Shown here: piece after piece, positions 1-64,000 of the stretch
How positions within the stretch are numbered: position 1 is the stretch's first letter
Layout: each line of letters begins with the position of its first letter
Assembly: GCA_013314775.1 (NCBI GenBank)
Contig: JABUFB010000013.1
Coordinates: 124,001-188,000 of the forward strand
Direction: 5' to 3'
Length of the DNA: 64,000 bases
From: Armatimonadota bacterium
Lineage (GTDB): Bacteria; Armatimonadota; Zipacnadia; Zipacnadales; JABUFB01
Made by a program: the position numbers and the translations under genes
The notes under the pieces: model-generated
Seen by the model: the letters and a program-made list of their open reading frames with translations, nothing else
The model's database searches: none
What the model was told of the DNA's origin: nothing

Positions 1-1114
1 TCGAGTACGGGTCCAGCATCATCAGTTCCATGTACGGCCCGAGCAGTTTGGCGACCTGCATGAGATTGAAGGCGCTCGCCACCGGGTGATTGGGGTCGGC
101 CGCCTGAACGATCTGCTTGTTCTCCAGATAAGCAATGCAGTCGTTTGGCTCGTCTCGCCCGTACCACGCCAGCAGCCACGGGTGATCGCGGTTCTCCCTG
201 ATCAGCCGGAGCCTGTGATCCTCCGGCTCCGCGTCGCGAAGGTCGGCATTGGCCAGTGCCGTCTCCACCAGGTACAGCCGGTACTTCTCCATCAGTTTCA
301 GGCGCCAGGCCACGCGGCCATCATCGCAGAAGTTGGAGATGGCATTCATCCCGTGGCGCTTGAGGTCCAGCAGGTCGTCTTCGAAACGCTCATCGGCCGT
401 CTGGCCGAAAATCTCGGCATTGGCGACGTTCCCGGCCGCCACGGTGCTGATCACGCCAAAGGGGAAGACCGTTTCCAGGCACTCATAGCGCCGGCGACGG
501 TAGCTGCCTTCAGGAAGGAGAGCATCCGACGGGAGCTCAGGCAGTTTGCCCTCGGCTTCGAAGATCTCGAAGTCATCCAGACAAAGCTCCGTACCCGCGT
601 ACGCAATCTGCATGCTGGAAATCTCGTCGCCAACTACTCCGTCTCTGGGCGTATCCGGGTTCCCGAAGCGCTTGAACAGTGCGCTTTTCAGGTACCGCTG
701 GACCAGCGTCCATCCGCCCCCCGGAAGCGGGAAAGTGAGCAGGTACTCCGCCTCCTCCGTGGCATTGCGAACGTTGATGCCCTCCATCGTGCCCGGTCCC
801 ACGCGCAGCCGGAAACGCACCATGGTGCGGTCAGTGACACGGATCGGCCTGGGGAACTCGACGATAGGGGTGTCCCAGTCTGGTGCGGGCACCGTGAGCT
901 TGAGGCAGGTGTCGCTCTCATACCCGGGCGAGGCAAGTTCCATCGTGACCTTCTGAGTATTGGACCACGCCCTCCAGTGCTCCAACTGGTCAGGGGATTC
1001 GAAGTCCGCCAGGAACTGGCGAGCGGGAACGGTGGATGCAACTGGTGCTGACCACGCGTGAAGAGTCGCACTGAGCGCGACTGTGAGCACAAGCCTGAGC
1101 CATCTCGGAGCCAT
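1..1114 (-). CDS. Secreted glycosidase-like protein, 3' end cut by window edge
   Basis: An open minus-strand frame runs from an ATG at 1114 off the left edge, giving about 371 residues without a stop. A GGAGG stretch about 10 bases upstream supports this start. The N-terminus (MAPRWLRLVLTVALSATLHA) is a typical signal peptide. Residues about 33-190 look like a beta-sandwich (DFESPDQLEHW, later LCLDDFEIFEAEG), as in carbohydrate-binding or LamG/CBM-type folds. From about residue 205 the sequence becomes TIM-barrel-like: HGMNAISNFCDDGR, HPWLLAWYGRDEPND (an acidic DEP as seen in glycosidase barrels) and LMMLDPYS near the edge. The catalytic assignment is inference, and the C-terminus is missing. 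It is transcribed divergently from the LamG gene at 1314. The frame on the opposite strand is a shadow of it. Confidence 0.8.
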   Translation of the reverse strand, partial: MAPRWLRLVLTVALSATLHAWSAPVASTVPARQFLADFESPDQLEHWRAWSNTQKVTMELASPGYESDTCLKLTVPAPDWDTPIVEFPRPIRVTDRTMVRFRLRVGPGTMEGINVRNATEEAEYLLTFPLPGGGWTLVQRYLKSALFKRFGNPDTPRDGVVGDEISSMQIAYAGTELCLDDFEIFEAEGKLPELPSDALLPEGSYRRRRYECLETVFPFGVISTVAAGNVANAEIFGQTADERFEDDLLDLKRHGMNAISNFCDDGRVAWRLKLMEKYRLYLVETALANADLRDAEPEDHRLRLIRENRDHPWLLAWYGRDEPNDCIAYLENKQIVQAADPNHPVASAFNLMQVAKLLGPYMELMMLDPYS

Positions 1115-1313
1115 GATCGCTTTCGCCTCCACATCAAGTGCTGGAGTGAAGGACCAGCCGTATCCCCCTTCTCCCCCGCTCTGGGCGATCCTCCCGCCTC
1201 ACATCTCCTGGCGGGGCATCGTGCCGGGGTAACCACCAGGAGGGTTAGCGGCATCCGGCGCGAAATCTCTATTCCGCCGACCACGCCCTGTTTGGCACAA
1301 GGAGACGGACAAT

Positions 1314-2102
1314 ATGCGGTGCGTCTTTGTCAGCCTGGCAGCCGTGGTGTTCACTGCGCTTCTGCAGGCCGCTCCGAGCGATCCTCTCGACCCCCGCGCA
1401 GACCCCTATTTCGCCAATTCGGAACTGCGGGCCCTTATGGACTGGGTGACTTTCCGTCTCACCTTCGATGGCGACAGCCTGACCCCGGATATGGCCGCCG
1501 GCGCGGCGACCTTCACTCTCCACGGGAGACCGCGATTCGCCCCGGGTGTGAAAGGCCGCGCCCTTCTCGCTGGTGATGGGAGCGGATCCGGGATGTATCC
1601 GCGCGCGGGCAATGCTCCCCTGGCCTCGCGCGGGGCAATCTCCGTCTGGATCTGTCCGGTGGCGTGGACCCGGGGGAATGGTGGCAACACCGTGGTGCTG
1701 ATGACAACCAACTCGAGCTTCTACCTCCAGCGTCAGGGCCCCCTCCACAATGCGGAAGGGGTCTGTACCCGAAATGAGGGGCTCCAGTTCCTCATGTTGT
1801 CCGATGTCACCGGCAATAACTGTCTCATGTTCGGCACCGAGGGCTTTCCCCAGGGCAAGTGGCGGCTGCTTGTGGCGAACTGGTCCTGGCCCGTCATGCA
1901 GTTCTCACTGGACGGTGGTGAGTTTCAGAGTCTCACTGTGAAGCAGAGCCCCACGGAGGCGGAGTTCGGCGGACTGATCGTGGGGGCTGCGGATGGCGAG
2001 CCGACGCTGATCGACGAACTGACTATCTACCGTCGCCCCCTGAGTTTGCAAGAAGCGCGGAGCATATACAGTGCGATAGGCCCGAAGGAGAGCGCGCGAT
2101 GA
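1314..2102 (+). CDS. Secreted LamG/concanavalin-type beta-sandwich protein
   Basis: This 262-residue protein starts at an ATG preceded by AAGGAGA at good spacing. The N-terminus (MRCVFVSLAAVVFTALLQA) is a signal peptide. The rest reads as one LamG/concanavalin A-like jelly roll: a strand around VTFRLTFDGDSLTPD, then ISVWICPVAW, KWRLLVANWSW, and the closing signature LIDELTIYRRPLSLQEARSIY, which is characteristic of LamG domains. Such domains bind glycans or act as accessory modules. It overlaps the next gene by four bases (ATGA at 2099), so translation is probably coupled and the two products probably work together outside the cytoplasm. Confidence 0.85.
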   Translation: MRCVFVSLAAVVFTALLQAAPSDPLDPRADPYFANSELRALMDWVTFRLTFDGDSLTPDMAAGAATFTLHGRPRFAPGVKGRALLAGDGSGSGMYPRAGNAPLASRGAISVWICPVAWTRGNGGNTVVLMTTNSSFYLQRQGPLHNAEGVCTRNEGLQFLMLSDVTGNNCLMFGTEGFPQGKWRLLVANWSWPVMQFSLDGGEFQSLTVKQSPTEAEFGGLIVGAADGEPTLIDELTIYRRPLSLQEARSIYSAIGPKESAR

Positions 2103-5100
2103 CAGGTCGACCCGCACCCTGGACGAACCGTCTCTCGGTCGCAGCGCATGGGATGGCAGCATTGCTGGCCGTGGTAATCCCTCTCGCCGCCGACCCATTG
2201 CTGCCTGTGGTCACTCTCCCGTTGATGGAGACCCCTCCCACCATCGACGGCCGCATTGACGAGGCCGAGTGGTCCGGCGCGGCGCGCAATGTGGGCCTGT
2301 GCAGCCAGTACGACCTGATGCTGGGAGCCCGCGATGCCATATTCTGGGTGGGCGCCGGCGCAGACACGCTCTACATCGCCCAGAAGACCGAATTGCCGCC
2401 CGGGGGAGAGATACTCAATCGCGCTGTGGCCGACGGCGACCGAGACATCGTAGCCGCACTCCATGATGACTCGGTGGAACTGGTGATACATCCGCATCTG
2501 GGGGCAACCACGGGAGACCAGCGCTATTTTCACATCATCGCCAACCCACGCGGCACGATCTTCGACCGTTCCTTCGACCCATCGAACCCGCAGAACTCGA
2601 TAAACACGGCATGGCGCATCAAGGGCTGGAAGTATCAGAGCCAATTGCTGGATGGGTACTGGCATGTGGAGATCGCGATTCCCTTCGCTTCGATCGGCGC
2701 CACGGCCGGCGACCTGGCGCACCCGTGGGGAATCCGCATCTGCCGCAACTGGCAGCGTGGCTGGGACCAGAGCCGCTGGGAGAGCGTCTCCGCGCCATAC
2801 GAGGACATCCCAACGATGCCCCGCGTGAGCTTCTCCCCCACCGCCCCGATCGTGCAGGTGCTGGGGCTGCGCAGCGAAGGCAAGCCCAGGATTGAGTTGG
2901 GCGTTGCTCTTCCAGCGTCGGCTACGGGCGTCCTGCCGGTGCGGGTGGCGATCTCCGACACCTGGAGCCGTAACCCGCCGACGGAGGTCACCAGGGATAT
3001 CATTCTCGCCCCAGCCGCGCGGGAAATTGTGACCTTCGAGCCGCCGGATGGAGGCCCGGAAGGCGCGCACCGGACAATCATCCGGGTCACCTCCCCCGAC
3101 GGCGAGCGTACCTTCTACCAGCGGGAGTTCACCTGGAAGCTGGAGGTCCCCGCTGAACGCTGGGAGGTAGGCAAGGAAGACAGGCAGGCCATCGAGTTTC
3201 AGTACAAGGTATACCCGTATTACGGGAAGCTCAAGGTGCGGGTCGGGGTCAAGTCACTGGCCTCGCGGGATCAGGTTCGCCGGGCCCGACTTCAGGTGCG
3301 CCAGCAGCCGGACGGGCCCGACGTCCTGGTTACGGACCTCCAATTCACCGACTACGAACATGAGAGCATCCATGACATCGGTAACCTGGCCGAAGGCGCC
3401 TACGAGATCTCAGTCACTCTCATGGGTGGAGAGGGCGTGCCGGCGGAGCCCGTCTCACAGGTGTATGAACGGAAGGTGTTCGCCTGGGAGCACAACCAGA
3501 TGGGGCTGTCCCAGCGGGTCATCCCGCCCTTCACGGCCATTGATCTCAACGGCAACACCCTATCCACGGTGCTGCGCGAGCATTCTCTCAACGGCGCCGG
3601 AATCTGGGATCAAGTCAAGAGCCTGGGAAAACCGCTGCTGAAAGGCCCCATGCGCTGGGTGGTGCGGACGCCCGACGGCGAACAGCAGGTTTCCGCTGGC
3701 GAGCTTGCCGCAGCTGAGCGCCGGCCCGACTTCGTGGTCACTCGGGGTAGCTTTACCGCAGGACCGCTGGCCGCCCGAATCCGGAGCGAGTGGGAACAGG
3801 ATGGAATGGCCAAGGTGCATCTCCAACTTGACAGGGCCCAGGCGGCCCGGAGTGACGCCGCGGTGGAGCGGGTTTCGCTGGAGATACCCTTGGACGATTC
3901 GCAGATGCCGTACATGCACGCCTGCGGCGACGGCCTGCGGTTCAACTTCGCGGGAAGGACACCGGCGGGCGACGGACCGGTATGGAACTCCAACGAGGCA
4001 AACAGGACCAACATCGTCGGTACTTTCTATCCCTACATCTGGTTGGGTGGCGGAGAGCGCGGCCTGGCGTGGTTCGCAGATACAGACAAAGGGTGGAGTC
4101 TCGACGAATCCACCCCGACCATTGAGCTGATCCGCCAGGATGAAACGCTGCTCCTGCGGGTGAACTTCATCACGAGACCCACCACCCTCGAGACGCCGCG
4201 CGAGATCGTGTTCGGCCTGCAGGCCACCCCTGCGAAACCCATGCCCGAAGAGCCCGTCAACTGGCGCCGCTGGATTTGCAGCAGCACCAATGACATCGGC
4301 GTGCAGCCCTTCACCATCGTCGGGGCAACGTACTACTACGGGATGCTCAGCTATGACCTGTGGCCGCGTGGCCGGGACTTGTCGATCTACGATGCATTCT
4401 CCCGCGCGCGTGACACCGGGGAATATGACGACGCTTTCGTGAAGCAGTGGGTGGAGGGGAACAAGCCCTATGTCGACCCCGAGAGCGACATGTGGAAGAC
4501 CTACGACATCCACGTGCAGTCGGGCATGCGTTCGGCTTCGGGAGCCGTGCGGTCAAAGGGCTGGCTCTGGACGCCATACACCAATCCCCGGGGCATGGGG
4601 TTCCACGAAGATGAGTGGCCCGTCTTCCAGGACGAGTGGGTCAACTTCCCCTACCAGGAGCGCAGCCGTTCAGGCTCACTGGCCTACGAGATCACACCCT
4701 GCGAGAGCTTCAGGGATGCAGCGATGGCCTCGTACAAAGAGATGATGACCTGTTTCGACGGCATCTACTGGGACAATATCTTCATGGCAGCTCACTACGA
4801 CACCGTTGTCGGCGGCGCGTGGGTGGATGAGAAGGGGCGCATTCATCCGGGGATGGGGCTGTGGGCCATGCGCGACCTCATCAAGCGCACGGCGTTTCTC
4901 TTCCACGAACAGGGCAGGCCCGTGTTCGCGAACGTCGCCCACATGACCAACACAAACATCGTGCCGATCCTGTCCTTCGCCAACATCAACCTGGACTGGG
5001 AGTGGCAGTACGGCAAGCGCGACTTCCAGGACCGTTTCGCACCGGACCTTACCGTGGCTGAGACCATAGGGCGCCAGTGCGGCAATATCCCGCTTATCCT

Positions 5101-5542
5101 CGCAGGCGGCTTCTACGACGCGAAGGACCCGGCGTACGATTGGTGCATGCGCACCCGGCTCGGGGTCTGCCTGGTCCACGAAATCCGCGTCTGGGACTGG
5201 CAGCCCGGGTTCCACCACGAAATGTTCGCGAAGCTTTTCGAGTTCGGCTATGGCACGCCGCACTGCCGCGTCTACAACTACTGGGACGACGGCTTCCCCC
5301 TGCAGACAGAGGGCGCCGATGTTCGCGGAATCGTGCTGGTCAATGGACAGAAGGCAATCGCGATCGTGACTGACTACGGCGAGGGCGGAGACTGCCGCCT
5401 GAAGCTGGACCTGAAAGCCATTGGCCTGCCCGAGACCGTGACTGCAACCAATTTCGAGACAGGAAAGGCCATGGACGGTGCGCGCGGTGAGGCGCGTTTC
5501 AAGATGAAAAAGCACGACTTCCGGGCGGTGTTGTTCGAGTAA
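2099..5542 (+). CDS. Very large secreted CBM9-like and TIM-barrel glycosidase-like protein
   Basis: This 1147-residue protein starts in an ATGA overlap with the LamG gene. Residues about 10-32 form a signal peptide. Residues about 40-250 resemble a CBM9/DOMON-like domain, beginning with PPTIDGRIDEAEWSGAARN and ending with an IRICRNWQRG strand. The central part is beta-rich. From about residue 720 there is a barrel-like region (WRRWICSSTNDIG, YYYGMLSYDLW, CFDGIYWDNIF at about 884-894, INLDWEWQYG). The last 100 residues look like a small beta domain. The layout recalls the DUF6067/GH123-like proteins of glycan degraders, but I cannot assign a substrate. The same IDG-ID-AEWSGA motif recurs in the beta-helix protein at 32283. 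Loss of the coupled LamG partner would probably affect its expression. Confidence 0.85.
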   Translation: MTGRPAPWTNRLSVAAHGMAALLAVVIPLAADPLLPVVTLPLMETPPTIDGRIDEAEWSGAARNVGLCSQYDLMLGARDAIFWVGAGADTLYIAQKTELPPGGEILNRAVADGDRDIVAALHDDSVELVIHPHLGATTGDQRYFHIIANPRGTIFDRSFDPSNPQNSINTAWRIKGWKYQSQLLDGYWHVEIAIPFASIGATAGDLAHPWGIRICRNWQRGWDQSRWESVSAPYEDIPTMPRVSFSPTAPIVQVLGLRSEGKPRIELGVALPASATGVLPVRVAISDTWSRNPPTEVTRDIILAPAAREIVTFEPPDGGPEGAHRTIIRVTSPDGERTFYQREFTWKLEVPAERWEVGKEDRQAIEFQYKVYPYYGKLKVRVGVKSLASRDQVRRARLQVRQQPDGPDVLVTDLQFTDYEHESIHDIGNLAEGAYEISVTLMGGEGVPAEPVSQVYERKVFAWEHNQMGLSQRVIPPFTAIDLNGNTLSTVLREHSLNGAGIWDQVKSLGKPLLKGPMRWVVRTPDGEQQVSAGELAAAERRPDFVVTRGSFTAGPLAARIRSEWEQDGMAKVHLQLDRAQAARSDAAVERVSLEIPLDDSQMPYMHACGDGLRFNFAGRTPAGDGPVWNSNEANRTNIVGTFYPYIWLGGGERGLAWFADTDKGWSLDESTPTIELIRQDETLLLRVNFITRPTTLETPREIVFGLQATPAKPMPEEPVNWRRWICSSTNDIGVQPFTIVGATYYYGMLSYDLWPRGRDLSIYDAFSRARDTGEYDDAFVKQWVEGNKPYVDPESDMWKTYDIHVQSGMRSASGAVRSKGWLWTPYTNPRGMGFHEDEWPVFQDEWVNFPYQERSRSGSLAYEITPCESFRDAAMASYKEMMTCFDGIYWDNIFMAAHYDTVVGGAWVDEKGRIHPGMGLWAMRDLIKRTAFLFHEQGRPVFANVAHMTNTNIVPILSFANINLDWEWQYGKRDFQDRFAPDLTVAETIGRQCGNIPLILAGGFYDAKDPAYDWCMRTRLGVCLVHEIRVWDWQPGFHHEMFAKLFEFGYGTPHCRVYNYWDDGFPLQTEGADVRGIVLVNGQKAIAIVTDYGEGGDCRLKLDLKAIGLPETVTATNFETGKAMDGARGEARFKMKKHDFRAVLFE

Positions 5543-5606
5543 CGCCCACGGGCCGACGCCTAATACGTTATCGCGGGCCGCTACCGGGTCTGCGCCGGCG
5601 AAGACA

Positions 5607-6716
5607 CTACCGGATCCTGCGCGCACACTGGAACATGGTGTCCACGGCCTCCGAGCTCACATTACTCGGGAGCGGGCTGCCGGTGCACAGGACGAAAGGC
5701 GCATTCTCTCCCGAGGACGCAAGCTGCGCTTTCACCGCCCGCGCAATCTCGTCCGGGTCGTTGCGCAGGAGCAGCAGTTCCGAGTCCAGGTTTCCGAAGA
5801 GGCAGCGTTTGTCGCCGAAGACGGCCCGGACCCGATCCACCGTCAGGTTGGCCCCCTTGCGCGGTTGCTCGAAAGCGAAGGCGTCCACCGGCAGGGCCGC
5901 CTCGCGGTCCAGTATGGGCAGGACATCGCCCTCATTCCACAGCACGATGCGCAGCCCGGCTTCGTGCGCGGCTTCGGTGATCGAGCGCTGGTATGGGAGG
6001 GCGAAGCGGTCGAACATCGCCGGTGAGATGATGTCACAGGATGCCCAGCCATCCGCGATAAAGGCGACCTCGGCGCCGGCGTCGCGCCACTCACGCATGA
6101 GCCGCCGATCGCTGGCGGCATAGCGCTCGCACGCGTACACGAACAGGTCCGGGTCGGTCAGCATCAACTCCATGGCGCGCTCGAAACCGAAGGCATAGCA
6201 GGCACGGATATACGCCGGCGAGTGATGGGGGAAGACCATGGCCTCGTCACCCACCTCGGCAATCAGCCTCGCGAGGTCTTCGAGATACGCTGCACCCCAG
6301 CTCTCATCGGCCGGGACCGCGCGGTCGATGTCCTCGCGGGTGCGCAGTTCACCCACGGGGTCACAGACGTGGCGGTCGGCCGCGTCGGTAACGGCAAGGC
6401 TCGTGCGGTCCATCCGGTACCGCGCGTTACCCCGGGCGATGTGCCATTCAGACGCCGTGGTCTCGACCAGCACTGGGACGTCATCGCCGCCGGGGCCGTT
6501 GTAGAATAGGGCGTCCGGCCTGTGGCGGCGCAACAGGGCAAGATGGGCCTCATGCCAAGTCTCGCGGTCCGCGAAAGCCAGTTCCCAGGGCTCCAGACCC
6601 GCCACCTGCCAGGTGTAATCGAAACCCCAGGTGAAGAGCGCCACCGGCACACGCTCGGTGGCCTGTCCGCTCAATGCGGCGCGTACGAGGCTGCGGCCTG
6701 AAGGCGTTTCGCGCAT
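5607..6716 (-). CDS. Uroporphyrinogen decarboxylase (URO-D) family protein
   Basis: A 369-residue URO-D fold protein. The best start is the ATG at 6716, behind GGAGGG; a longer frame to 6854 would run into the upstream gene and lacks a ribosome site. Recognisable segments are RVPVALFTWGFDYTWQVAG near the N-terminus, FPHHSPAYIRACYAFGFERAMELM in the middle, and IADGWASCDIISPAMFDRFALPYQRSITEAAHEAGLR with LWNEGDVLPIL. This pattern is typical of the MtaA/MtbA-like branch, or the many sugar-cluster URO-D homologues of unknown substrate, rather than heme biosynthesis HemE. It lies 44 bases downstream of the hexosaminidase-like gene on the same strand and is probably cotranscribed. Its substrate is unknown. 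Confidence 0.85.
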   Translation of the reverse strand: MRETPSGRSLVRAALSGQATERVPVALFTWGFDYTWQVAGLEPWELAFADRETWHEAHLALLRRHRPDALFYNGPGGDDVPVLVETTASEWHIARGNARYRMDRTSLAVTDAADRHVCDPVGELRTREDIDRAVPADESWGAAYLEDLARLIAEVGDEAMVFPHHSPAYIRACYAFGFERAMELMLTDPDLFVYACERYAASDRRLMREWRDAGAEVAFIADGWASCDIISPAMFDRFALPYQRSITEAAHEAGLRIVLWNEGDVLPILDREAALPVDAFAFEQPRKGANLTVDRVRAVFGDKRCLFGNLDSELLLLRNDPDEIARAVKAQLASSGENAPFVLCTGSPLPSNVSSEAVDTMFQCARRIR

Positions 6717-6760
6717 TGGGTCCCTCCATTTGGGCGCCGAGATTCGTGTCCCGCAATTCA

Positions 6761-9307
6761 CTATCGGGCTGCGCTCAACCCGGCTCGGGCGGAGGGCAGC
6801 TTTCGCCGGAGTTCCGCCAGCGCCTGGGCATTGCTCAGTCCGTTGAAGTCCCACACAAGCAGAGAGAACTCGCTCGTGCCCGCCGGGTAACTGCCCGTCA
6901 CTTTCACCACGTACGTCCCACCATCGTGATGCACCGCGGGCGCCGGCTGCCCGAAGAGCACTGCGCAGGGGCCTTCGGCCTTCTCCCGGGGCACGTCGTA
7001 GTTCCGGTCGCCCAGGAGTATCCAGTCAGCCCCTTGGGGCAGGTCCAGCGGCTTGCCGCTGTCAACTTCACCTGTCTCATAGACCGCGAATTTCGCCATG
7101 TCCGCCCAGTCGCCATTGCCGGCGCTCGGAATGGCAAACAGGTCCACCCTCGGCGCAATCTCCCCTGCGCCCTCAATCACTCCGCGAATGCTCAAGCCGC
7201 CCTCCAGCAGCCCGAACCGCAGCGTGACGGTGCCCTTCGCGGTCCTCCAGACGCCCTGCAACACCTGTCCACCGGCAGTATCCAGCGTCGTGAACGCAGG
7301 CGTGCAGGTGTCCAGCGACTGGCCATCCAGCACCACGTCGATGAACCCGGCGTCATACCAGTTGCGATAGCTGGGCCCGGTCATGCCCAGGCCGGAACCA
7401 AAATGCCACTGGCTCCGATGCACCGAGCCGTCAGGTTCCTGTGTCTGCGAATACCGCAGCGCGAACCTGCTCCAGAAGTCGCTGACGTAATACGTCCGCT
7501 CGCGGCGAGTCGCCTCACCCACCGCGTTCTCGCGTTCCGGGCCCATGGTCACCGCTGTCACGGGCGCACCGGCGGAGTCGACCAGGCCCCGCAGAGCGCG
7601 GGCGCTTTCAGACATGCGCCTGGCAGTGTCCTGGCGCATCCGACCATCAGCGACGCCTGGAGCCCGTGGGGCTGTGACTGTCGCCTCGAACTCTCGCGCG
7701 GCCGTGTCGGAGCGCACTGCCGCGTCGGAGAGTGCCTGGATCAGCCGGCCGCGGGCTTCCGATGTAATGACCTTCACCCGCGACGCGAGCAGGGGCACGC
7801 AAGACCGTACTGCGTCCCGCCAGGCCGAATACTGGGACGCCGCAGTCTGCCCGAAGATGGCTTCGAGCATGTTGCGTTCATAACGCTCCACGTCATAGTT
7901 CGCGGGATCCCAGCAGTAGCTTCCCCAGAGCGCGAAGTTCCAGTCGCCCCCGCCGCAGAGCCACGCACGATCGGTCAGCGTGGGCAACTCGCGCAATGCG
8001 GCGATGGAGTCCTCCCGGGGCACCACGCCCTTCTCAGGGTCCCATCGCTCGAGATACCAGCCCCACGGAAGCTGGCTGAATCCTCCCCACAGACCGGGCT
8101 GCCGGGCCATCTCAGGGACGAACTGATCCTGGTCGTACAGCCCGTTGTACCAGTACACGAAGTTCCGCAGCCCGGCTTCGCGCACTGCCTCGATCTCATC
8201 GCGGCGCAACTGGCAGAAGTACTGGGCCACATCAGCCATCTGCGGGGCCTCGCCCCAGACCCTGAAGTACCCGGGACCATCCAGGCCGCCGTAGTATGTC
8301 TGCCAGCCCTGGAAGTATGGCGTGGGACAGACCATGAGCCGGGTGACGCCGCGCTGCCGGGCCACGTCCAACATCGGCTCAAGCAGGGCAAGCTGCACCG
8401 CCGCCAGGGAACCGAACTTCTCACGGCAGCCGGCGCATCGCTCGGTGTGGGTTGCAGCGTCGCGGGTAATATCATCGAACAGGAAGATCAGGCCGTCGCA
8501 CCCGCGATCCAGCAGTTCCGTGGAGTACCGGCGGATACGCGCCAGGTCCTCGGGATTTGATGGACACAGTTGACGTTTGAGCAGCAGTTCCGTGCGCCAG
8601 TTGGAGATGAGCCCGTACAGGGTGATCCCTCGCCGCGCACACTCCTCATGTACAGCGCTGACCTCGGGCGGCACCGTGTCCTGCCCCTGGTCGCCGTAGA
8701 TCTCGTAGTAGGCGGCGTTGATCCGCCAGCGCGCGAACCAGTCAAGCGTGCGAAGCGCCCCCGGGCTAGTATTCCGCGGGCAACCGGTGTGAGCGCGCTC
8801 GGTGAGGGTCGGCCAGTCGCTGATGGCGACGCGAGGCAGCACTTGCTTGCCGCCCTCTTCGCGGACGAGCTGCTGGATCGCATAGGCCGCATACACCGCC
8901 CCTGCCGGCGAGGCTGTGAGTGTTGCTGTATCGCCGCGCGAGATCCCGACATCCAGCACGAAGGCTTCCGCTGCTCTTTCATCGGGCGGCGCAGCCAGCC
9001 CAAGCGCATCCGCTGCGTCCTTCAGCCCAGCCGCATCGGTGATCACCACGCGCAGGGGAGTGCTGCCCGTCTCGCCGGTCGTCGTCTCGCCCAGCGACTT
9101 CCCCAGCACCTCCACGGCGTAGTTCACCATGGCCTCATCCTGCGCGACCTCGGCGCGGGAGATTCCTGACACGCGAACCATTCCGGCTCCCACGCGCAGC
9201 TGCTTGGGCGGCGGCATGAGAGTCGAAACTTCAGCCGCCGGCAGCAATGCCGGCAAGGCAATCGCGGCAGCAGACCACCCGATGACAAATGCATGAAGCG
9301 GGCGCAT
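6761..9307 (-). CDS. Secreted GH84/GH20-type beta-N-acetylhexosaminidase-like protein
   Basis: An 848-residue protein; the ATG at 9307 is preceded by GGAGG. The signal peptide covers residues 1-25. Residues about 30-160 match the small alpha/beta domain that precedes hexosaminidase barrels (LMPPPKQLRVG at the start, then SPAGAVYAAYAIQQLV). The barrel follows: ISDWPTLTERAHTG, WRINAAYYEIYG, and LIFLFDDI with adjacent Asp278 and Asp279, the position of the catalytic Asp pair of GH84. GH84 enzymes and related hyaluronidase-like proteins hydrolyse beta-linked GlcNAc by substrate-assisted catalysis. The C-terminal 250 residues are beta-rich and unassigned. It is cotranscribed with the URO-D gene, and the AraM-like gene diverges from it. 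Confidence 0.8.
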   Translation of the reverse strand: MRPLHAFVIGWSAAAIALPALLPAAEVSTLMPPPKQLRVGAGMVRVSGISRAEVAQDEAMVNYAVEVLGKSLGETTTGETGSTPLRVVITDAAGLKDAADALGLAAPPDERAAEAFVLDVGISRGDTATLTASPAGAVYAAYAIQQLVREEGGKQVLPRVAISDWPTLTERAHTGCPRNTSPGALRTLDWFARWRINAAYYEIYGDQGQDTVPPEVSAVHEECARRGITLYGLISNWRTELLLKRQLCPSNPEDLARIRRYSTELLDRGCDGLIFLFDDITRDAATHTERCAGCREKFGSLAAVQLALLEPMLDVARQRGVTRLMVCPTPYFQGWQTYYGGLDGPGYFRVWGEAPQMADVAQYFCQLRRDEIEAVREAGLRNFVYWYNGLYDQDQFVPEMARQPGLWGGFSQLPWGWYLERWDPEKGVVPREDSIAALRELPTLTDRAWLCGGGDWNFALWGSYCWDPANYDVERYERNMLEAIFGQTAASQYSAWRDAVRSCVPLLASRVKVITSEARGRLIQALSDAAVRSDTAAREFEATVTAPRAPGVADGRMRQDTARRMSESARALRGLVDSAGAPVTAVTMGPERENAVGEATRRERTYYVSDFWSRFALRYSQTQEPDGSVHRSQWHFGSGLGMTGPSYRNWYDAGFIDVVLDGQSLDTCTPAFTTLDTAGGQVLQGVWRTAKGTVTLRFGLLEGGLSIRGVIEGAGEIAPRVDLFAIPSAGNGDWADMAKFAVYETGEVDSGKPLDLPQGADWILLGDRNYDVPREKAEGPCAVLFGQPAPAVHHDGGTYVVKVTGSYPAGTSEFSLLVWDFNGLSNAQALAELRRKLPSARAGLSAAR

Positions 9308-9471
9308 GGCGACAGCCTCCAGTTGGCAGATGGGCCATCAATGGATCAGACATTCATTCGCCTTCGCACATGTCCTCGCCTGCCGGTGCTGCTGGGGAGG
9401 ATGCGCCCGTCCTCCGGAGAAATCGAAAGCCCTTATGTACGGGCTGACCGCCACACGGACAGGTGACGACG

Positions 9472-10824
9472 ATGACAACCGATCTGAACTCACTTCTGGG
9501 GAGAAGCTTCGCATGCGCTTGCGGGCAGACCCACTCCGTTCCCACGCGCGAAGTGGATATGGGAAGAGGAGCGCTGGATCGGCTGCGCAGCCTGGCGGAG
9601 AGACACCTGCCCGATGCCGGCGGCGTGTTGATCGCGGACCGGAACACCTGGGATGTCTGCGGACGCCGTGCCCACGGGCTCCTCGCGGGCATCGCTGACC
9701 GGCACATCATACTGGCCCCCTTCGATGGCGAGGGCAAGGTGCATGCCGATGACGTTACCCTCGCCGGGCTTTGCGCTGCGCTGCCCGGAGATGCCGCCTT
9801 TCTGGTCTGCATCGGCAGCGGCACCTTGAATGACCTGACCAAGCTGGCCGCAAGCGCCGCGGGGATCCCATCGCTCTGCGTGGCAACTGCGCCTTCGATG
9901 AACGGCTATCCCTCGGCGATTGCCGCCATCACCGTCCGGGGCGTCAAGTCCACCCAACCCTGTCAGCCGCCGGTAGCGATCTGCTGCGACACCGACGTCT
10001 TTTCAGCCGCGCCACGGGAGATGATCCAGGCCGGGTTCGGGGACCTGTTGTCGAAGAACACAAGTTCCGCGGACTGGCTCATGGCCCATCTGCTCACCGG
10101 GGAGCACTACTGCGAGCGCTGCGTGCAACTTGTGACTGATGCCGAGTGCGCCTGCAGAGCACAGGCCGCGAGCATAGGCGCCGGGGAGCCGAAGGCCATC
10201 GAGCTGCTCATGGACGGGCTGATCCGCTCGGGGGTGTCAATGGCGATGGCCGGGTCATCCAGCCCGGCTTCCGGCGGGGAGCATCTTCTGTCGCATTACT
10301 GGGACATGACCGCAGCGGCGCGGGGACGCAAGCCCGACCTCCACGGCCGCCAAGTCGCTATCGGAACGCTTCTTGCGGCAAGGCTCTACGAACTGTTGCG
10401 CCGGCGTACTATGGCCCAACAGGGCCGGCGGCAGCGAGCTGTGCAGATAAACGAAGACGAGCTACGCCGGCATTTCGAGCCCTTGGTCGGGGAGCAGACA
10501 GCGGACGAAATCGCTTCACTTTCCGCCCGGAAAGCAGCAGCAGGTGGCGGCGCGGGCGACCGAATCGCGCGGCTCGACGCGGATGCGCCGGCATTCTGGC
10601 AGAGCCTTGAGCCGCTGCTGATCCCGGCAAGCCAACTCAAGGCCTCGCTTGCGGCCGCCGGAGTGCCCACCAGCCCGGGAGCACTCGGGCTGACCGGGGC
10701 GGAGGTGCGGTCTGCCCTCCTCTACGCGCGGTGCATCCGTGACCGCTACACCGTGCTGGACCTCGCCGCTGACCTCGGGCTCTTGGAGGAACTCGTGCCC
10801 GAGGTCATGGCCGTTCTCGACTGA
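9472..10824 (+). CDS. sn-glycerol-1-phosphate dehydrogenase (AraM/EgsA family)
   Basis: A 450-residue iron-dependent-alcohol-dehydrogenase-fold protein. The ATG at 9472 follows AGGTG with suitable spacing; an in-frame GTG at 9463 is a less likely start. The cofactor segment CIGSGTLNDLTK lies at about residues 113-124. Metal ligands expected for the family are present: Asp191 in GFGDLLSK, His271 in GGEHLLSH and His291 in LHGRQV. The segment VATAPSMNGYPS is also characteristic. In bacteria such as Bacillus (AraM), the enzyme makes sn-glycerol-1-phosphate from dihydroxyacetone phosphate, the stereoisomer used in archaeal lipids. It sits alone between a divergent hexosaminidase-like gene and a convergent amidohydrolase gene, so its role here is not clear from context. 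The roughly 100 residues after the metal site are longer than in many homologues. Confidence 0.9.
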   Translation: MTTDLNSLLGRSFACACGQTHSVPTREVDMGRGALDRLRSLAERHLPDAGGVLIADRNTWDVCGRRAHGLLAGIADRHIILAPFDGEGKVHADDVTLAGLCAALPGDAAFLVCIGSGTLNDLTKLAASAAGIPSLCVATAPSMNGYPSAIAAITVRGVKSTQPCQPPVAICCDTDVFSAAPREMIQAGFGDLLSKNTSSADWLMAHLLTGEHYCERCVQLVTDAECACRAQAASIGAGEPKAIELLMDGLIRSGVSMAMAGSSSPASGGEHLLSHYWDMTAAARGRKPDLHGRQVAIGTLLAARLYELLRRRTMAQQGRRQRAVQINEDELRRHFEPLVGEQTADEIASLSARKAAAGGGAGDRIARLDADAPAFWQSLEPLLIPASQLKASLAAAGVPTSPGALGLTGAEVRSALLYARCIRDRYTVLDLAADLGLLEELVPEVMAVLD

Positions 10825-10831
10825 CGCGCCG

Positions 10832-11710
10832 CTATGCTCCCTGAAGCCCCAGCAGGCGCACCGCATTGCGCGACTCGATCTTCTCCAGGGCCTCCTCCGG
10901 AAGCTTCCGGTTCTCGCGCAAGTCACGCATCAGCCCTACCGTGAGCCAGATACGATCCACATCACTGCGCAGGCAGGAATCCGTACCGAACATCAGTTTG
11001 TCCTGGAACTCGTCGAGGAACTCGATCCCGAAAGCCGGGTCTCGCGTCAATGCATTGTGACCGCTCCCCGCCGAGATGTCCGCCCACATGTTCTCGTACT
11101 GCCGCATGAGTCTCGGCACAGCACCATTGGGCGCGATAGGGCCCGTGGGGTACCCAGCGCGGCTGTCATGGGGCACTTCCCCCGAGATCTCCGCCCAGAA
11201 GGTGGGCCCGTGGCCGATGAACACGGTGTCGGGGCACAGTTGCAGGGCTCGTTCGAGCCGGGGCAGTCCGAACTGATCGCGCAGACCGTAGCTTTGCGGA
11301 CAGTCCATCATGTCGAAGAGCACCGGCAGCCCGAACCGTCCCGCCTGCTGGTACAGGTTGATACAACGCGGGTCGTCGAAATCCATCTTGGGAAGAAACT
11401 CGCCGATGCCTTTGCAGCCCCGTGCCGTGTACTCCTCCAGCAGGTGCGTGAAATCCATGTCGGCCCGGTTGCCGTAGCGCGGGTCGATCAGGCAGAAGGG
11501 GATGAGCCGCCCGGGATACCGGGCGCAGGCTGCGATGACGTCCTCCGTGTCGCTTTCGAGATACGCCCCTTCGGGGTGTTCGCTCAGGGGCAGAATACAG
11601 GTCACATCAATGCCCCAGGCATCCATCTTCGCGATCAGGTTCGTGACATCAACGAACTCGCGGCGATCGGGCGAAATGCGCCCGATATGACCGTGAACAT
11701 CAATGACCAT
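10832..11710 (-). CDS. Amidohydrolase family (TIM-barrel metal hydrolase/decarboxylase-like)
   Basis: A 292-residue protein of the amidohydrolase-2 type. The N-terminal metal motif is IDVHGHIG (His6 and His8). Other barrel elements are LIPFCLIDPRYG, CKGIGEFLPKMDF, VLFDMMDC, VFIGHGPTFWAE with the strand-6 His, and MFGTDSCLRSDVDR with the strand-8 Asp. Members hydrolyse lactones, decarboxylate aromatic or sugar-derived acids, or hydrolyse amides. The context of sugar genes makes a lactonase-like activity possible, but this is inference. It is convergent with the AraM-like gene, with only seven bases between the stops. Confidence 0.85.
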   Translation of the reverse strand: MVIDVHGHIGRISPDRREFVDVTNLIAKMDAWGIDVTCILPLSEHPEGAYLESDTEDVIAACARYPGRLIPFCLIDPRYGNRADMDFTHLLEEYTARGCKGIGEFLPKMDFDDPRCINLYQQAGRFGLPVLFDMMDCPQSYGLRDQFGLPRLERALQLCPDTVFIGHGPTFWAEISGEVPHDSRAGYPTGPIAPNGAVPRLMRQYENMWADISAGSGHNALTRDPAFGIEFLDEFQDKLMFGTDSCLRSDVDRIWLTVGLMRDLRENRKLPEEALEKIESRNAVRLLGLQGA

Positions 11711-11815
11711 GCTCTTGCTTCCTTGTCGGTGGCATTGCCCCGGGAACCCGGAAAGGTTTTGCCGGTCGCGCGGAGCCGGTCCGCCTCATGTCCGCAGAGG
11801 CCGGATCGGCAGAAC

Positions 11816-11843
11816 GCGGCCCCCCTGCATCCAGGGGGGCCGC
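11816..11843 (-). terminator. GC-rich terminator-like hairpin after the pseudopilin gene
   Basis: A perfect 11-bp stem (GCGGCCCCCCT pairing with AGGGGGGCCGC) encloses a 6-base loop. It begins 28 bases downstream of the stop of the minus-strand pseudopilin gene. There is no clear U tract, so it may stabilise the transcript end or terminate inefficiently. Confidence 0.55.
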
Positions 11844-11871
11844 AGTGTGGCTCTCCAGGCGTGTCTCATCC

Positions 11872-12516
11872 TTAGGGATTGTTCTTGAAATACAGCTTCG
11901 CGTCGGTGCTGCTGATACCGTAGTGATAGTCGGATGCTGCCTTGAGGGTCATCCAGTTGGCCCACTTCGCGTGGCCGTCATACATGACCATGTTGTTGCC
12001 GCCGTTGTGCAGGAAGTCTTTCTCCGTGGGTGGAGTCGTCTGGCAGGTGGCCCAGCCCTTGCAGACCACGGGCACCAGACCTCGCGGGTACTCCACCGCC
12101 GGGTGAACGCCATCCCCGAGCATGGCAGTTTCGGCGGGCTTGGTGAACTGGGCCAGAGCGATGCCGGCCCCGACCGGCAGCGAGTAACTACGATACAGCG
12201 TGGAGCCCCAGTAGTCGAAAGCACCGTACGGGCTGCTGGGGCAGATGAAGATCTGCGTGTTCTTCACATACGGCATGACCTTCAGCTCCCAGTTGATCGA
12301 TGTCGCCTGGTAGCCGCTGCCGGACACTGTCCTCTCGTCGTAGTCCTGGGCGTACATCAGACAACCCAGCCCCAGCTGTTTGACGTTGCTCAGACACGAC
12401 GTCTGGCGGGCTTTCTCGCGGGCACGTGCGAAGACCGGGAACAGGATTGCTGCCAGGATGGCGATGATGGCGATCACCACCAGCAGCTCGATCAGGGTAA
12501 AGCCGCGTCTCGTCAT
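11872..12516 (-). CDS. Type II/IV pseudopilin-like protein with H-X9-DG motif (DUF1559 type)
   Basis: A 214-residue protein starting at the ATG at 12516, which follows GGAGG; an upstream in-frame ATG at 12567 lacks support. The prepilin leader is MTRRG followed by [18 protein letters not shown], with the peptidase site after Gly5 and Glu at mature position 5. Then come the amphipathic helix [21 protein letters not shown], a YAQDYDE segment, and the C-terminal [16 protein letters not shown], a clear H-X9-DG signature. Several Cys residues suggest disulfides. Such proteins are massively expanded in planctomycetes and Armatimonadota; their job is not established. The 5' leader contains two small GC hairpins (around 12541-12560 and 12570-12592). 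A strong hairpin follows the stop. Confidence 0.9.
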
Positions 12517-12654
12517 GGTGCAACCTCCGTTCCTCAGGATACCCCAGCGGTCTGGGGCGGTTCTCATGTACGGCGCGTTCCACGCGCCGCCTCAATCTTC
12601 CATTCGCTGTCGCGACTGCCAACTCCTTGCACCGTGTCCGGCCACATCTTGTGA

Positions 12655-13524
12655 TCACTTGTCAAGCGCTTCATACCACCATGCCAGGAAGCGCTCGGAG
12701 AACCAATCCTCTGGCCTGGCTTTGAGGGTTTCCAGTATCGTATCCACCATCGGCCGCGTCCGGATTGCGCGGATCGTGGCTGACCCGATCTTGCCGAAGC
12801 GCACCAGACCAAGCTCAGCCAGGTACTCCCCCATGGCCTGGAAACTAAATCCCGGCCACACGAAGTCCGCCGAGGGGTTCATGCCCGCCCGACTCTTCTC
12901 GTAGTATTCTACGACCGCGTCCCAGCGAGAGATGCGGTCCAGGAGCCCCTGTCGCCGCTCCTCCGGCGCCTGCTCCAACGCCCACTCCACCAGCAGGCAT
13001 TGGCAGTAGTGCGCCTGGGTGTTCACCGTGAAATCCACGCCCAGAAAGCAGTAGTGAGCATCCCACTGGTACAGCCGCTCCCACGGGCTGGCTTCGGCGA
13101 AGGCCGCGTCACCGAACAGGCATGGTCGAAGCCCCCATTTGCCGTGGTCCGCCGTCAACTCCGCGGCCCGTGCGCCAATGGCCGACACGGAATGGGTGGG
13201 GTTATTGCTGCGAATGCTGTCGGGCCGCTGTCGGAAGGTCTCCGTGATGATCCCCGGGTACGAGGGCGAGTTCTCGTAGTCCCAGTCCCTGATATCCTGA
13301 GTCCCGTTCCACCATAGCGTCGGCACAGCCACCGTGCCCTCCGGGCCCACCGCCTGCAGGAATCCTTCGATCACGGTATTCGGCCCACCGACGACGTGTC
13401 CCATGCTGCTCAGCGAACTGTGGAACATAACGATATCGCCTTTGCCAACGCCCACACTGCTTACACCTCGCGCCACGTCATCGACGGTGACATGTACGTT
13501 CTTGTCGCCCTGTTCCGGCATCAT
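12655..13524 (-). CDS. AAC(3)-family aminoglycoside N-acetyltransferase-like protein
   Basis: A 289-residue protein. The start is taken at the ATG at 13524 (a second ATG follows directly at 13521), with AGGA about 12 bases upstream; the longer frame to 13659 has a low-complexity Arg-rich N-terminus that looks non-coding. Family segments visible are MFHSSLSSMGHVVGGPNTVI, GPEGTVAVPTLWW and RSNNPTHSVSAIGARAAEL, whose His is the conserved catalytic position, and FLGVDFTVNTQAHY near the middle. AAC(3) enzymes transfer acetyl from acetyl-CoA to an amino group; most environmental members near sugar genes have not been tested for antibiotic activity. Calling it a resistance gene would go beyond the sequence. 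It diverges from the sugar isomerase gene. Confidence 0.8.
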   Translation of the reverse strand: MMPEQGDKNVHVTVDDVARGVSSVGVGKGDIVMFHSSLSSMGHVVGGPNTVIEGFLQAVGPEGTVAVPTLWWNGTQDIRDWDYENSPSYPGIITETFRQRPDSIRSNNPTHSVSAIGARAAELTADHGKWGLRPCLFGDAAFAEASPWERLYQWDAHYCFLGVDFTVNTQAHYCQCLLVEWALEQAPEERRQGLLDRISRWDAVVEYYEKSRAGMNPSADFVWPGFSFQAMGEYLAELGLVRFGKIGSATIRAIRTRPMVDTILETLKARPEDWFSERFLAWWYEALDK

Positions 13525-13754
13525 TGCTCGGGTCGGTCCTTTCCGCATCGCAGGGATCGGGGGGAGAAAGGTCGCACTGCTTCTGGCGCAGCGGCGGGGA
13601 CGCGGGCCATGTCTGCCCGCACGCTCACCACACTGTTTCGCCGCGGATGTCTCTGTCACCTTGCGAACCCGGACGCAACTGACGCAGGCGCAGGTCGAAA
13701 CCCACTGCTGGGAGAAGAAGGGCAGCGCGAATCAGAACCCGGGAGGGTTGTCAA

Positions 13755-14522
13755 ATGAAGCTCAGCCTGCTCACATACTTGCTCGGGAAAGACATGTCTC
13801 TGGAGGAGCTATTCGACGTAGTCCGCACCACGCGGATTGAGGGCCTGGAACTGCGCGCGGAGCTGGGTCACCAGCATGGTGTCGAACTGGAGCTTGACGC
13901 CAGCCGGCGCGCCGAGGTGAAGCGCCGGTTCGAAGACGCCCGTATCCCCTTTGTCTGCCTTGCGACGAGCTGCCTTTTCGAGGACCTGGACGAGAATGTG
14001 CGCAGAGAACACATCGACCGCGCGAAGAAGTACTGCGACCTGGCGGCCGATTGCGGCGCGCCGCGGATCCGGGTGTTCGGGAACGCATTCCCCGCGGGTG
14101 CGGATAAGATGCAAGTTGTCGAGAACGTGGGCGCGTCCCTGCGTGAGATTGCTGAGCACGCCGCCACCAGGAACGTGGACGTCTGCCTGGAGATGCACGG
14201 GGACTTCTACTGGTGGGAGTACACGCTCAAAGCGGTTGAGCTGGCCAATCACCCGCGCGTGGGCATCGTGCACAACTGCGACCCGCGCGAGATGCGGTTC
14301 GGCCCGATCTCGGCCTTCTACGAGCCGCTCAAGCAGCACATCCGCCACGTCCACATGCACAATCTCGAGGATCCGTACCCGTACAAGGCGCTGTTCGGAA
14401 TGCTCAAGCGCGACGGCTATGGCGGCTTCATGTCCATCGAGGCCGACGAGTCATCGGACCCGCGCCGGGTCATCGCCATCTACGCAGCCCTCTGGCACGA
14501 AATGGTCGCGAGCAGCGGGTAG
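13755..14522 (+). CDS. Sugar phosphate isomerase/epimerase (xylose-isomerase-like TIM barrel)
   Basis: A 255-residue single-domain TIM barrel; the ATG at 13755 follows GGGAGGG. Barrel landmarks are MKLSLLTYLLG, RIEGLELRAELG, IPFVCLATSCLFE, GAPRIRVFGNAF, VDVCLEMHGDFYW, VGIVHNCDPREM, IRHVHMHNLED and GFMSIEADESSD. The Glu in CLEMH, the Asp in HNCD, the His in HVHMHN and the final Glu in SIEADE are the usual metal-binding set. These enzymes interconvert ketoses or aldoses, or epimerise sugar acids and inositols. The exact substrate cannot be read. It diverges from the AAC(3)-like gene. Confidence 0.88.
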   Translation: MKLSLLTYLLGKDMSLEELFDVVRTTRIEGLELRAELGHQHGVELELDASRRAEVKRRFEDARIPFVCLATSCLFEDLDENVRREHIDRAKKYCDLAADCGAPRIRVFGNAFPAGADKMQVVENVGASLREIAEHAATRNVDVCLEMHGDFYWWEYTLKAVELANHPRVGIVHNCDPREMRFGPISAFYEPLKQHIRHVHMHNLEDPYPYKALFGMLKRDGYGGFMSIEADESSDPRRVIAIYAALWHEMVASSG

Positions 14523-14945
14523 AGGCCCCGAGGCGCTCCCACGGAATGGGAGGTGGCGACCGCGGCCCGAGTTCCGAGGGCGCGGGCTTTTCACCAACGG
14601 CAATCGCTGGCTCATGCAGTAGCTTGCTGCCGAGGGCTATACCCGCCTCTTCTGCCGCAGCGAGTTCACAAACCCGGCTTCGGTCAGGTCGCGGCCCAGA
14701 GGAGGGTACTCCGTGATGGGCGAAGCAACAACCATCATTCGGAGCGGGAAGCGCAGCTATGCCCCCACTCGCCTCTTCTGGCCGCCGATTCCGGGCTCCG
14801 AGGTTCTGGCGAGCGGTAGCGCGAACTCACACGGCCCTCAGAACCAGGCATGCGCGTATCAACGCCACCTCCGGGACTGTCATGCTCATTCGGCGGTGAG
14901 AGCTCCCCGCAGCTAGGTCACGTCCCTTCAGGTCCCCTCGACCTG
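14523..14945. other. Intergenic stretch without recognisable genes
   Basis: Short frames exist on both strands, but their composition (Arg-, Pro- and Ser-rich, no conserved motifs, no ribosome sites) does not support coding. I see no tRNA, repeat array or riboswitch core here. It holds the 5' upstream region of the secreted protein at 15006. Confidence 0.5.
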
Positions 14946-14951
14946 TATAAT
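14946..14951 (+). promoter_or_regulatory. Candidate -10 element (TATAAT) for the gene at 15006
   Basis: A perfect TATAAT lies 54 bases upstream of the ATG of the secreted glycosidase-like gene in otherwise GC-rich DNA. No good TTGACA is present 16-18 bases further upstream, so an activator may be needed. Confidence 0.4.
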
Positions 14952-15005
14952 GGTCAAGCCGAGGAACCCGTATGGTCTACGGCTGATACCACGAACGGGG
15001 GATCG

Positions 15006-16316
15006 ATGATGATCGCGATGCTCGGAGCCTGGATGGCGCTGACAAGTGTTCCGAACGCCGCCTGGGCCGAACCTCTGCGCCTCGAGGACGGCAGGCCGCT
15101 GGTCTGCGTCTATTACTTCGGGCACTGGTGGGAGCCCTGGAAGAGCGATGACGATGTGATCCGCCGCGACCTGATGGAAATCCGCGCCAGCGGCGTCTCC
15201 GTACTGGCATTGGACCACGAATGGTCGCAGGCCATCGACGGCGACTGGAAGTGGCTGGATCGCGAGCACCGGCTGGCGCGGGAGGCCGGGTTGCAAATCA
15301 TCCCCTGGCTCAGCCTCAAGGTGTGGGCCGACCTGTCTCCCCAGCCGCGCCGTGAGCTAATCCGCGATTGGTACGGTGTGGACCTGAGACTGGGCACAAA
15401 GCAGGACGGATCGCCCGGCTCCGTGCAGATCTGGGACGCTGCCACTATTCAGGCGGGGGCCGCGTATGCAGCGCAGTACATTGAGCGCTACCGCGACCAG
15501 GCCCTTCTCCACCTGCGCTGGAACGGTGAGGTGCGCCCGGTCGTGGCTCTAAGCGTGGAGCTTGCCTGGGACGGAGGCGGATTCGACGATGCAACGAACA
15601 TGCTCTTCATCCGCTGGCTGCGAGAGCGATACGCAAGCGTTGGGGACCTCAACAAGGCCTGGGGGACGGCTTACGCGAGCCTGTGGGATGTCGACCCGCA
15701 AGATGCAGCGATCTTCGACTACGCCAACCATGCCGCGGGCACGAGTGCGCATCCGGCGGCCGTGGAGGACCACATCGAGTTCCGCGCCGGCATGATCTCC
15801 GACGCCCTGGGCATGATGGCGTCCCGACTGCGCCGCACCCACCCGGATGTTCTCATCCTCGCCGAACTGCCTTACCAGTTCGCCAGCGACCACCCGCATG
15901 CCCAGAGCTACCGCATCGACTACGCCGCCAACCCGGCTTGCACCGAATCCGCGGACATTCTCTTTTTCCGCGCTACTGGCTTGCTGAATGGGAAGGAGGC
16001 CGACTTCCTGAAAGCCTGGACGGAACGCACCGGACAGCCAGCAATTCTGGGATATCGGACCTACAGCGATTGGGGAAACGATCGGGCGCCCGAGGAGACG
16101 GCGCGCATCGCGGACCTCTACGCGACCCAGGTGGCTCAGTTCGGCAACGGCTTCGCATTCTACAGCTGGAGCGAGATGGTCGACGTCCACCTTTCGCCAT
16201 CGCTGGATGACCAGCAGGACAAGCGCTTCGCCATCAGCGCTGAACGATCCGCGCGCGCCAAGGCGCTCATGGCCGCAATGGTTCGCAGCTATCTCGAGAA
16301 GCTGCCCGAGCCGTGA
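15006..16316 (+). CDS. Secreted TIM-barrel glycoside-hydrolase-like protein
   Basis: A 436-residue protein. The start is at 15006 (or the adjacent ATG at 15009) behind GGGGGA; a longer frame upstream has no support. The signal peptide is MMIAMLGAWMALTSVPNAAWA. The mature protein begins with RPLVCVYYFGHWWEPWKS and continues with VSVLALDHEWSQAIDG, GLQIIPWLSLKVW, VVALSVELAWDGGGFDDATN (possible catalytic Glu region), FIRWLRERYASVGDLNKAWG and VLILAELPYQFAS. The LNKAWGT segment is typical of beta-galactosidase-type (GH42-like) and related barrels. The reaction and sugar are unknown. It is convergent with the AAA+ ATPase gene seven bases downstream. Confidence 0.8.
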   Translation: MMIAMLGAWMALTSVPNAAWAEPLRLEDGRPLVCVYYFGHWWEPWKSDDDVIRRDLMEIRASGVSVLALDHEWSQAIDGDWKWLDREHRLAREAGLQIIPWLSLKVWADLSPQPRRELIRDWYGVDLRLGTKQDGSPGSVQIWDAATIQAGAAYAAQYIERYRDQALLHLRWNGEVRPVVALSVELAWDGGGFDDATNMLFIRWLRERYASVGDLNKAWGTAYASLWDVDPQDAAIFDYANHAAGTSAHPAAVEDHIEFRAGMISDALGMMASRLRRTHPDVLILAELPYQFASDHPHAQSYRIDYAANPACTESADILFFRATGLLNGKEADFLKAWTERTGQPAILGYRTYSDWGNDRAPEETARIADLYATQVAQFGNGFAFYSWSEMVDVHLSPSLDDQQDKRFAISAERSARAKALMAAMVRSYLEKLPEP

Positions 16317-16323
16317 TGTCCCG

Positions 16324-17634
16324 CTACAGACGCACGAAATAGGAGTCGCAGGCCTGATCCAGATGCTCGGGCGTCATCGTGGGGGGCACCCCATGATACT
16401 TGCAGATATCTATGACCTGCTCGATCAGGTCACGCGGGTGGACACCCCTCATCTCCCGCCCTTCCCGCGTGTACCATTCCCCGACGAGGTGCTCAAAGGC
16501 GCTCTCGTTGAACTGCACATTCCTGGCCGCGCACACTCGCAGGAAAATCTCCCGGAACTCCTCCACGGTCGGTGACAGAATCTCCACCTTGTGCCGAATG
16601 CGCCGCAGGAAGGCCTCATCCACAAGGTCCCGCGGAGCGATGTTGGTCGAAAAGACGATCAACACCTCGAAGGGAATGTCGATCTTCTTCCCGGTGTGCA
16701 AGGACAGGTAGTCCTTGCGCTTCTCAAGGGGCACCATCCAGCGGTTCAGCAGGTCCACCGGCCGTACCTGCTGGCGGCCGAAGTCGTCGATCAGCATCAT
16801 GCCGCCATTAGCTTTGAGCTGCAGCGGCGCCTCGTAGAACCCCACCACGGGGTCATAGATGAGGTCGAGGCTGGCCAGTGTCAGTTCCCCGCCCACGGAT
16901 ACGGCGGGGCGTTTGCAAGTGACCCAGCGTCTGTCTGTCCGCGGCACGAGACGCTCCGGTGTGAACGGTTCGGGGCTGTTGGCATTCTCTATGGGTTCGT
17001 GATACTGGGCATCGAAGACTTTGATGATGTGGCCGTCGACGTCGATTGCGTGAGGGACGTGGATGGCGCCGCCCAACAGTTGAGCGATGCCTTCTGCGAT
17101 GGTCGTCTTTCCACCGCCAGGCTCGCCGTAGATGAAGATTGAGCGGCCCGAGTTTATCGCCGGCCCGAGGAGGTCCAGCACTTTCCGGGGCAGAACTAGA
17201 TGGCTGAAGGCTTCCAGCACCTGATCATGCCGCACGGTCACTTCGGACACGCTCTGACGAACCGCAAACTCTGTGTACCGATCCAGGGGGACGGGGGCAG
17301 GGCCCACGTATTGGGACCGCACCATGGCCTCCCGCGCCCGAGCAGCGCCGCGCTCAGTCACGTGATACTCAAGGGACTGTTCGCCGAAGCTCCCGCCGCC
17401 GCTGATCGACAGGAAGGTCTCGTGCTTGAGGAAGGCAAGGATCTGGTCAAGAACGTTGATAAAGGGGAGACACAGTTCGTCAGCGATCCGCTGGGCGCTC
17501 AGTTCGCCGCCGAGATAGACCAGTTTGAGCACCAGGTCGGATAGGAACCCGCGATTCAGCCCTGTGTCCTCGATGGACTGCGGCACGGGAGGTACAGACG
17601 GTCTGTAAGTCAACTCCTCTGCCACGGCATTCAC
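16324..17634 (-). CDS. AAA+ ATPase with N-terminal winged-helix-like domain
   Basis: A 436-residue protein. Residues about 28-105 look like a winged helix (LVLKLVYLGGELSAQRIADELCL, then VTERGAARAREAM). The ATPase follows: Walker A GEPGGGKT at 170-177, Walker B MMLIDDFGR at 279-287, sensor-1-like FSTN at 328-331 and an arginine-finger segment FLRRIRHK at 342-349. The C-terminal lid domain ends with RGVHPRDLIEQVIDIC. The overall form resembles MoxR-like ATPases, which act as chaperones or remodelling motors, but the N-terminal DNA-binding-like domain is not standard MoxR. It faces away from the small P-loop gene at 17704 across 69 bases, suggesting shared control. The partner complex is unknown. 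Confidence 0.85.
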   Translation of the reverse strand: MNAVAEELTYRPSVPPVPQSIEDTGLNRGFLSDLVLKLVYLGGELSAQRIADELCLPFINVLDQILAFLKHETFLSISGGGSFGEQSLEYHVTERGAARAREAMVRSQYVGPAPVPLDRYTEFAVRQSVSEVTVRHDQVLEAFSHLVLPRKVLDLLGPAINSGRSIFIYGEPGGGKTTIAEGIAQLLGGAIHVPHAIDVDGHIIKVFDAQYHEPIENANSPEPFTPERLVPRTDRRWVTCKRPAVSVGGELTLASLDLIYDPVVGFYEAPLQLKANGGMMLIDDFGRQQVRPVDLLNRWMVPLEKRKDYLSLHTGKKIDIPFEVLIVFSTNIAPRDLVDEAFLRRIRHKVEILSPTVEEFREIFLRVCAARNVQFNESAFEHLVGEWYTREGREMRGVHPRDLIEQVIDICKYHGVPPTMTPEHLDQACDSYFVRL

Positions 17635-17703
17635 ACTCCGTTCCTGCCCTTTCGGGCGACGAACTCAGGCTTTCAACTGCGATTATTGTCCGAGGCACGG
17701 TGC

Positions 17704-18393
17704 ATGCAGCACACCCGGCACCGCAACCCATTCGAACCGATCAGCCCCGCACAACTCGCCCCAGTTTACCACTGGCACCCCTTTGCGCGGGCATTTGTTG
17801 TGGGCGGACTGGATGCACTCCAGGTCATAGGCCCGCCTGGTACGGGCAAGACGACGCTCCTGTTCCAGGTGCGCCACCGGTTGGCCCTTGACGGAATCGA
17901 CGCACCGTATACGTGCGTACCCCTGGGAGGTCCTGCCCAAGCCTGCGAGGTGCCGGTGGGCCCGGTTACGCTGATGGACGAGACTGACCGCCTCGCCCGG
18001 GCAGACCTCGCCACTCTTCTCGCCCGGGTCAGGGAAAGCGGTGGCCGAGTTCTGCTGGCCACCCATCGCCTGCACACTGCAGCGCTGCGACGCGCCGGCT
18101 TCGCACCCCGAACCATCCGCCTGCATCCTCTGCAGGACCCCGTCGCGGCGGCGGAGCTATTGCTGTCACGCTTCGCAACACTGGAACACGCTGCGCGCGA
18201 TGCATGGGCATTTGCACCGGGCGCCGACCGCGTACTTCTCGCCTGTAGTCGGGGGATCCCCGAACGCGTTCTGCAGATCGGCTACGAGCTGTTTGAAGAG
18301 CATGGCGCGCCGTGCATCATCACCCCGGCACTGATCCGTACCGCAACCCGGCGAATTGCCCGTGCGGTTACATTAGCCGCGGCGTCACGATGA
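17704..18393 (+). CDS. Small P-loop ATP-binding protein
   Basis: A 229-residue protein. I choose the ATG at 17704, behind GAGG at eight bases; an in-frame TTG at 17686 has no ribosome site. Walker A is GPPGTGKT at residues 43-50 and Walker B is VTLMDETD at 88-95. The short segment VLLATHRLH at the usual sensor-1 position follows, and a helical region after about 140 could be a lid. It looks like a minimal AAA/STAND-like ATPase. The proximity to the divergent AAA+ gene suggests they act together. Its last 26 bases overlap, in the convergent sense, the end of the membrane protein gene at 18368. Confidence 0.75.
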   Translation: MQHTRHRNPFEPISPAQLAPVYHWHPFARAFVVGGLDALQVIGPPGTGKTTLLFQVRHRLALDGIDAPYTCVPLGGPAQACEVPVGPVTLMDETDRLARADLATLLARVRESGGRVLLATHRLHTAALRRAGFAPRTIRLHPLQDPVAAAELLLSRFATLEHAARDAWAFAPGADRVLLACSRGIPERVLQIGYELFEEHGAPCIITPALIRTATRRIARAVTLAAASR

Positions 18394-19447
18394 AGGGCAG
18401 TTCCAGCACTTTGTCTCGCCAGACCGGAATGTCCACCCGCACCCGCACCATCCAGTCCATCTTCACATAGCGCCCCTGGAAACTCACCGGTCCGCTCGCA
18501 GGGACCTTCACTTCGAGCGTCCGATTGATCACCATTCCAGCGTTGAAGTCCCCTTCGAGGATCGGGTGCCAGTCCAGCACCGTGACCTTCTCCTCCGAGC
18601 CAGAACCGTGAATCTTGCAGCCTGCCCAGCACAGCACATTGCGGCAGTGGATGTTGCTGTCGGTCTCCACGCTAAGCTCGAGGCGAAGCGTATCCCCGGC
18701 CGCCACCACGTATAGCCCGTCTTTCGTAACAGCTTCGCGCGCAGTGATGCGGCCACTCACGGGGCCCTGCCTGTCGCGCACGGGCGGCGTTTTGACTTGA
18801 GCCAGCCATTCCACCGGAATGACGCTGTCCGGCCCTGTGCCGCGATCGGCGCCCCTCTCCAACTCAGGCGGGAGATGCAGCGCTCGCACCTGCCGAATAT
18901 CGGGGATCAATCCCCGCGCTGGTACCCTCACCACAAGCTCCCACTCGATGAAGTTGTTCTGTCCGCTGAAACTGGGAATGCCGTTGGCCGGCAGCTTAGC
19001 ATCCACCGCGAACTCCGCGACCTCACCCGGGGATAGCCGCCGGGCTTCCCCGAGCACAAACTCCTGCTCTACCAGATCGTTGTGGTAGTGAGTGTCAGAG
19101 GTGCCGCCGCGGTTGATTGCATGCTCGCGGCAGATCAGTTGGGCAGTGGGTGTGCCGGTGTTGAAAGACTTCTTGCACTGGACTGCAGGACGCCAGCGCA
19201 GTGCTGAGCCAAGTCTAGTTGATCCAGTCAGCTCAGGTAGGATAACCTCGTAGGTGCCGCGCGCGATCTGGCTGCGGATCACTACCACCATGATGATCGT
19301 CGCGATCACCGCGGCGATCACGCCAAACACAACCCGCATGACGCCATCGTTCGCCATTGCGAAGCCCAGCCCGCCGAGCACGATAAGAAGCCCGATCCCG
19401 ATGAAGCAACCGATGATCTTGCTCATTGGCCCACTTTCACGCTGCAT
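18368..19447 (-). CDS. Membrane protein with two N-terminal helices and a beta-rich domain
   Basis: About 359 residues from the ATG at 19447 (GGGGGTG upstream), or 352 from the ATG at 19426, where MSKIIGCFIGIGLL begins the first membrane helix. A second helix (VVFGVIAAVIATIIMVVVI) follows. The rest is predicted beta-rich, with two related halves around RLSPGEVAEFAVDAKLPANG/EWELVVRVPARG and AAGDTLRLELSVETDSNI/MDWMVRVRVDIP. This repeated strand pattern recalls an arrestin/SpoOM-like fold. No catalytic motif is seen. It lies 37 bases downstream of the DUF6785-like gene and is probably cotranscribed. Function is unknown. Confidence 0.75.
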   Translation of the reverse strand: MQRESGPMSKIIGCFIGIGLLIVLGGLGFAMANDGVMRVVFGVIAAVIATIIMVVVIRSQIARGTYEVILPELTGSTRLGSALRWRPAVQCKKSFNTGTPTAQLICREHAINRGGTSDTHYHNDLVEQEFVLGEARRLSPGEVAEFAVDAKLPANGIPSFSGQNNFIEWELVVRVPARGLIPDIRQVRALHLPPELERGADRGTGPDSVIPVEWLAQVKTPPVRDRQGPVSGRITAREAVTKDGLYVVAAGDTLRLELSVETDSNIHCRNVLCWAGCKIHGSGSEEKVTVLDWHPILEGDFNAGMVINRTLEVKVPASGPVSFQGRYVKMDWMVRVRVDIPVWRDKVLELPFIVTPRLM

Positions 19448-19484
19448 GCCAACACCCCCGGATGTGTTCGACTGCCGCCCGACC

Positions 19485-21488
19485 TTACCCGCCCAGATTG
19501 AGGTAGTACCTCTTTGAGATTGACGGGTCGATAAAGTAGTTGATGACGATGCGCCACAGAAACCCGCCAATGAGCATATGCCCCAGGGTCAGCCCGAGGA
19601 ACAGGGGCACGAAGCGGCGATACGTCCGGTAACCGCCGTACCGCAGAAGCAGCCGCTGGCAAGTCCACGCAAATAAGAACGGGAACCAGTAGGGCGTGTG
19701 GTCGCCATACAGTGTGGCCAGCAGGAACCCCAGCGGGTGGAAGGGGAAGTTGGTCAGCCGGATACGCGCCATCGTGAGCAGCCAGGTGAACACGAAACCG
19801 CCGCCGTAGAAACCCATGCGCAGGAAATCCGGGCCCTGCGGGTTGTCCAGCCCGGTCCGCACCACGTTATACTGACCCCGCGACCAGTTGAAGCCCCAGC
19901 CCAGGCTCTGCTCCCCGGACCGGCTCCCGATCAGCACTTGCCCCTGCGAATACCCCACATCCAAGTGGTACCAGAACGTGATGCCTAGTGCCACCGCACA
20001 GGTCAGCAGCATGATCGCCACCAGGTGTGTGCGCTTCGCGTGAGCATACCCGGCAAGCTGGAAGCCATCCACAAAATACTGGCCGATCTGATGAGGGTAT
20101 GCAGCCCGACCGGGCCAGAACATGGCTCCGAACAGCGCCATACTCCTGGCGCCACCGTGCTGCTTGATATACCGCGACCCTATCAACTGATAGGGCATCT
20201 GCTGGTCATATCCGTAAGGATGGCACCACACCACTGGTGGCCCGGCTTCCGCGCGCACGCGCGCTGCAACAAGCGTGAACATCAGCGTGCTCAAGACCAC
20301 GCTCAGCGGCAGAAGCGTGGGCAGTCCGGCCTGCACCCAGAAGGTGACCATCCCCGCCGTCCCCAAGACCAGACCGATTGCCAGCCAACGGTAGCGCAAG
20401 GGCTCGTTCGTGTCCTCGTTTCCACTCACGATCTGCCGCCAGACCCAGGTGAAATGCGGTCGCGCGAGAATGATCAGGAATAAAGCCAGAGCGACGTATC
20501 CGCCGGAACTGACTTCCTGGAAGAAAGGAAAGCCCCCGGCCCGCATGCCGGCGCTGAGCCCGATCACCTTCACCATCTTCAACATGAAGTAGAACAGCCA
20601 CCCTGACAACAGGACCTCACCCGAAACCAGGTACGCCAGCCCCCACACTTCTAACCCGAAACTGATGCTCAGCGGCCGTAAGAACCGCAGCCAGCCGTCG
20701 GTGAAATTCTTGTCCAGCGGCACGTGCCACTGGAAACCGGGGATCGCCGGGAAATACGCGTGCAGGATATTCAGCCCGTTGAATCCCGCGGCGAGGGAGA
20801 AGCCCACCCACATGTAGGGATTGCGGAAGAACCCGCTGGTGATGCCCTCGGTGTGCTTGCCGCCGGTCATCTCCACAGGGATGAATAGCAGCGGATAGGT
20901 CAGGCGCTCACGCTCCGACCACTGCCTGCGAAACAGTCCCACCAGACACATGACCGTGAACACCATCACCATCTGGAAGCTGAACCAGGCGATGAGCGGT
21001 GTCTTCCACTCACCCCACGGGATGTTGCCCGACGCCGAGCCCTCCATCCAGCGCTGGATCGTCAACTCGTCCTTGGGCACGAACCAGTCAGGGTAGGCTT
21101 CGAACAGCTCGCCCCATTTGTTCGCATCGGTGGCGAAGTACTTGCCGCTGGTGAGGTAGTGGATGATATATCCGCCGCGCTCCATGGGCAGCGAGATCGA
21201 CAGCGCGGCATAGATCAGGAAGACCTCGGCGCGGGACAATGGACGCAGGCACGAGGGCAGGCCCCGGACGCGTGAGAGAAGGAGGTTTGCTCCCTGAAGG
21301 ATCAGCAGGATGAAGAAGGGCTGGACCGGGGGGGACGTATAAGGGACCCAATTGATCCGCACGAACCCTGGCTTCGTGGTGAGCAGATAGATTGCGAAGG
21401 TGAAGCCTACCGCAAGGACAACTGCGCGAAGAGTGAGGCCGGCCAAGGATTCCGGTTGCTGGGAGTGGTCGTCGTGCGTCCGAATCAT
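19485..21488 (-). CDS. Polytopic membrane protein, DUF6785-like
   Basis: A 667-residue integral membrane protein starting at the ATG at 21488 (MIRTHDDHSQQ); the frame stays open far upstream but that part overlaps transposase remnants and is not coding. About twelve hydrophobic helices can be seen, for example AVVLAVGFTFAIYLL, PFFILLILQGANLLL, FQMVMVFTVMCLVGLF and VALALFLIILA. Polar loops contain GGYIIHYLTSGKYFATDANKW and VVWCHPYGYDQQMPYQLIG. This matches the large uncharacterised membrane family (DUF6785/DUF6784) found in planctomycete-like and Armatimonadota genomes, often near sugar genes. A TATACT element lies at 21552-21557, about 64 bases before the start. Function is not known. Confidence 0.8.
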   Translation of the reverse strand: MIRTHDDHSQQPESLAGLTLRAVVLAVGFTFAIYLLTTKPGFVRINWVPYTSPPVQPFFILLILQGANLLLSRVRGLPSCLRPLSRAEVFLIYAALSISLPMERGGYIIHYLTSGKYFATDANKWGELFEAYPDWFVPKDELTIQRWMEGSASGNIPWGEWKTPLIAWFSFQMVMVFTVMCLVGLFRRQWSERERLTYPLLFIPVEMTGGKHTEGITSGFFRNPYMWVGFSLAAGFNGLNILHAYFPAIPGFQWHVPLDKNFTDGWLRFLRPLSISFGLEVWGLAYLVSGEVLLSGWLFYFMLKMVKVIGLSAGMRAGGFPFFQEVSSGGYVALALFLIILARPHFTWVWRQIVSGNEDTNEPLRYRWLAIGLVLGTAGMVTFWVQAGLPTLLPLSVVLSTLMFTLVAARVRAEAGPPVVWCHPYGYDQQMPYQLIGSRYIKQHGGARSMALFGAMFWPGRAAYPHQIGQYFVDGFQLAGYAHAKRTHLVAIMLLTCAVALGITFWYHLDVGYSQGQVLIGSRSGEQSLGWGFNWSRGQYNVVRTGLDNPQGPDFLRMGFYGGGFVFTWLLTMARIRLTNFPFHPLGFLLATLYGDHTPYWFPFLFAWTCQRLLLRYGGYRTYRRFVPLFLGLTLGHMLIGGFLWRIVINYFIDPSISKRYYLNLGG

Positions 21489-21968
21489 GGAGTCCCGCCG
21501 ACAGTGGCCGCATCCAGGGACCGCCACGGAGGTGATGAACGAGACTGGGCCAGTATACACTACCAACGAGCATGCTTTCCATAGCCGCAACGCCTGGTCC
21601 TTACCCACTACAATGATGGGGAATTGGTACGGGTTTGAGTAGTCCGCGCGTGAGTTTGGCGAGCCACGGGTCGTGGTGGCGGACCAGTTGCAGGCCCAAC
21701 CAGAAGACACTCTAGCCCGCCCCATGCACCAACTTGGAGGAGGCGAAGCGGCAGGGACCCCGGAATAGCCTGGTAGCGAACCATAAAGCCGTTCCCGGAG
21801 GTTCCTGCCGTGAATGCACAGTGCCCCATGCAGACCGCAGGCTCCTTCCGCGGAGTCCGCACCGAAGTCTAGTGCCGGGGCGTGAGTCTTGGGAAGACCG
21901 CCGGGAGCTACCCTTTGTTCGGAGAACGGCAGGTTACCACCCAAACCAATCTCCGAGGGGGGAGCTCC
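21489..21968. other. Intergenic region upstream of the DUF6785-like gene
   Basis: There is no supported gene. On the minus strand a TATACT at 21552-21557 could be the -10 of the DUF6785-like gene, without a good -35. The segment next to 21969 may include unrecognisable parts of the decayed transposase. Confidence 0.4.
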
Positions 21969-22340
21969 GTGAGCACAGTCTCGATAGCGCCGTTGAATGT
22001 CAACGCGTACGAGCAGTTGAAGCGCTTCGTTGAAGACTGGCAGGCTGTGGAGCCGGAAGCCGTCGCCAGCCTGCGTACGGATTTCGCCGCGTCCATCGCA
22101 TATCTCAGACCGCTCAGCTTGAAGCATACACAGCGCGATCGCACGACCAACGCGATGGAAGGCGGGGGGATGAGACCCTTGCGCCGCACCCTGGACCGCG
22201 CCACGGCGTACCACAGCGACACAGGCGCCAACGTGGGGATGTTCCTGGCGATCGCAAGGCTCAACGCCAAGCAACGCGGCAAGGCCTGGGTACACGAGAC
22301 CGACGATCTTATAACCATGCTATACAATGCCGGACCTTAG
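21969..22340 (+). pseudogene. C-terminal transposase fragment (Mutator/IS256-like)
   Basis: A 123-codon frame from a GTG at 21969 (GGGGGAG in front) resembles only the end of an IS256/Mutator-type transposase: FVEDWQAVEPEAVASLRTDF, then HTQRDRTTNAMEGGGMRPLRRTL, ending NVGMFLAIARLNAKQRGKAW. Full-length transposases of this type have about 400 residues with DDE catalytic positions; the catalytic core and N-terminus are missing here. The RTTNAMEG/RRTL pattern corresponds to the RTTN-IER/RRRT block of the family. No terminal inverted repeats or target duplication are evident. Family assignment is tentative; it could also be a small protein of another origin. Confidence 0.5.
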
Positions 22341-22617
22341 ATTTCCGTACAGGCCCCTTCGCAAGTCCACATCTTGTCACACAAGGCCTTCTGGACATGC
22401 GGATTCCTTCGCACATGTCGATCGCCCACGTACGACCCGCCTTCGGGGGGCCTGCCCGGGTGGCACCGTGACCTAGGCTGGAGGGAGATCTCGGGCCGGC
22501 GCCGCACGGGTCTCACTCGAGGCGCTCTCGCCCAACCGGATCGGACCATCAGGCTTCGTGAGTAGCGCGCCACGAAGCGCTTCTGCACTTCTGGGACAGA
22601 CTCCCGGCTTGACGTGC

Positions 22618-24150
22618 CTATTCCTGCCAAGCCCGGCTGAGGGCGTCCACCAAGGCCTGCTGGGGCACATATTGGTGCTCAGCATTCCTCACCCACACAC
22701 CCATGCTGCCCATCCCCGTTGTCTCCCGCCAATTCCAGTACGTCCAGGGGATCTCGAAGCGGTTCAGGATGTTTGCTACGTCGGCCACCCAGGTGACCCC
22801 GTCGCCCCAGGACGGCTGGGCGCAGCCAAATTCACCGCAAAACACCGGCACCTGGTGCCGCTCCCGGAACTCCACCGCGGGGCGGATGCGTGCCGCCAGC
22901 CAGGCTCTGTCCACTTGCTCCTCCTCGTAGTGGAACCATGCAACCATCGGGTAGCTGTGTCCCGTTGCCTTGCTGGTCTTGACGTGGCAACGCAAGACGT
23001 ATTGAGCGCCCTGCTTGATACGGAACTTCTTCTGCAACGCCCATGCGTTGTAGGAGTCGGTACCCTGAATGCGCAGGGAGCCCGGGGCACTGTGGCCTTC
23101 GTGCGGATCCCAGGCGAACTGCCCGGCGGTCTGGCGCTCGACGATCCACCCCTCCGATTTCCTGTTCGGTGGGAAGTCCAGGTTGTCGGAGATCGGGACC
23201 GTCTCACCGTCGCACAGCAGGTTCACATCGTCAAACCAGCAAGTACCCACGTTGCGCGTCGAACGCAGGATGAGCTGCCCGTGGGTGGCTTCCGCCGGGG
23301 GCGTAAAGGTCTGCTCCAGCACGTGCCAATCGGTGTCGCCGGAGGCGCCCCAGTCTTCCGGCGTGTTTTCCAGCCAGCGCTGGACAAGGGGCCACACGCC
23401 GGGATAGCGGCCGTCAGGGATCTGCCAGTATGTCAGAATGCCCGGCTCATAGAAGTGTATGGTATATACGAGACTGGGTCGCGGCAGCAGAGCCTTCTCC
23501 AGGCCGGCGATGCTGGAGCAGTAGGGATCGCTGACAACGATGGGACGATCAGGGTCCTCGGCCCGGATAGCGTCTATTGCCTCCAGGCAAAGCCGTTCGT
23601 AGTCCTCCAGCGGGTAGTCCTGTTCCGGCACGGGCTCGTTCATCAATTCGTATCCCAGAAGGCGGTCGTAGTGCCGATAGCGCCGGACCAGTTGCGTCCA
23701 CACAGCAATCCACTGCTCCTGCAGCTTGCGCTCCCGCCAAAGCCGGTTCGCGCCTCCGTAATTCCAGCTCCAGGGGTTGTTGCCGCCAGGAGGGGTGTGA
23801 TAGTCCAGGATGAACCACAGACCTGCCTCCTGGGCCCAGCTACACATGTTGTCCAGCAGCGCGAGGCCCGGCCCGCCGATCCGGTCGCTGTCGGGTGGAT
23901 CGGTTACCTTGTCATGAAGGAAGGCAATCCGCACCAGAGTGGCGCCCAGGCGCTTCATATCGGAGGCATCATGCGGCTCCACACAGCCCCACCAACCCCA
24001 ATTGGCGCCCCTGAGCACCAACGCTTCTCCCGACTCATTCACCAGTTTGGGGCCGACGACCCTGACGTGGGCTGCCGCCGCCGGTAACCCAAACGTCACT
24101 GCCGCCGCCACCACCCAGACCGCCGACTTCACTGCAGCTGAATTGGCCAT
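22618..24150 (-). CDS. Secreted GH5-type glycoside hydrolase with inserted carbohydrate-binding-like domain
   Basis: A 510-residue protein with a signal peptide (residues 1-27). The barrel begins with KLVNESGEALVLRGANWGWWG and carries RIAFLHD, WFILDYHTPPG and LLGYELMNEPV, where Glu172 is the GH5 acid/base position. The nucleophile position is Glu440 in VPVFCGEFG, and WTYWNW follows. Between them, residues about 272-408 form an apparent beta-sandwich insertion (DWHVLEQTFTPPAEATHGQLIL, TCWFDDVNLLCDG, GSLRIQGTDSYNAWALQKKF) of the kind seen in CBM4/CBM22-like modules, after which the barrel resumes with PMVAWFHYEEEQVDRAW. The family hydrolyses beta-glucans or mannans. No supported gene lies in the 277 bases between its stop and the transposase fragment. 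Confidence 0.88.
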   Translation of the reverse strand: MANSAAVKSAVWVVAAAVTFGLPAAAAHVRVVGPKLVNESGEALVLRGANWGWWGCVEPHDASDMKRLGATLVRIAFLHDKVTDPPDSDRIGGPGLALLDNMCSWAQEAGLWFILDYHTPPGGNNPWSWNYGGANRLWRERKLQEQWIAVWTQLVRRYRHYDRLLGYELMNEPVPEQDYPLEDYERLCLEAIDAIRAEDPDRPIVVSDPYCSSIAGLEKALLPRPSLVYTIHFYEPGILTYWQIPDGRYPGVWPLVQRWLENTPEDWGASGDTDWHVLEQTFTPPAEATHGQLILRSTRNVGTCWFDDVNLLCDGETVPISDNLDFPPNRKSEGWIVERQTAGQFAWDPHEGHSAPGSLRIQGTDSYNAWALQKKFRIKQGAQYVLRCHVKTSKATGHSYPMVAWFHYEEEQVDRAWLAARIRPAVEFRERHQVPVFCGEFGCAQPSWGDGVTWVADVANILNRFEIPWTYWNWRETTGMGSMGVWVRNAEHQYVPQQALVDALSRAWQE

Positions 24151-24305
24151 ACTCAGATCGTCTCCCAGAGGTCGTGGTTAGCTGGCCCGCCCTATTCATG
24201 AAGTAGGAGCAAGGAGAAACCGAAGGCCGTCGAAATGGGCTTCTGTGCCAGAGGAATGCCTGTTCCAAGATGCCCCCCGGCAGGACACAGTGCATTCGAC
24301 AACTG

Positions 24306-24475
24306 GACCTAGGAATCCTTCATCGCAAGCAGGTCACCGGTCGCTTCGATGGCGACGACATCTCCAGGGAAGACCGTCTCGTGCTGTTCGCCCGGGCCCT
24401 CGACCTGCTGGGGTCGCCCGGGTTCGCCATCGCGGAGTCCGTCGGGGATCACGACGACCGTGCGGCGGCGACGAT
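24306..24475 (+). pseudogene. Possible N-terminal remnant of an IS1380-like transposase
   Basis: In one plus-strand frame, VTGRFDGDDISREDRLVLFARALDLL followed by FAIAESVGDHDDRA recalls the start of IS1380 transposases (a FDGGDISSDGGLLLLRE-type block then a D-R pair). Only about 55 codons match by eye, several signature residues differ, and the frame then dissolves. It is therefore at best a remnant. It could be a chance resemblance. Confidence 0.3.
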
Positions 24476-24659
24476 GCTGGACGCCGCTGGCGTCGCCGGA
24501 GGGGCCGCGGCGGACGGGAGTTCGACATGGTGCCCTTGACCGGGGCCCGCCCTCGGCGTACCACGGCTCGACGGTTCCGCACCGCGGATGCCCGCGGCGG
24601 CACCGCATGTCGAACGGCCCCGACCGGGCCGCGACGCAACGGTCGAGAGGTGAACGGAG

Positions 24660-25049
24660 ATGAGCGGTGCACTCACGGCACCCTTCGCCTGGTACGGCGG
24701 CAAGCAGAGGCTGACCCGGTTCGTGCTGCCGCTGGTGCCGGAGCACTACGACGCCTGCGTGGAGACCTTCTTCGGAGCGTGCACCATGTTCTGGCGGCTC
24801 CGCGAGCTGAAGGCCGAGGAGGCCGATATATCCGAGCAGATCGAGCGGAGCCAGGGCCCCAAGCCGCTGCCGATCTAACTCTTCAAGGACGAGAGCCTTC
24901 AGGCCATCGGGGACAACCTGCCGAAGGCCTTGCTGTCGCCGGACAGCGGCGTGGCCAAGCGTTACCTGAACCTGTTCGCGAGGCGGATCGAGCTGGAGAG
25001 GGACGAGGTGAGGATCGAGATGAACGTGGCTGCGATGCTGGAAGAGGGC
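24660..25049 (+). pseudogene. Decayed mobile-element gene: Dam-like N-terminus joined to serine-recombinase-like C-terminus
   Basis: From the ATG at 24660 the first 47 codons resemble a DNA adenine methylase N-terminus (PFAWYGGKQRLTRFVLPLVP, then EHYDACVETFFGACTMFW, corresponding to the F-W-GGK and EPFFGGGA blocks). Directly after, RELKAEEADISEQIE is a coiled-coil-like segment, a TAA stop falls at 24876-24878, and the same frame continues with LFKDESLQAIGDNLPKALL and KRYLNLFARRIELERDEVRIE. This continuation looks like the end of a large serine recombinase (YL-L-RIEL-DEV-I pattern). The methylase catalytic motif is absent. It is best explained as two deleted element genes fused and then interrupted, abutting tRNA-Asn. 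Confidence 0.5.
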
Positions 25050-25112
25050 CTGCAGAACGCAAAAACGAGAACTGTTGACCATGAAGGTGCAGTTCTCGCA
25101 GTTGGTGATGCT

Positions 25113-25187
25113 TGGCTCCCCGGGGCGGATTCGAACCACCAACCTAATGGTTAACAGCCATCCGCTCTACCATTGAGCTACCGGGGA
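25113..25187 (-). tRNA. tRNA-Asn (GTT)
   Basis: A complete cloverleaf on the minus strand. The acceptor TCCCCGG pairs with CCGGGGA, the D-arm is TAGCTCAATGGTAGAGC, the anticodon loop CTGTTAA gives anticodon GTT, and the T-loop is GGTTCGAATCC. The discriminator is G and CCA is encoded. It lies 58 bases downstream of the 5S gene, beyond a strong hairpin, so it may be cotranscribed by readthrough. The mobile-element remnant ends beside its 3' end, the usual side for integrase attachment sites. Confidence 0.97.
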
Positions 25188-25205
25188 ACCTGGTTCGGGT
25201 ATGGC

Positions 25206-25239
25206 GACGGGGCCGGGAGCACGATGCCCCGGCCCCGTC
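25206..25239 (-). terminator. Strong hairpin between 5S rRNA and tRNA-Asn
   Basis: A perfect 12-bp stem (GACGGGGCCGGG with CCCGGCCCCGTC) encloses a 10-base loop, seven bases past the 5S 3' end. There is no U tract downstream, so it is either the rRNA operon terminator or a processing/attenuating structure ahead of tRNA-Asn. Confidence 0.55.
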
Positions 25240-25245
25240 AATCAG

Positions 25246-25363
25246 CCCCGGCGACGACCTACTCTCCCACGACGTCTCCATCGCAGTACCATCGGCGCTG
25301 GAGGGCTTTACTTCCGTGTTCGGAATGGGAACGGGTGTGGCCCCTCCGCCATAGTCACCGGGA
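25246..25363 (-). rRNA. rrf: 5S ribosomal RNA
   Basis: The minus strand reads CCCGGTGACTATGGCGGAGG at the 5' end, contains the universal CCATTCCGAACACGGAAG block, and ends with GTCGTCGCCGGGG pairing with the 5' end. Length is about 118 nt. It follows the 23S gene in the standard order. Confidence 0.95.
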
Positions 25364-25390
25364 AAAACGGTTGTCAATACGCGCGCACCC

Positions 25391-25408
25391 TGACAACTGC
25401 ATAGCGGA
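25391..25408. repeat. 3' half of the 23S rRNA processing stem
   Basis: TGACAACTGCATAGCGGA at 25391-25408 is the exact reverse complement of 28588-28605. The two arms flank the 23S gene and would form an 18-bp duplex in the precursor, the usual RNase III substrate. Confidence 0.8.
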
Positions 25409-25436
25409 TTTGTTAGCCTCAGAATGAGTGCAAGCG

Positions 25437-28542
<3,106 letters not shown>

Positions 28543-28587
28543 ACGCAATGTGAGATTCCTTCGGCTAACTAGTAACTTGCGTTACTG

Positions 28588-28605
28588 TCCGCTATGCAGT
28601 TGTCA
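28588..28605. repeat. 5' half of the 23S rRNA processing stem
   Basis: TCCGCTATGCAGTTGTCA is the exact complement of the arm at 25391-25408. It lies about 45 bases before the 23S 5' end, between tRNA-Ala and 23S. Confidence 0.8.
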
Positions 28606-28684
28606 AGGTGCGATCGTCTCGAGCCATCAGGCTCGTGCATGATGCCCTCTAGGGCGCCACGTACCAACCTGATCGCCTATCTAT

Positions 28685-28760
28685 TGGTGGAGACGACCGG
28701 GATCGAACCGGTGACCTGCTGCGTGCAAGGCAGCCGCTCTCCCAGCTGAGCTACGTCCCC
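28685..28760 (-). tRNA. tRNA-Ala (TGC)
   Basis: A complete minus-strand cloverleaf in the 16S-23S spacer. The acceptor GGGGACG pairs with CGTCTCC (one G-U), the anticodon loop CTTGCAC gives TGC, the T-loop is GGTTCGATCCC, the discriminator is A and CCA is encoded. Confidence 0.97.
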
Positions 28761-28808
28761 ACTCGGTCCGCCCTGGCCCCCGTCTCACTCCCGGCCACCG
28801 AGGTTCAG

Positions 28809-28885
28809 TGGTGGGCCGAGGTGGACTTGAACCACCGACCTCGCCCTTATCAGGGGCGCGCTCTGACCGGCTGAGCTACCGGCCC
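28809..28885 (-). tRNA. tRNA-Ile (GAT)
   Basis: A complete minus-strand cloverleaf upstream of tRNA-Ala in the 16S-23S spacer. The acceptor starts GGGCCGG, the anticodon loop CTGATAA gives GAT, the T-loop is GGTTCAAGTCC, and CCA is encoded. Confidence 0.97.
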
Positions 28886-29043
28886 ATCCCGTTCTCGAAG
28901 GTTCGCTTCCGACACCGACGAAAAATGCGAGGGGATCAGGCTCCCTCGCAGGAACGCCCCATCTCCGTCTGAAACTCTATCCTGAGCCCGTCGCCCACGT
29001 ACCGATGGCCGTGCGCCTCCACAGCCTCGTGATGCGATCCCTC

Positions 29044-29071
29044 AAAACTAAATAGCGTGAGTGATTGCCAG
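29044..29071. repeat. 3' half of the 16S rRNA processing stem
   Basis: AAAACTAAATAGCGTGA at 29044-29060 is the exact complement of 30697-30713 in the leader. ATTGCCAG at 29064-29071 also pairs with CTGGCAAT at 30683-30690. Together they form a 17+8 bp stem around 16S. Confidence 0.8.
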
Positions 29072-29101
29072 ATCGACCTGATCCGAATGTTTCGGATCTC
29101 T

Positions 29102-30627
<1,526 letters not shown>

Positions 30628-30682
30628 AAACAATGCCCGTACCGAAGCCATTGACTCCGGCCGGAACCTAGAACAGAGCTTG

Positions 30683-30713
30683 CTGGCAATTCATCGTCAC
30701 GCTATTTAGTTTT
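30683..30713. repeat. 5' half of the 16S rRNA processing stem
   Basis: TCACGCTATTTAGTTTT at 30697-30713 and CTGGCAAT at 30683-30690 pair with 29044-29071. It lies in the rRNA leader, 56-86 bases before the 16S 5' end. Confidence 0.8.
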
Positions 30714-30740
30714 CAAGGATCGCTCTTGTCGCAGGCCGCT

Positions 30741-30769
30741 ACCATACTGGATCGCGTATTCGCTGTCAA
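30741..30769 (-). promoter_or_regulatory. rRNA operon promoter P3 (proximal)
   Basis: On the minus strand TTGACA (30764-30769) and TATGGT (30741-30746) are separated by exactly 17 bases. This places transcription start near 30734, about 105 bases before 16S. Confidence 0.7.
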
Positions 30770-30852
30770 CTACTTTTCTGCAGATTTCTCCGCATCGCGG
30801 TCCTGTAACTCGCGGCTTTTCAATGTCCCCGTCGCCGTGCGTCGGGTTCTAT

Positions 30853-30881
30853 AAATTACCCGAACCCGTCTTCACTGTCAA
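30853..30881 (-). promoter_or_regulatory. rRNA operon promoter P2 (middle)
   Basis: TTGACA (30876-30881) and TAATTT (30853-30858) are spaced 17 bases on the minus strand. The -10 is weaker than in P1. A run of five A's lies just upstream of the -35. Confidence 0.55.
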
Positions 30882-30949
30882 GGACTTTTTCAAGCAGCCT
30901 TGCCGCTCCACTGTCCTTCGGACCCACCACCACCCGGCAACGAGAGCGG

Positions 30950-30978
30950 AGTATACAGACTTGCCCCGCACCTGTCAA
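30950..30978 (-). promoter_or_regulatory. rRNA operon promoter P1 (distal) with possible UP element
   Basis: TTGACA (30973-30978) and TATACT (30950-30955) are spaced exactly 17 bases on the minus strand. An A7 run at 30993-30999, at about -55, could serve as an UP element. This is the best sigma70-type promoter in the window. Confidence 0.75.
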
Positions 30979-31150
30979 GCGCGCTTCACATCTTTTTTTG
31001 GGGGGCCGCACACCACACATCCGCGCTGAATCTCGCGCCGTGACACACACCGCTGTTCTTGCCCCCAAGACCGCTTTCTATGGCCCTGCGCGCCCTTTTC
31101 AGGTACACTGCTCCGTGCGACAAGCCACCACCAACTACGGAGGGCCATCC

Positions 31151-32137
31151 ATGTCTGTCAAGGCCAATCTCAGAGTACCCGCTGCCCGGCACTTCGGAAA
31201 CATTCCACTCTTCGATCCCCAGTCCGGGACCACTGTCCGCGAGCCCCTGGGTGCAGGACCCGGTTGGTGGGCGGGTGCCCCCTGCGGCGTTTTCGACCCG
31301 GCCGACGAACGCTTCTATCTCTACTACCGGATGCGCAAGCCCCGCGAACTCGGCCGCGGGGTCGACTGTCGCATCGCGGCAAGTGCCGATGGATTGCATT
31401 TCGAGGATATCTGGTCTGCCACCAAAGAACAGATCTGCACCCAGTCGATGGAAAAAGCTTCGCTGATCCGCAGTTCCGATGGCGACTGGATGCTCTTCCT
31501 CAGCTTCGTGGACACCGACGGCCGCTGGTGCATCGAGCTCTGCCGAGCTCCGAGCATCCCCGAACTCGACCCCACCCAACGCGTGCGCATCCTCGGCGCC
31601 GACGACATCGCCGCCGAGGGCGTGAAAGACCCCTGCGTCTACAATATCTGCGGCCTGTACCACATGATCGTCAGCTACGCACCATCACCGGCGGTTCCCG
31701 TTGCGGGTATGCATGCCACCGGCGACATCTACAATACCGGCGTCACCAAGTCCCACACAGGCCTTGCCACCAGCGAGGACGGTGTCCACTGGGACTGGGT
31801 CGGCGACATACTCTCTCCACCTGACAAGGGCTGGGACCAGTACTGCACCCGCATCGGCTCCATACTTCATACCCCGCCCTTCTTCCTTGGCTTCTACGAC
31901 GGCAGCGCCTCCGTCGAAGATAACTACGAGGAGCGCGCGGGAATGTGCATCAGCACCGACTTGCGATCCTGGGAACGCATCACAAAGGCGGGCCCCTTCG
32001 TTTTGTCGCCTCATGCCCAGCGAACGATCCGTTACATCGAGGTCATTCAGTGTGACGATGCGCTGTTCTACTATTACGAGTACTGCCGGCCGGACGGCTC
32101 CCACGAACTGCGAGCCAACAAGGTCCCTCTCGGTTAG
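31151..32137 (+). CDS. Beta-propeller glycosidase-like protein (GH43/GH130-like)
   Basis: A 328-residue protein; the ATG at 31151 follows GGAGGG, while the longer frame upstream overlaps the rRNA promoters. No signal peptide is visible, so it is probably cytoplasmic. Repeated blade-like segments can be seen: GAPCGVFDPADERFYLYYRM, CRIAASADGLHFEDIW, KASLIRSSDGDWMLFLSFVD, VKDPCVYNICGLYHMIVSYA, HTGLATSEDGVHWDWVG and GMCISTDLRSWERITKAGP. Acidic residues in VKDPC (DP of the propeller) match the pattern of GH32/43/130 five-bladed propellers. These enzymes hydrolyse or phosphorolyse oligosaccharides. Substrate not assignable. The beta-helix gene follows 145 bases downstream. Confidence 0.75.
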   Translation: MSVKANLRVPAARHFGNIPLFDPQSGTTVREPLGAGPGWWAGAPCGVFDPADERFYLYYRMRKPRELGRGVDCRIAASADGLHFEDIWSATKEQICTQSMEKASLIRSSDGDWMLFLSFVDTDGRWCIELCRAPSIPELDPTQRVRILGADDIAAEGVKDPCVYNICGLYHMIVSYAPSPAVPVAGMHATGDIYNTGVTKSHTGLATSEDGVHWDWVGDILSPPDKGWDQYCTRIGSILHTPPFFLGFYDGSASVEDNYEERAGMCISTDLRSWERITKAGPFVLSPHAQRTIRYIEVIQCDDALFYYYEYCRPDGSHELRANKVPLG

Positions 32138-32282
32138 GGCGGGAACAGTGACGCAGACAGGTCCCGGACTGGCCGTTATCGTCCGTCGGTTGAACGATGC
32201 GGACTCGTACCGCGCCAGCCCTATGTCTTCGCCCTTCGGAGGGGCCGTCGACCCACAACCGCCCAGACAGGAGTGATCCTTC

Positions 32283-35081
32283 ATGCACCGACACATAGCC
32301 ATCCGTGGCATTATCGGAGCAGCCGCTCTGGCCCTGACCACATCGGGCTGTTGCCTCGCCGCAGACGCATTCTTCGTCTCGCCCGCGGGGAATGACGCCT
32401 GGTCCGGCACTCTCGCCGAGCCCAATGCCCCAGGCACAGACGGTCCCTTCGCGACCCTTGACAAGGCCCGCGACGCTGCCCGGGCCATGATCGCCGCCGG
32501 CCAGGTTCCTCCCGACGGGATCACCATCACCGTGCGGGGCGGAGTCTATCCGCGTGCCGGGTCCTTCGAGCTGAGCGAGGCCGACTCGGGAACCGCTCAG
32601 GCTCCCGTCACCTTCCGCGCCGCGCCAGGCGAGGAAGTGCGCATCGTCGGCGGGATCTCCATCCCACCTGAAGCCTTCACCCCGCTACGAGACGAGACTA
32701 TCCTCTCACGCCTGGTCCCCGAAGCCCGCGGGAAGGTCCTCGCGGTCGATCTCGCCGCCCTCGGGGTCACCGACCTCGGCCAGTTCCCCACCGTTTTTCG
32801 GGGCGCACCGGCGGCTCCCGAGCTCTTTTTCGATGACGAGCGCATGACCCTCGCCCGCTGGCCTAATGAGGGCTGGGCAACCATCGCCCGCATCATCGAC
32901 ACCGGTTCGCGTCCGCGCGACGGAGACCAGTCCAACCGCCCGGGAGTCTTCGAGTACACCGAAGACAACCCATCCCGATGGGACGTGGACAAGGGCGTCT
33001 GGCTACTGGGCTACTGGTGCTATGACTGGTACGCTGAGACGCTCCGCGTTGCCAGGATCGACCCCGAGACGAAGCAGATAACCCTCGCCGCACCCACCCT
33101 TTACAGCGTGCGCCAGGGAAACCCATCGCCCCGGCGGTATCACGCCCTCAACGTCCTTGAAGAACTCGACAGCCCAGGCGAGTACTACATCGACCGCGAA
33201 GTCAAGGCCCTCTACTTCTGGCCGCCGCGCGACATCGCCGCAGGAACGATCACCCTCTCCACCCTCAACGCTCCGGTCATCGTCGTCAACGGTGCATCAC
33301 ATCTGATTCTGCGCGGCTTTACGGTGGAGGCAGGCCTCGCCGACGGGATCTCAGTCACCGGCGGCGAGAACGTCGCCATCCAGGCCTGCGATGTCCGCAA
33401 CATGCGCCAGCTGGGAATCCGCGTCGAAGGCGGTCTTGCCCACCGCGTCGAAGCCTGCGACATCCACCACACCGGAACCGGCGGCCTTTGGCTGTCCGGT
33501 GGCGATCGCAAGACCCTCACTCCAGCCGGCCACATCGCCTACAACAACCACATCTGGCGCTTCTCCGAGCACCAACTCACCTACGCCAACGGCCTCACCA
33601 TGAACGGCGTGGGCAACCGAGCTGCCCACAACCTCTTGCACGATGCCCCCCACCAGGCCATCGCCATCGGCGGCAATGACCACATCTTCGAGTTCAACGA
33701 GGTGCACCACATCTGCACCGAGACCGATGACTGCGGCGCGCTATACAAGGGCCGCGACCCATCCTGCCGCGGGAACATCATCCGGTACAACTTCTGGCAC
33801 AACATCGGCAGCCCCATGGGCCACGGGAACGCCGCGGTCTACTTCGACGACGGTGACGGCGGCGATTTCGTCATTGGTAACGTCTTCTTCCGTTGCGGCG
33901 AGCCCGGCCGGGGGTCCTTCGGCACCGTTTTCAGCCACGGCGGCCACGGGAACCTCGCCGAGAACAACATCTTCATCGAGTGCAAGCGCGCCCTCGGTTC
34001 TGCCCCGTGGAATGACAAGCGTTGGAAGGACATGATCAACGCCGAACTGTGGCAGGAAAGGCTGCTGAAGAGCGTCGACATCACGAAGCCCCCGTATACC
34101 ACGCGCTACCCGGAACTCGTCGGCTTCATGGACCCACAACCGGGCCAGCCGCGGGTGAACAACGCCGTGCGCAATCTCATCGTCATGTGCGCCGGCGTGA
34201 AGAGCGGCAACTGGCAGGTCAGTGACGACGAGAACCTCATCATCGACACCGATCCGGGCTTCGTGGACGCGGCCTCCGGCAACTTTGCTCTCAAGCCTGA
34301 CGCCCAGGTCTTCGCAGAGCTCCCCGGCTTCCAGCCCGTCCCCTTCGACCGGATGGGCCTGCAGGCCGATGCCCTGCGCCCCGACCCGCCTGTGCGCGAA
34401 TGGACCTACCCCGCGCCCACTCCTCTGCCGCCGTTGGACGGAACTGCTGCCGCCGCTCCCCGCGTGAAAACCGGGCCGCCGCCAACGTTCAAAGTGCCCC
34501 GGGCAACCGCGCAGATCACCATCGACGGTGTGATCGACACTGCAGAGTGGTCCGGCGCAACCGAGGAATCTGCGATGCCGATCGTCCAGGATGTCATGGG
34601 CAACAAGGCCAATCGCCCCAGCAAGGCCTGGCTGGCTTACAACGATACCCACCTGTTCATCGCGGTAGACAACACCATCTTGCCCGCCACAAAGCTCGTC
34701 GGCAACCAGTGGGGGCAGGACGATGCGGTGGAGATCAGCGTACGAAATGTCGTGGAGGGCAAGGCGACGCCGATCAGCGTCCTGCGAGGCTTCGGCAATG
34801 GCCACCTGCAGTTCGGCATTACGCCCAACGGTGACCAGGAGCCCAGTTCCATGGACCCTGGCGGCGTGCAGTTCAAGGCCACGCGGCCCGCTCCGGACCG
34901 CTGGGTTGCGGAGTTCGCGATCCCGCTGGTCCTTCTCGACCTTGACCCCTCCGCAGAGCCCAGGGTGGCCTTCAACATCACAGTGCGCAAGGCGGAAGAC
35001 GGCCTTTGGCTCATGTGGGAGGGCACCCAGGCCCACTCCTATGACGTGACCCGGGCGGGCTTCATCCAGTTCACAAGGTAA
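32283..35081 (+). CDS. Secreted right-handed beta-helix protein with C-terminal CBM9-like domain
   Basis: A 932-residue protein with an N-terminal signal (residues 1-27); the TSGC at its end is a poor lipobox, so signal peptidase I cleavage is more likely. DAFFVSPAGNDAWSGTLAEPN is the classical opening of secreted beta-helix proteins. Residues about 330-620 form the helix with repeated short strands (LILRGFTVEAGLADGISVTGGENVAIQAC and following; N-rich turns such as NNHIWRFSEHQLTYAN). Residues about 735-930 are CBM9-like (AQITIDGVIDTAEWSGA; LFIAVDNTI; WVAEFAIPLVLL). Such proteins bind or cleave polyuronates or other polysaccharides as lyases or hydrolases. No lyase active site could be picked out confidently. 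A strong terminator follows. Confidence 0.85.
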   Translation: MHRHIAIRGIIGAAALALTTSGCCLAADAFFVSPAGNDAWSGTLAEPNAPGTDGPFATLDKARDAARAMIAAGQVPPDGITITVRGGVYPRAGSFELSEADSGTAQAPVTFRAAPGEEVRIVGGISIPPEAFTPLRDETILSRLVPEARGKVLAVDLAALGVTDLGQFPTVFRGAPAAPELFFDDERMTLARWPNEGWATIARIIDTGSRPRDGDQSNRPGVFEYTEDNPSRWDVDKGVWLLGYWCYDWYAETLRVARIDPETKQITLAAPTLYSVRQGNPSPRRYHALNVLEELDSPGEYYIDREVKALYFWPPRDIAAGTITLSTLNAPVIVVNGASHLILRGFTVEAGLADGISVTGGENVAIQACDVRNMRQLGIRVEGGLAHRVEACDIHHTGTGGLWLSGGDRKTLTPAGHIAYNNHIWRFSEHQLTYANGLTMNGVGNRAAHNLLHDAPHQAIAIGGNDHIFEFNEVHHICTETDDCGALYKGRDPSCRGNIIRYNFWHNIGSPMGHGNAAVYFDDGDGGDFVIGNVFFRCGEPGRGSFGTVFSHGGHGNLAENNIFIECKRALGSAPWNDKRWKDMINAELWQERLLKSVDITKPPYTTRYPELVGFMDPQPGQPRVNNAVRNLIVMCAGVKSGNWQVSDDENLIIDTDPGFVDAASGNFALKPDAQVFAELPGFQPVPFDRMGLQADALRPDPPVREWTYPAPTPLPPLDGTAAAAPRVKTGPPPTFKVPRATAQITIDGVIDTAEWSGATEESAMPIVQDVMGNKANRPSKAWLAYNDTHLFIAVDNTILPATKLVGNQWGQDDAVEISVRNVVEGKATPISVLRGFGNGHLQFGITPNGDQEPSSMDPGGVQFKATRPAPDRWVAEFAIPLVLLDLDPSAEPRVAFNITVRKAEDGLWLMWEGTQAHSYDVTRAGFIQFTR

Positions 35082-35143
35082 CCCGCACAGACGCACTGAG
35101 GACCTTCCGCGTCGGAAGCTCGTATCCCAATGACCACGAATGC

Positions 35144-35185
35144 GCGCGGCGGGAATCAGGTCCGTGCAGACCTGTCCCGCCGCGC
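35144..35185 (+). terminator. Two-tier Rho-independent-like terminator after the beta-helix gene
   Basis: An 11-bp stem (GCGCGGCGGGA with TCCCGCCGCGC) is topped by a 6-bp stem (CAGGTC with GACCTG) and followed by TCTTATCTCTC. It starts 62 bases after the stop codon. Confidence 0.7.
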
Positions 35186-35389
35186 TCTTATCTCTCCGAT
35201 CGATGCACCAGCACCCCCGCTCCCAGCCCCATCGGGAGCTTGCGTCTGTACCGGATAGATCGCCATCCTCGAGTTGCGCCTCCACCGTTCATCCCCCCGC
35301 GTCCGGAGCACCCGTGCCGCGACGGACAGGGAGACTCATGGGGTGAGGCCGCCGGTGCCCCATGCGACGGGCCTGGGTGCGGCCGGCCC
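35186..35389. other. Gap between beta-helix gene terminator and RraA-like gene
   Basis: Nothing recognisable lies between the terminator and the end of the convergent RraA-like gene. The short frames present lack ribosome sites and family resemblance. Confidence 0.5.
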
Positions 35390-36025
35390 CTACAACCCCT
35401 CCTCCGCGCACTGCCGAGCGGCATCCGGCAGACCGACACCAGCCCTCAGCAGTTCCACCATCCGCGCTTCCTTCCGCGCAAGAGTCTCTGCGTGCTCGAT
35501 CACCTCTGCAGCGCTCTGGGCCGGAATCACCACCACGCCGTTCTCATCTCCCCGCACCAGGTCCCCGGGCTGCACCACGACCCCCGCGCAGGCCACTGGA
35601 ATCTGCATCTGCGACTGGGTATCATCCGCCGTGGCACCACCGGGAGTCACCGCGCGCGCGAACAGCGGGTAGCCCACCTCGCGGATGCCCCCGATGTCCC
35701 GCGCCGCGCCGTCGATCACCGTCCCACCCAGGCCCTTCTGCTTCGCCCAGGCGCTGTAGATCTCGCCCCACACGATGACCTCGGTGACTCCTCCCGCAGC
35801 GACCACCACCACATCGCCAGGCTTGGCATGCTGCAGCGCCAGATCGCAACCCGCCGTTGCCCCCGGGTATGTATGCACCGTGAACGCCGGTCCGCACACC
35901 TCAGCCCCAGCCCAGACGGGTTTCATGCTCGAATGCATCGTCCCCGTGCCCATCCCCGCGCGCCGCATGACGTCGCTGATTGGAGCCGTCGGTATCTCCG
36001 CAAGGCGCTGGATGAGATCCTTCAT
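35390..36025 (-). CDS. RraA family protein (HMG/oxaloacetate aldolase-decarboxylase-like)
   Basis: A 211-residue protein; the ATG at 36025 is behind GGGAGG. The family signature is present: PGDVVVVAAGGVTEVIVWGE, then KGLGGTVIDGAARDIGGIREVGYPLFARAVTPGGA, giving the G-E..G-x20-R-D pattern that binds the divalent metal and oxaloacetate-like substrate. C-terminal GDLVRGDENGVVVIP is also typical. Members act as class II aldolases or decarboxylases of 4-hydroxy-4-methyl-2-oxoglutarate type acids; only some E. coli-like versions inhibit RNase E. It is the last gene of a probable minus-strand operon, 35 bases after the ribokinase gene. Confidence 0.88.
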   Translation of the reverse strand: MKDLIQRLAEIPTAPISDVMRRAGMGTGTMHSSMKPVWAGAEVCGPAFTVHTYPGATAGCDLALQHAKPGDVVVVAAGGVTEVIVWGEIYSAWAKQKGLGGTVIDGAARDIGGIREVGYPLFARAVTPGGATADDTQSQMQIPVACAGVVVQPGDLVRGDENGVVVIPAQSAAEVIEHAETLARKEARMVELLRAGVGLPDAARQCAEEGL

Positions 36026-36060
36026 GGTTCCTCCCGTAGTCCGCGGTGCGGCGCCCAGCC

Positions 36061-36993
36061 TCACGCGCTCTCCTGCTCTGCCAGGAAAGCCTCAATCTCA
36101 GCACGCTTCGGGATCGACGGCTGCGCACCCATTCGCGTGACGCTGATCGCAGCCGCCGCGCTGGCGAACCGGAGCGAATCCGGCAAGTCGCGCCTCTCGG
36201 CAAGGGCCGCTGCGAGAGCCCCACAGAAGGTGTCACCGGCCGCGGTGGTGTCGACAGCCTTCACAGTAAAGGCCGGAATGGCGATAGCCTGTCCCCCGTC
36301 GCACGCGACGAGCCCCTCCGCCCCCAGGGTCACCACCACCAGGCCCGGTCCCTGCTCCACCAGCCGCCTCGCCGCGTCGAAGGAATCAGCAACACTCTCG
36401 ATCGAGTTCCCGCAAAGCGCCGCCGCTTCCACCTCATTGACCACCAGCGCCGAAACAGCCGGCGACAGCGCCAGTTCTCCATTCCCAACCGGCGCATAGT
36501 TCAGCAGAACATCCACGTCGTTCTCCTGTGCGACCTGCAGTATCGCCCGGTTACTCTCCACGGGAATCTCCATCTGCAGCAGCACCCAGTCGGCCCCCGC
36601 GATGAGCGGCACAAGCTCCCGGACTCGTTCCGGGGTCAAGTCAGCATTGCTGCCCGGCGCTACCGCGATGCAGTTCTCACCGGACGCCCCCACCATGATC
36701 AGCGCGGTGCCCGTGGGCTTGCCCTGGATCAGCAGGCAATGCGACGTCCCGATGCCATCCGCCGCAAACTCTTCCAGCATTGCCCGCCCGAAAGGATCGT
36801 CGCCCAGGCAGGCGGCGAACTCCACTCTGCCGCCCGCCCGGGCTGCAGCAACCGCGGTATTGGCGCCCTTACCGCCGAGCACCTGACAGTACTCGCCCTG
36901 GGTCACCGTCTCCCCGGGTGCGGGAAGACGCGGGACCTTCATGATCAGGTCCACATTCGCGCTGCCAATCACACAAATCAGACCATCGGCCAA
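36061..36993 (-). CDS. rbsK: Ribokinase (PfkB family)
   Basis: A 310-residue protein, the usual ribokinase length. The reading frame starts with TTG at 36993; an ATG at 37000 is in another frame and an upstream stop excludes longer forms. PfkB signatures are complete: VIGSANVDLIMKVPRLPAPGET at the start, VLGGKGANTAVAAARAG (signature 1), and VDTTAAGDTFCGALAAAL (signature 2) with the catalytic Asp in AAGD. NYAPVGNGELALSPAVSALVVNEVEA is typical of RbsK. It phosphorylates a pentose, probably ribose, at O5 with ATP. Other sugar specificities in the subfamily cannot be excluded. Confidence 0.88.
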   Translation of the reverse strand: MADGLICVIGSANVDLIMKVPRLPAPGETVTQGEYCQVLGGKGANTAVAAARAGGRVEFAACLGDDPFGRAMLEEFAADGIGTSHCLLIQGKPTGTALIMVGASGENCIAVAPGSNADLTPERVRELVPLIAGADWVLLQMEIPVESNRAILQVAQENDVDVLLNYAPVGNGELALSPAVSALVVNEVEAAALCGNSIESVADSFDAARRLVEQGPGLVVVTLGAEGLVACDGGQAIAIPAFTVKAVDTTAAGDTFCGALAAALAERRDLPDSLRFASAAAAISVTRMGAQPSIPKRAEIEAFLAEQESA

Positions 36994-37139
36994 GGGCCAT
37001 CACCATCCAGGTCCTGCGGCATGTGCCGGCTCATGGGCAACCAGTCGCAACAGCGTGCATGGGGTCTGGGGCCGGTGACCCCGGTGGGGTGCGGGCTGGC
37101 CCCTCCGCACCACCAGGACTTGGACCTCTCCGCTTGGCG

Positions 37140-38255
37140 TCAGTCCGGCATCGCCAGCGGGTCCCCGTGCAGCGGCGGCAGGGGGTGAGGCCGCACGAGT
37201 GCACCACCGTTCTCGTGGGACTCAATCACCGCGAAGGTGTACTCCAGCGCCGCCAGGGCATCTCGACCCGAAGCCCGAACATGATCCGGATGTACGCCAT
37301 TGGCAACATCCTCAAGAAATGCGTTGATGCGATGAACAAAGGTCTGGTTGAAGTCCACGGTCCCCGTGGTGGTGATCTCATCCGCCTCGACCTCGGCCTG
37401 ACCCGGTCCGCCGCCGCGAGGCGCCTTCCAGTAAGACAGCTTCTCGATGCAGTTTTCGATACAGAACGTCCCCCGGGTCCCCGCCACCTCAATGCTCCAC
37501 CAGCCGCCCAGACCATACGGCGCGTCTCCACGCTGGCTCAACAGGTAACCCACGCCGCCGCCCGAGAACCGCACATGAATACTGGCCGTGGACAGCGTCA
37601 CATCCCCGCCCGCTCTGCGGAATCCGGGGCTGTCCAGGAAAGCCTGCACATGAGTGATGTCCCCGCATAGATAGCGCATGACGCTGAAGGGGTGGGACAG
37701 GAACGCCTTCACGTGGAAATACGGGAACCCCTTGACCTTCGGGTTTCCGGGGCCTTTGTAGCCGTCAACATGCCCGCCGTGGAACCCCATCTTGCACAGG
37801 CAGTAGACAAGCTCGCCCACATCGCCGTCATCTACGTACTTTCGCGCGCGGTCGCCAACGGGCGTGAAGTAGTGGTTCAAATTGCACCCCAAAGCCACCT
37901 TCTTCTCCGCGGCGCGCGCCACCAGATGCCGCGCCTCCGTCACATCACTCGACAAGGGCTTCTCAACCAGCACGTTCTTGCCCGCCTCGATTGCCTCAAG
38001 TGCCGGCTCATAGTGCCAGCTCCCGTTCTCATAGCCGCCGGTGCAGACATCCACAATGTCCAGGTCCGGGTGGGCGTCCAGCATATCCGCAAGGCTCTCG
38101 TAGCTTTTGATCCCAAGCTCGTCCCCTGCCGCCTTCGCCCGGCCGGGGACTGGATCGCAGACAGCCACCAGATCGGCAAGTTCGCTCTGCTGGTATGCGG
38201 GGACGTGCGAACGGACGATTCCTTTGAAACCCACGAGACCAACTTTCAGCGCCAT
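37140..38255 (-). CDS. Gfo/Idh/MocA family NAD(P)-dependent oxidoreductase
   Basis: A 371-residue protein; the ATG at 38255 follows GGGAGG at 11 bases, and the longer frame is not supported. The Rossmann part begins with ALKVGLVGFKGIVRSHVPAY. The family EKP motif appears in NVLVEKPLSSDVTEARHLV. The C-terminal half shows the alpha/beta substrate domain with CLCKMGFHGGHVDGYKG and FPYFHVKAFLSHPFSVMRYLCGDI, the latter in the position of the substrate-binding/catalytic DxxxH region (here H-PFS-MRYL). Members oxidise or epimerise sugars, inositols and their acids. It sits between the solute-binding lipoprotein and the ribokinase on the same strand. Confidence 0.88.
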   Translation of the reverse strand: MALKVGLVGFKGIVRSHVPAYQQSELADLVAVCDPVPGRAKAAGDELGIKSYESLADMLDAHPDLDIVDVCTGGYENGSWHYEPALEAIEAGKNVLVEKPLSSDVTEARHLVARAAEKKVALGCNLNHYFTPVGDRARKYVDDGDVGELVYCLCKMGFHGGHVDGYKGPGNPKVKGFPYFHVKAFLSHPFSVMRYLCGDITHVQAFLDSPGFRRAGGDVTLSTASIHVRFSGGGVGYLLSQRGDAPYGLGGWWSIEVAGTRGTFCIENCIEKLSYWKAPRGGGPGQAEVEADEITTTGTVDFNQTFVHRINAFLEDVANGVHPDHVRASGRDALAALEYTFAVIESHENGGALVRPHPLPPLHGDPLAMPD

Positions 38256-38383
38256 GACGAACGACCTCCCTGTTGAAAGGCTGTCGGTCCCGCGGAAGCA
38301 CCCGGGGGTCGACATGCCGGCAAGCTGCACTGACTGCGTCAAGCGTGTGGGGAATTGCTTCGACGGAGACATCCCCGCGCCCT

Positions 38384-39712
38384 TCATGGACGCGCGGAGT
38401 TGATGCGCTTTTCAGCGCGCAGAAGCGCCTGGTGCGGCTCGGCGTCGCGAACGAACACATCCTCGAGGGCGCGCCGCAACTCTGACATCATCGTCTCATA
38501 CGCCAGGTGGGTGGCCACCGGATGGGGAGCCGCCAGGGGAACGGCCTCACGCAGTATTCGGGCGGCGCGAGTTCGTTCATCCTCCCTCCGGCCGTACTCC
38601 AGCGCATCCAGGGCCGGCTTCCACGCAGGTACACACAGCCCCCTCGCCGCTGCCTGTCGCGCGCCCTCTGTCACGAGGAAACGCAGCAATCGGAAGGCGG
38701 CCGCTTTGTGTTCGCAGTCGCTGGAGATCGCGATTCCGGTGGGTATGCACCCGGTGGCTTCCCTCACACCCACCAGGGGCGGCGCCAGCAACCAGTGCGT
38801 CTGCGTCATCTCCTCCAGGTCTCCCAGCGAGTACGGGGTAACGAACGCCGTCGCGGCCTTCCCTGACTGGAATCGCTCCAATGACTCATCCCGTGCCGGA
38901 TCAGGCGGCGCAATGGCCCCCTCCTCCACCAGGCCCTTCAGGAACGCCAGAGCCTTCACATTCGCCGGGTCTGACAGCGTGCTCCTCTCGCCATCCCCCG
39001 CCAGCACATTCCCTCCCGCCTGCCTCATCCACGCCAGGGCCGCATACGGGTACAGGCAGATCGCCCCGCCATATTGCCGCACCGCGCCACTGCCATCCCG
39101 AACCGTCAACCTCCGACAGGCGTCTGCATACTGCTCCCACGTCCAGCGCGGGTCCGGTTCCGCTACACCCGCCGCTGCCAGCGCATCCACATTGACCACC
39201 AGCAGATTACTTGGGCCCCAGTCCCTGGGAATGCCCACTATCCCCGGGCGCCCAACCGTCGGCCCGATCCCGGCGAAAGCCTCCCACGCCGACCTGGTGA
39301 ACTCCCCGCTCTCAAGCCCTTCGAACCCGCTCAGATCCGCCAGCAACCCCTCCCGTGCGAAGTCCCCCATCCGGCCGTAGTTCAACGACATCACATCCGG
39401 CGCGTTCCCTGTCGCAAACAGGGTTGTCAGCTTGTCATAGTAGCGGTCGGTCACTTCCACCAGGCGCACTTGCACCGACGGATTCTTCGCCTCGAAGCGA
39501 TCCTCCAGGGCATGGGTGAGGCTGATTTCTTCGGCATCCAGCGCCCAGTAAGCGTACGTAATGGTGGTGAAAGCGGGAGGTGGCGTGGTGTCGGTGTGAC
39601 GCGTGATGCAACCAGGCAGCAGGAACACCGAGAGCAGACCCAGGGCCCCGAGGGCAAGGGCGGCAGGCCGGACGCCTGCTGCTCGAGACGCAGAGTGGCT
39701 CCGGGAGACCAT
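38384..39712 (-). CDS. Solute-binding lipoprotein of a sugar ABC transporter (family 1)
   Basis: A 442-residue protein. The signal sequence ends in a lipobox, FLLPGC at about residue 35, so it should be lipid-anchored. The mature protein shows the family pattern: TITYAYWALDAEEISLTHALEDRF, APDVMSLNYGRMGDFAREGLLADLSG, VGIPRDWGPSNLLVVNVDALAAAGV and WTWEQYADACRRL, then KAATAFVTPYSLGDLEEM. It captures an oligo- or monosaccharide. No permease or ATPase lies in the window, so the transporter must use subunits encoded elsewhere. It starts three bases after the radical SAM stop, suggesting translational coupling. Confidence 0.9.
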   Translation of the reverse strand: MVSRSHSASRAAGVRPAALALGALGLLSVFLLPGCITRHTDTTPPPAFTTITYAYWALDAEEISLTHALEDRFEAKNPSVQVRLVEVTDRYYDKLTTLFATGNAPDVMSLNYGRMGDFAREGLLADLSGFEGLESGEFTRSAWEAFAGIGPTVGRPGIVGIPRDWGPSNLLVVNVDALAAAGVAEPDPRWTWEQYADACRRLTVRDGSGAVRQYGGAICLYPYAALAWMRQAGGNVLAGDGERSTLSDPANVKALAFLKGLVEEGAIAPPDPARDESLERFQSGKAATAFVTPYSLGDLEEMTQTHWLLAPPLVGVREATGCIPTGIAISSDCEHKAAAFRLLRFLVTEGARQAAARGLCVPAWKPALDALEYGRREDERTRAARILREAVPLAAPHPVATHLAYETMMSELRRALEDVFVRDAEPHQALLRAEKRINSARP

Positions 39713-39715
39713 GCG

Positions 39716-40426
39716 TTACAGAACCTGCACAACCTTGAAACGGTCGTCGCGGCGCGAGTAGTCCCGCGCATCCTCCACCGTCAGGTGCGAGAACGTGACC
39801 GTCTCCTGGTAGCCTTTCGCGAACTCCACGATCTCCCGCATCTGCTCATCTGTGGGCCTTGGCCAGGGCGTGCCGGGGATTGGGATATAGCCCATGATGT
39901 GGAAGGGGATCGCGCGGGAGAGCCCCGAAAGGTACTCCAGCATTCCCCGAATCTCATCACGATCTATGAACCCGGGGATGTAGACGCAACTGGCTTTCAT
40001 CTCGATGCCCGCCTCAAACCCACGCCGGAAGTTCCTGTACACCGGCTCCGCAGGCTTCCCCGTGTATTCAAGGTGCTTCTCGTTCGAGAACGCCTTGAAA
40101 GACACGTTCGCTGCATCCAGATTCTCCAGGGGCAGACGCCAGGCCGTCGTATGCCCCAGCATGGTCCGCACCCCCAGTTCCTGCTTCCCGAACCGAAGCA
40201 TTTCCGGCAGGTCCGGACAAGACGTGGGCTCCCCTCCCATAAAGTTCAGCTGCTGCAGGTCCAGCGCAAGCAGCGTGGCCTTGATCTCCTCCAGGCTCGG
40301 CCAGTGTTCAACCGGCTGCACATCCCTGATCTTGTACGCGCAGCCGATGCACCGATAGTCGCACCCACGATTGTGTACGCTGGCCCGGCGGTATTTCTCC
40401 GAGTACGTCACCTTGTAGAAGGGCAT
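39716..40426 (-). CDS. Radical SAM protein
   Basis: A compact 236-residue radical SAM protein. The iron-sulfur motif is Cys22-X3-Cys26-X2-Cys29 in NRGCDYRCIGCAY. The GGE-type SAM-binding motif is LNFMGGEPTSCPDLPE. The rest fits a partial TIM barrel: VRTMLGHTTAWRL, ANVSFKAFSNEKHLEY, MKASCVYIPGFIDRDEI and IPFHIMGYIPIPGTPW. There is no C-terminal extension with extra clusters, so it resembles activating enzymes or simple methylene/epimerase types more than SPASM proteins. It is located between a pseudopilin gene (15 bases upstream) and a solute-binding lipoprotein gene (three bases downstream). Substrate is unknown; a modification of a neighbouring product is only a possibility. Confidence 0.88.
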   Translation of the reverse strand: MPFYKVTYSEKYRRASVHNRGCDYRCIGCAYKIRDVQPVEHWPSLEEIKATLLALDLQQLNFMGGEPTSCPDLPEMLRFGKQELGVRTMLGHTTAWRLPLENLDAANVSFKAFSNEKHLEYTGKPAEPVYRNFRRGFEAGIEMKASCVYIPGFIDRDEIRGMLEYLSGLSRAIPFHIMGYIPIPGTPWPRPTDEQMREIVEFAKGYQETVTFSHLTVEDARDYSRRDDRFKVVQVL

Positions 40427-40441
40427 CAGGTCTCGTCCTGT

Positions 40442-41029
40442 TCAGTCGCTCGCGATGACTGTCCACTCGCGCTGCTTTGTCTCAAGTTGCCACTTCGCAT
40501 GCCCGTCCGCGTAGAAGTGGTTCGCCCCATCATTGTGCCGCTTGTCCACATATCGCTCGTTCGGCGCCGTGGCCGCCCAGTACACGTAATAGCGCCCATC
40601 CATGCTGTCCGACGCCACGATGGTCTCCGCCGGCGCCTCAATCGACGCCAGCGCGGTGCTGTACCACAGGCAATACGTCCCGTCATTCGTCGAGTTCATC
40701 CCATACGACATGTACAGGCCTGTGTACGGGTCAATCGCCGGCGGGCCTTCCAGGCACCGGTAGATCTCGGTGTTCCGGATATACGGCTGCAGCAACTGCT
40801 GCCACCGGTACCGCGCCGCACCCACCGCAATGTAGATGGGACAGGTGGTCTCGTCATAGTCCTGGGCGTACATGTTCCAGGCAAGAGCAATTTGCTTCAT
40901 GTTGCTCAGGCACGACGCCTGCCGGGCCTTGCTCCGGGCCTGGGCGAAGACGGGAAAGAGAATAGCGGCGAGGATCGCGATGATCGCGATGACCACCAGC
41001 AGTTCGATAAGCGTGAAGCCGCGTCGCAT
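40442..41029 (-). CDS. Pseudopilin-like protein with H-X9-DG motif (DUF1559 type)
   Basis: A 195-residue protein beginning [13 protein letters not shown], with prepilin peptidase cleavage expected after Gly4 and Glu at mature position 5. The helix runs through [22 protein letters not shown]. The C-terminal half has paired Cys residues and the motif [17 protein letters not shown] (H-X9-DG). It is the first gene of a likely six-gene minus-strand operon and has its own promoter candidate at 41067-41096. The close match of its first 30 residues with the pseudopilins at 12516 and 45768 shows recent common ancestry or strong constraint. Confidence 0.9.
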
Positions 41030-41066
41030 GGCATCCCCTGACAGACCATTCTGTGCGCACCGAGAT

Positions 41067-41096
41067 ACGGTAGCACGAAAACGTAATTCGTGTCAA
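41067..41096 (-). promoter_or_regulatory. Candidate promoter with inverted repeat in its spacer
   Basis: On the minus strand TTGACA (41091-41096) and TACCGT (41067-41072) are 18 bases apart, 38 bases before the pseudopilin start. An inverted repeat CACGAA-N7-TTCGTG occupies 41074-41092, covering most of the spacer and the edge of the -35, a good position for a repressor. Confidence 0.5.
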
Positions 41097-41186
41097 AAGC
41101 AATGGTGATCACTCCTTGCAGGCGGTCCCGCCCAACGCGGCGAAGGTCTATTCGTCACTGTCCCTCACCATAAGAGGTGAATCCGC

Positions 41187-44084
41187 ATGCCACGAGGCTT
41201 CTTCCCCGCAGCCGCAGTGCTCCTGCTCATTCCCACCCTCTGCTGCGCCCAATCGCCCACCCTCACCCGCGAGGGCGCTACTTGGGTCGTTGAGGGTGAC
41301 AGCTATCGAGCCATTCTCGGGGCAGAAGCACTCGACTTCGCCCTGGAACTCAGAGGCATTGATGGCCGGTGGCACCCGGTGACTAAGACCGCCGCCGGCG
41401 TCAGCACGGGTTATCTCACCGGTTCCGACGTCCTCAGTTCCCACGGGACCCGCGCCACCTGCATCGCGGTGGAGCTCGCAGACATGGTGCATATCTCCCG
41501 GCGCGGCCCGATCAGCCGCTTCCTGGGCCTGGAGATGGTCATCAACTGCATTTGCACCCACGATGGCATTCTCATGTCTGCTGAGTTGTCGCGCAAGAGC
41601 GGCGCTCCGCTGGAGGGCAGCCTATGGGCGCCCGCGCGCCTGATACTCGATCCCGAAGCTTGGGACACCTACTGGTTCCGCGACCCCGATGGCACGGACC
41701 ATTCCGGCGCAATCTCTTCCCTCGACCCCGTTCCCGGGTACGCAGGCGTCTCCCCCTGGGGTAACACCGGCGACACAGTCAAGCGTCTCAATCCACAGGC
41801 TCCCGCGCTCGTCGTTCGCTCGCAGTCTTCGGGCACCGGCCTCGGCGTGGTGTTCGTGAACTATGAGGAAGACTGGGCTCGGGGGTTCAGCTTTCTTCAG
41901 CGCCATACGCCGGCGAATCTCTATTTCTACACAGGCTACGTCGCCGCCGGCGAACCCGGGGCTCGCTGGGCCTGGCTGGCGCCCTTTGGCCCCGAAAACA
42001 CCCCTGCCGATGTGGCGCGCGCCACGAGACTGGCCTCTGAGGGCGCTCAGTTGGCCCAGGCCTTCACTCTCCAGGCCCCTCCGGTACCCGATGAATGGCT
42101 GCGCGACGCCCCCGACTTTCCCGCCGATCTCGCACGCACCCAGCCCGTGGCCGATATCCGCGACGCCATCATCTACACTATGGGGGAGCGCACTTCGTCC
42201 GAGTACTCCCTTGCCCTGCATCGCAAGGCCGGTTCGGATATGATCGTGCGCGGCTGGTTCAAGTGGGGGCAGGCCCCACCGGTCCACGAATGGGCCGCGA
42301 TCCCCGGTCAGGCCCACGAGTTCGGCGCATTGTTCGGCGGGGGCATCACCTGCAGCGCCCTGTACGACACTGAGAACGGGATTACCCGCGAGCAACTCCT
42401 CGACATGGCCACCCGCGCGCCCAACGGTGAACTCGTGGACGCCTGGGACCAGCCCGGCACCCGGCACGGCTCCCTCTCCTGCCCCGCATATATCGACTAT
42501 CTCTTCCGCTGGTGCCGCGAGCAGATCGATGCCGGCGTGGACTACCTCTTCATGGACGAGCACACCGCCGCCCTCAGCAGAATGGAAGGTTACGACGATT
42601 ACTCCCTCCGCGATTTCCGCCACTTCCTCCTCGAAATCTCCGAAGAAACCCGCGACTGGGCTGACCGCGATCCGCGATGGACGTCGGAACTCGAGGTCCC
42701 CCTGGACAACAACACCGTTTGCCCCTCGGGTGGCATGGATAGCTTCGATTACCGCGAGTACCTGCGCATCAAGGGCTTGCTGGAAGTCCCGACCTCAGCC
42801 GCGAACCGCATGAGCACTCAGTGGTCGCGTTTCCGGGCCTGGCGAGACGACCGTGCCTGGAAGGAACTCACCGACCGCATCCGCGCCTATGCAGCCGAGA
42901 AGGGGCGCACGGTACTAATCAGCGCCAATGGGCTCGCGAAATACGTGGACCTCCAAGTGCTGGGCGTCTGGGGACAGTGGGCGGTGAAGAACGGCCACAT
43001 CGATCTGTCCGACAACCAGCTTCCCTACTGGCGCTCTCTCGTGACTCGCGGGCGCCGCCTGGCCGGGAGCGACGTGCCGGTGGTGCTGTTTCACGACTGG
43101 GGCTTCGGCGATCCGCCCTTCCCCTGGCTCGCCGTTGCGCCTTCCGAACGCGAAGTCTGGATGCGCACCCGCGGCGCCGAGATCTATGCCGCCGGTGCCA
43201 TCTTCGCTTACCCCGTCCTGGGGCCGTTCAACTGCGATGCCGGCCGCGACGGCACCTTCTCCACCATCGCCCACCAGACCGCTTTCATCAAGCGCAATCG
43301 TGACCTTTATCAGAAGAGCGCGTGGCTTGGCAGCGATGGCATCGCCCCTGAGCCACCGCACCTCAGCCTCGCCGCCTGGTGGAATGAAGGCCGCGGTACG
43401 CTGGTCATTCACGTCATCAACCGCAATGTCCGCGACGGCGCCCTTGTGCCCGCCGAAAATGTCATACTCCGGACACCGCTGGTCGAGCTCCCCACCGACG
43501 CCCACATGATCTCCCCCGACTTCGACGGCGAGCGCCCTGTCGACTGCAAGGCCACCCAAGGCGGCATGGAGATCAGACTCGGTTCGATCGATGCGTACTC
43601 CATCGTCCTCCTGCGGTACGAGAAACAGCCCGACTGCCGCGGCCTGCGCGATTCCGTGCGCGTCCGGCCCATGGGTCACTGGGAACGCCCCGCGCGCAGT
43701 GACTTCGCGGTCCTTCCCGGCTGCGACGTGGACCATCCGGAACAAGTCGAAGGCTACCTGCAGGGCATGTTGCACCAACACCTGCGCAATCCGCCGGTGT
43801 TCCGCGTGAATGCCCTGAAGCCCGCCGAACTCCTGGTGAACGTGAAAGCAGTCGCCACCCTGGGCGCACGTCTTGAACTCAGTGTGGATGGGGTTGTCAC
43901 ACAGACCGAGGACTTTCCGGACCTCGACGGTCTGAACAATGGCTCCATGGCGGAGTACGACAAGACAGTCACCTTCAGGATCCCGGCCGGGAAGCATCGG
44001 GTGAAGCTGGACAATGTGGGCGGCGACTGGGCGGTGCTGAGCTGGCTTGAATTCCGTGGCGACTTCGGTCCCCCGCCGGAATAG
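41187..44084 (+). CDS. Large secreted TIM-barrel protein with C-terminal beta domain
   Basis: A 965-residue protein with a signal peptide (MPRGFFPAAAVLLLIPTLCCA). Residues about 25-290 are beta-rich (GATWVVEGDSYRAILGAEALDFALELRG) as in the N-terminal domain of many carbohydrate enzymes. Residues about 320-720 are barrel-like, with WFKWGQAPPVHEWAAIPG, VDYLFMDEHTAALSRMEGYDDY (an acidic D-E pair at a strand end), RTVLISANGLAKYVDLQVLG and VPVVLFHDWGFGDPPFPW. The last about 110 residues form a jelly-roll-like domain (LLVNVKAVATLGARLELSVDGV, AGKHRVKLDNVGGDW), likely carbohydrate-binding. It is probably a glycoside hydrolase of an uncharacterised type. The gene diverges from the pseudopilin operon. 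Confidence 0.75.
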   Translation: MPRGFFPAAAVLLLIPTLCCAQSPTLTREGATWVVEGDSYRAILGAEALDFALELRGIDGRWHPVTKTAAGVSTGYLTGSDVLSSHGTRATCIAVELADMVHISRRGPISRFLGLEMVINCICTHDGILMSAELSRKSGAPLEGSLWAPARLILDPEAWDTYWFRDPDGTDHSGAISSLDPVPGYAGVSPWGNTGDTVKRLNPQAPALVVRSQSSGTGLGVVFVNYEEDWARGFSFLQRHTPANLYFYTGYVAAGEPGARWAWLAPFGPENTPADVARATRLASEGAQLAQAFTLQAPPVPDEWLRDAPDFPADLARTQPVADIRDAIIYTMGERTSSEYSLALHRKAGSDMIVRGWFKWGQAPPVHEWAAIPGQAHEFGALFGGGITCSALYDTENGITREQLLDMATRAPNGELVDAWDQPGTRHGSLSCPAYIDYLFRWCREQIDAGVDYLFMDEHTAALSRMEGYDDYSLRDFRHFLLEISEETRDWADRDPRWTSELEVPLDNNTVCPSGGMDSFDYREYLRIKGLLEVPTSAANRMSTQWSRFRAWRDDRAWKELTDRIRAYAAEKGRTVLISANGLAKYVDLQVLGVWGQWAVKNGHIDLSDNQLPYWRSLVTRGRRLAGSDVPVVLFHDWGFGDPPFPWLAVAPSEREVWMRTRGAEIYAAGAIFAYPVLGPFNCDAGRDGTFSTIAHQTAFIKRNRDLYQKSAWLGSDGIAPEPPHLSLAAWWNEGRGTLVIHVINRNVRDGALVPAENVILRTPLVELPTDAHMISPDFDGERPVDCKATQGGMEIRLGSIDAYSIVLLRYEKQPDCRGLRDSVRVRPMGHWERPARSDFAVLPGCDVDHPEQVEGYLQGMLHQHLRNPPVFRVNALKPAELLVNVKAVATLGARLELSVDGVVTQTEDFPDLDGLNNGSMAEYDKTVTFRIPAGKHRVKLDNVGGDWAVLSWLEFRGDFGPPPE

Positions 44085-44243
44085 GTCACTCGCCCGGCCG
44101 GCCATTCGCAACCGCCGTCTGGATGGGCTGCATAGGCGAGCGCCCTGGAACGCAGCGCCGGGGTGAGGCCGCCGTTGCAGGAATCCTCATTCCCTTCGCG
44201 GAATACACGCCCACGCAAATCCTCCCCAAGCGAGGCCTCCGCC

Positions 44244-45629
44244 ATGAGACATCTCGCCTTCCTGGTCCCTGCCTTCGTGCTTCTCGCAGTCCTCTCAGGC
44301 TGCCCGAAGCCTCAGCCCGAGGCGCCGGCCAACGCGCCCGCACCCGTCGCCGCTACCGGCGTGGAGTCCCCCTCCGCGGGCGGGAAGCTGGCCGGGGAAC
44401 TCACCCTCTGGACAATCTGGAACACAGAGCCCCGCAAGTCCGCACTCGACGAGATTGTCAAGGGCTTTACCAAAGCCAATCCCGACGTCACAATTCAGGT
44501 CAGCAATCTCGAACCAGACCAGTACAAGACCAAGATCCGTGTGGCGCTGGGCGGCGACAGTCCTCCCGACATCTACTTCGTCTGGAGCGGCGAGAAAATG
44601 CTGCACGCCTTTGTGCGCGGCGGCAACTGCCTCGACCTCACTCCCTACCTCGACGCCGATGACGGCGCCTGGCGACAGAATCTCATCGACCAAGCCCTCA
44701 AAGCCTACGTGTACGACGGGAAGACCTATGGCGTCCCATACTTGCTGCAATGCACTTTCTTCTTCTACAACAAGGACATCTTCGCAGAGCACAACATCGA
44801 GATCCCGAAGACCTGGGACGAACTCATCGCGGTCTGCGAGAAGCTCAAGGCCGCAGGGGTCACGCCCATCGCACTTGGCAACAAGGAGCGATGGCCCGCG
44901 CACCACTTCCCCTGCGTCCTCTTCCAGCGGCTGATGGGGCACAAAGCCGTCATGGATCAGTACGACCCCATGGGCCCCGGCGACTACGCCGATCCGGGTT
45001 GGCTCAAAGGCCTTGAGATGTTCGACGACTTCCAGAAGAAGGGTGTCTTCAATGCCAGCCCAAACGGCCTGAGTCGCGCGGACGCCCGTGCAATGTTTTA
45101 CGGAGAGAAGGCCGCGATGTTCTACACCGGCACCTGGGACTTCTCGCAGCTCGTCGAAGGCGGAGAGGCCCCGAAAGCTTTCTGGGACAAGTGGGACTTC
45201 TTCAACTTCCCATCGGTGAGCGGGGGTAAAGGGGAACAAGACGCCCTGGCAGGGTCGGCTGACGGCTATGTGATCTCCAGCAAGACGAAACACCCCGAAG
45301 CCGCGGCCGCCTTTCTGCAGTACATGACTTCCCCCGAAGTTGCCCGCGAGTTCGTGAGCAAGTGCAAAGAACTGGTCCAGGTCAAGGGCGCGGTCACTGA
45401 GGACAATGCCAGCTGGTACTTGCGCAAGTACATGGAGATGGTGGAAGACGCCCCGGTCATCTCCGCCTGGACGGACACCATGATGGAGCATTCGGTCGCC
45501 GAAGCCCTCATGAACGGCGTTCAGGGCATGCTCGCGGGACAGATGACCCCAGAGCAGGTCATGAAGGCCGTCCGCGAGCGCCAGGCAGCCGTCAAGAAGG
45601 AGCTTGAGGCGCAGGCTGACGCGCAATAG
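44244..45629 (+). CDS. Solute-binding lipoprotein of a sugar ABC transporter (family 1)
   Basis: A 461-residue protein; the ATG at 44244 follows GAGG, whereas the upstream ATG at 44163 has no ribosome site. The lipobox is AVLSGC at about residue 20, followed by a Pro/Ala-rich linker of about 25 residues. The mature domain begins ELTLWTIWNTEPRKSALDEIVKGF and has PPDIYFVWSGEKMLHAFVRGGNCLDLTPYL, YGVPYLLQCTFFFYNKDIF, IPKTWDELIAVCEKLKAAG and AAMFYTGTWDFSQLVEGG. It has the classic family-1 sugar-binding layout. As with the protein at 38384, no permease is encoded nearby. A terminator hairpin follows. Confidence 0.92.
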   Translation: MRHLAFLVPAFVLLAVLSGCPKPQPEAPANAPAPVAATGVESPSAGGKLAGELTLWTIWNTEPRKSALDEIVKGFTKANPDVTIQVSNLEPDQYKTKIRVALGGDSPPDIYFVWSGEKMLHAFVRGGNCLDLTPYLDADDGAWRQNLIDQALKAYVYDGKTYGVPYLLQCTFFFYNKDIFAEHNIEIPKTWDELIAVCEKLKAAGVTPIALGNKERWPAHHFPCVLFQRLMGHKAVMDQYDPMGPGDYADPGWLKGLEMFDDFQKKGVFNASPNGLSRADARAMFYGEKAAMFYTGTWDFSQLVEGGEAPKAFWDKWDFFNFPSVSGGKGEQDALAGSADGYVISSKTKHPEAAAAFLQYMTSPEVAREFVSKCKELVQVKGAVTEDNASWYLRKYMEMVEDAPVISAWTDTMMEHSVAEALMNGVQGMLAGQMTPEQVMKAVRERQAAVKKELEAQADAQ

Positions 45630-45654
45630 CAACCTACCCGGACCGCGACCTGCG

Positions 45655-45683
45655 AGCACCGAGGCATTCCACGCCTCGGTGCT
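45655..45683 (+). terminator. Terminator hairpin after the solute-binding protein gene
   Basis: A perfect 11-bp stem (AGCACCGAGGC with GCCTCGGTGCT), 7-base loop, followed by GTCATTT. It lies 25 bases after the stop. Confidence 0.7.
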
Positions 45684-45767
45684 GTCATTTGCCATTGCAG
45701 CCACCAGACCGAGTATGCTATGGTTACCCGCCGTGGGCCCCGGCCCAATCCTGCAAGGAGGTCCGAT

Positions 45768-46406
45768 ATGCGACGCGGTTTTACGCTGATTGAGTTGCTA
45801 GTCGTCATCGCCATCATTGCCATTCTGGCGGCGATCCTCTTCCCGGTTTTCGCGCGCGCACGCGAGAAAGCCCGGCAGAGCAGTTGTCTGTCGAATATCA
45901 AGCAGCAGGGCCTTGCCGTGCTCATGTACGCACAGGACTACGACGAGGTCCTTCCCCGCCACTGCTACCAGCCCCGCCCGGCCATCGCCTTCGGTGACTG
46001 GCCGTGGTCTTACGCCGTGCAGCCGTATACGAAAAACGAGCAGGTCTTCTTGTGCCCCTCCAACAGCGACTGGCGCAACCGCTCCAAATGCTGCGGTGGC
46101 TATGGCTACAACCTCTCCACCACCCCCAGCGGCGGCACTGTAGGATGTACCGCCCGCAAGATGGCACAGATCACTGCCCCGGCCGGCCTGATCATGATCA
46201 CCGAGACCGGAGATGGTACAAACGCGGTGGCCTGGTGCGGATACTGGAACGTGGAATCCGACACCGGTAACCCGACCTATGTCCACACCACCGGCCGCCA
46301 CAACGAAGGCAGCAACTCCTGCTTCGTCGACGGACATGCCAAGTGGCTGAAGGCCTCCGAGATCCTCCGCACCCGCGGCTACTGGGACTCCCGCTACAGC
46401 CAATAG
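45768..46406 (+). CDS. Pseudopilin-like protein with H-X9-DG motif (DUF1559 type)
   Basis: A 212-residue protein starting at the ATG at 45768, preceded by a perfect AAGGAGGT. The leader is [22 protein letters not shown]. Then [25 protein letters not shown] and [11 protein letters not shown] are nearly identical to the pseudopilins at 12516 and 41029. The C-terminal H-X9-DG motif is [18 protein letters not shown]. Eight or more Cys residues (including KCCGG) suggest a disulfide-stabilised head. It lies between two strong hairpins and therefore is probably expressed on its own transcript. Confidence 0.92.
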
Positions 46407-46429
46407 TCCATCGATTCCCGCAAAGCACG

Positions 46430-46463
46430 AACGCCCGGCAGGAGTCCTCTCCCGCCGGGCGTT
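46430..46463. terminator. Bidirectional terminator hairpin between pseudopilin and sulfatase genes
   Basis: A 10-bp stem (AACGCCCGGC with GCCGGGCGTT) encloses a 14-base loop. It lies 23 bases after the pseudopilin stop and 19 bases after the sulfatase stop on the other strand, so it could serve both convergent transcripts. Confidence 0.65.
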
Positions 46464-46482
46464 TGCGCTGATCTTCCGGCAA

Positions 46483-47865
46483 CTAGCCTACAGGCGCCAC
46501 ATCCATGCTCGCGTTCCACTTGTCCAGCATCTTTCGCAGCTCAGCGATGATGGCGTCCGAGCCCGGCTGGTCCGCGATGTTCGTGGTCTCCCAAGGGTCT
46601 GTCACCATGTCGAACAGCTGAACCGACGGGTCATTGCCCCAGGTGACCAGCTTATGCCGCGGCGTCCGCACAATCCGCCCCTCATACTGCCACTCCGCCA
46701 CAATGAACTCCCGCCAGGGGGTGTCCTCCCGGCCCTCCACCAACGGGCGCAGGCTCAAGCCTCTGGCATCCGGCGGAGGCGCAACACCGGCGAAGTCGCA
46801 GACAGTGCTCACCACGTCAACGCCCGAGACTAAGTGGGTGCTGTCAACCAGCCCTTGCTCCATGCTTCCCGGACAGGACCAGATCATCGGCACCTTCATC
46901 GACTCATCGTACGGGTGCCATTTCTGCACATTCCCGTGGCGGCCCGCGCCTTCGCCGTGGTCCGCCGTGAACACCACCACCGTCTCCTCCGCAAGCCCGG
47001 TGTCCTCCAGCGCATCCAGGAGCCTGCCCACATCCTGGTCCAGCATCTCCACCATCCGGTAGTAGCAGTACAGGTAGTATCGCCAGCGCAAGTCCGTGTC
47101 GAACCCTGAGAAGCCGTTGCCCACTTTCGCGGGCCCTGGCGGGCGGCTGCGATGGTTCGGCGGCAACTCGGGCAGCTCGTCGCGAATGCTCTCCAGGGGC
47201 AGGTCCCTCGGCACTAGCGTCTCCGGCGACAACATCCAGTAGCAGATGTCATGGGGCTGGTGGAACGAAGCCACCAGCAGGAACGGATTCGCCTCCTTCT
47301 TGGGACGGTTCCGCAGGAACGCCTCGCAGGATCGGGACACCCATGCATCGTCGATCTGACCGTTGCTTCGCCCGGAGGGCAGCGCCCGGAACCCCTTCAT
47401 CGCGGGCGTAGCAAAACCCATCGGCAAGTGCCACTTGCCGCAATACGCAGTGTCGTACCCCGCCTGACTCGAAAGCCATTCACCAAGATTCGGCATGCCC
47501 TCGCGGATCGCCAGCTCGTTGTGGACCACCCCGGTCTCCACAGGCATGCGACCGGTGAACAGCGCGCTCCGGGCGGGGGAACACACTGGGTTCGTACTGT
47601 GCGACTGGGTGAACAGCACGCCTCGCGACGCGAGACGGTCCAGGTTTGGCGTCTGTACCCACCGGCAGCCCAGCGCCGACATTGCGTCCAGGTTCATCTG
47701 ATCGCAGAGGATGTACAGGAAGTTGGGGGGCCTGCCCAATGGTGCTGCCTGCGCAGAGCGTATTGGCCCTGCTGCCAGTGCTGCCGCGGCCATTGCGCCT
47801 GTCTTCAGGAAGTCCCGTCGGCTGACCGCTCCGGTCCCGGTCACCGTGGATTCTCGCGCCTTCAT
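46483..47865 (-). CDS. Tat-exported arylsulfatase family protein
   Basis: A 460-residue sulfatase. The N-terminus has a twin-arginine signal, SRRDFLKTGAMAAAALAAG. The formylglycine site is Cys95 in NPVCSPARSALFTGR (C-x-P-x-R), so a formylglycine-generating enzyme is required. Other active-site parts are NFLYILCDQMNLDAM (first metal Asp, with Gln where a second Asp is common), YCGKWHLP and VVVFTADHGEGAGRHG. It removes sulfate esters from an organic substrate, here probably a sulfated polysaccharide, in the periplasm. It overlaps the next gene upstream (47862-47865) by four bases and is the last gene of a three-gene set. Confidence 0.93.
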   Translation of the reverse strand: MKARESTVTGTGAVSRRDFLKTGAMAAAALAAGPIRSAQAAPLGRPPNFLYILCDQMNLDAMSALGCRWVQTPNLDRLASRGVLFTQSHSTNPVCSPARSALFTGRMPVETGVVHNELAIREGMPNLGEWLSSQAGYDTAYCGKWHLPMGFATPAMKGFRALPSGRSNGQIDDAWVSRSCEAFLRNRPKKEANPFLLVASFHQPHDICYWMLSPETLVPRDLPLESIRDELPELPPNHRSRPPGPAKVGNGFSGFDTDLRWRYYLYCYYRMVEMLDQDVGRLLDALEDTGLAEETVVVFTADHGEGAGRHGNVQKWHPYDESMKVPMIWSCPGSMEQGLVDSTHLVSGVDVVSTVCDFAGVAPPPDARGLSLRPLVEGREDTPWREFIVAEWQYEGRIVRTPRHKLVTWGNDPSVQLFDMVTDPWETTNIADQPGSDAIIAELRKMLDKWNASMDVAPVG

Positions 47866-48710
47866 GCCAGATCACCCTCCCACGGTGCCACGACCTTCTG
47901 CCCCGGGCCCTTGTACACATACGCGGCGATGCCCGACAGAACCATGAGCAGTCGTCCCGCATCATCCACCCAATACACAGTGGGCAGCACGCCGAACCCG
48001 GTCTGCTCCCAGGCGTTGACCTTCGTCGCCACGGCCCCCTCACGCGCCTCCACCGGGCGATATACCGTACCCGCCTCCAACTCCACCGCATTCTCCCGCC
48101 ACACCCGCTTGCCCCCCAGCTCGATGGTCGCCGCCCTGCGGAAGGCCAGCTTCTGCCGCGGCTTCACCTGCTGGTTGAACCGGTCGATCAGCGTGAACTC
48201 CAGCGCCGGCGCATCCGGCGCGGATCTGCGCTGCACCGCCTCGAACAGTCCGAACCAGAAGGCCATCGCCCCCTGCACTGGCACGGTCCGCTCCCTGTCA
48301 CCGATCCGAACCCTCAATCCGCCCGGAATCGCCAGCCCGGTCTCGCGCAACCGCGTCTCCTCGATCGGCTGGCCTTTGTCGTCACACAGGACCGTCTCCA
48401 GCTCCCAGTCCAGCGGCGTGGCGAGCGCGTCCGTCGCGCAGGTCATCCCCGCGATGCAGTACTGCGAGCCAAGTGTTGCAAGCTTCCGCAGTCGCATCTC
48501 CAGCCGGAACCGTTCACCATCCACCGGAGTCCGCGTCAGTGAGAACGCGCCGACCTTGTAAGCCCGCTGGGTTGTCTCCCACAAGTCGAAGGTCGTTTCC
48601 CAGACTCCGCTCGGGTCAAACACGCCGGCAGGCGGCTGGAATCCCTCCGTCGCCGGTGCGAAATGGGCCAGCGAGAAGTCGTCGTTCACCGTCAGCGTCG
48701 CTTCTGTCAT
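47862..48710 (-). CDS. Unknown beta-rich protein coupled to the sulfatase
   Basis: A 282-residue protein without a signal peptide or membrane helix. Sequence features include VFDPSGVWETTFDLWETTQRAYKVG, LRKLATLGSQYCIAGMTCATDALATPLDWELETVLCDDKG and VNAWEQTGFGVLPTVYWVDDAGRLLMVLSGIAAYVY. It looks mainly beta and has no motif I recognise. The gene lies between the ManD-like gene (36 bases upstream) and the sulfatase gene (four-base overlap), so it most likely takes part in the same sugar process. The preserved frame and coupling support a real gene. Confidence 0.8.
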   Translation of the reverse strand: MTEATLTVNDDFSLAHFAPATEGFQPPAGVFDPSGVWETTFDLWETTQRAYKVGAFSLTRTPVDGERFRLEMRLRKLATLGSQYCIAGMTCATDALATPLDWELETVLCDDKGQPIEETRLRETGLAIPGGLRVRIGDRERTVPVQGAMAFWFGLFEAVQRRSAPDAPALEFTLIDRFNQQVKPRQKLAFRRAATIELGGKRVWRENAVELEAGTVYRPVEAREGAVATKVNAWEQTGFGVLPTVYWVDDAGRLLMVLSGIAAYVYKGPGQKVVAPWEGDLA

Positions 48711-48746
48711 GCGCCTTGCCTCCCTCGAACACGGTCCACTGCCGCG

Positions 48747-49961
48747 CTACGGGTAGTACAGGCTGCCGTCCGGCCTGCGGGCCTGGGTCCAGGTCAGCAC
48801 GCCCTCGGGGCACGGGTACTTCGCCGCCAGCTCCTCGTTGATGTCGATCCCCAGCCCCGGCTTGTCGTTCGGGTACACATACCCGCCGCGCACTTCCGGA
48901 CATCCCGGGAACATCTCCTGCTCAAGCTCCGTCAGTCCCGCCCACTCCTGCACCCCGAAATTGGGGCTGCTCACATCCAGGTGAACGTTGGCCGCATGCC
49001 CCACCGGCGACACATCGCCCGGCCCATGCCAGGCGGTGCGGATGCCGTTGGCCTCGCACACCGTCGCCAGTTTCCGCGCCGGAGTGATCCCCCCGATCGC
49101 GCTGATGTGGCAGCGGATGAAATCGATCAGCCGCTCGTTCACCAGGGGCTTCCACTCGTTGGGATTCACGAACAGCTCGCCCATCGCTAGAGGCGTGGTG
49201 CATTGCTGCCGGACCATCCGAAACCACTCAATCTGCTCGGGCGGCAGCAGATCCTCCAGGTAGAACAGCCGGTACTCCTCCAGTTCCTTGGCCAGCCGCA
49301 CCGCATCAATCGGCACCAGACGCTCGTGCACGTCATGCAGCAGTTCCACCTCGAACCCCAGGGTCTCCCGCAGGTGCGCGAAGAGAAGCGGCACGCTTCG
49401 GGCATAGGCAGCCGGATCATAGTACTCGCCTCCCGGGCTCCCTTCGGGGCTGACGGACGGTCGGGACTTCCCGCCATACCCACCCATCTGTGCCCGCACG
49501 AAGCGCAGCCCCTGTTCCATGAATGCCCGAACCCGATCCTCAACCTCCGTCGGCTCCTTTCCGTCCGCATGCCGGTAGATCGCCGCCGCCTCACGGCATT
49601 TTCCCCCGAGAAGCTGGTACACCGGCATCCCCGCCAGCTTGCCCTTGATGTCCCACAGCGCCATGTCCACCCCGGACAGCGCATTGTTCATCACCGGGCC
49701 GCTGCGCCAGTAGGCATTGACGTGCACAGTCTGCCAGATATCCTCGGAATTGCGCGGATCAAGGCCGGTCAGGAGCGGCTTCAGGAACTCGTCCACCACC
49801 ACGCGCACCGCTGCATGGCGCTGCGTGAAAGTCGCGCAGCCAAGCCCGTACAGCCCGGGCTCGGAGGTCTCTATCTTCACCACGACCAACCGCCGCTGGA
49901 TATTGCCCTCTCCGGGCGAGGTGGTGATTGCGCGGACATCGGTGATTTTCAGTGCGGGCAT
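48747..49961 (-). CDS. D-mannonate dehydratase-like enolase superfamily protein (ManD type)
   Basis: A 404-residue enolase-superfamily enzyme of the ManD group. Characteristic segments are MNNALSGVDMALWDIKGKLAGMPVYQLLGGK, LLHDVHERLVPIDAVRLAKELEEYRLFYLEDLLPPEQ, TTPLAMGELFVNPNEW, GGITPARKLATVCEANGIRTAWHGPGDVSPVGHAANVHLD and NFGVQEW, ending with DKPGLGIDINEELAAKYPCP. Metal ligands are the Asp of HDVHE, the Glu of LEDL and the Glu of GELF. It dehydrates D-mannonate or another sugar acid to the 2-keto-3-deoxy form; some ManD homologues have low or different activity. The gene diverges from an SDR and a DgoD-like dehydratase gene. Confidence 0.88.
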   Translation of the reverse strand: MPALKITDVRAITTSPGEGNIQRRLVVVKIETSEPGLYGLGCATFTQRHAAVRVVVDEFLKPLLTGLDPRNSEDIWQTVHVNAYWRSGPVMNNALSGVDMALWDIKGKLAGMPVYQLLGGKCREAAAIYRHADGKEPTEVEDRVRAFMEQGLRFVRAQMGGYGGKSRPSVSPEGSPGGEYYDPAAYARSVPLLFAHLRETLGFEVELLHDVHERLVPIDAVRLAKELEEYRLFYLEDLLPPEQIEWFRMVRQQCTTPLAMGELFVNPNEWKPLVNERLIDFIRCHISAIGGITPARKLATVCEANGIRTAWHGPGDVSPVGHAANVHLDVSSPNFGVQEWAGLTELEQEMFPGCPEVRGGYVYPNDKPGLGIDINEELAAKYPCPEGVLTWTQARRPDGSLYYP

Positions 49962-50151
49962 GGAAAATCACTTCCCCGTGAACGTGCTGCGGTACTTGGC
50001 GCTCCGAGATGCCCGGTTTCCCCTCTTTCTGGCAAAGACCTCCCCGGCCCCCAACAACCCCCTTGCGTCGCTGCGCAGGGTGGTGTACCGTCCGCACGTT
50101 GACACAACTGCGGCCTGCCGTTGCGGGCCGCTGAGGAAGGGCGCGCGCGAA

Positions 50152-50934
50152 GTGAACGCAAGTCTCGCCGGGAAAGTCGCGATCGTCACGGGGTCGTCGT
50201 CGGGGATAGGCCGTGCCACCGCAATTCGCCTTGCGGATGCTGGGGCAGCGATCTGCGTAGTCGCGAACCGCAATGCCGAAGGCGGCGCCAACACGGTCCA
50301 GGCCATCGAGGATCGCGGCGGCCGCGCCATCTTCGTCCAGGCGGATGTGGGCCTCGCCGAAGACTGCGACCGCATCGTGTCAGCCACCCTCGAAGCCTTC
50401 GGTCGCATCGACATCCTCACCAACAACGCGGGGATCACCCGTGGCAAGCCCTTACCCGAGCTTGAGGAAGACCTCTGGGACCGCGTGATGGACACGAACC
50501 TCAAGAGCGCCTATCTCATGAGCCGCCGGGCGGTTCCCCACATGCTCGCGGCGGGGGGCGGCGCGGTGGTGAACGTCTCCAGCGTCCACGCTGTAGCTAC
50601 ATTTCCGGGCTTTGCGGTCTATGCAGCATCCAAGGCCGGGCTGGACGGGCTGACACGCGGGTTCGCCTTGGAGTTCGGCTCACGCGGTATCCGCTTCAAC
50701 GCCGTTCTTCCCGGCACCATCGACCTGTCCGCGTACGACCGCCGTAGCAATCAGGCCGCCGACCCGGCCACCTGGCAGCCCCGTCCGAGCGCCGCGCAAG
50801 TCATGGGCCGCACCGGTTCCGCCGACGAAGTTGCCGCGGCAATCGCCTTTCTCGTGTCACCCGATTCGTCCTTCGTCAATGGGGCGTCTTTGACCGTTGA
50901 CGGCGGGCTGCTCTGCATCCTGAGGGATCACTGA
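50152..50934 (+). CDS. Short-chain dehydrogenase/reductase (classical SDR)
   Basis: A 260-residue classical SDR. I take the GTG at 50152 as the start since MNASLAGKVAIVTG then gives the standard length; an upstream open frame of 145 codons has no SDR resemblance. The nucleotide motif is TGSSSGIG (13-20), the structural NNAG is at 91-94, and the catalytic set is Ser143/144 (NVSSVHA), Tyr157 and Lys161 (YAASK). It reduces or oxidises a sugar or sugar acid with NAD(P). Two bases separate its stop from the DgoD-like gene, so they form an operon. Confidence 0.9.
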   Translation: MNASLAGKVAIVTGSSSGIGRATAIRLADAGAAICVVANRNAEGGANTVQAIEDRGGRAIFVQADVGLAEDCDRIVSATLEAFGRIDILTNNAGITRGKPLPELEEDLWDRVMDTNLKSAYLMSRRAVPHMLAAGGGAVVNVSSVHAVATFPGFAVYAASKAGLDGLTRGFALEFGSRGIRFNAVLPGTIDLSAYDRRSNQAADPATWQPRPSAAQVMGRTGSADEVAAAIAFLVSPDSSFVNGASLTVDGGLLCILRDH

Positions 50935-50936
50935 CC

Positions 50937-52052
50937 ATGAAGATCACCCGCCTGGAAACCTTCTTCGTCAAGCCCCGCTGGCTCTTCCTGAAAGTGCATA
51001 CAGACGAGGGCCTCTGTGGCTGGGGCGAACCCATCGTGGAGGGCTGGTCGCAGACCGTCGCCGCGGCGGTCCAGGAAATGGGCCGCTACCTCATTGGCCA
51101 GGACCCACGCCGCATCGAGCACCACTGGCAGGCCATCTACCGCGGGGCCTTCTACCGGGGCGGCCCCGTGCTCACCAGCGCCCTCAGCGGCATTGAGCAG
51201 GCCCTGTGGGACATCACCGGCAAGTGGCTGGGCGTCCCCGTCTACCAGCTTCTCGGCGGCGCGGTGCGCGACAAGATCCGCGTCTACGCCCACGCGGGGG
51301 GAGCAACGCCCGAACAGGCCAGGGACTCTGGGCGCTCCGCCGTTGAACGCGGCTTCACGGCAGTCAAGACCGGTCTCTTTGACGCCGCTCGCTTCATCGA
51401 AGGCCCGGGCTTCATCGACCGGGCGGTGGAACGCCTCGCGGGATTGCGCGAAGGCGTCGGCGAGAACGTGGACATCGGCATCGACTTCCACGGTCGCGTT
51501 GGGCCAGCTCTCGCAATCCAGCTCGCAGCGGCCCTGGAACCTTACCACCCCATGTTCATCGAGGAGCCCTGCCTGCCCGAGAACGTGGACGCACTGGTCC
51601 AGGTCGCCCGCAGCACCAAAGTCCCCATTGCTACCGGCGAGCGCCTGTTCACTCGCTTCGGATTCCGCGAAGTACTTGAGAAGGCCGCGGCCGTCATTCT
51701 CCAGCCCGACGTCTCCCACTGCGGCGGAATCTCGGAGATGCGGAAGATCGCATCCATGGCCGAGACCTACTTCGCCGCCATCGCGCCCCACTGTCCCCTT
51801 GGCCCCATCGCCTTCGCGGCGTGCCTCCAGGTGGACGCCTGCACCCCCAACTTCCTGTGCCAGGAGCAGGTCTGTCTCGGTGAAGGGTATCTGAAGCGGC
51901 CCTTCACCGTTGAGAACGGATACGTGGCCACACCAACCGGACCGGGCCTGGGCATCGAAGTGGACGAAGAGGCCCTGGCGGAGCAACTCTACGATGGCGC
52001 TTGGGAGAACCCGCGCCTGTGGCACGAAGACGGATCGGTCGCGGACTGGTAA
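50937..52052 (+). CDS. D-galactonate dehydratase-like enolase superfamily protein
   Basis: A 371-residue protein. Segments typical of DgoD-type dehydratases are MKITRLETFFVKPRWLFLKV, GLCGWGEPIVEGW, LSGIEQALWDITGKWLGVPVYQLLGG, IDFHGRVGP (Asp183, His185), MFIEEPCLPENV (Glu209), ATGERLFTRFGF (Glu235) and APHCPLGPIAFAA (His285). It dehydrates a hexonate such as D-galactonate to the 2-keto-3-deoxy acid. Upstream SDR supply of the sugar acid is plausible. Other hexonates are possible since specificity varies within the group. It is convergent with the secretin gene. Confidence 0.9.
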   Translation: MKITRLETFFVKPRWLFLKVHTDEGLCGWGEPIVEGWSQTVAAAVQEMGRYLIGQDPRRIEHHWQAIYRGAFYRGGPVLTSALSGIEQALWDITGKWLGVPVYQLLGGAVRDKIRVYAHAGGATPEQARDSGRSAVERGFTAVKTGLFDAARFIEGPGFIDRAVERLAGLREGVGENVDIGIDFHGRVGPALAIQLAAALEPYHPMFIEEPCLPENVDALVQVARSTKVPIATGERLFTRFGFREVLEKAAAVILQPDVSHCGGISEMRKIASMAETYFAAIAPHCPLGPIAFAACLQVDACTPNFLCQEQVCLGEGYLKRPFTVENGYVATPTGPGLGIEVDEEALAEQLYDGAWENPRLWHEDGSVADW

Positions 52053-52063
52053 CCCCTCGGGCC

Positions 52064-53497
52064 CTATCCCGCGGGAGCCCGGAAGCTCTCCCGCAGTCCG
52101 CTTCCCGGAGCTCTCGGCGCGGACTGAGACGGCTTCGGCTTGCTCGCCGGCGCAGCGAGCCGTGCGCCGCGCGGCGACATAATCTGATCGCAGCTTGTCA
52201 CAGCCGCATTGGACATGAGCAGTTCACTGAGCAGCGGGCCCTGGCACTGCCCCTGCTCGTCCAGCAAGTGCGGCGCGATCACGAAAATAATGTCCCGCTG
52301 GGCCCGTTCGGTATGCCGGGACTGGAACAGCTTCCCGATAACCGGCAAGTCCCCCAGTACAGGGAGACTGCTCACCGACGTGCTGGTGGTCTCCTGCAGC
52401 AGCCCGCCGATCACGATGGCCTGCCCGCTTCGCACCCGCACGTTGGACTTCACGCGCCGAATCGTAATTACCGGAAGCCCCTCAACACCCTCACCCGTCA
52501 CGTCGGCCACACTCGGCTCGATGTGGCATATAATCTCTCCGGTCTCCCTCATAACCCGCGGCGAGATGGTCAGGCGAATAGTGGCATCCACCTTTTCCAG
52601 TCGCGTGTACGCATACGCCGCCGACCCGGTGAGCAGGCTGAAATACTGCTCCGTGCCCACCTCAATCTCCGCCTGCTCCCCGTCTGCCGCAACAATCCTC
52701 GGGTTTGCCCGCAGCGTCGCCTTGTTGTTGCGCAGGAGCGCTTTCAAACCCGCCAGGATGTTGCCGGGGACTGGTGTCGGGCCGCCAGTTCCCGGCCGGT
52801 TGTCACCGCCGACGCCGGTCGTATTGGACTGGTAGTTCAGCAGCCCGCTGGCGATATCCACCGCGATGTGCGTCGTCGCCGCCGCCAGACCGTAACTGCG
52901 CACATCCGCCGCGTTCGCTTCAAGCACCAGCGCCTCGATCATCACCTGCACCGGCGCAGCGTCAAGAGCCGCCAGCAATGGCCGTATCGCCGCAATGATC
53001 TCCTCAGGCGCATAGACCAGACACCGCCGGGTCTTCGCGTCAACTGTGATGTACTGCGAGTACTTCTCGGGCAGAAGCTTCTTGACGTCAGCGGGCTCCA
53101 GGTGCGTGAGAGTGAAGATCTCGGTGTCCGCAACCAGCCGGTAACTGGGTGCCATGGGGTCCGACGCCGTCACGAGGTACACGCCCGGCTCGATCTGCTT
53201 GTACACCATCCCCAGCGGAAGCAGCAGAAGTCGCAGTGCCCGGCTCAGGGGAACATCCTGCAGCTCCAGCGTGACGAAACCGGCCACGCTCTCATCCTGC
53301 AGAATTGTGACCCCGGCATCCAGCGCAATGTCGCTCAGCACCTGGCGGATGTCGGTGTTGAAGAATGAATTGCTCACTAAGGGCTCGGCCTCCGCCGGTT
53401 CAGACGCGGTCGGGGCATCATCGCCCGAGCACACGCAGATAACCAGCACGAGCGCGGTCAGGCACATCCAGCCACGCGCTGGGCTACTTCCGCTCAT
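52064..53497 (-). CDS. Secretin (GspD/PilQ-type outer membrane channel)
   Basis: A 477-residue secretin. The start at 53497 follows GGAG and lies 14 bases inside the gene before it. A signal peptide is at residues 1-24. Residues about 38-108 form an STN/N0-like domain (LVSNSFFNTDIRQVLSDIALDAGVTIL, FVTLELQDVPLSRALRLLLLPLG). A ring domain follows (FTLTHLEPADVKKLLP, then IRPLLAALDAAPVQVMIEALVLEANA). The secretin core ends with the signature IVIGGLLQETTSTSVSSLPVLGDLPVIGKLFQ and IIFVIAPHLL. A Pro/Ser/Ala-rich tail of about 50 residues is unusual. It is shorter than GspD (fewer ring domains). No other secretion motor genes are in the window. Confidence 0.92.
   Translation of the reverse strand: MSGSSPARGWMCLTALVLVICVCSGDDAPTASEPAEAEPLVSNSFFNTDIRQVLSDIALDAGVTILQDESVAGFVTLELQDVPLSRALRLLLLPLGMVYKQIEPGVYLVTASDPMAPSYRLVADTEIFTLTHLEPADVKKLLPEKYSQYITVDAKTRRCLVYAPEEIIAAIRPLLAALDAAPVQVMIEALVLEANAADVRSYGLAAATTHIAVDIASGLLNYQSNTTGVGGDNRPGTGGPTPVPGNILAGLKALLRNNKATLRANPRIVAADGEQAEIEVGTEQYFSLLTGSAAYAYTRLEKVDATIRLTISPRVMRETGEIICHIEPSVADVTGEGVEGLPVITIRRVKSNVRVRSGQAIVIGGLLQETTSTSVSSLPVLGDLPVIGKLFQSRHTERAQRDIIFVIAPHLLDEQGQCQGPLLSELLMSNAAVTSCDQIMSPRGARLAAPASKPKPSQSAPRAPGSGLRESFRAPAG
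52071..52094. terminator. Hairpin overlapping the end of the secretin gene, next to the dgoD-like stop
   Basis: A 7-bp stem (GCGGGAG with CTCCCGC) and 10-base loop. It begins 19 bases past the dgoD-like stop on the plus strand, lies within the last codons of the secretin gene, and has no U tract. Confidence 0.35.
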
Positions 53498-55223
53498 CTT
53501 CTGCTCCTACAGGGTCTTGGGTGGGGGCTGGGGCCTGCAGCTGCACACTCAGGACGGACACGCGCTTCCCCTGGGGGCCGTCTTCGACCCGGATACGCAG
53601 CTTGTCATTTGGGCTGTTGGGGCCAAGATCCAGCGCGCTTATCAGTTCGTACTCTCCTGGCTCGACGTCGGCAAAGTCCAGGGTCCCCGAAAAGACCAGC
53701 TTGCCCATGGGCAGTGCCAGCGGTACCGTAGTCTCCAACGGAACGCTCAAAGCCGCAGTGCCTGCGGCATTCACCACGGACACACTGCAGCCGGCCTTGA
53801 AATGCACATTGCCAATATTCACATACTCCGCCGAGACTGAATACCGCGAGCCGTCCTGGTGGGCGATCTCCAGGTTCTCAGATACCCCCGCGATCACCGT
53901 CTCCGCACGGACATTGCGCACCCACACCAAGGCGGTGGCATCCCCTGCCGCGCCGCCGTCCTCATGGGTCGCCCGCAAGTGCAGTTCTGCATAGGCGTTT
54001 GCCGGGATAGGTCTGTCCTCCGGCACCCGCACGGTGAGCCGCAGGTTGCGGTCCGCCGAAGGGCGCAGGGTGAACTGCTCCGGCCGCACTTCCAGCCACT
54101 CTGCGGCATTGAACATCTCGCCGGACACATCGCCCATCGTCACCCCACTCAGTGCCTTCGGCCGCAACAACCTGCAAGAGACATTCCCGGGTTCATCAGA
54201 GAGATTCTGCACCGTCGCGCTGACCGACCGCATCGCCCCCGGGTAAGCTTCCACTTCCAGGAACTCCGGCAGGGCCATCTGCACATATCCCGCCGCACTG
54301 GTGACCGTCGGGTCACCGGTGAAATCCAGTTCGCGCTCCACCGTGCGCAAGCGCCGGCCGTTCACCGACAATGCGGCTGAGACCTTGTACTTCCCCGACG
54401 GCAGTCTCCGCTCCAGGTCCACCACCGGGGCGATCTCCACTCCCGGCACGATCCCACGCTCCGGCAGTTCCACCTCTGACAGCCGTCGCCAGCGCCCGCC
54501 GGCATCGCGCAGCACCGTGACCTTCCCTGATAGCTTCCCGTACGTCTCCCCGGCGTTCTTGGCCTTGATGATCACCGCGGTCGTAGGGATCTTGATGTCG
54601 CTCGGGCGCGGCGTGCGGTCTTTTTCGTCCAGGAACCGCATATCCGCATCAGTGATGTGTATGTCCTCCCGCGCCGGCGCGCCCTGGATGTTGATGCGCA
54701 TGGGAAGCAGGAAACGCACCACCATCTTGAAACTGCCGCGCTTCACCGGCTCATTCTCCACCACGATTGCCGCCGAATAGAACCCGCGCACACCCGTCGG
54801 CGTGCGCACTAGCAGCCGCACCTTCTTCACCTCATTGGGCTGCAGTTCCAGCTTCGACGGGTCCAGGCGGACCCACTCGGCGCACGAGCGCAACCCGGTG
54901 ACGTCGGTCTTTTCATCCTTGGGGTCCAGCGCGACCCAGCCGCCGGTGACGCTCTGCGACAGGTAGAGAGCCTGCACATTCAGCGTCTGAGGCTCATTCG
55001 CCGTATTGCGCAACTCCAGTTCGCCGCTGATGGCCACCCCCGGCGTGACCGTGACGTCGAAGGACATCGGCTTGGCCATGAACCCCTGGCCGTGAGCGAG
55101 TGCGCACGCAAAGACCATTGCCAGCGCGGCTGCCAACGCCCTCCCTGCTTGCACAACGAGCTTCTCGGTCACCATCGGGATTGCCGGCGGACGTCGCCTG
55201 GCCTCCTGTTGCTCGGCGTTCAT
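53484..55223 (-). CDS. Multi-Ig exported protein with PapD/DUF916-like N-terminal domain
   Basis: A 579-residue protein, or 563 if translation starts at the ATG at 55175; neither has a strong ribosome site. The signal peptide runs from about residue 22 to 46 (AGRALAAALAMVFACALAHG). Residues about 52-181 match the periplasmic chaperone/DUF916 beta-sandwich (MSFDVTVTPGVAISGELELRN, VQALYLSQSVTGG, VKKVRLLVRTP, GFYSAAIVVENEP). Three or four more Ig-like repeats follow, separated by linkers (VTSAAGYVQMALPEFLEVEAYPGAMRSVSATVQNLS; EYVNIGNVHFKAGCSVSVVNAAG). It could be a chaperone, a fibre scaffold, or a secretin partner. Its end overlaps the secretin start by 14 bases. Confidence 0.8.
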   Translation of the reverse strand: MNAEQQEARRRPPAIPMVTEKLVVQAGRALAAALAMVFACALAHGQGFMAKPMSFDVTVTPGVAISGELELRNTANEPQTLNVQALYLSQSVTGGWVALDPKDEKTDVTGLRSCAEWVRLDPSKLELQPNEVKKVRLLVRTPTGVRGFYSAAIVVENEPVKRGSFKMVVRFLLPMRINIQGAPAREDIHITDADMRFLDEKDRTPRPSDIKIPTTAVIIKAKNAGETYGKLSGKVTVLRDAGGRWRRLSEVELPERGIVPGVEIAPVVDLERRLPSGKYKVSAALSVNGRRLRTVERELDFTGDPTVTSAAGYVQMALPEFLEVEAYPGAMRSVSATVQNLSDEPGNVSCRLLRPKALSGVTMGDVSGEMFNAAEWLEVRPEQFTLRPSADRNLRLTVRVPEDRPIPANAYAELHLRATHEDGGAAGDATALVWVRNVRAETVIAGVSENLEIAHQDGSRYSVSAEYVNIGNVHFKAGCSVSVVNAAGTAALSVPLETTVPLALPMGKLVFSGTLDFADVEPGEYELISALDLGPNSPNDKLRIRVEDGPQGKRVSVLSVQLQAPAPTQDPVGAEDERK

Positions 55224-55601
55224 GGCCCCGAGGTCCGGGACAAGCGGCTCAGGGCTAAGCGAGCTCCGGCACCAGCCACCAGAGCCAGTCGGCGGGTCTA
55301 GTGGAACCCCGGTGAGGCGTCAAGCAAAGGCGCCCCACGCGGAGGCACATCGATCATGTGGGATTCGTGCCGGCTGGGGCCGAATCTGCGTTCAGCGTGC
55401 CCTTCACCCCGAACCGTTGCCTCACAGCCCTCGAAGCGGGCGGCAGTCTGTAGCCGGGGGCGGAAGCCCCCGGAATGCCGCCCCGCAACGGCACCTTGAG
55501 CCCCGGAACCTGGGCGACAGGCCGTTCTCCGCGCACCCGGGTCCGGCCGCACATCCGGCGCTTGCCGATGCCCCTCCTCACCCGAGCCACACCCACGGGC
55601 G
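55224..55601. other. Intergenic region between the PapD-like gene and the first beta-helix gene
   Basis: No supported gene. It contains a very stable hairpin at 55454-55473 (listed separately), and no obvious sigma70 promoter for the PapD-like gene. Confidence 0.5.
55454..55473 (-). terminator. Very stable GC hairpin downstream of the beta-helix gene
   Basis: CCGGGGGC and GCCCCCGG form an 8-bp stem around a four-base loop. It lies about 130 bases beyond the minus-strand stop at 55602, with no U tract. It may limit readthrough into the PapD-like/secretin pair. Confidence 0.4.
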
Positions 55602-57290
55602 TTACGGCTGCTTCACCGCGCTGTAATCCACATCCCAGTCCGGCCCGTCCGTGATCGTGTGGGCCAGTCCCCAGTATCCGCTCGCCCAGGTCGCGGTGTC
55701 GTAGAAATAGGTCTGTCCCCGCTGGTACACAACAGTTTTCGTCGTCCCGCCTACGGTGCTCCATCCATAGGCACGGTACAGGGCGCCGCCAAGTTTGTAC
55801 CACCGCACCCGCAGCGCATTCGGCGTGCTGCCCGTCTCCGCATTGGTGACAACCACCTGCCTGTCGCCGTCGACACCCGTGATGGTGCAGACCAGCGCCT
55901 CCCCTGCTACCGTGTAGCTCTGCCCGTTCACCAGCTCAGTCCCGGTCTCCGGGTTCGACGGGTCGTCGCACAGGTAGAACTTCATCGTGTCTTTGTCCCA
56001 GGCGAGAACGACGCCCTCGCCGTGCAGGCCCACTGACCCGAGCCACGGGTAGTAATCCACGCCTTCGGACACTGCGCCGCCCAGGGATCCAGCCGGGGCC
56101 GCGTTAGCCATGTCCGCCGCTGCCGGTTCGGGCGATGCCGGGACTTCGATGGTGCCCACGGGGTCCGACGGTCCCTCCGCACTGCCCCACCAGTTGTTAT
56201 CCGCATCCACCACCCCTACGGCTTCGCTGCTGAGCGCCACGGCACTCGTCGCCTGCCCGCCGTCAATGAAATTGTTATTGCGAAACACGATGCTTCCAGC
56301 ATCGCATCCACTCATCACCAGCGCCCCGGACTCGGGCCGGCTTGCATTGGCATAGTTATTGAATTCGAAGTCATTGTCCCGCACATCAATGTCGCTGCAA
56401 CTGCCCCCGAGATCGGTCCCCATCAGCGTTAGGCCCCAGGAAGCCTCTCCGTCGCTCTCAGAAGGATAGGAATTCCGGAAAGTGTTGTTTTTCACCGACG
56501 CGCCGTCGGCATCGATTCCCAGAGCGATGGCGCCGGCATGGTCGAACACGTTCTCCTCGATGACTGCATCCTGTAGCCCACGCACCCAAATCCCATAGCC
56601 GGTGTTCGATACCGTGTTCCCTGTGATCACCGGAGCGTTGATGGCCAATGCCAGAGCGTAGGTGCCCACGCCGAATCCCCCGCCCGGGCTGGAGAGCACA
56701 TTGCCCGTGATCGCGAGGCTGCTGTAGTTCGCCGTCCCCGACGCGCCTCCAGATACCAGAATCCCACCCAGGCTCAGGCTGCCTGGTGCGCCCACGGCAA
56801 TCAGGTTGTCGCTGATGGTGATATTCGCTGCGCCGATCACTCCACTGGCAGTTGATGGGCTCAGGAGGTAGACGCCCGCCAGGCCAGTAGTGGAATGCAC
56901 GTAGTTGCTGGTCAGCGTGAGGCCCGACCGGTTCACAGTATTCGCGGGCCAACCGATGCCTACCCCGCTTGATGCAATCTCAAAGCCGTTCACGCTCACA
57001 TTGTCGGCAGTGATCGTCACCGTGCCCTGAATAGTGCTCTCACCGCCCGCGCGACCACCATCAACTGGCTTGACGCCGGCTTGTGCACCCACCAGCGAGA
57101 GCGCTTTGTCAACCGTTACACTCTCATTGTAGGTTCCCGCTGCCACCTGGATCGTGTCCCCCGGTGCGGCAACATTCACAGCAGCCTGGATGGTTGGTTG
57201 ATCGCCCGGTACACTAATCGTACCCGACCATGCGGATGCGGCGACCAGCGCAGCCAGCAACCCCAGCAACAGCGCCCGTAGTATGGACAT
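55602..57290 (-). CDS. Secreted parallel beta-helix protein A with C-terminal module
   Basis: A 562-residue protein; the ATG at 57290 follows GGGGAG. Residues 1-20 are a signal peptide. TISVPGDQPTIQAAVNVAAPGDTIQVAAGTYNESVTVDKALSLVGA is the standard start of a right-handed beta-helix. The helix continues to about residue 430 with short repeats (NITISDNLIAV, SSLAITGNVL, APVITGNTVSNTGYGI). The last about 130 residues are a separate module: VVLAWDKDTMKFYLC, NALRVRWYKLGGALYRAYGWSTVG, QRGQTYFY and the end WDVDYSAVKQP. The same module ends the neighbouring protein. It is probably a surface or fibre-associated protein. Confidence 0.87.
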   Translation of the reverse strand: MSILRALLLGLLAALVAASAWSGTISVPGDQPTIQAAVNVAAPGDTIQVAAGTYNESVTVDKALSLVGAQAGVKPVDGGRAGGESTIQGTVTITADNVSVNGFEIASSGVGIGWPANTVNRSGLTLTSNYVHSTTGLAGVYLLSPSTASGVIGAANITISDNLIAVGAPGSLSLGGILVSGGASGTANYSSLAITGNVLSSPGGGFGVGTYALALAINAPVITGNTVSNTGYGIWVRGLQDAVIEENVFDHAGAIALGIDADGASVKNNTFRNSYPSESDGEASWGLTLMGTDLGGSCSDIDVRDNDFEFNNYANASRPESGALVMSGCDAGSIVFRNNNFIDGGQATSAVALSSEAVGVVDADNNWWGSAEGPSDPVGTIEVPASPEPAAADMANAAPAGSLGGAVSEGVDYYPWLGSVGLHGEGVVLAWDKDTMKFYLCDDPSNPETGTELVNGQSYTVAGEALVCTITGVDGDRQVVVTNAETGSTPNALRVRWYKLGGALYRAYGWSTVGGTTKTVVYQRGQTYFYDTATWASGYWGLAHTITDGPDWDVDYSAVKQP

Positions 57291-57332
57291 CGCGTGCTCT
57301 CCCCTCGGGAACAATCCCATAGTGTGGTAGCG

Positions 57333-57396
57333 GCCGGGCGCCCGATAAAGACGCCCGGCATTCACGTCCGCAGCGCCGGGGCGCAACGCGCCCGGG
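57333..57396 (-). terminator. Paired hairpins between the two beta-helix genes
   Basis: An 8-bp stem (GCCGGGCG at 57333-57340 with CGCCCGGC at 57352-57359) and an imperfect GC hairpin at about 57372-57396 lie in the 120-base gap. They sit after the stop at 57411 of protein B and before the start of protein A, so they may attenuate transcription into protein A. Confidence 0.4.
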
Positions 57397-57410
57397 CTTT
57401 TCATCTGTCC

Positions 57411-59042
57411 TTACGGCTGCTGGACCGCCGAGTACGCCACATCCCACGTCGGCCCATTGCTCAGCGTGTGGCAGAAACCACGGAACCCCGACTGCCAACC
57501 CTCGCCGTAGATATATGTCTGCCCGCGCTGGAAAACTGCCGTCTTGGCACTGGCGCCGATTGTGCTCCACTCGTAGGCGCGGTAAAGGGCGCTCCCCAGC
57601 ATGTACCACCGCACACGCAGCGCATTCGTGCCCGATGCGCCACTCACCACCGCCTGCTTGTCGCCGCTCACGCCTGTGATGTTCACAACCAGCGGGTTCC
57701 CGCCGTAGTAATACGTCTTCCCGTTCTCCACTTCCGTGCCCGAAGCCGGATCACTCGCGTCGGCAGTCAGGTAGAACTTCTGATCATCCTTGTCCCACGC
57801 CAGAATGTTGCCCAGCACCTGGTCGGCGTCGTAAATGACCCAGCCGAAGGCCGCATTGTCGTACTGGTGCTCCACGCGGGCTTCAATGGCCGCAAGGTCC
57901 GCCGCGCCCACGAAAGTGCTCCCAAGGGCGTTCACGTCATTTCCCTTCGCAGTGACATTGCTGATGTCCCCCAGCACGTTGTTCTCGAAGGTGCAGGAGA
58001 CCGTCACGTTCGTCGGCGTGGTGTTCAGCTTGCCCGGCTCACCAATCCGGACCCCGCGCTGGCAGTCGGTGATCTCGCAGCCACTGATGGTCACATTGTC
58101 CAACGTGGCCGGGTTGTCCGTGTAAGTGGTGGAGTCGTTGCCCGTGCCGCGCGCCTTGATGGTCACCCCGACCCCGTTGGTCGCATCTCCTTTGCCGCAG
58201 TTGGTCACCGTGCAGTTGCTGAACGTGATCCGGGCGTAGTCGCCGAACTTCATGTTGACGTCGATGCCCGCGGCATAGCTCTTCGCGAAACCGCTGTGGA
58301 CCACATCGCAGCCGGTGAAGCTCAGGTTGTCTCCCTTCTCCAGGTAGATCCCCTTGACCACGTTGTCATTGAACGTGCATCCGGAAACCGTGCCGGAGAA
58401 AGTCGTGCCGTTGGCAGAGCTCTGCTGTGAGTACAGTCCGACGGCGTCCGACTCATAGCCCCAGCCCGTACCGTCGAAGTCGCAGTCGCTGATGGTTGCA
58501 CCGGTCAGATTCCCGGAGACGCCGACCACGAGCCCCCGCTTGCGATTGTGGCTCATGGAGCAGTGTGACATGGTCAGGCCGTCGACATCGGCGCTGATCT
58601 CCATACCCGCGAAGGCACTTTGCGAGGCAGCCACGGTGTCAAGGCTCAGATTCGCTACGTTTCCGGTCACCCGCAGACACGCCTGGGTGACAGACGTCGC
58701 GTTGTTGCGCCCCGTGATCCCGATGCCCGAAATGCTCACATCGTCCGCAGCAACCGTCACCACCGCGTCCGCATTCCCACCAGCGATGATCGTGCCGCCT
58801 GGCAGGAAGTAGCGGGGATCCGCCGGGTCGCGGGTCCAGCCGGCGCCTTCCAGGCTTAGAGACTTATTGATCGTGATGGCTTCTGCATACGTCCCTGCTG
58901 CGATCTGAATCGTGTCTCCCGCGTTCGCCGCATCGATTGCGCTCTGAATCGTCGGGTATGCATCACTGGGCACGTCGAGAGTAGCTGGAAAGACCGAAGC
59001 CGCCAGCAGGCCAACAAGTACGCATATGATCGAGAGTCGCAT
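57411..59042 (-). CDS. Secreted parallel beta-helix protein B with C-terminal module
   Basis: A 543-residue paralogue of protein A. The ATG at 59042 follows GGGAGGGAG. Signal peptide residues 1-19 (MRLSIICVLVGLLAASVFPA). The helix start is LDVPSDAYPTIQSAIDAANAGDTIQIAAGTYAEAITINKSLSLEG and repeats are rich in Asn, Thr and Cys at turn positions (LTMSHCSMSHNRKRGLVVG; ARITFSNCTVTNCGKG). The C-terminal module matches protein A: ILAWDKDDQKFYLTADASDP, NALRVRWYMLGSALYRAYEWSTIG, QRGQTYIYG and end WDVAYSAVQQP. The tandem pair arose by duplication. No catalytic residues of a lyase were recognised. Confidence 0.87.
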   Translation of the reverse strand: MRLSIICVLVGLLAASVFPATLDVPSDAYPTIQSAIDAANAGDTIQIAAGTYAEAITINKSLSLEGAGWTRDPADPRYFLPGGTIIAGGNADAVVTVAADDVSISGIGITGRNNATSVTQACLRVTGNVANLSLDTVAASQSAFAGMEISADVDGLTMSHCSMSHNRKRGLVVGVSGNLTGATISDCDFDGTGWGYESDAVGLYSQQSSANGTTFSGTVSGCTFNDNVVKGIYLEKGDNLSFTGCDVVHSGFAKSYAAGIDVNMKFGDYARITFSNCTVTNCGKGDATNGVGVTIKARGTGNDSTTYTDNPATLDNVTISGCEITDCQRGVRIGEPGKLNTTPTNVTVSCTFENNVLGDISNVTAKGNDVNALGSTFVGAADLAAIEARVEHQYDNAAFGWVIYDADQVLGNILAWDKDDQKFYLTADASDPASGTEVENGKTYYYGGNPLVVNITGVSGDKQAVVSGASGTNALRVRWYMLGSALYRAYEWSTIGASAKTAVFQRGQTYIYGEGWQSGFRGFCHTLSNGPTWDVAYSAVQQP

Positions 59043-59274
59043 TGTATTACTCCCTCCCCAACTGTGGGACGCGCGGGCGAAGTCCCCCCCCACAAGGGGC
59101 GCATTGCCCTGCGCTTGATACACCGGTGCTAACGGGCTCAAGAAACTCAGTCTTGTCTATAGGCCGCATAAAGGGGCAACTGCGCGAACCACCTCCCGAT
59201 ATTGCACGCAGACGAATCAGTTCAGACACCAAATCGCGGTCAAACAGGCAAAAAAGGGAAATGCCCCCGCCATC

Positions 59275-59784
59275 TCAGAGGGCCCCTTGGATCTTCCGGA
59301 ACGCCACTATGCGCAGGTTAGCCACGTCTACCCAGTAATTGTCGCGGTTGTCCTCATGCGTAGCCTGCATGTTGTACACCTTGTCATCGCCGCAGAAGAA
59401 AGCCTGATAACTGTCGGGGTTCAGAGGGTTACCGTCGTCATCAACCACAGGGATTCCCCACGAGTAGGTGAGAGCGCTGAAATACCGAACATGCTGCTTG
59501 TGCTGGTCGTAGAAAATGTCCTTGTTCTTCACGTAAGGCATGATCTGGTACTGCAACCAGCTGACGTCGTCGCCGCCCAGGGGGTCTCCGGGAGGTGCAA
59601 GCTCGTCATGGTCATCCGAATACATCTGCACCGCCAGCATGATCTGGCGAAGATTGCTGATGTCTCGCGTCGTCCGTGCTTTTCCCCGGGCTGCACTGAA
59701 AACCGGGAACAGCATCGCGGCGAGGATCGCAATGATTGCGATGACTACGAGAAGCTCGATGAGGGTGAACCCGCGGTGCGACAT
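59275..59784 (-). CDS. Atypical prepilin-like protein in the secretin locus
   Basis: A 169-residue protein starting at the ATG at 59784 (a GTG at 59793 is also possible). Leader [41 protein letters not shown]. Unlike the other three prepilins here it lacks the H-X9-DG motif and the Cys pairs; its body has [32 protein letters not shown] and ends with [21 protein letters not shown]. Sitting between the small beta-sandwich genes and the beta-helix genes on the same strand, it could be a pseudopilin that works with the secretin. It is closer in layout to minor pseudopilins than to DUF1559 proteins, but this is inference. Confidence 0.85.
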
Positions 59785-59832
59785 ATCAACCACCCAGTAC
59801 CGCGATTGGCGCTCGCGGCAGGCGCAGTTTGG

Positions 59833-60339
59833 TCAGAAAAGCACGGACAATGTGAGCTGCACGGTGCCCACCGGCGTCGTGCTGCTGTCGCTCTCGAGCT
59901 TCCCCACGGCGGCAGTGTCATTGGCCCCCCCGGAAGCCAATGGATAGGAGGGCGCAGTCCCTTCAGCAGTGACGGCTATCGTGATGAACCCCGTCTTGTA
60001 ACGGTCACCGGGAGCGATGTAGCCGTCCGACCCGAAACTGCTGGCGGTGCTGATACTCGTTGTGCCGCTGAAGCCGGGAGACGGCAGCGACCACGACTGC
60101 CAGCCGTGGGTTATCTGGAATGGAACATTTGAGCGGGTGGCGAATGCCGCCGAACCTTGCCACAGGTCCGGGCTTTCGCCCTCCACCGGCGTCAACGTGA
60201 TGGTGTCGTCGGCGATGTTGCAGTACAGGTACTGCTCCACATGGGCGTTGAAAGTCTCCGTTGCCGTGGCGAGGTCATCCGCGGCAGCGGGGAGAAGGCC
60301 GGATAGGATCAGAATGATGATTGCTGCGCCGGTACACAT
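59833..60339 (-). CDS. Small secreted beta-sandwich protein
   Basis: A 168-residue protein starting at the ATG at 60339 behind CAGGTGA. Signal peptide MCTGAAIIILILSGLLPAAA. The mature part begins DDLATATETFNAHVEQYLYCNIADDTITLTP, which resembles the start of the frameshifted neighbour (EATATFKAHVLAYAHLAID). It ends with VGTVQLTLSVLF, a final strand like those of spore-coat-U/fimbrial beta-sandwich subunits. It has one Cys in the mature region. It is probably a structural subunit or surface protein. It is 48 bases upstream of the prepilin gene on the same strand. Confidence 0.8.
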   Translation of the reverse strand: MCTGAAIIILILSGLLPAAADDLATATETFNAHVEQYLYCNIADDTITLTPVEGESPDLWQGSAAFATRSNVPFQITHGWQSWSLPSPGFSGTTSISTASSFGSDGYIAPGDRYKTGFITIAVTAEGTAPSYPLASGGANDTAAVGKLESDSSTTPVGTVQLTLSVLF

Positions 60340-60440
60340 GCAGTTCACCTGAGCAGGGCAGGTTCTGGCTGTTTCGATGCCCGGCGGAGGCTCTTCGATG
60401 AGCAACCCCCACCGGGCAATGGCTCAAAGGCGGGTGAAAC

Positions 60441-61236
60441 TTAGTTAACGGCGGCCAGAGTCGCAACCATGGTCGCGGTGTAGTCACCGGCCAGAGCGAT
60501 GGTCTCGTAGACAAAGTCACCGTCGGCATCGATGCGGTTCTTCGCCTTCACGCCGAACGGGAGCCGCAGGTAGCGGGCGAAATCATCGACCGGGTCGACG
60601 GCGAGATCGTTGACAATGATCGTGCCAAGAGAACCTTGAGCCGCAAGGGTGGGCATGTCGTCGTCAGGCAGCGCCACCGACGGCGCGACGCCCGCGGGAT
60701 ACGCATCGGCAACCTGGAACCAGCCGTCGCCCACGCGGAATTCAGTGTGGGTGGCCCAGGGAACGATGCCCGCATTGTCGAACATGGCTTCGAGGTCGCC
60801 CAGAGAGTAAGCCGTCCAGAGCTTCTCCGTCAGCAGATCGGGGTCGTCCGCGGCAAACTCCGTGACTTCAACGCTGAGCAGGCACGGGGTGTTGATTTCC
60901 GCGGTGATGAGACCGGCATCGGGATTGGGGTCCGCGCCGACCAGCGGCTCAATGGAATCCTCACCGGGAGTGCCGGCCGGATTGTCGCCGGGCACAACGA
61001 GGTCCTTCGGCGGGTCGATTGCCAGATGAGCGTACGCCAGCACATGCGCCTTGAACGTCGCGGTGGCTTCCAGCGGGAAGCCTTCATCGATGGACGGGTT
61101 CGGGGGGGGTGGTCGTGTCGTAAGTGATGATGTCTGATCCACCTACGCCGCCGTCGGGCCGTCCCTGCGCCCAGGCCATGCCGGCCGTCAGGCCCAGCAG
61201 TGCCACGAGCAGGATGCCTGTCATGAGTCTCGACAT
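60441..61236 (-). pseudogene. Secreted beta-sandwich protein gene, frameshifted at a C8 tract
   Basis: The gene starts at the ATG at 61236 behind GGGAGG with a signal peptide (MSRLMTGILLVALLGLTAGMAWA), then QGRPDGGVGGSDIITYDTTTPP. In the given sequence this frame stops shortly after the homopolymer at 61102-61109 (eight G on the plus strand, eight C in the coding strand). With seven C's it would run on into NPSIDEGFPLEATATFKAHVLAYAHLAID and 220 further residues ending AGDYTATMVATLAAVN, which are clearly coding. The full protein would have about 264 residues. This is either an off phase of a slippery tract, a real mutation, or a sequencing error. Confidence 0.8.
61102..61109. repeat. Homopolymer G8 (C8 in the coding strand) at the frameshift
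   Basis: Eight consecutive G's just downstream (in the coding sense) of the signal-peptide segment. Frame restoration needs seven or ten. Long single-base tracts in surface genes are typical sites of slipped-strand phase variation. Confidence 0.75.
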
Positions 61237-61432
61237 TGTTGTGGTCCTCCCATCAAGTTGACGTCTCTTGCCCCGATATAAATGGGGGTAGTACAGCATC
61301 GAGGGCCTCGCGATACAGGCCCGTTGCGTCCGTCTGGTATGCTCCGCGGGTCCATCACCTCCGACAGGTGCCGGGCTGAACTGGCAAGGACAAAAATGGA
61401 TAGCGGCAGGCGGAATACCCACCGGGTGCGAC

Positions 61433-62557
61433 CTACGGCATGGGCGAAACCGTGATGGTCAGCGTTCCACTATAGTCTCCCGCGAGGTCCTCCACCCCAT
61501 TGCGCCAGGCCGCTCCGCGCAGGCCGATCTCATTGACCCCCACCGTGTTCACCGGACTGACGTTGGACACCGGCCCCGGCCACGGAGACCCCCCATCGGC
61601 CGCTCCTGTCCATTGGTCGGGGGTCCCGTGCCCTGAAGCGTCGCCGCCGATATCACCCCAGGTGCTCCAGAGCGCGCCCGTTCCCACAGGCTGGCGCAGG
61701 CGGAACGCGGTCTCAATCTGGTAAGGGTGGGTGCCCGGCCCGGTCAGGTCCGTGCACGCGGAGACGCTCAGGTTGAAGTCCACATTGCTGCGCACCGTGA
61801 GGAGCCCTTCGCTGGTGGTGTACATCCAGCCGGTGAAGTTGCCCTCGGTGTCCGGGAACTCCAGGTCGGCGTCCATCTCTACCTGGAACATTTCCGTGAG
61901 ATTCAGGTGCAGTTCCAGCGGGATCTGGCCGGTAAAACCCGCGCACTGGAAGTACATGAGCGCATTGCTCACGTAATGCCCCGGCGGGTCGGCCCAGTTG
62001 ACCTGCACTCGGAACTCGATGTACAGCCAGCCGTCGACGTCGCCCACAAGGCTGCGCATGAATGCCGTGCCGGTGCAGTTGACCCACGCAGTGCCCAGCG
62101 GGTCGGATTTCAGCTCGTGAACCTGGATTCTCGTCGGGGGGATGACTGCGCCGGCATTGGTGGCATCCTGCCCCACCATGTTCCCGCTGATCACCCGGAT
62201 GCGCCAGGGCTGGTTCTTCGGTAGCATGGTGTAGACCGGTTCCACACCCAGTGTGTAGCCGGGTTCGGAAGCGTAAAAATGGATCTTCGCCACGGGGCTT
62301 GAGGCGGTCTGGGGGACGATGCCGGAAGACGCCCCGGTTCCAACCAGGGCCATGGGCACCGGAAAGGCTGTCGCGAGAGCCTCGGGAGGAGGCGGCTGGA
62401 GCGTGCCGTCGCCCGCAGGTCCGACTGCGACGAGCACCGGAGCCGGGCCGGGTGCTCCCGCGGGGGCGGGCACCGGCGCCTGCGCCAGAGCAGTACAGGC
62501 CAGAATCAGCGCCAGCAGGTTGAGGACCGGTTGCGTCCCTCGAACTTCGGGCATCAT
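61433..62557 (-). CDS. Secreted protein with Pro/Ala-rich N-terminus and beta-sandwich C-terminus
   Basis: A 374-residue protein starting at the ATG at 62557 (adjacent ATG at 62554), with GGGACGAG upstream; the longer frame is Arg-rich noise. Signal peptide up to about residue 26 (VLNLLALILACTALAQ), then a linker rich in Pro and Ala. Residues about 80-240 have a beta domain (IHFYASEPGYTLGVEPVYTMLP; IEFRVQVNWADPPGHYVSNALMYFQCAG). The last about 130 residues begin NLTEMFQVEMDADLEFPDTEG and end DLAGDYSGTLTITVSPMP, again like the other small proteins of the locus. It is probably a subunit or tip/adhesin-like member with an extra N-terminal domain. Confidence 0.8.
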   Translation of the reverse strand: MMPEVRGTQPVLNLLALILACTALAQAPVPAPAGAPGPAPVLVAVGPAGDGTLQPPPPEALATAFPVPMALVGTGASSGIVPQTASSPVAKIHFYASEPGYTLGVEPVYTMLPKNQPWRIRVISGNMVGQDATNAGAVIPPTRIQVHELKSDPLGTAWVNCTGTAFMRSLVGDVDGWLYIEFRVQVNWADPPGHYVSNALMYFQCAGFTGQIPLELHLNLTEMFQVEMDADLEFPDTEGNFTGWMYTTSEGLLTVRSNVDFNLSVSACTDLTGPGTHPYQIETAFRLRQPVGTGALWSTWGDIGGDASGHGTPDQWTGAADGGSPWPGPVSNVSPVNTVGVNEIGLRGAAWRNGVEDLAGDYSGTLTITVSPMP

Positions 62558-62622
62558 AGGCTCGTCCCGTTTCACACGTGTGTCACGCCGCCGAGATATA
62601 CCGGCTTGCGGCTCCCCCGCCC

Positions 62623-63861
62623 TCACACGCCCCCGGCACGGTCCGCTACACGACGTCGACGCAACAGGTATATCGCAAACAGCCCCAGGGCGAACATGAA
62701 GTAGGTGGAAGGCTCGGGCACGGCCCCACCCATGCCGTAGTAGATCTTGTGATCGCCGAAATCGCCCCCGCCGAAATACACCGCATGCGGCCTGTCCAGA
62801 CTGTCGATCTCCAGCCCGACCCATTCGGCAGTGGTGTCTTCGGCAAGAAGCCTGGGAGTAATCCACGATCCGCCGCCACGGTGTGCGTAGAACAAGTCTT
62901 GCGCTGCCGGATCCCAGAACACGATGTGGGCGATCCCCTGACTATCAACCGACAGGTCCAGGTAGCGCAGATCATTGAAAGCGAAGAACTCCGCGCCGTC
63001 GTAGATGGTCTCTGTGACCCAGGAACCCTCGTCTTGATAGGCATACATGATGTCCCCGGTCAGCGCGTCCATCCACGCCAAATGCGGCTTGCCATCAGCG
63101 TCCACGTCCATCGCGCAGTAGACGCCCTCACCGTCGGCAATCGGCTCCGAGGACCATGAGCCGCCGCTGCGGTCGGAGAACATCGGGAACTGGCTAAGGA
63201 ACGTGCTGTCCACCCAGCCGATGCGCGCGTCGGCCACCGTCCCATTCAGCCGCAGCGAGACGTCACCGTTCACCAGGGGCGCTTGCGCTACTTCCTCGTG
63301 TACCCACCCGCCCACGGTCTGGAAGGCGTAGTCCAGGGTGTCGTCTTCGAAGTCCAGGTAGTTATGCAGGTCGATCCAGGCGACCGCCAGGTTTCCGTTG
63401 GCGTCCAGCCGGATGTCTGTGTGGCGCGGGTTAGTGACTTGGGTGTCGTAGATCGTGGAGACGTGCCAGTCGCTGCCGTCGAAAGTGGCGTGATTGAGGC
63501 TGTACAGGGTGTCAGTGGAATTGGACCAGCGGTATGCGATGTGCGGCGTATTGCCCTGGAAGATCAGGCTTGTGCTCTGGCCGTTGAATTTGCCTGCTTG
63601 AACCACTTCGGATGACCACGTAGCCCCGCTCTTGAAGGCGTAGACGAGGTCACCGGCACCCCCGGACAGACCCTGGTACGTGACCGCCGGGACGTCGTCG
63701 CTATTCAGCGCGAAGCCCAGCCCGCCATCCCGGGTGGATACCGGTGCATCGAATATCGGGCTCATCGGCCAAGCCATGGCCGCCATCGCGACGGACGGGC
63801 ATAGCACTGCCAGCAGCATTGCTGCGCCGATGAGGCATCCGCTACGGAAACACGGTGACAC
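62623..63861 (-). CDS. PEP-CTERM protein with repeated propeller-like motifs
   Basis: A 412-residue protein; a GTG at 63861 (GGAG seven bases upstream) or a TTG at 63867 is the start. The signal peptide covers about residues 10-28. The middle part has about five repeats built around DADGKPHLAWMD / DSQGIAHIVFWD / DSLDRPHAVYFGG followed by LFYAHRGGGSW-like segments, as in beta-propellers. The C-terminus VPEPSTYFMFALGLFAIYLLRRRR is a textbook PEP-CTERM signal, implying exosortase processing and attachment or secretion with exopolysaccharide. No exosortase gene is in the window. Twelve bases separate it from the gene upstream. Confidence 0.9.
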   Translation of the reverse strand: MSPCFRSGCLIGAAMLLAVLCPSVAMAAMAWPMSPIFDAPVSTRDGGLGFALNSDDVPAVTYQGLSGGAGDLVYAFKSGATWSSEVVQAGKFNGQSTSLIFQGNTPHIAYRWSNSTDTLYSLNHATFDGSDWHVSTIYDTQVTNPRHTDIRLDANGNLAVAWIDLHNYLDFEDDTLDYAFQTVGGWVHEEVAQAPLVNGDVSLRLNGTVADARIGWVDSTFLSQFPMFSDRSGGSWSSEPIADGEGVYCAMDVDADGKPHLAWMDALTGDIMYAYQDEGSWVTETIYDGAEFFAFNDLRYLDLSVDSQGIAHIVFWDPAAQDLFYAHRGGGSWITPRLLAEDTTAEWVGLEIDSLDRPHAVYFGGGDFGDHKIYYGMGGAVPEPSTYFMFALGLFAIYLLRRRRVADRAGGV

Positions 63862-63873
63862 AAGCAAACTCCG

Positions 63874-64000
63874 CTACTGCAGCGTCATGTCTACAAGCGC
63901 GTCAGCATGATTACCGACGGGGACAGTCACTCCGTGCCAGTACGTGGAACGCAGAACGAGGCGCCCGACGAAGGCCCTTCCATCACGTTCAAATCCTAGA
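63874..64000 (-). CDS. C-terminal end of another secreted beta-sandwich-like protein (cut by window edge)
   Basis: A minus-strand frame enters from the right edge and stops at 63874-63876. Its 41 visible residues include RDGRAFVGRLVLRSTYWHG and end VPVGNHADALVDMTLQ. The final Gly-x-(3)-A-x-V-x-x-T-L strand pattern resembles the ends of the three small proteins of this locus. The 12-base gap to the PEP-CTERM gene suggests the operon extends beyond the window. The identification is based on a short segment. Confidence 0.6.
   Translation of the reverse strand, partial: LGFERDGRAFVGRLVLRSTYWHGVTVPVGNHADALVDMTLQ

Follow-up and report, generated by a model that had tools for sequence, protein, structure and literature searches.

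A conserved bacterial locus pairing a doubled PapD/WxLIP-like protein with its own kind of secretin, probably a new form of chaperone-dependent surface assembly

Secretins are known as the exits of ATPase-driven machines. The GspD/PilQ secretins, the chaperone-usher systems (archaic Csu, Caf1, Fim, and Pap), and the Gram-positive WxL/WxLIP clusters (DUF916-DUF3324) are the described systems closest to the locus reported here. As described in PMC10599100, WxL clusters combine a single Ig protein with small proteins that are secreted. The paper gives a C-terminal transmembrane helix and an N-terminal NQIDKxxxYFDLK motif as WxLIP features, and it reports that AlphaFold2 inserts a DUF916 strand into WxL. 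The title of PDB entry 9i25 describes a WxLIP bound to a long WxL.

We analyzed a window of 64,000 nucleotides (the whole stretch of DNA under study) from an Armatimonadota bacterium. As in chaperone-usher systems, a PapD-type chaperone fold is predicted in each module of an Ig protein. Genes for small secreted proteins that end in a beta-rich strand lie beside this chaperone-like gene, and the gene for an outer-membrane exit adjoins it. The locus differs in having a secretin for the usher, a doubled chaperone, and small proteins without a fimbrial family match. The usher family PF00577 was found in 0 of 20 genomes (this one and 19 relatives) with a positive Escherichia coli control, in agreement with the first-pass annotation.

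The locus shares with WxL/WxLIP clusters a single Ig protein plus small secreted proteins, and module 1 of the Ig protein is closest to an Enterococcus WxLIP by sequence profile and predicted fold. It differs in that the Ig protein has a second module and its predicted model lacks a C-terminal membrane helix, none of the small proteins matches a WxL family, and a secretin is added. Like the GspD/PilQ secretins, this secretin contains a secretin domain with STN and one Secretin_N. In contrast to them, it belongs to a clade of its own, and simple patterns showed no ATPase signature or regular prepilin at its loci. A search of open-licence, non-preprint PMC papers found nothing, among the matches listed, on a secretin paired with a DUF916/PapD-like chaperone. 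The combination of a double pilus-type chaperone, small secreted proteins, and a separate kind of secretin suggests that a surface structure is built here by a route not described before.

Gene content of the block

The block runs from 63867 to 52064 and contains nine genes by the ORF list and gene calls (Table 1). The first-pass annotation had reported ten genes on one strand; the single strand was correct and the number was not. Pfam confirmed the secretin, the Ig protein, a prepilin with N_methyl and DUF1559, a PEP-CTERM motif, and Beta_helix domains in two proteins. Only part of the block forms the conserved core, namely the small secreted proteins, the Ig protein, and the secretin.

Table 1. 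Features of the block, with positions in the window
Feature	Position	Strand	Basis
Compact secretin (STN, one Secretin_N, secretin domain); core	52064..53497	-	Pfam; member of the DUF916-adjacent secretin clade
Periplasmic Ig protein, two PapD/WxLIP-like modules in tandem; core; start perhaps 55175	53484..55223	-	PF06030, hhalign, predicted model and fold matches
Beta-helix protein 2; accessory; start perhaps 57290	55602..57404	-	Pfam Beta_helix
Beta-helix protein 1; accessory; start perhaps 59123	57411..59141	-	Pfam Beta_helix
DUF1559-type prepilin; accessory	59275..59793	-	Pfam N_methyl and DUF1559
Small secreted protein C, 168 aa; putative subunit, core type	59833..60339	-	Gene call; relative in L035
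Small secreted protein B, body frame, 233-aa ORF; putative subunit, core type	60441..61142	-	ORF; single-frame relative in L035
Small secreted protein B, signal-peptide frame	61084..61236	-	Three-frame translation
Secreted protein A, 374 aa; putative subunit or tip, core type	61433..62557	-	Gene call; relative in L035
PEP-CTERM protein, first gene of the block; accessory; start perhaps 63819	62623..63867	-	Pfam PEP-CTERM; relative in L035

The Ig protein is, by sequence comparison and predicted structure, a tandem of two PapD/WxLIP-like modules. It contains a DUF916/WxLIP_PGBD domain (PF06030, 29.8 bits; Pfam cut-off, 27.3). Modules 1 and 2 are homologous to each other (hhalign 99.9%, E 1e-30). 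A PDB profile search with a 16-row chaperone alignment (A1) retrieved the Enterococcus WxLIP as the nearest solved relative (E 4e-7, module 1), and a search with an 8-row alignment (A2) gave no match. The predicted model matched the folds of WxLIP (Z 18.2), Caf1M (Z 12.8), and CsuC (Z 12.6). Each half of the model aligned with complete chaperone structures (Z 12.8 and 12.6), which gives a predicted two-domain PapD-type arrangement at the level of fold. PapD-like Ig folds with other functions (CEP192 and HYDIN) also reach Z 11-12.6 against this model, so the fold alone is no proof of chaperoning. The NQIDKxxxYFDLK motif was absent from this protein by eye.

The Ig gene had been described as overlapping the start of the secretin. 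This holds for the longest secretin ORF, which starts at 53497 and overlaps the Ig gene end (53484) by 14 nt. An alternative ATG at 53467 would abolish the overlap. The secretin scored 131.8 bits against PF00263 (Pfam cut-off, 27.5). It fell below the NCBIfam cut-offs for GspD (146 of 351 bits), PilQ (144 of 284), SctC (108 of 238), and MshL (93 of 250), as did four further members of its clade. Other secretins of the same genome also fell below them, so the clade and not the cut-off is the telling point for distinctness.

The block encodes three small secreted proteins, without the additional partial one that the first-pass annotation listed. In the three-frame translation, the second of these genes (B) is divided over two frames near a C8 tract (61102-61109). 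The split reflects an assembly error or else a genuine frameshift. The relative of protein B in L035, the nearest related locus, lies in one frame. PDB profile searches with two small-protein alignments (A10 and A11) gave best E values of 0.14 and 0.056, both to unrelated chains. The structure model of protein C was poor (pLDDT 33.5), and no credible Pfam or NCBIfam family was found among 66 small proteins (fimbrial families, none at E 0.01). The small proteins therefore remain putative subunits.

In this window, the prepilin and beta-helix genes separate the genes of the small proteins from that of the chaperone. Beta-helix protein 2 shares a C-terminal domain with beta-helix protein 1 (61% identical). 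A beta-helix gene and a PEP-CTERM gene recur in L035. A same-strand prepilin motif within 8 kb was found by a simple pattern in 3 of 36 loci. The prepilin is not conserved in relatives. We rejected a core role for the prepilin and for the beta-helix and PEP-CTERM genes and regard all of them as accessories; the earlier view of them as parts of the machine is not supported.

Double-module and single-module loci

A first scan of genome contigs with a single protein as the query was unproductive. In the final set, 41 double-module loci in three phyla could be tested, and 40 of these have a secretin of this kind downstream in the same orientation, a count made partly by eye. This bears out the expectation that the core gene set is conserved in relatives. 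In the exception, L250, the remaining 3.5 kb of the contig holds no secretin. The chaperone and secretin genes overlap by 4 nt in 12 of the 40 adjacent loci. Locus counts exclude seven duplicates (one contig fetched twice each) and the contig-edge fragments L208 and L209. L038 and L180, in which the chaperone is at the contig end, were set aside for the secretin test. L035 was also set aside; 1.8 kb is left there, a beta-helix ORF fills it, and no secretin was seen. L043, L181, and L189 are cut chaperones and were counted as double since the match extends into module 2. The secretin ORFs of L046, L047, and L177 are broken or masked, and these loci were counted as adjacent. Searches of two other phyla found 46 places. 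Apart from L093 and L094, this left 44, of which 20 were examined, including all 8 full double-module matches.

The chaperone-adjacent secretins form one clade in the secretin tree (support, 100/100), separate from other secretins of the same genomes. In this tree, built without two rows (L177 and L007), adjacency was recorded for 29 of 32 rows in the clade and 0 of 41 rows outside it.

The single-module loci encode a chaperone-like protein of ~250-320 aa. Its module is homologous to module 1 (hhalign 99.9%), and small secreted proteins, some of them related to those of the double-module loci, are encoded upstream. No clade-type secretin lies downstream in any of 34 single-module loci. Instead, a large protein is present or begins downstream in 33 of the 34; profiles identified it in 16 of 22, and 17 were judged by eye. 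In this locus type, the large protein has 600-970 aa and C-terminal prealbumin-like domains. PDB profile matches of these large proteins fall mainly in the prealbumin-like part, so it is by inference that we call them usher-like and probable outer-membrane barrels. Because the secretin is found in 40 of 41 double-module loci and in no single-module locus, and 33 of 34 of the latter have the large protein, the secretin seems to be in the usher's place. The first-pass annotation had proposed chaperone and secretin as a distinct route of this kind. The separate clade, the adjacency, and the usher-like proteins support that proposal, minus the accessory genes.

A small secreted protein with a beta-rich tail is encoded close upstream of 27 of 32 evaluable double-module genes and 19 of 20 single-module genes, after removal of 30 of 140 candidates and addition of 4 by hand. 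Signal peptides were removed before small proteins were compared between the two locus classes, as their presence could inflate matches. One cross-class link involved L042:8820-9404, a gene downstream of the secretin (E down to 2e-16 in a 114-sequence set). Small proteins of L040 and L204 were linked at 1.5e-5 to 6e-4. L052 was linked to L093, L094, L040, and the L050 group. L052 has no large downstream gene, and its class is ambiguous.

Proposed assembly route and alternative readings

The locus is real and conserved and is probably a new form of chaperone-dependent surface assembly. The gene set, its order, its conservation in three phyla, the predicted tandem chaperone-like fold, and the separate secretin clade are established as the basis for this reading. 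On balance, we lean toward a dedicated chaperone-secretin assembly module that exports subunits by strand exchange into a short fiber or coat. We infer that the small proteins are Sec-exported subunits, probably beta-sandwich, that would be caught in the periplasm by the soluble double PapD/WxLIP-like chaperone. The chaperone would lend them a strand (strand complementation) and then pass them to the compact outer-membrane secretin ring. The subunits would exit through its pore and form the fiber or coat. Strand exchange would be the driving force, with no help from an ATPase.

More tentatively, the locus may represent a further chaperone-driven route in diderms. The chaperone may have been doubled and the exit switched from a usher-like barrel to a secretin that passes folded, strand-complemented subunits with no ATPase of its own. 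If so, a chaperone pathway would be a further use of secretins, and a single protein family would connect Gram-positive WxL clusters with Gram-negative chaperone-usher pili. Nature offers two classes, one module with a large usher-like protein and two modules with a secretin, which makes the fit between chaperone and outer-membrane pore directly testable.

In a rather unlikely alternative, a type II secretion (T2SS) or type IV pilus (T4P) machine encoded elsewhere would use the secretin as an additional exit, the Ig protein as an adaptor or piloting factor, and the small proteins as its substrates. T2SSE-type ATPases do occur elsewhere in all 20 genomes searched (9 matches in this genome), and this block contains a prepilin gene. 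However, a simple pattern for the T2SSE-type Walker A string matched in 0 of 36 loci, the prepilin motif is rare among the same loci, and the secretins form a clade apart from the others of their genomes. Neither a Pfam usher nor a T2SSE-type ATPase signature was found at the loci. Inspection by eye of the ORFs over 32 kb rightward of the block showed no ATPase or T2SS/T4P genes. None of the results that the first-pass annotation had named as refuting it turned up.

A diderm version of a WxL cluster is improbable. The Ig protein would then act as a scaffold at the surface or wall, keeping the small proteins in place, and the secretin would have another purpose. The nearest solved relative is indeed a WxLIP by both profile and fold, and WxL clusters (PMC10599100) have the same pairing of an Ig protein and small secreted proteins. 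However, none of the 66 small proteins matched the WxL family, the model has no C-terminal membrane helix, and this reading leaves the tie to a single secretin clade unexplained.

A chance juxtaposition of a secretin gene and some secreted-protein genes, to which the intervening prepilin and beta-helix genes might point, was rejected as extremely improbable given the adjacency in 40 of 41 testable loci from three phyla, the secretin clade, and the agreement of the chaperone and secretin trees (27 loci; Mantel r 0.636; 0 of 9999 permutations).

Gene block in the window

The source genome comprises 6.1 Mb in 37 contigs, and the window covers bases 124001-188000 of contig 13. The block encodes, from 5' to 3', a PEP-CTERM protein, proteins A, B, and C, a prepilin of DUF1559 type, two beta-helix proteins, an Ig protein resembling DUF916 (the putative chaperone, below simply the chaperone), and a secretin. 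The first-pass annotation had taken it for a possible surface assembly locus with a secretin in place of an usher. No ATPase, platform protein, or usher was seen by eye among the ORFs read over 32 kb to the right, the side on which that annotation suggested looking for ATPase and GspC/F-like genes. The next genes on that side are divergent, and a plus-strand gene on the left, mandelate racemase-like in appearance, ends at 52052. The block therefore stands alone.

Small gene B departs from the frame of its own signal peptide at a run of eight C. Its relative at another locus (L035) keeps one frame throughout. The break is either an assembly error or a slippage site that might switch a surface protein. 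A C-terminal domain is common to both beta-helix proteins (about 130 aa, 61% identity), with no further copy in the source genome. It is perhaps a sorting or anchoring domain.

Coordinates of features in the window
Feature	Position	Strand	Description
Block	63867 to 52064	minus	nine genes
Secreted protein A		minus	374 aa
Small protein B		minus	coded in two frames
C x8 run in small gene B	61102-61109		
Small protein C		minus	168 aa
Beta-helix C-terminal domain	57411-57848		
Beta-helix C-terminal domain	55602-56015		
DUF916-like Ig protein	53484-55223	minus	chaperone
Secretin	52064-53497	minus	

Putative chaperone and secretin

The Ig protein matches Pfam WxLIP_PGBD/DUF916, barely above the cut-off. 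WxLIP was also the best match in a profile search of PDB sequences (E 4e-7). The two halves of its 16-row family alignment (A1) are homologous (hhalign, 99.9%, E 1e-30), so the protein is a tandem of two modules, each two-Ig. Its AlphaFold model had a mean pLDDT of 79.8 and a pTM of 0.52, which leaves the relative placement of the modules uncertain. In VIA-align, Enterococcus WxLIP aligned to residues 30-290 of the model (Z 18.2, rmsd 5.0, 240 aligned). Pilus chaperones, with both of their domains, aligned to either half. Caf1M (residues 295-527; Z 12.8, rmsd 4.5, 178 aligned) and CsuC (residues 30-279; Z 12.6, rmsd 4.3, 182 aligned) ranked above YadV, SfaE, FimC, and PapD; non-chaperone Ig proteins such as CEP192 and HYDIN also scored between Z 11 and Z 12.6 in this comparison. 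The top 19 Foldseek rows were ciliary proteins with poor rmsd, and WxLIP ranked 20th.

The secretin is compact, with an STN, one Secretin_N, and a secretin domain (Pfam). It scores far under the NCBIfam cut-offs of GspD, PilQ, SctC, and MshL, and by these cut-offs it falls outside the named GspD and PilQ families. This is a weak point alone because four other secretins of the source genome (L001, L002, L003, and L005) also miss the cut-offs. Among named contigs, those with the closest relatives of this secretin carry the titles Armatimonadetes/Armatimonadota, Fimbriimonadaceae, and Candidatus Hebobacteria. One Armatimonadetes contig (L085) encodes a secretin 92% identical to that of the window.

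A tree of 73 secretins, drawn from the genomes studied and from named contigs, places the DUF916-adjoining ones in one clade (32 rows, support 100/100). None of the 41 rows outside it adjoins a DUF916-like gene. A script labeled 29 of the 32 clade rows adjacent. The exceptions are L085, whose contig starts within the secretin gene; L046, which has a broken ORF and is really adjacent; and L076 (genome G068), where the contig with the chaperone stops at that gene. Because these three were scored not adjacent, the tool counted four label changes, at least three of them forced by starred branches. The chaperone and secretin trees agree (27 loci; Mantel r 0.636; 0 of 9999 permutations). This supports coinheritance of the pair, and shared genome ancestry would give part of the agreement.

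Double- and single-module loci

The first locus set, without duplicates, contained 36 double-module chaperone genes, of which three (L035, L038, and L180) lie at contig ends and are untestable. All 33 others have a clade secretin downstream on the same strand within 3 kb. A second double-module gene intervenes at L039, and two PEP-CTERM-like genes intervene at L045. In further phyla, a clade-type secretin lies downstream in 7 of 8 double-module loci. The adjacency is thus kept on the same strand in 40 of 41 testable loci. The exception is L250, where the remaining 3.5 kb of contig holds no secretin and the chaperone has a 523 aa protein after it.

No clade-type secretin was found when the stretches of 34 single-module loci were read (22 of the first set and 12 from further phyla). 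A member of one large-protein family is downstream in 16 of the 22 by profile, two of them cut by a contig end. Five more have a downstream gene of 724-969 aa (by eye), and L052 has no large one. All 12 in further phyla have a downstream gene of 627-953 aa, seen by eye and missed by the profile. Six large Armatimonadota proteins and the L049 protein carry C-terminal CarboxypepD_reg/SdrD_B-type domains, with no domain match in the middle. This layout resembles that of ushers with C-terminal domains, and the middle may be a barrel. On the most economical reading, the secretin takes the place of an usher-like protein in the double-module class. At L190-L207 and L253-L264, a single-module chaperone gene precedes a protein of 600-970 aa with prealbumin-like C-terminal domains. 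These proteins have no Pfam usher match and are perhaps an unrecognized usher family.

The count took in short secreted proteins whose final 12 residues comprise 40% or more beta-formers and whose genes end close upstream, between 900 nt ahead of the chaperone ORF and 260 nt inside it. Such a protein was present at 27 of 32 evaluable double-module loci and 19 of 20 single-module loci. The window is one of the five double-module misses, its small genes lying further upstream, beyond those for the prepilin and the beta-helix proteins. At L046, L047, and L178, a small secreted protein is present but its tail is weaker; L186 lacks one. At least half of the last 12 residues are beta-formers in 79% of 114 small proteins, a set partly picked by eye; the figure is 14% in 181 signal-peptide-like controls and 20% in the other control set of 463. 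None of 66 small proteins had a credible Pfam or NCBIfam match. One family (L045, L093, and L094) spans three phyla.

A single-protein query matched 20 of 291 Armatimonadota genomes, and the A1 profile matched 42. By our reading of these matches, the double-module form is in 25 genomes and the single-module form in 22, with both in 6; in one genome (G225) the gene is cut and its form undecided. The genus has a second genome, G254, with no match, so the distribution is patchy. By title, L093 is Candidatus Hydrothermota and L094 Candidatus Krumholzibacteriota; both keep the order of two small secreted proteins, double-module gene, and secretin. Their phyla have matches in 35 of 147 and 7 of 80 genomes, from which 20 loci were retrieved. 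Genome G091 has four distinct chaperone-secretin loci (L041, L178, L179, and L188) with differing small-protein sets.

Proposed mode of action

Without an usher, the locus is not a chaperone-usher system, but its proposed working is closest to that of one in which a secretin serves as exit. It differs from a WxL cluster in that its small proteins have no WxL match and its Ig protein has no membrane helix. The chaperone and small proteins start with signal-peptide-like stretches, so Sec export is expected. The PapD-type fold, the small secreted partners that end in a beta-rich strand, and the neighboring outer-membrane pore point to strand-complemented delivery. Subunits would be handed over in this form to the adjoining outer membrane pore. 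For the closest relative, WxLIP, AlphaFold2 is reported to insert a DUF916 strand into WxL (PMC10599100), and the title of PDB entry 9i25 describes WxLIP bound to a long WxL. The two modules might hold two subunits. Alternatively, one might bind a subunit while the other engages the secretin's periplasmic ring.

As the main rival reading, the secretin may belong to a type II or type IV machine borrowed from elsewhere in the genome. T2SSE-type ATPases occur in all 20 genomes searched, and the window block contains a prepilin gene. However, simple patterns found a prepilin motif on the same strand within 8 kb at only 3 of 36 loci and a T2SSE-type Walker A string at none, and the clade is separate from the remaining secretins of these genomes. 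There is a fair chance that the locus is a distinct pathway. No paper on such a system was found in the searches of open-licence PMC papers.

The source genome also has three tandem secretin genes on the minus strand of contig 2 (L010, 86001-106000; records at 100449, 102132, and 103937). The middle one is a weak match (49.8 bits). Nearby is another secretin gene that, judged by eye, has Tad-like genes with it. The trio spacing recurs in 8 of 15 relatives searched (G255, G247, G059, G281, G265, G270, G275, and G002), twice in G275.
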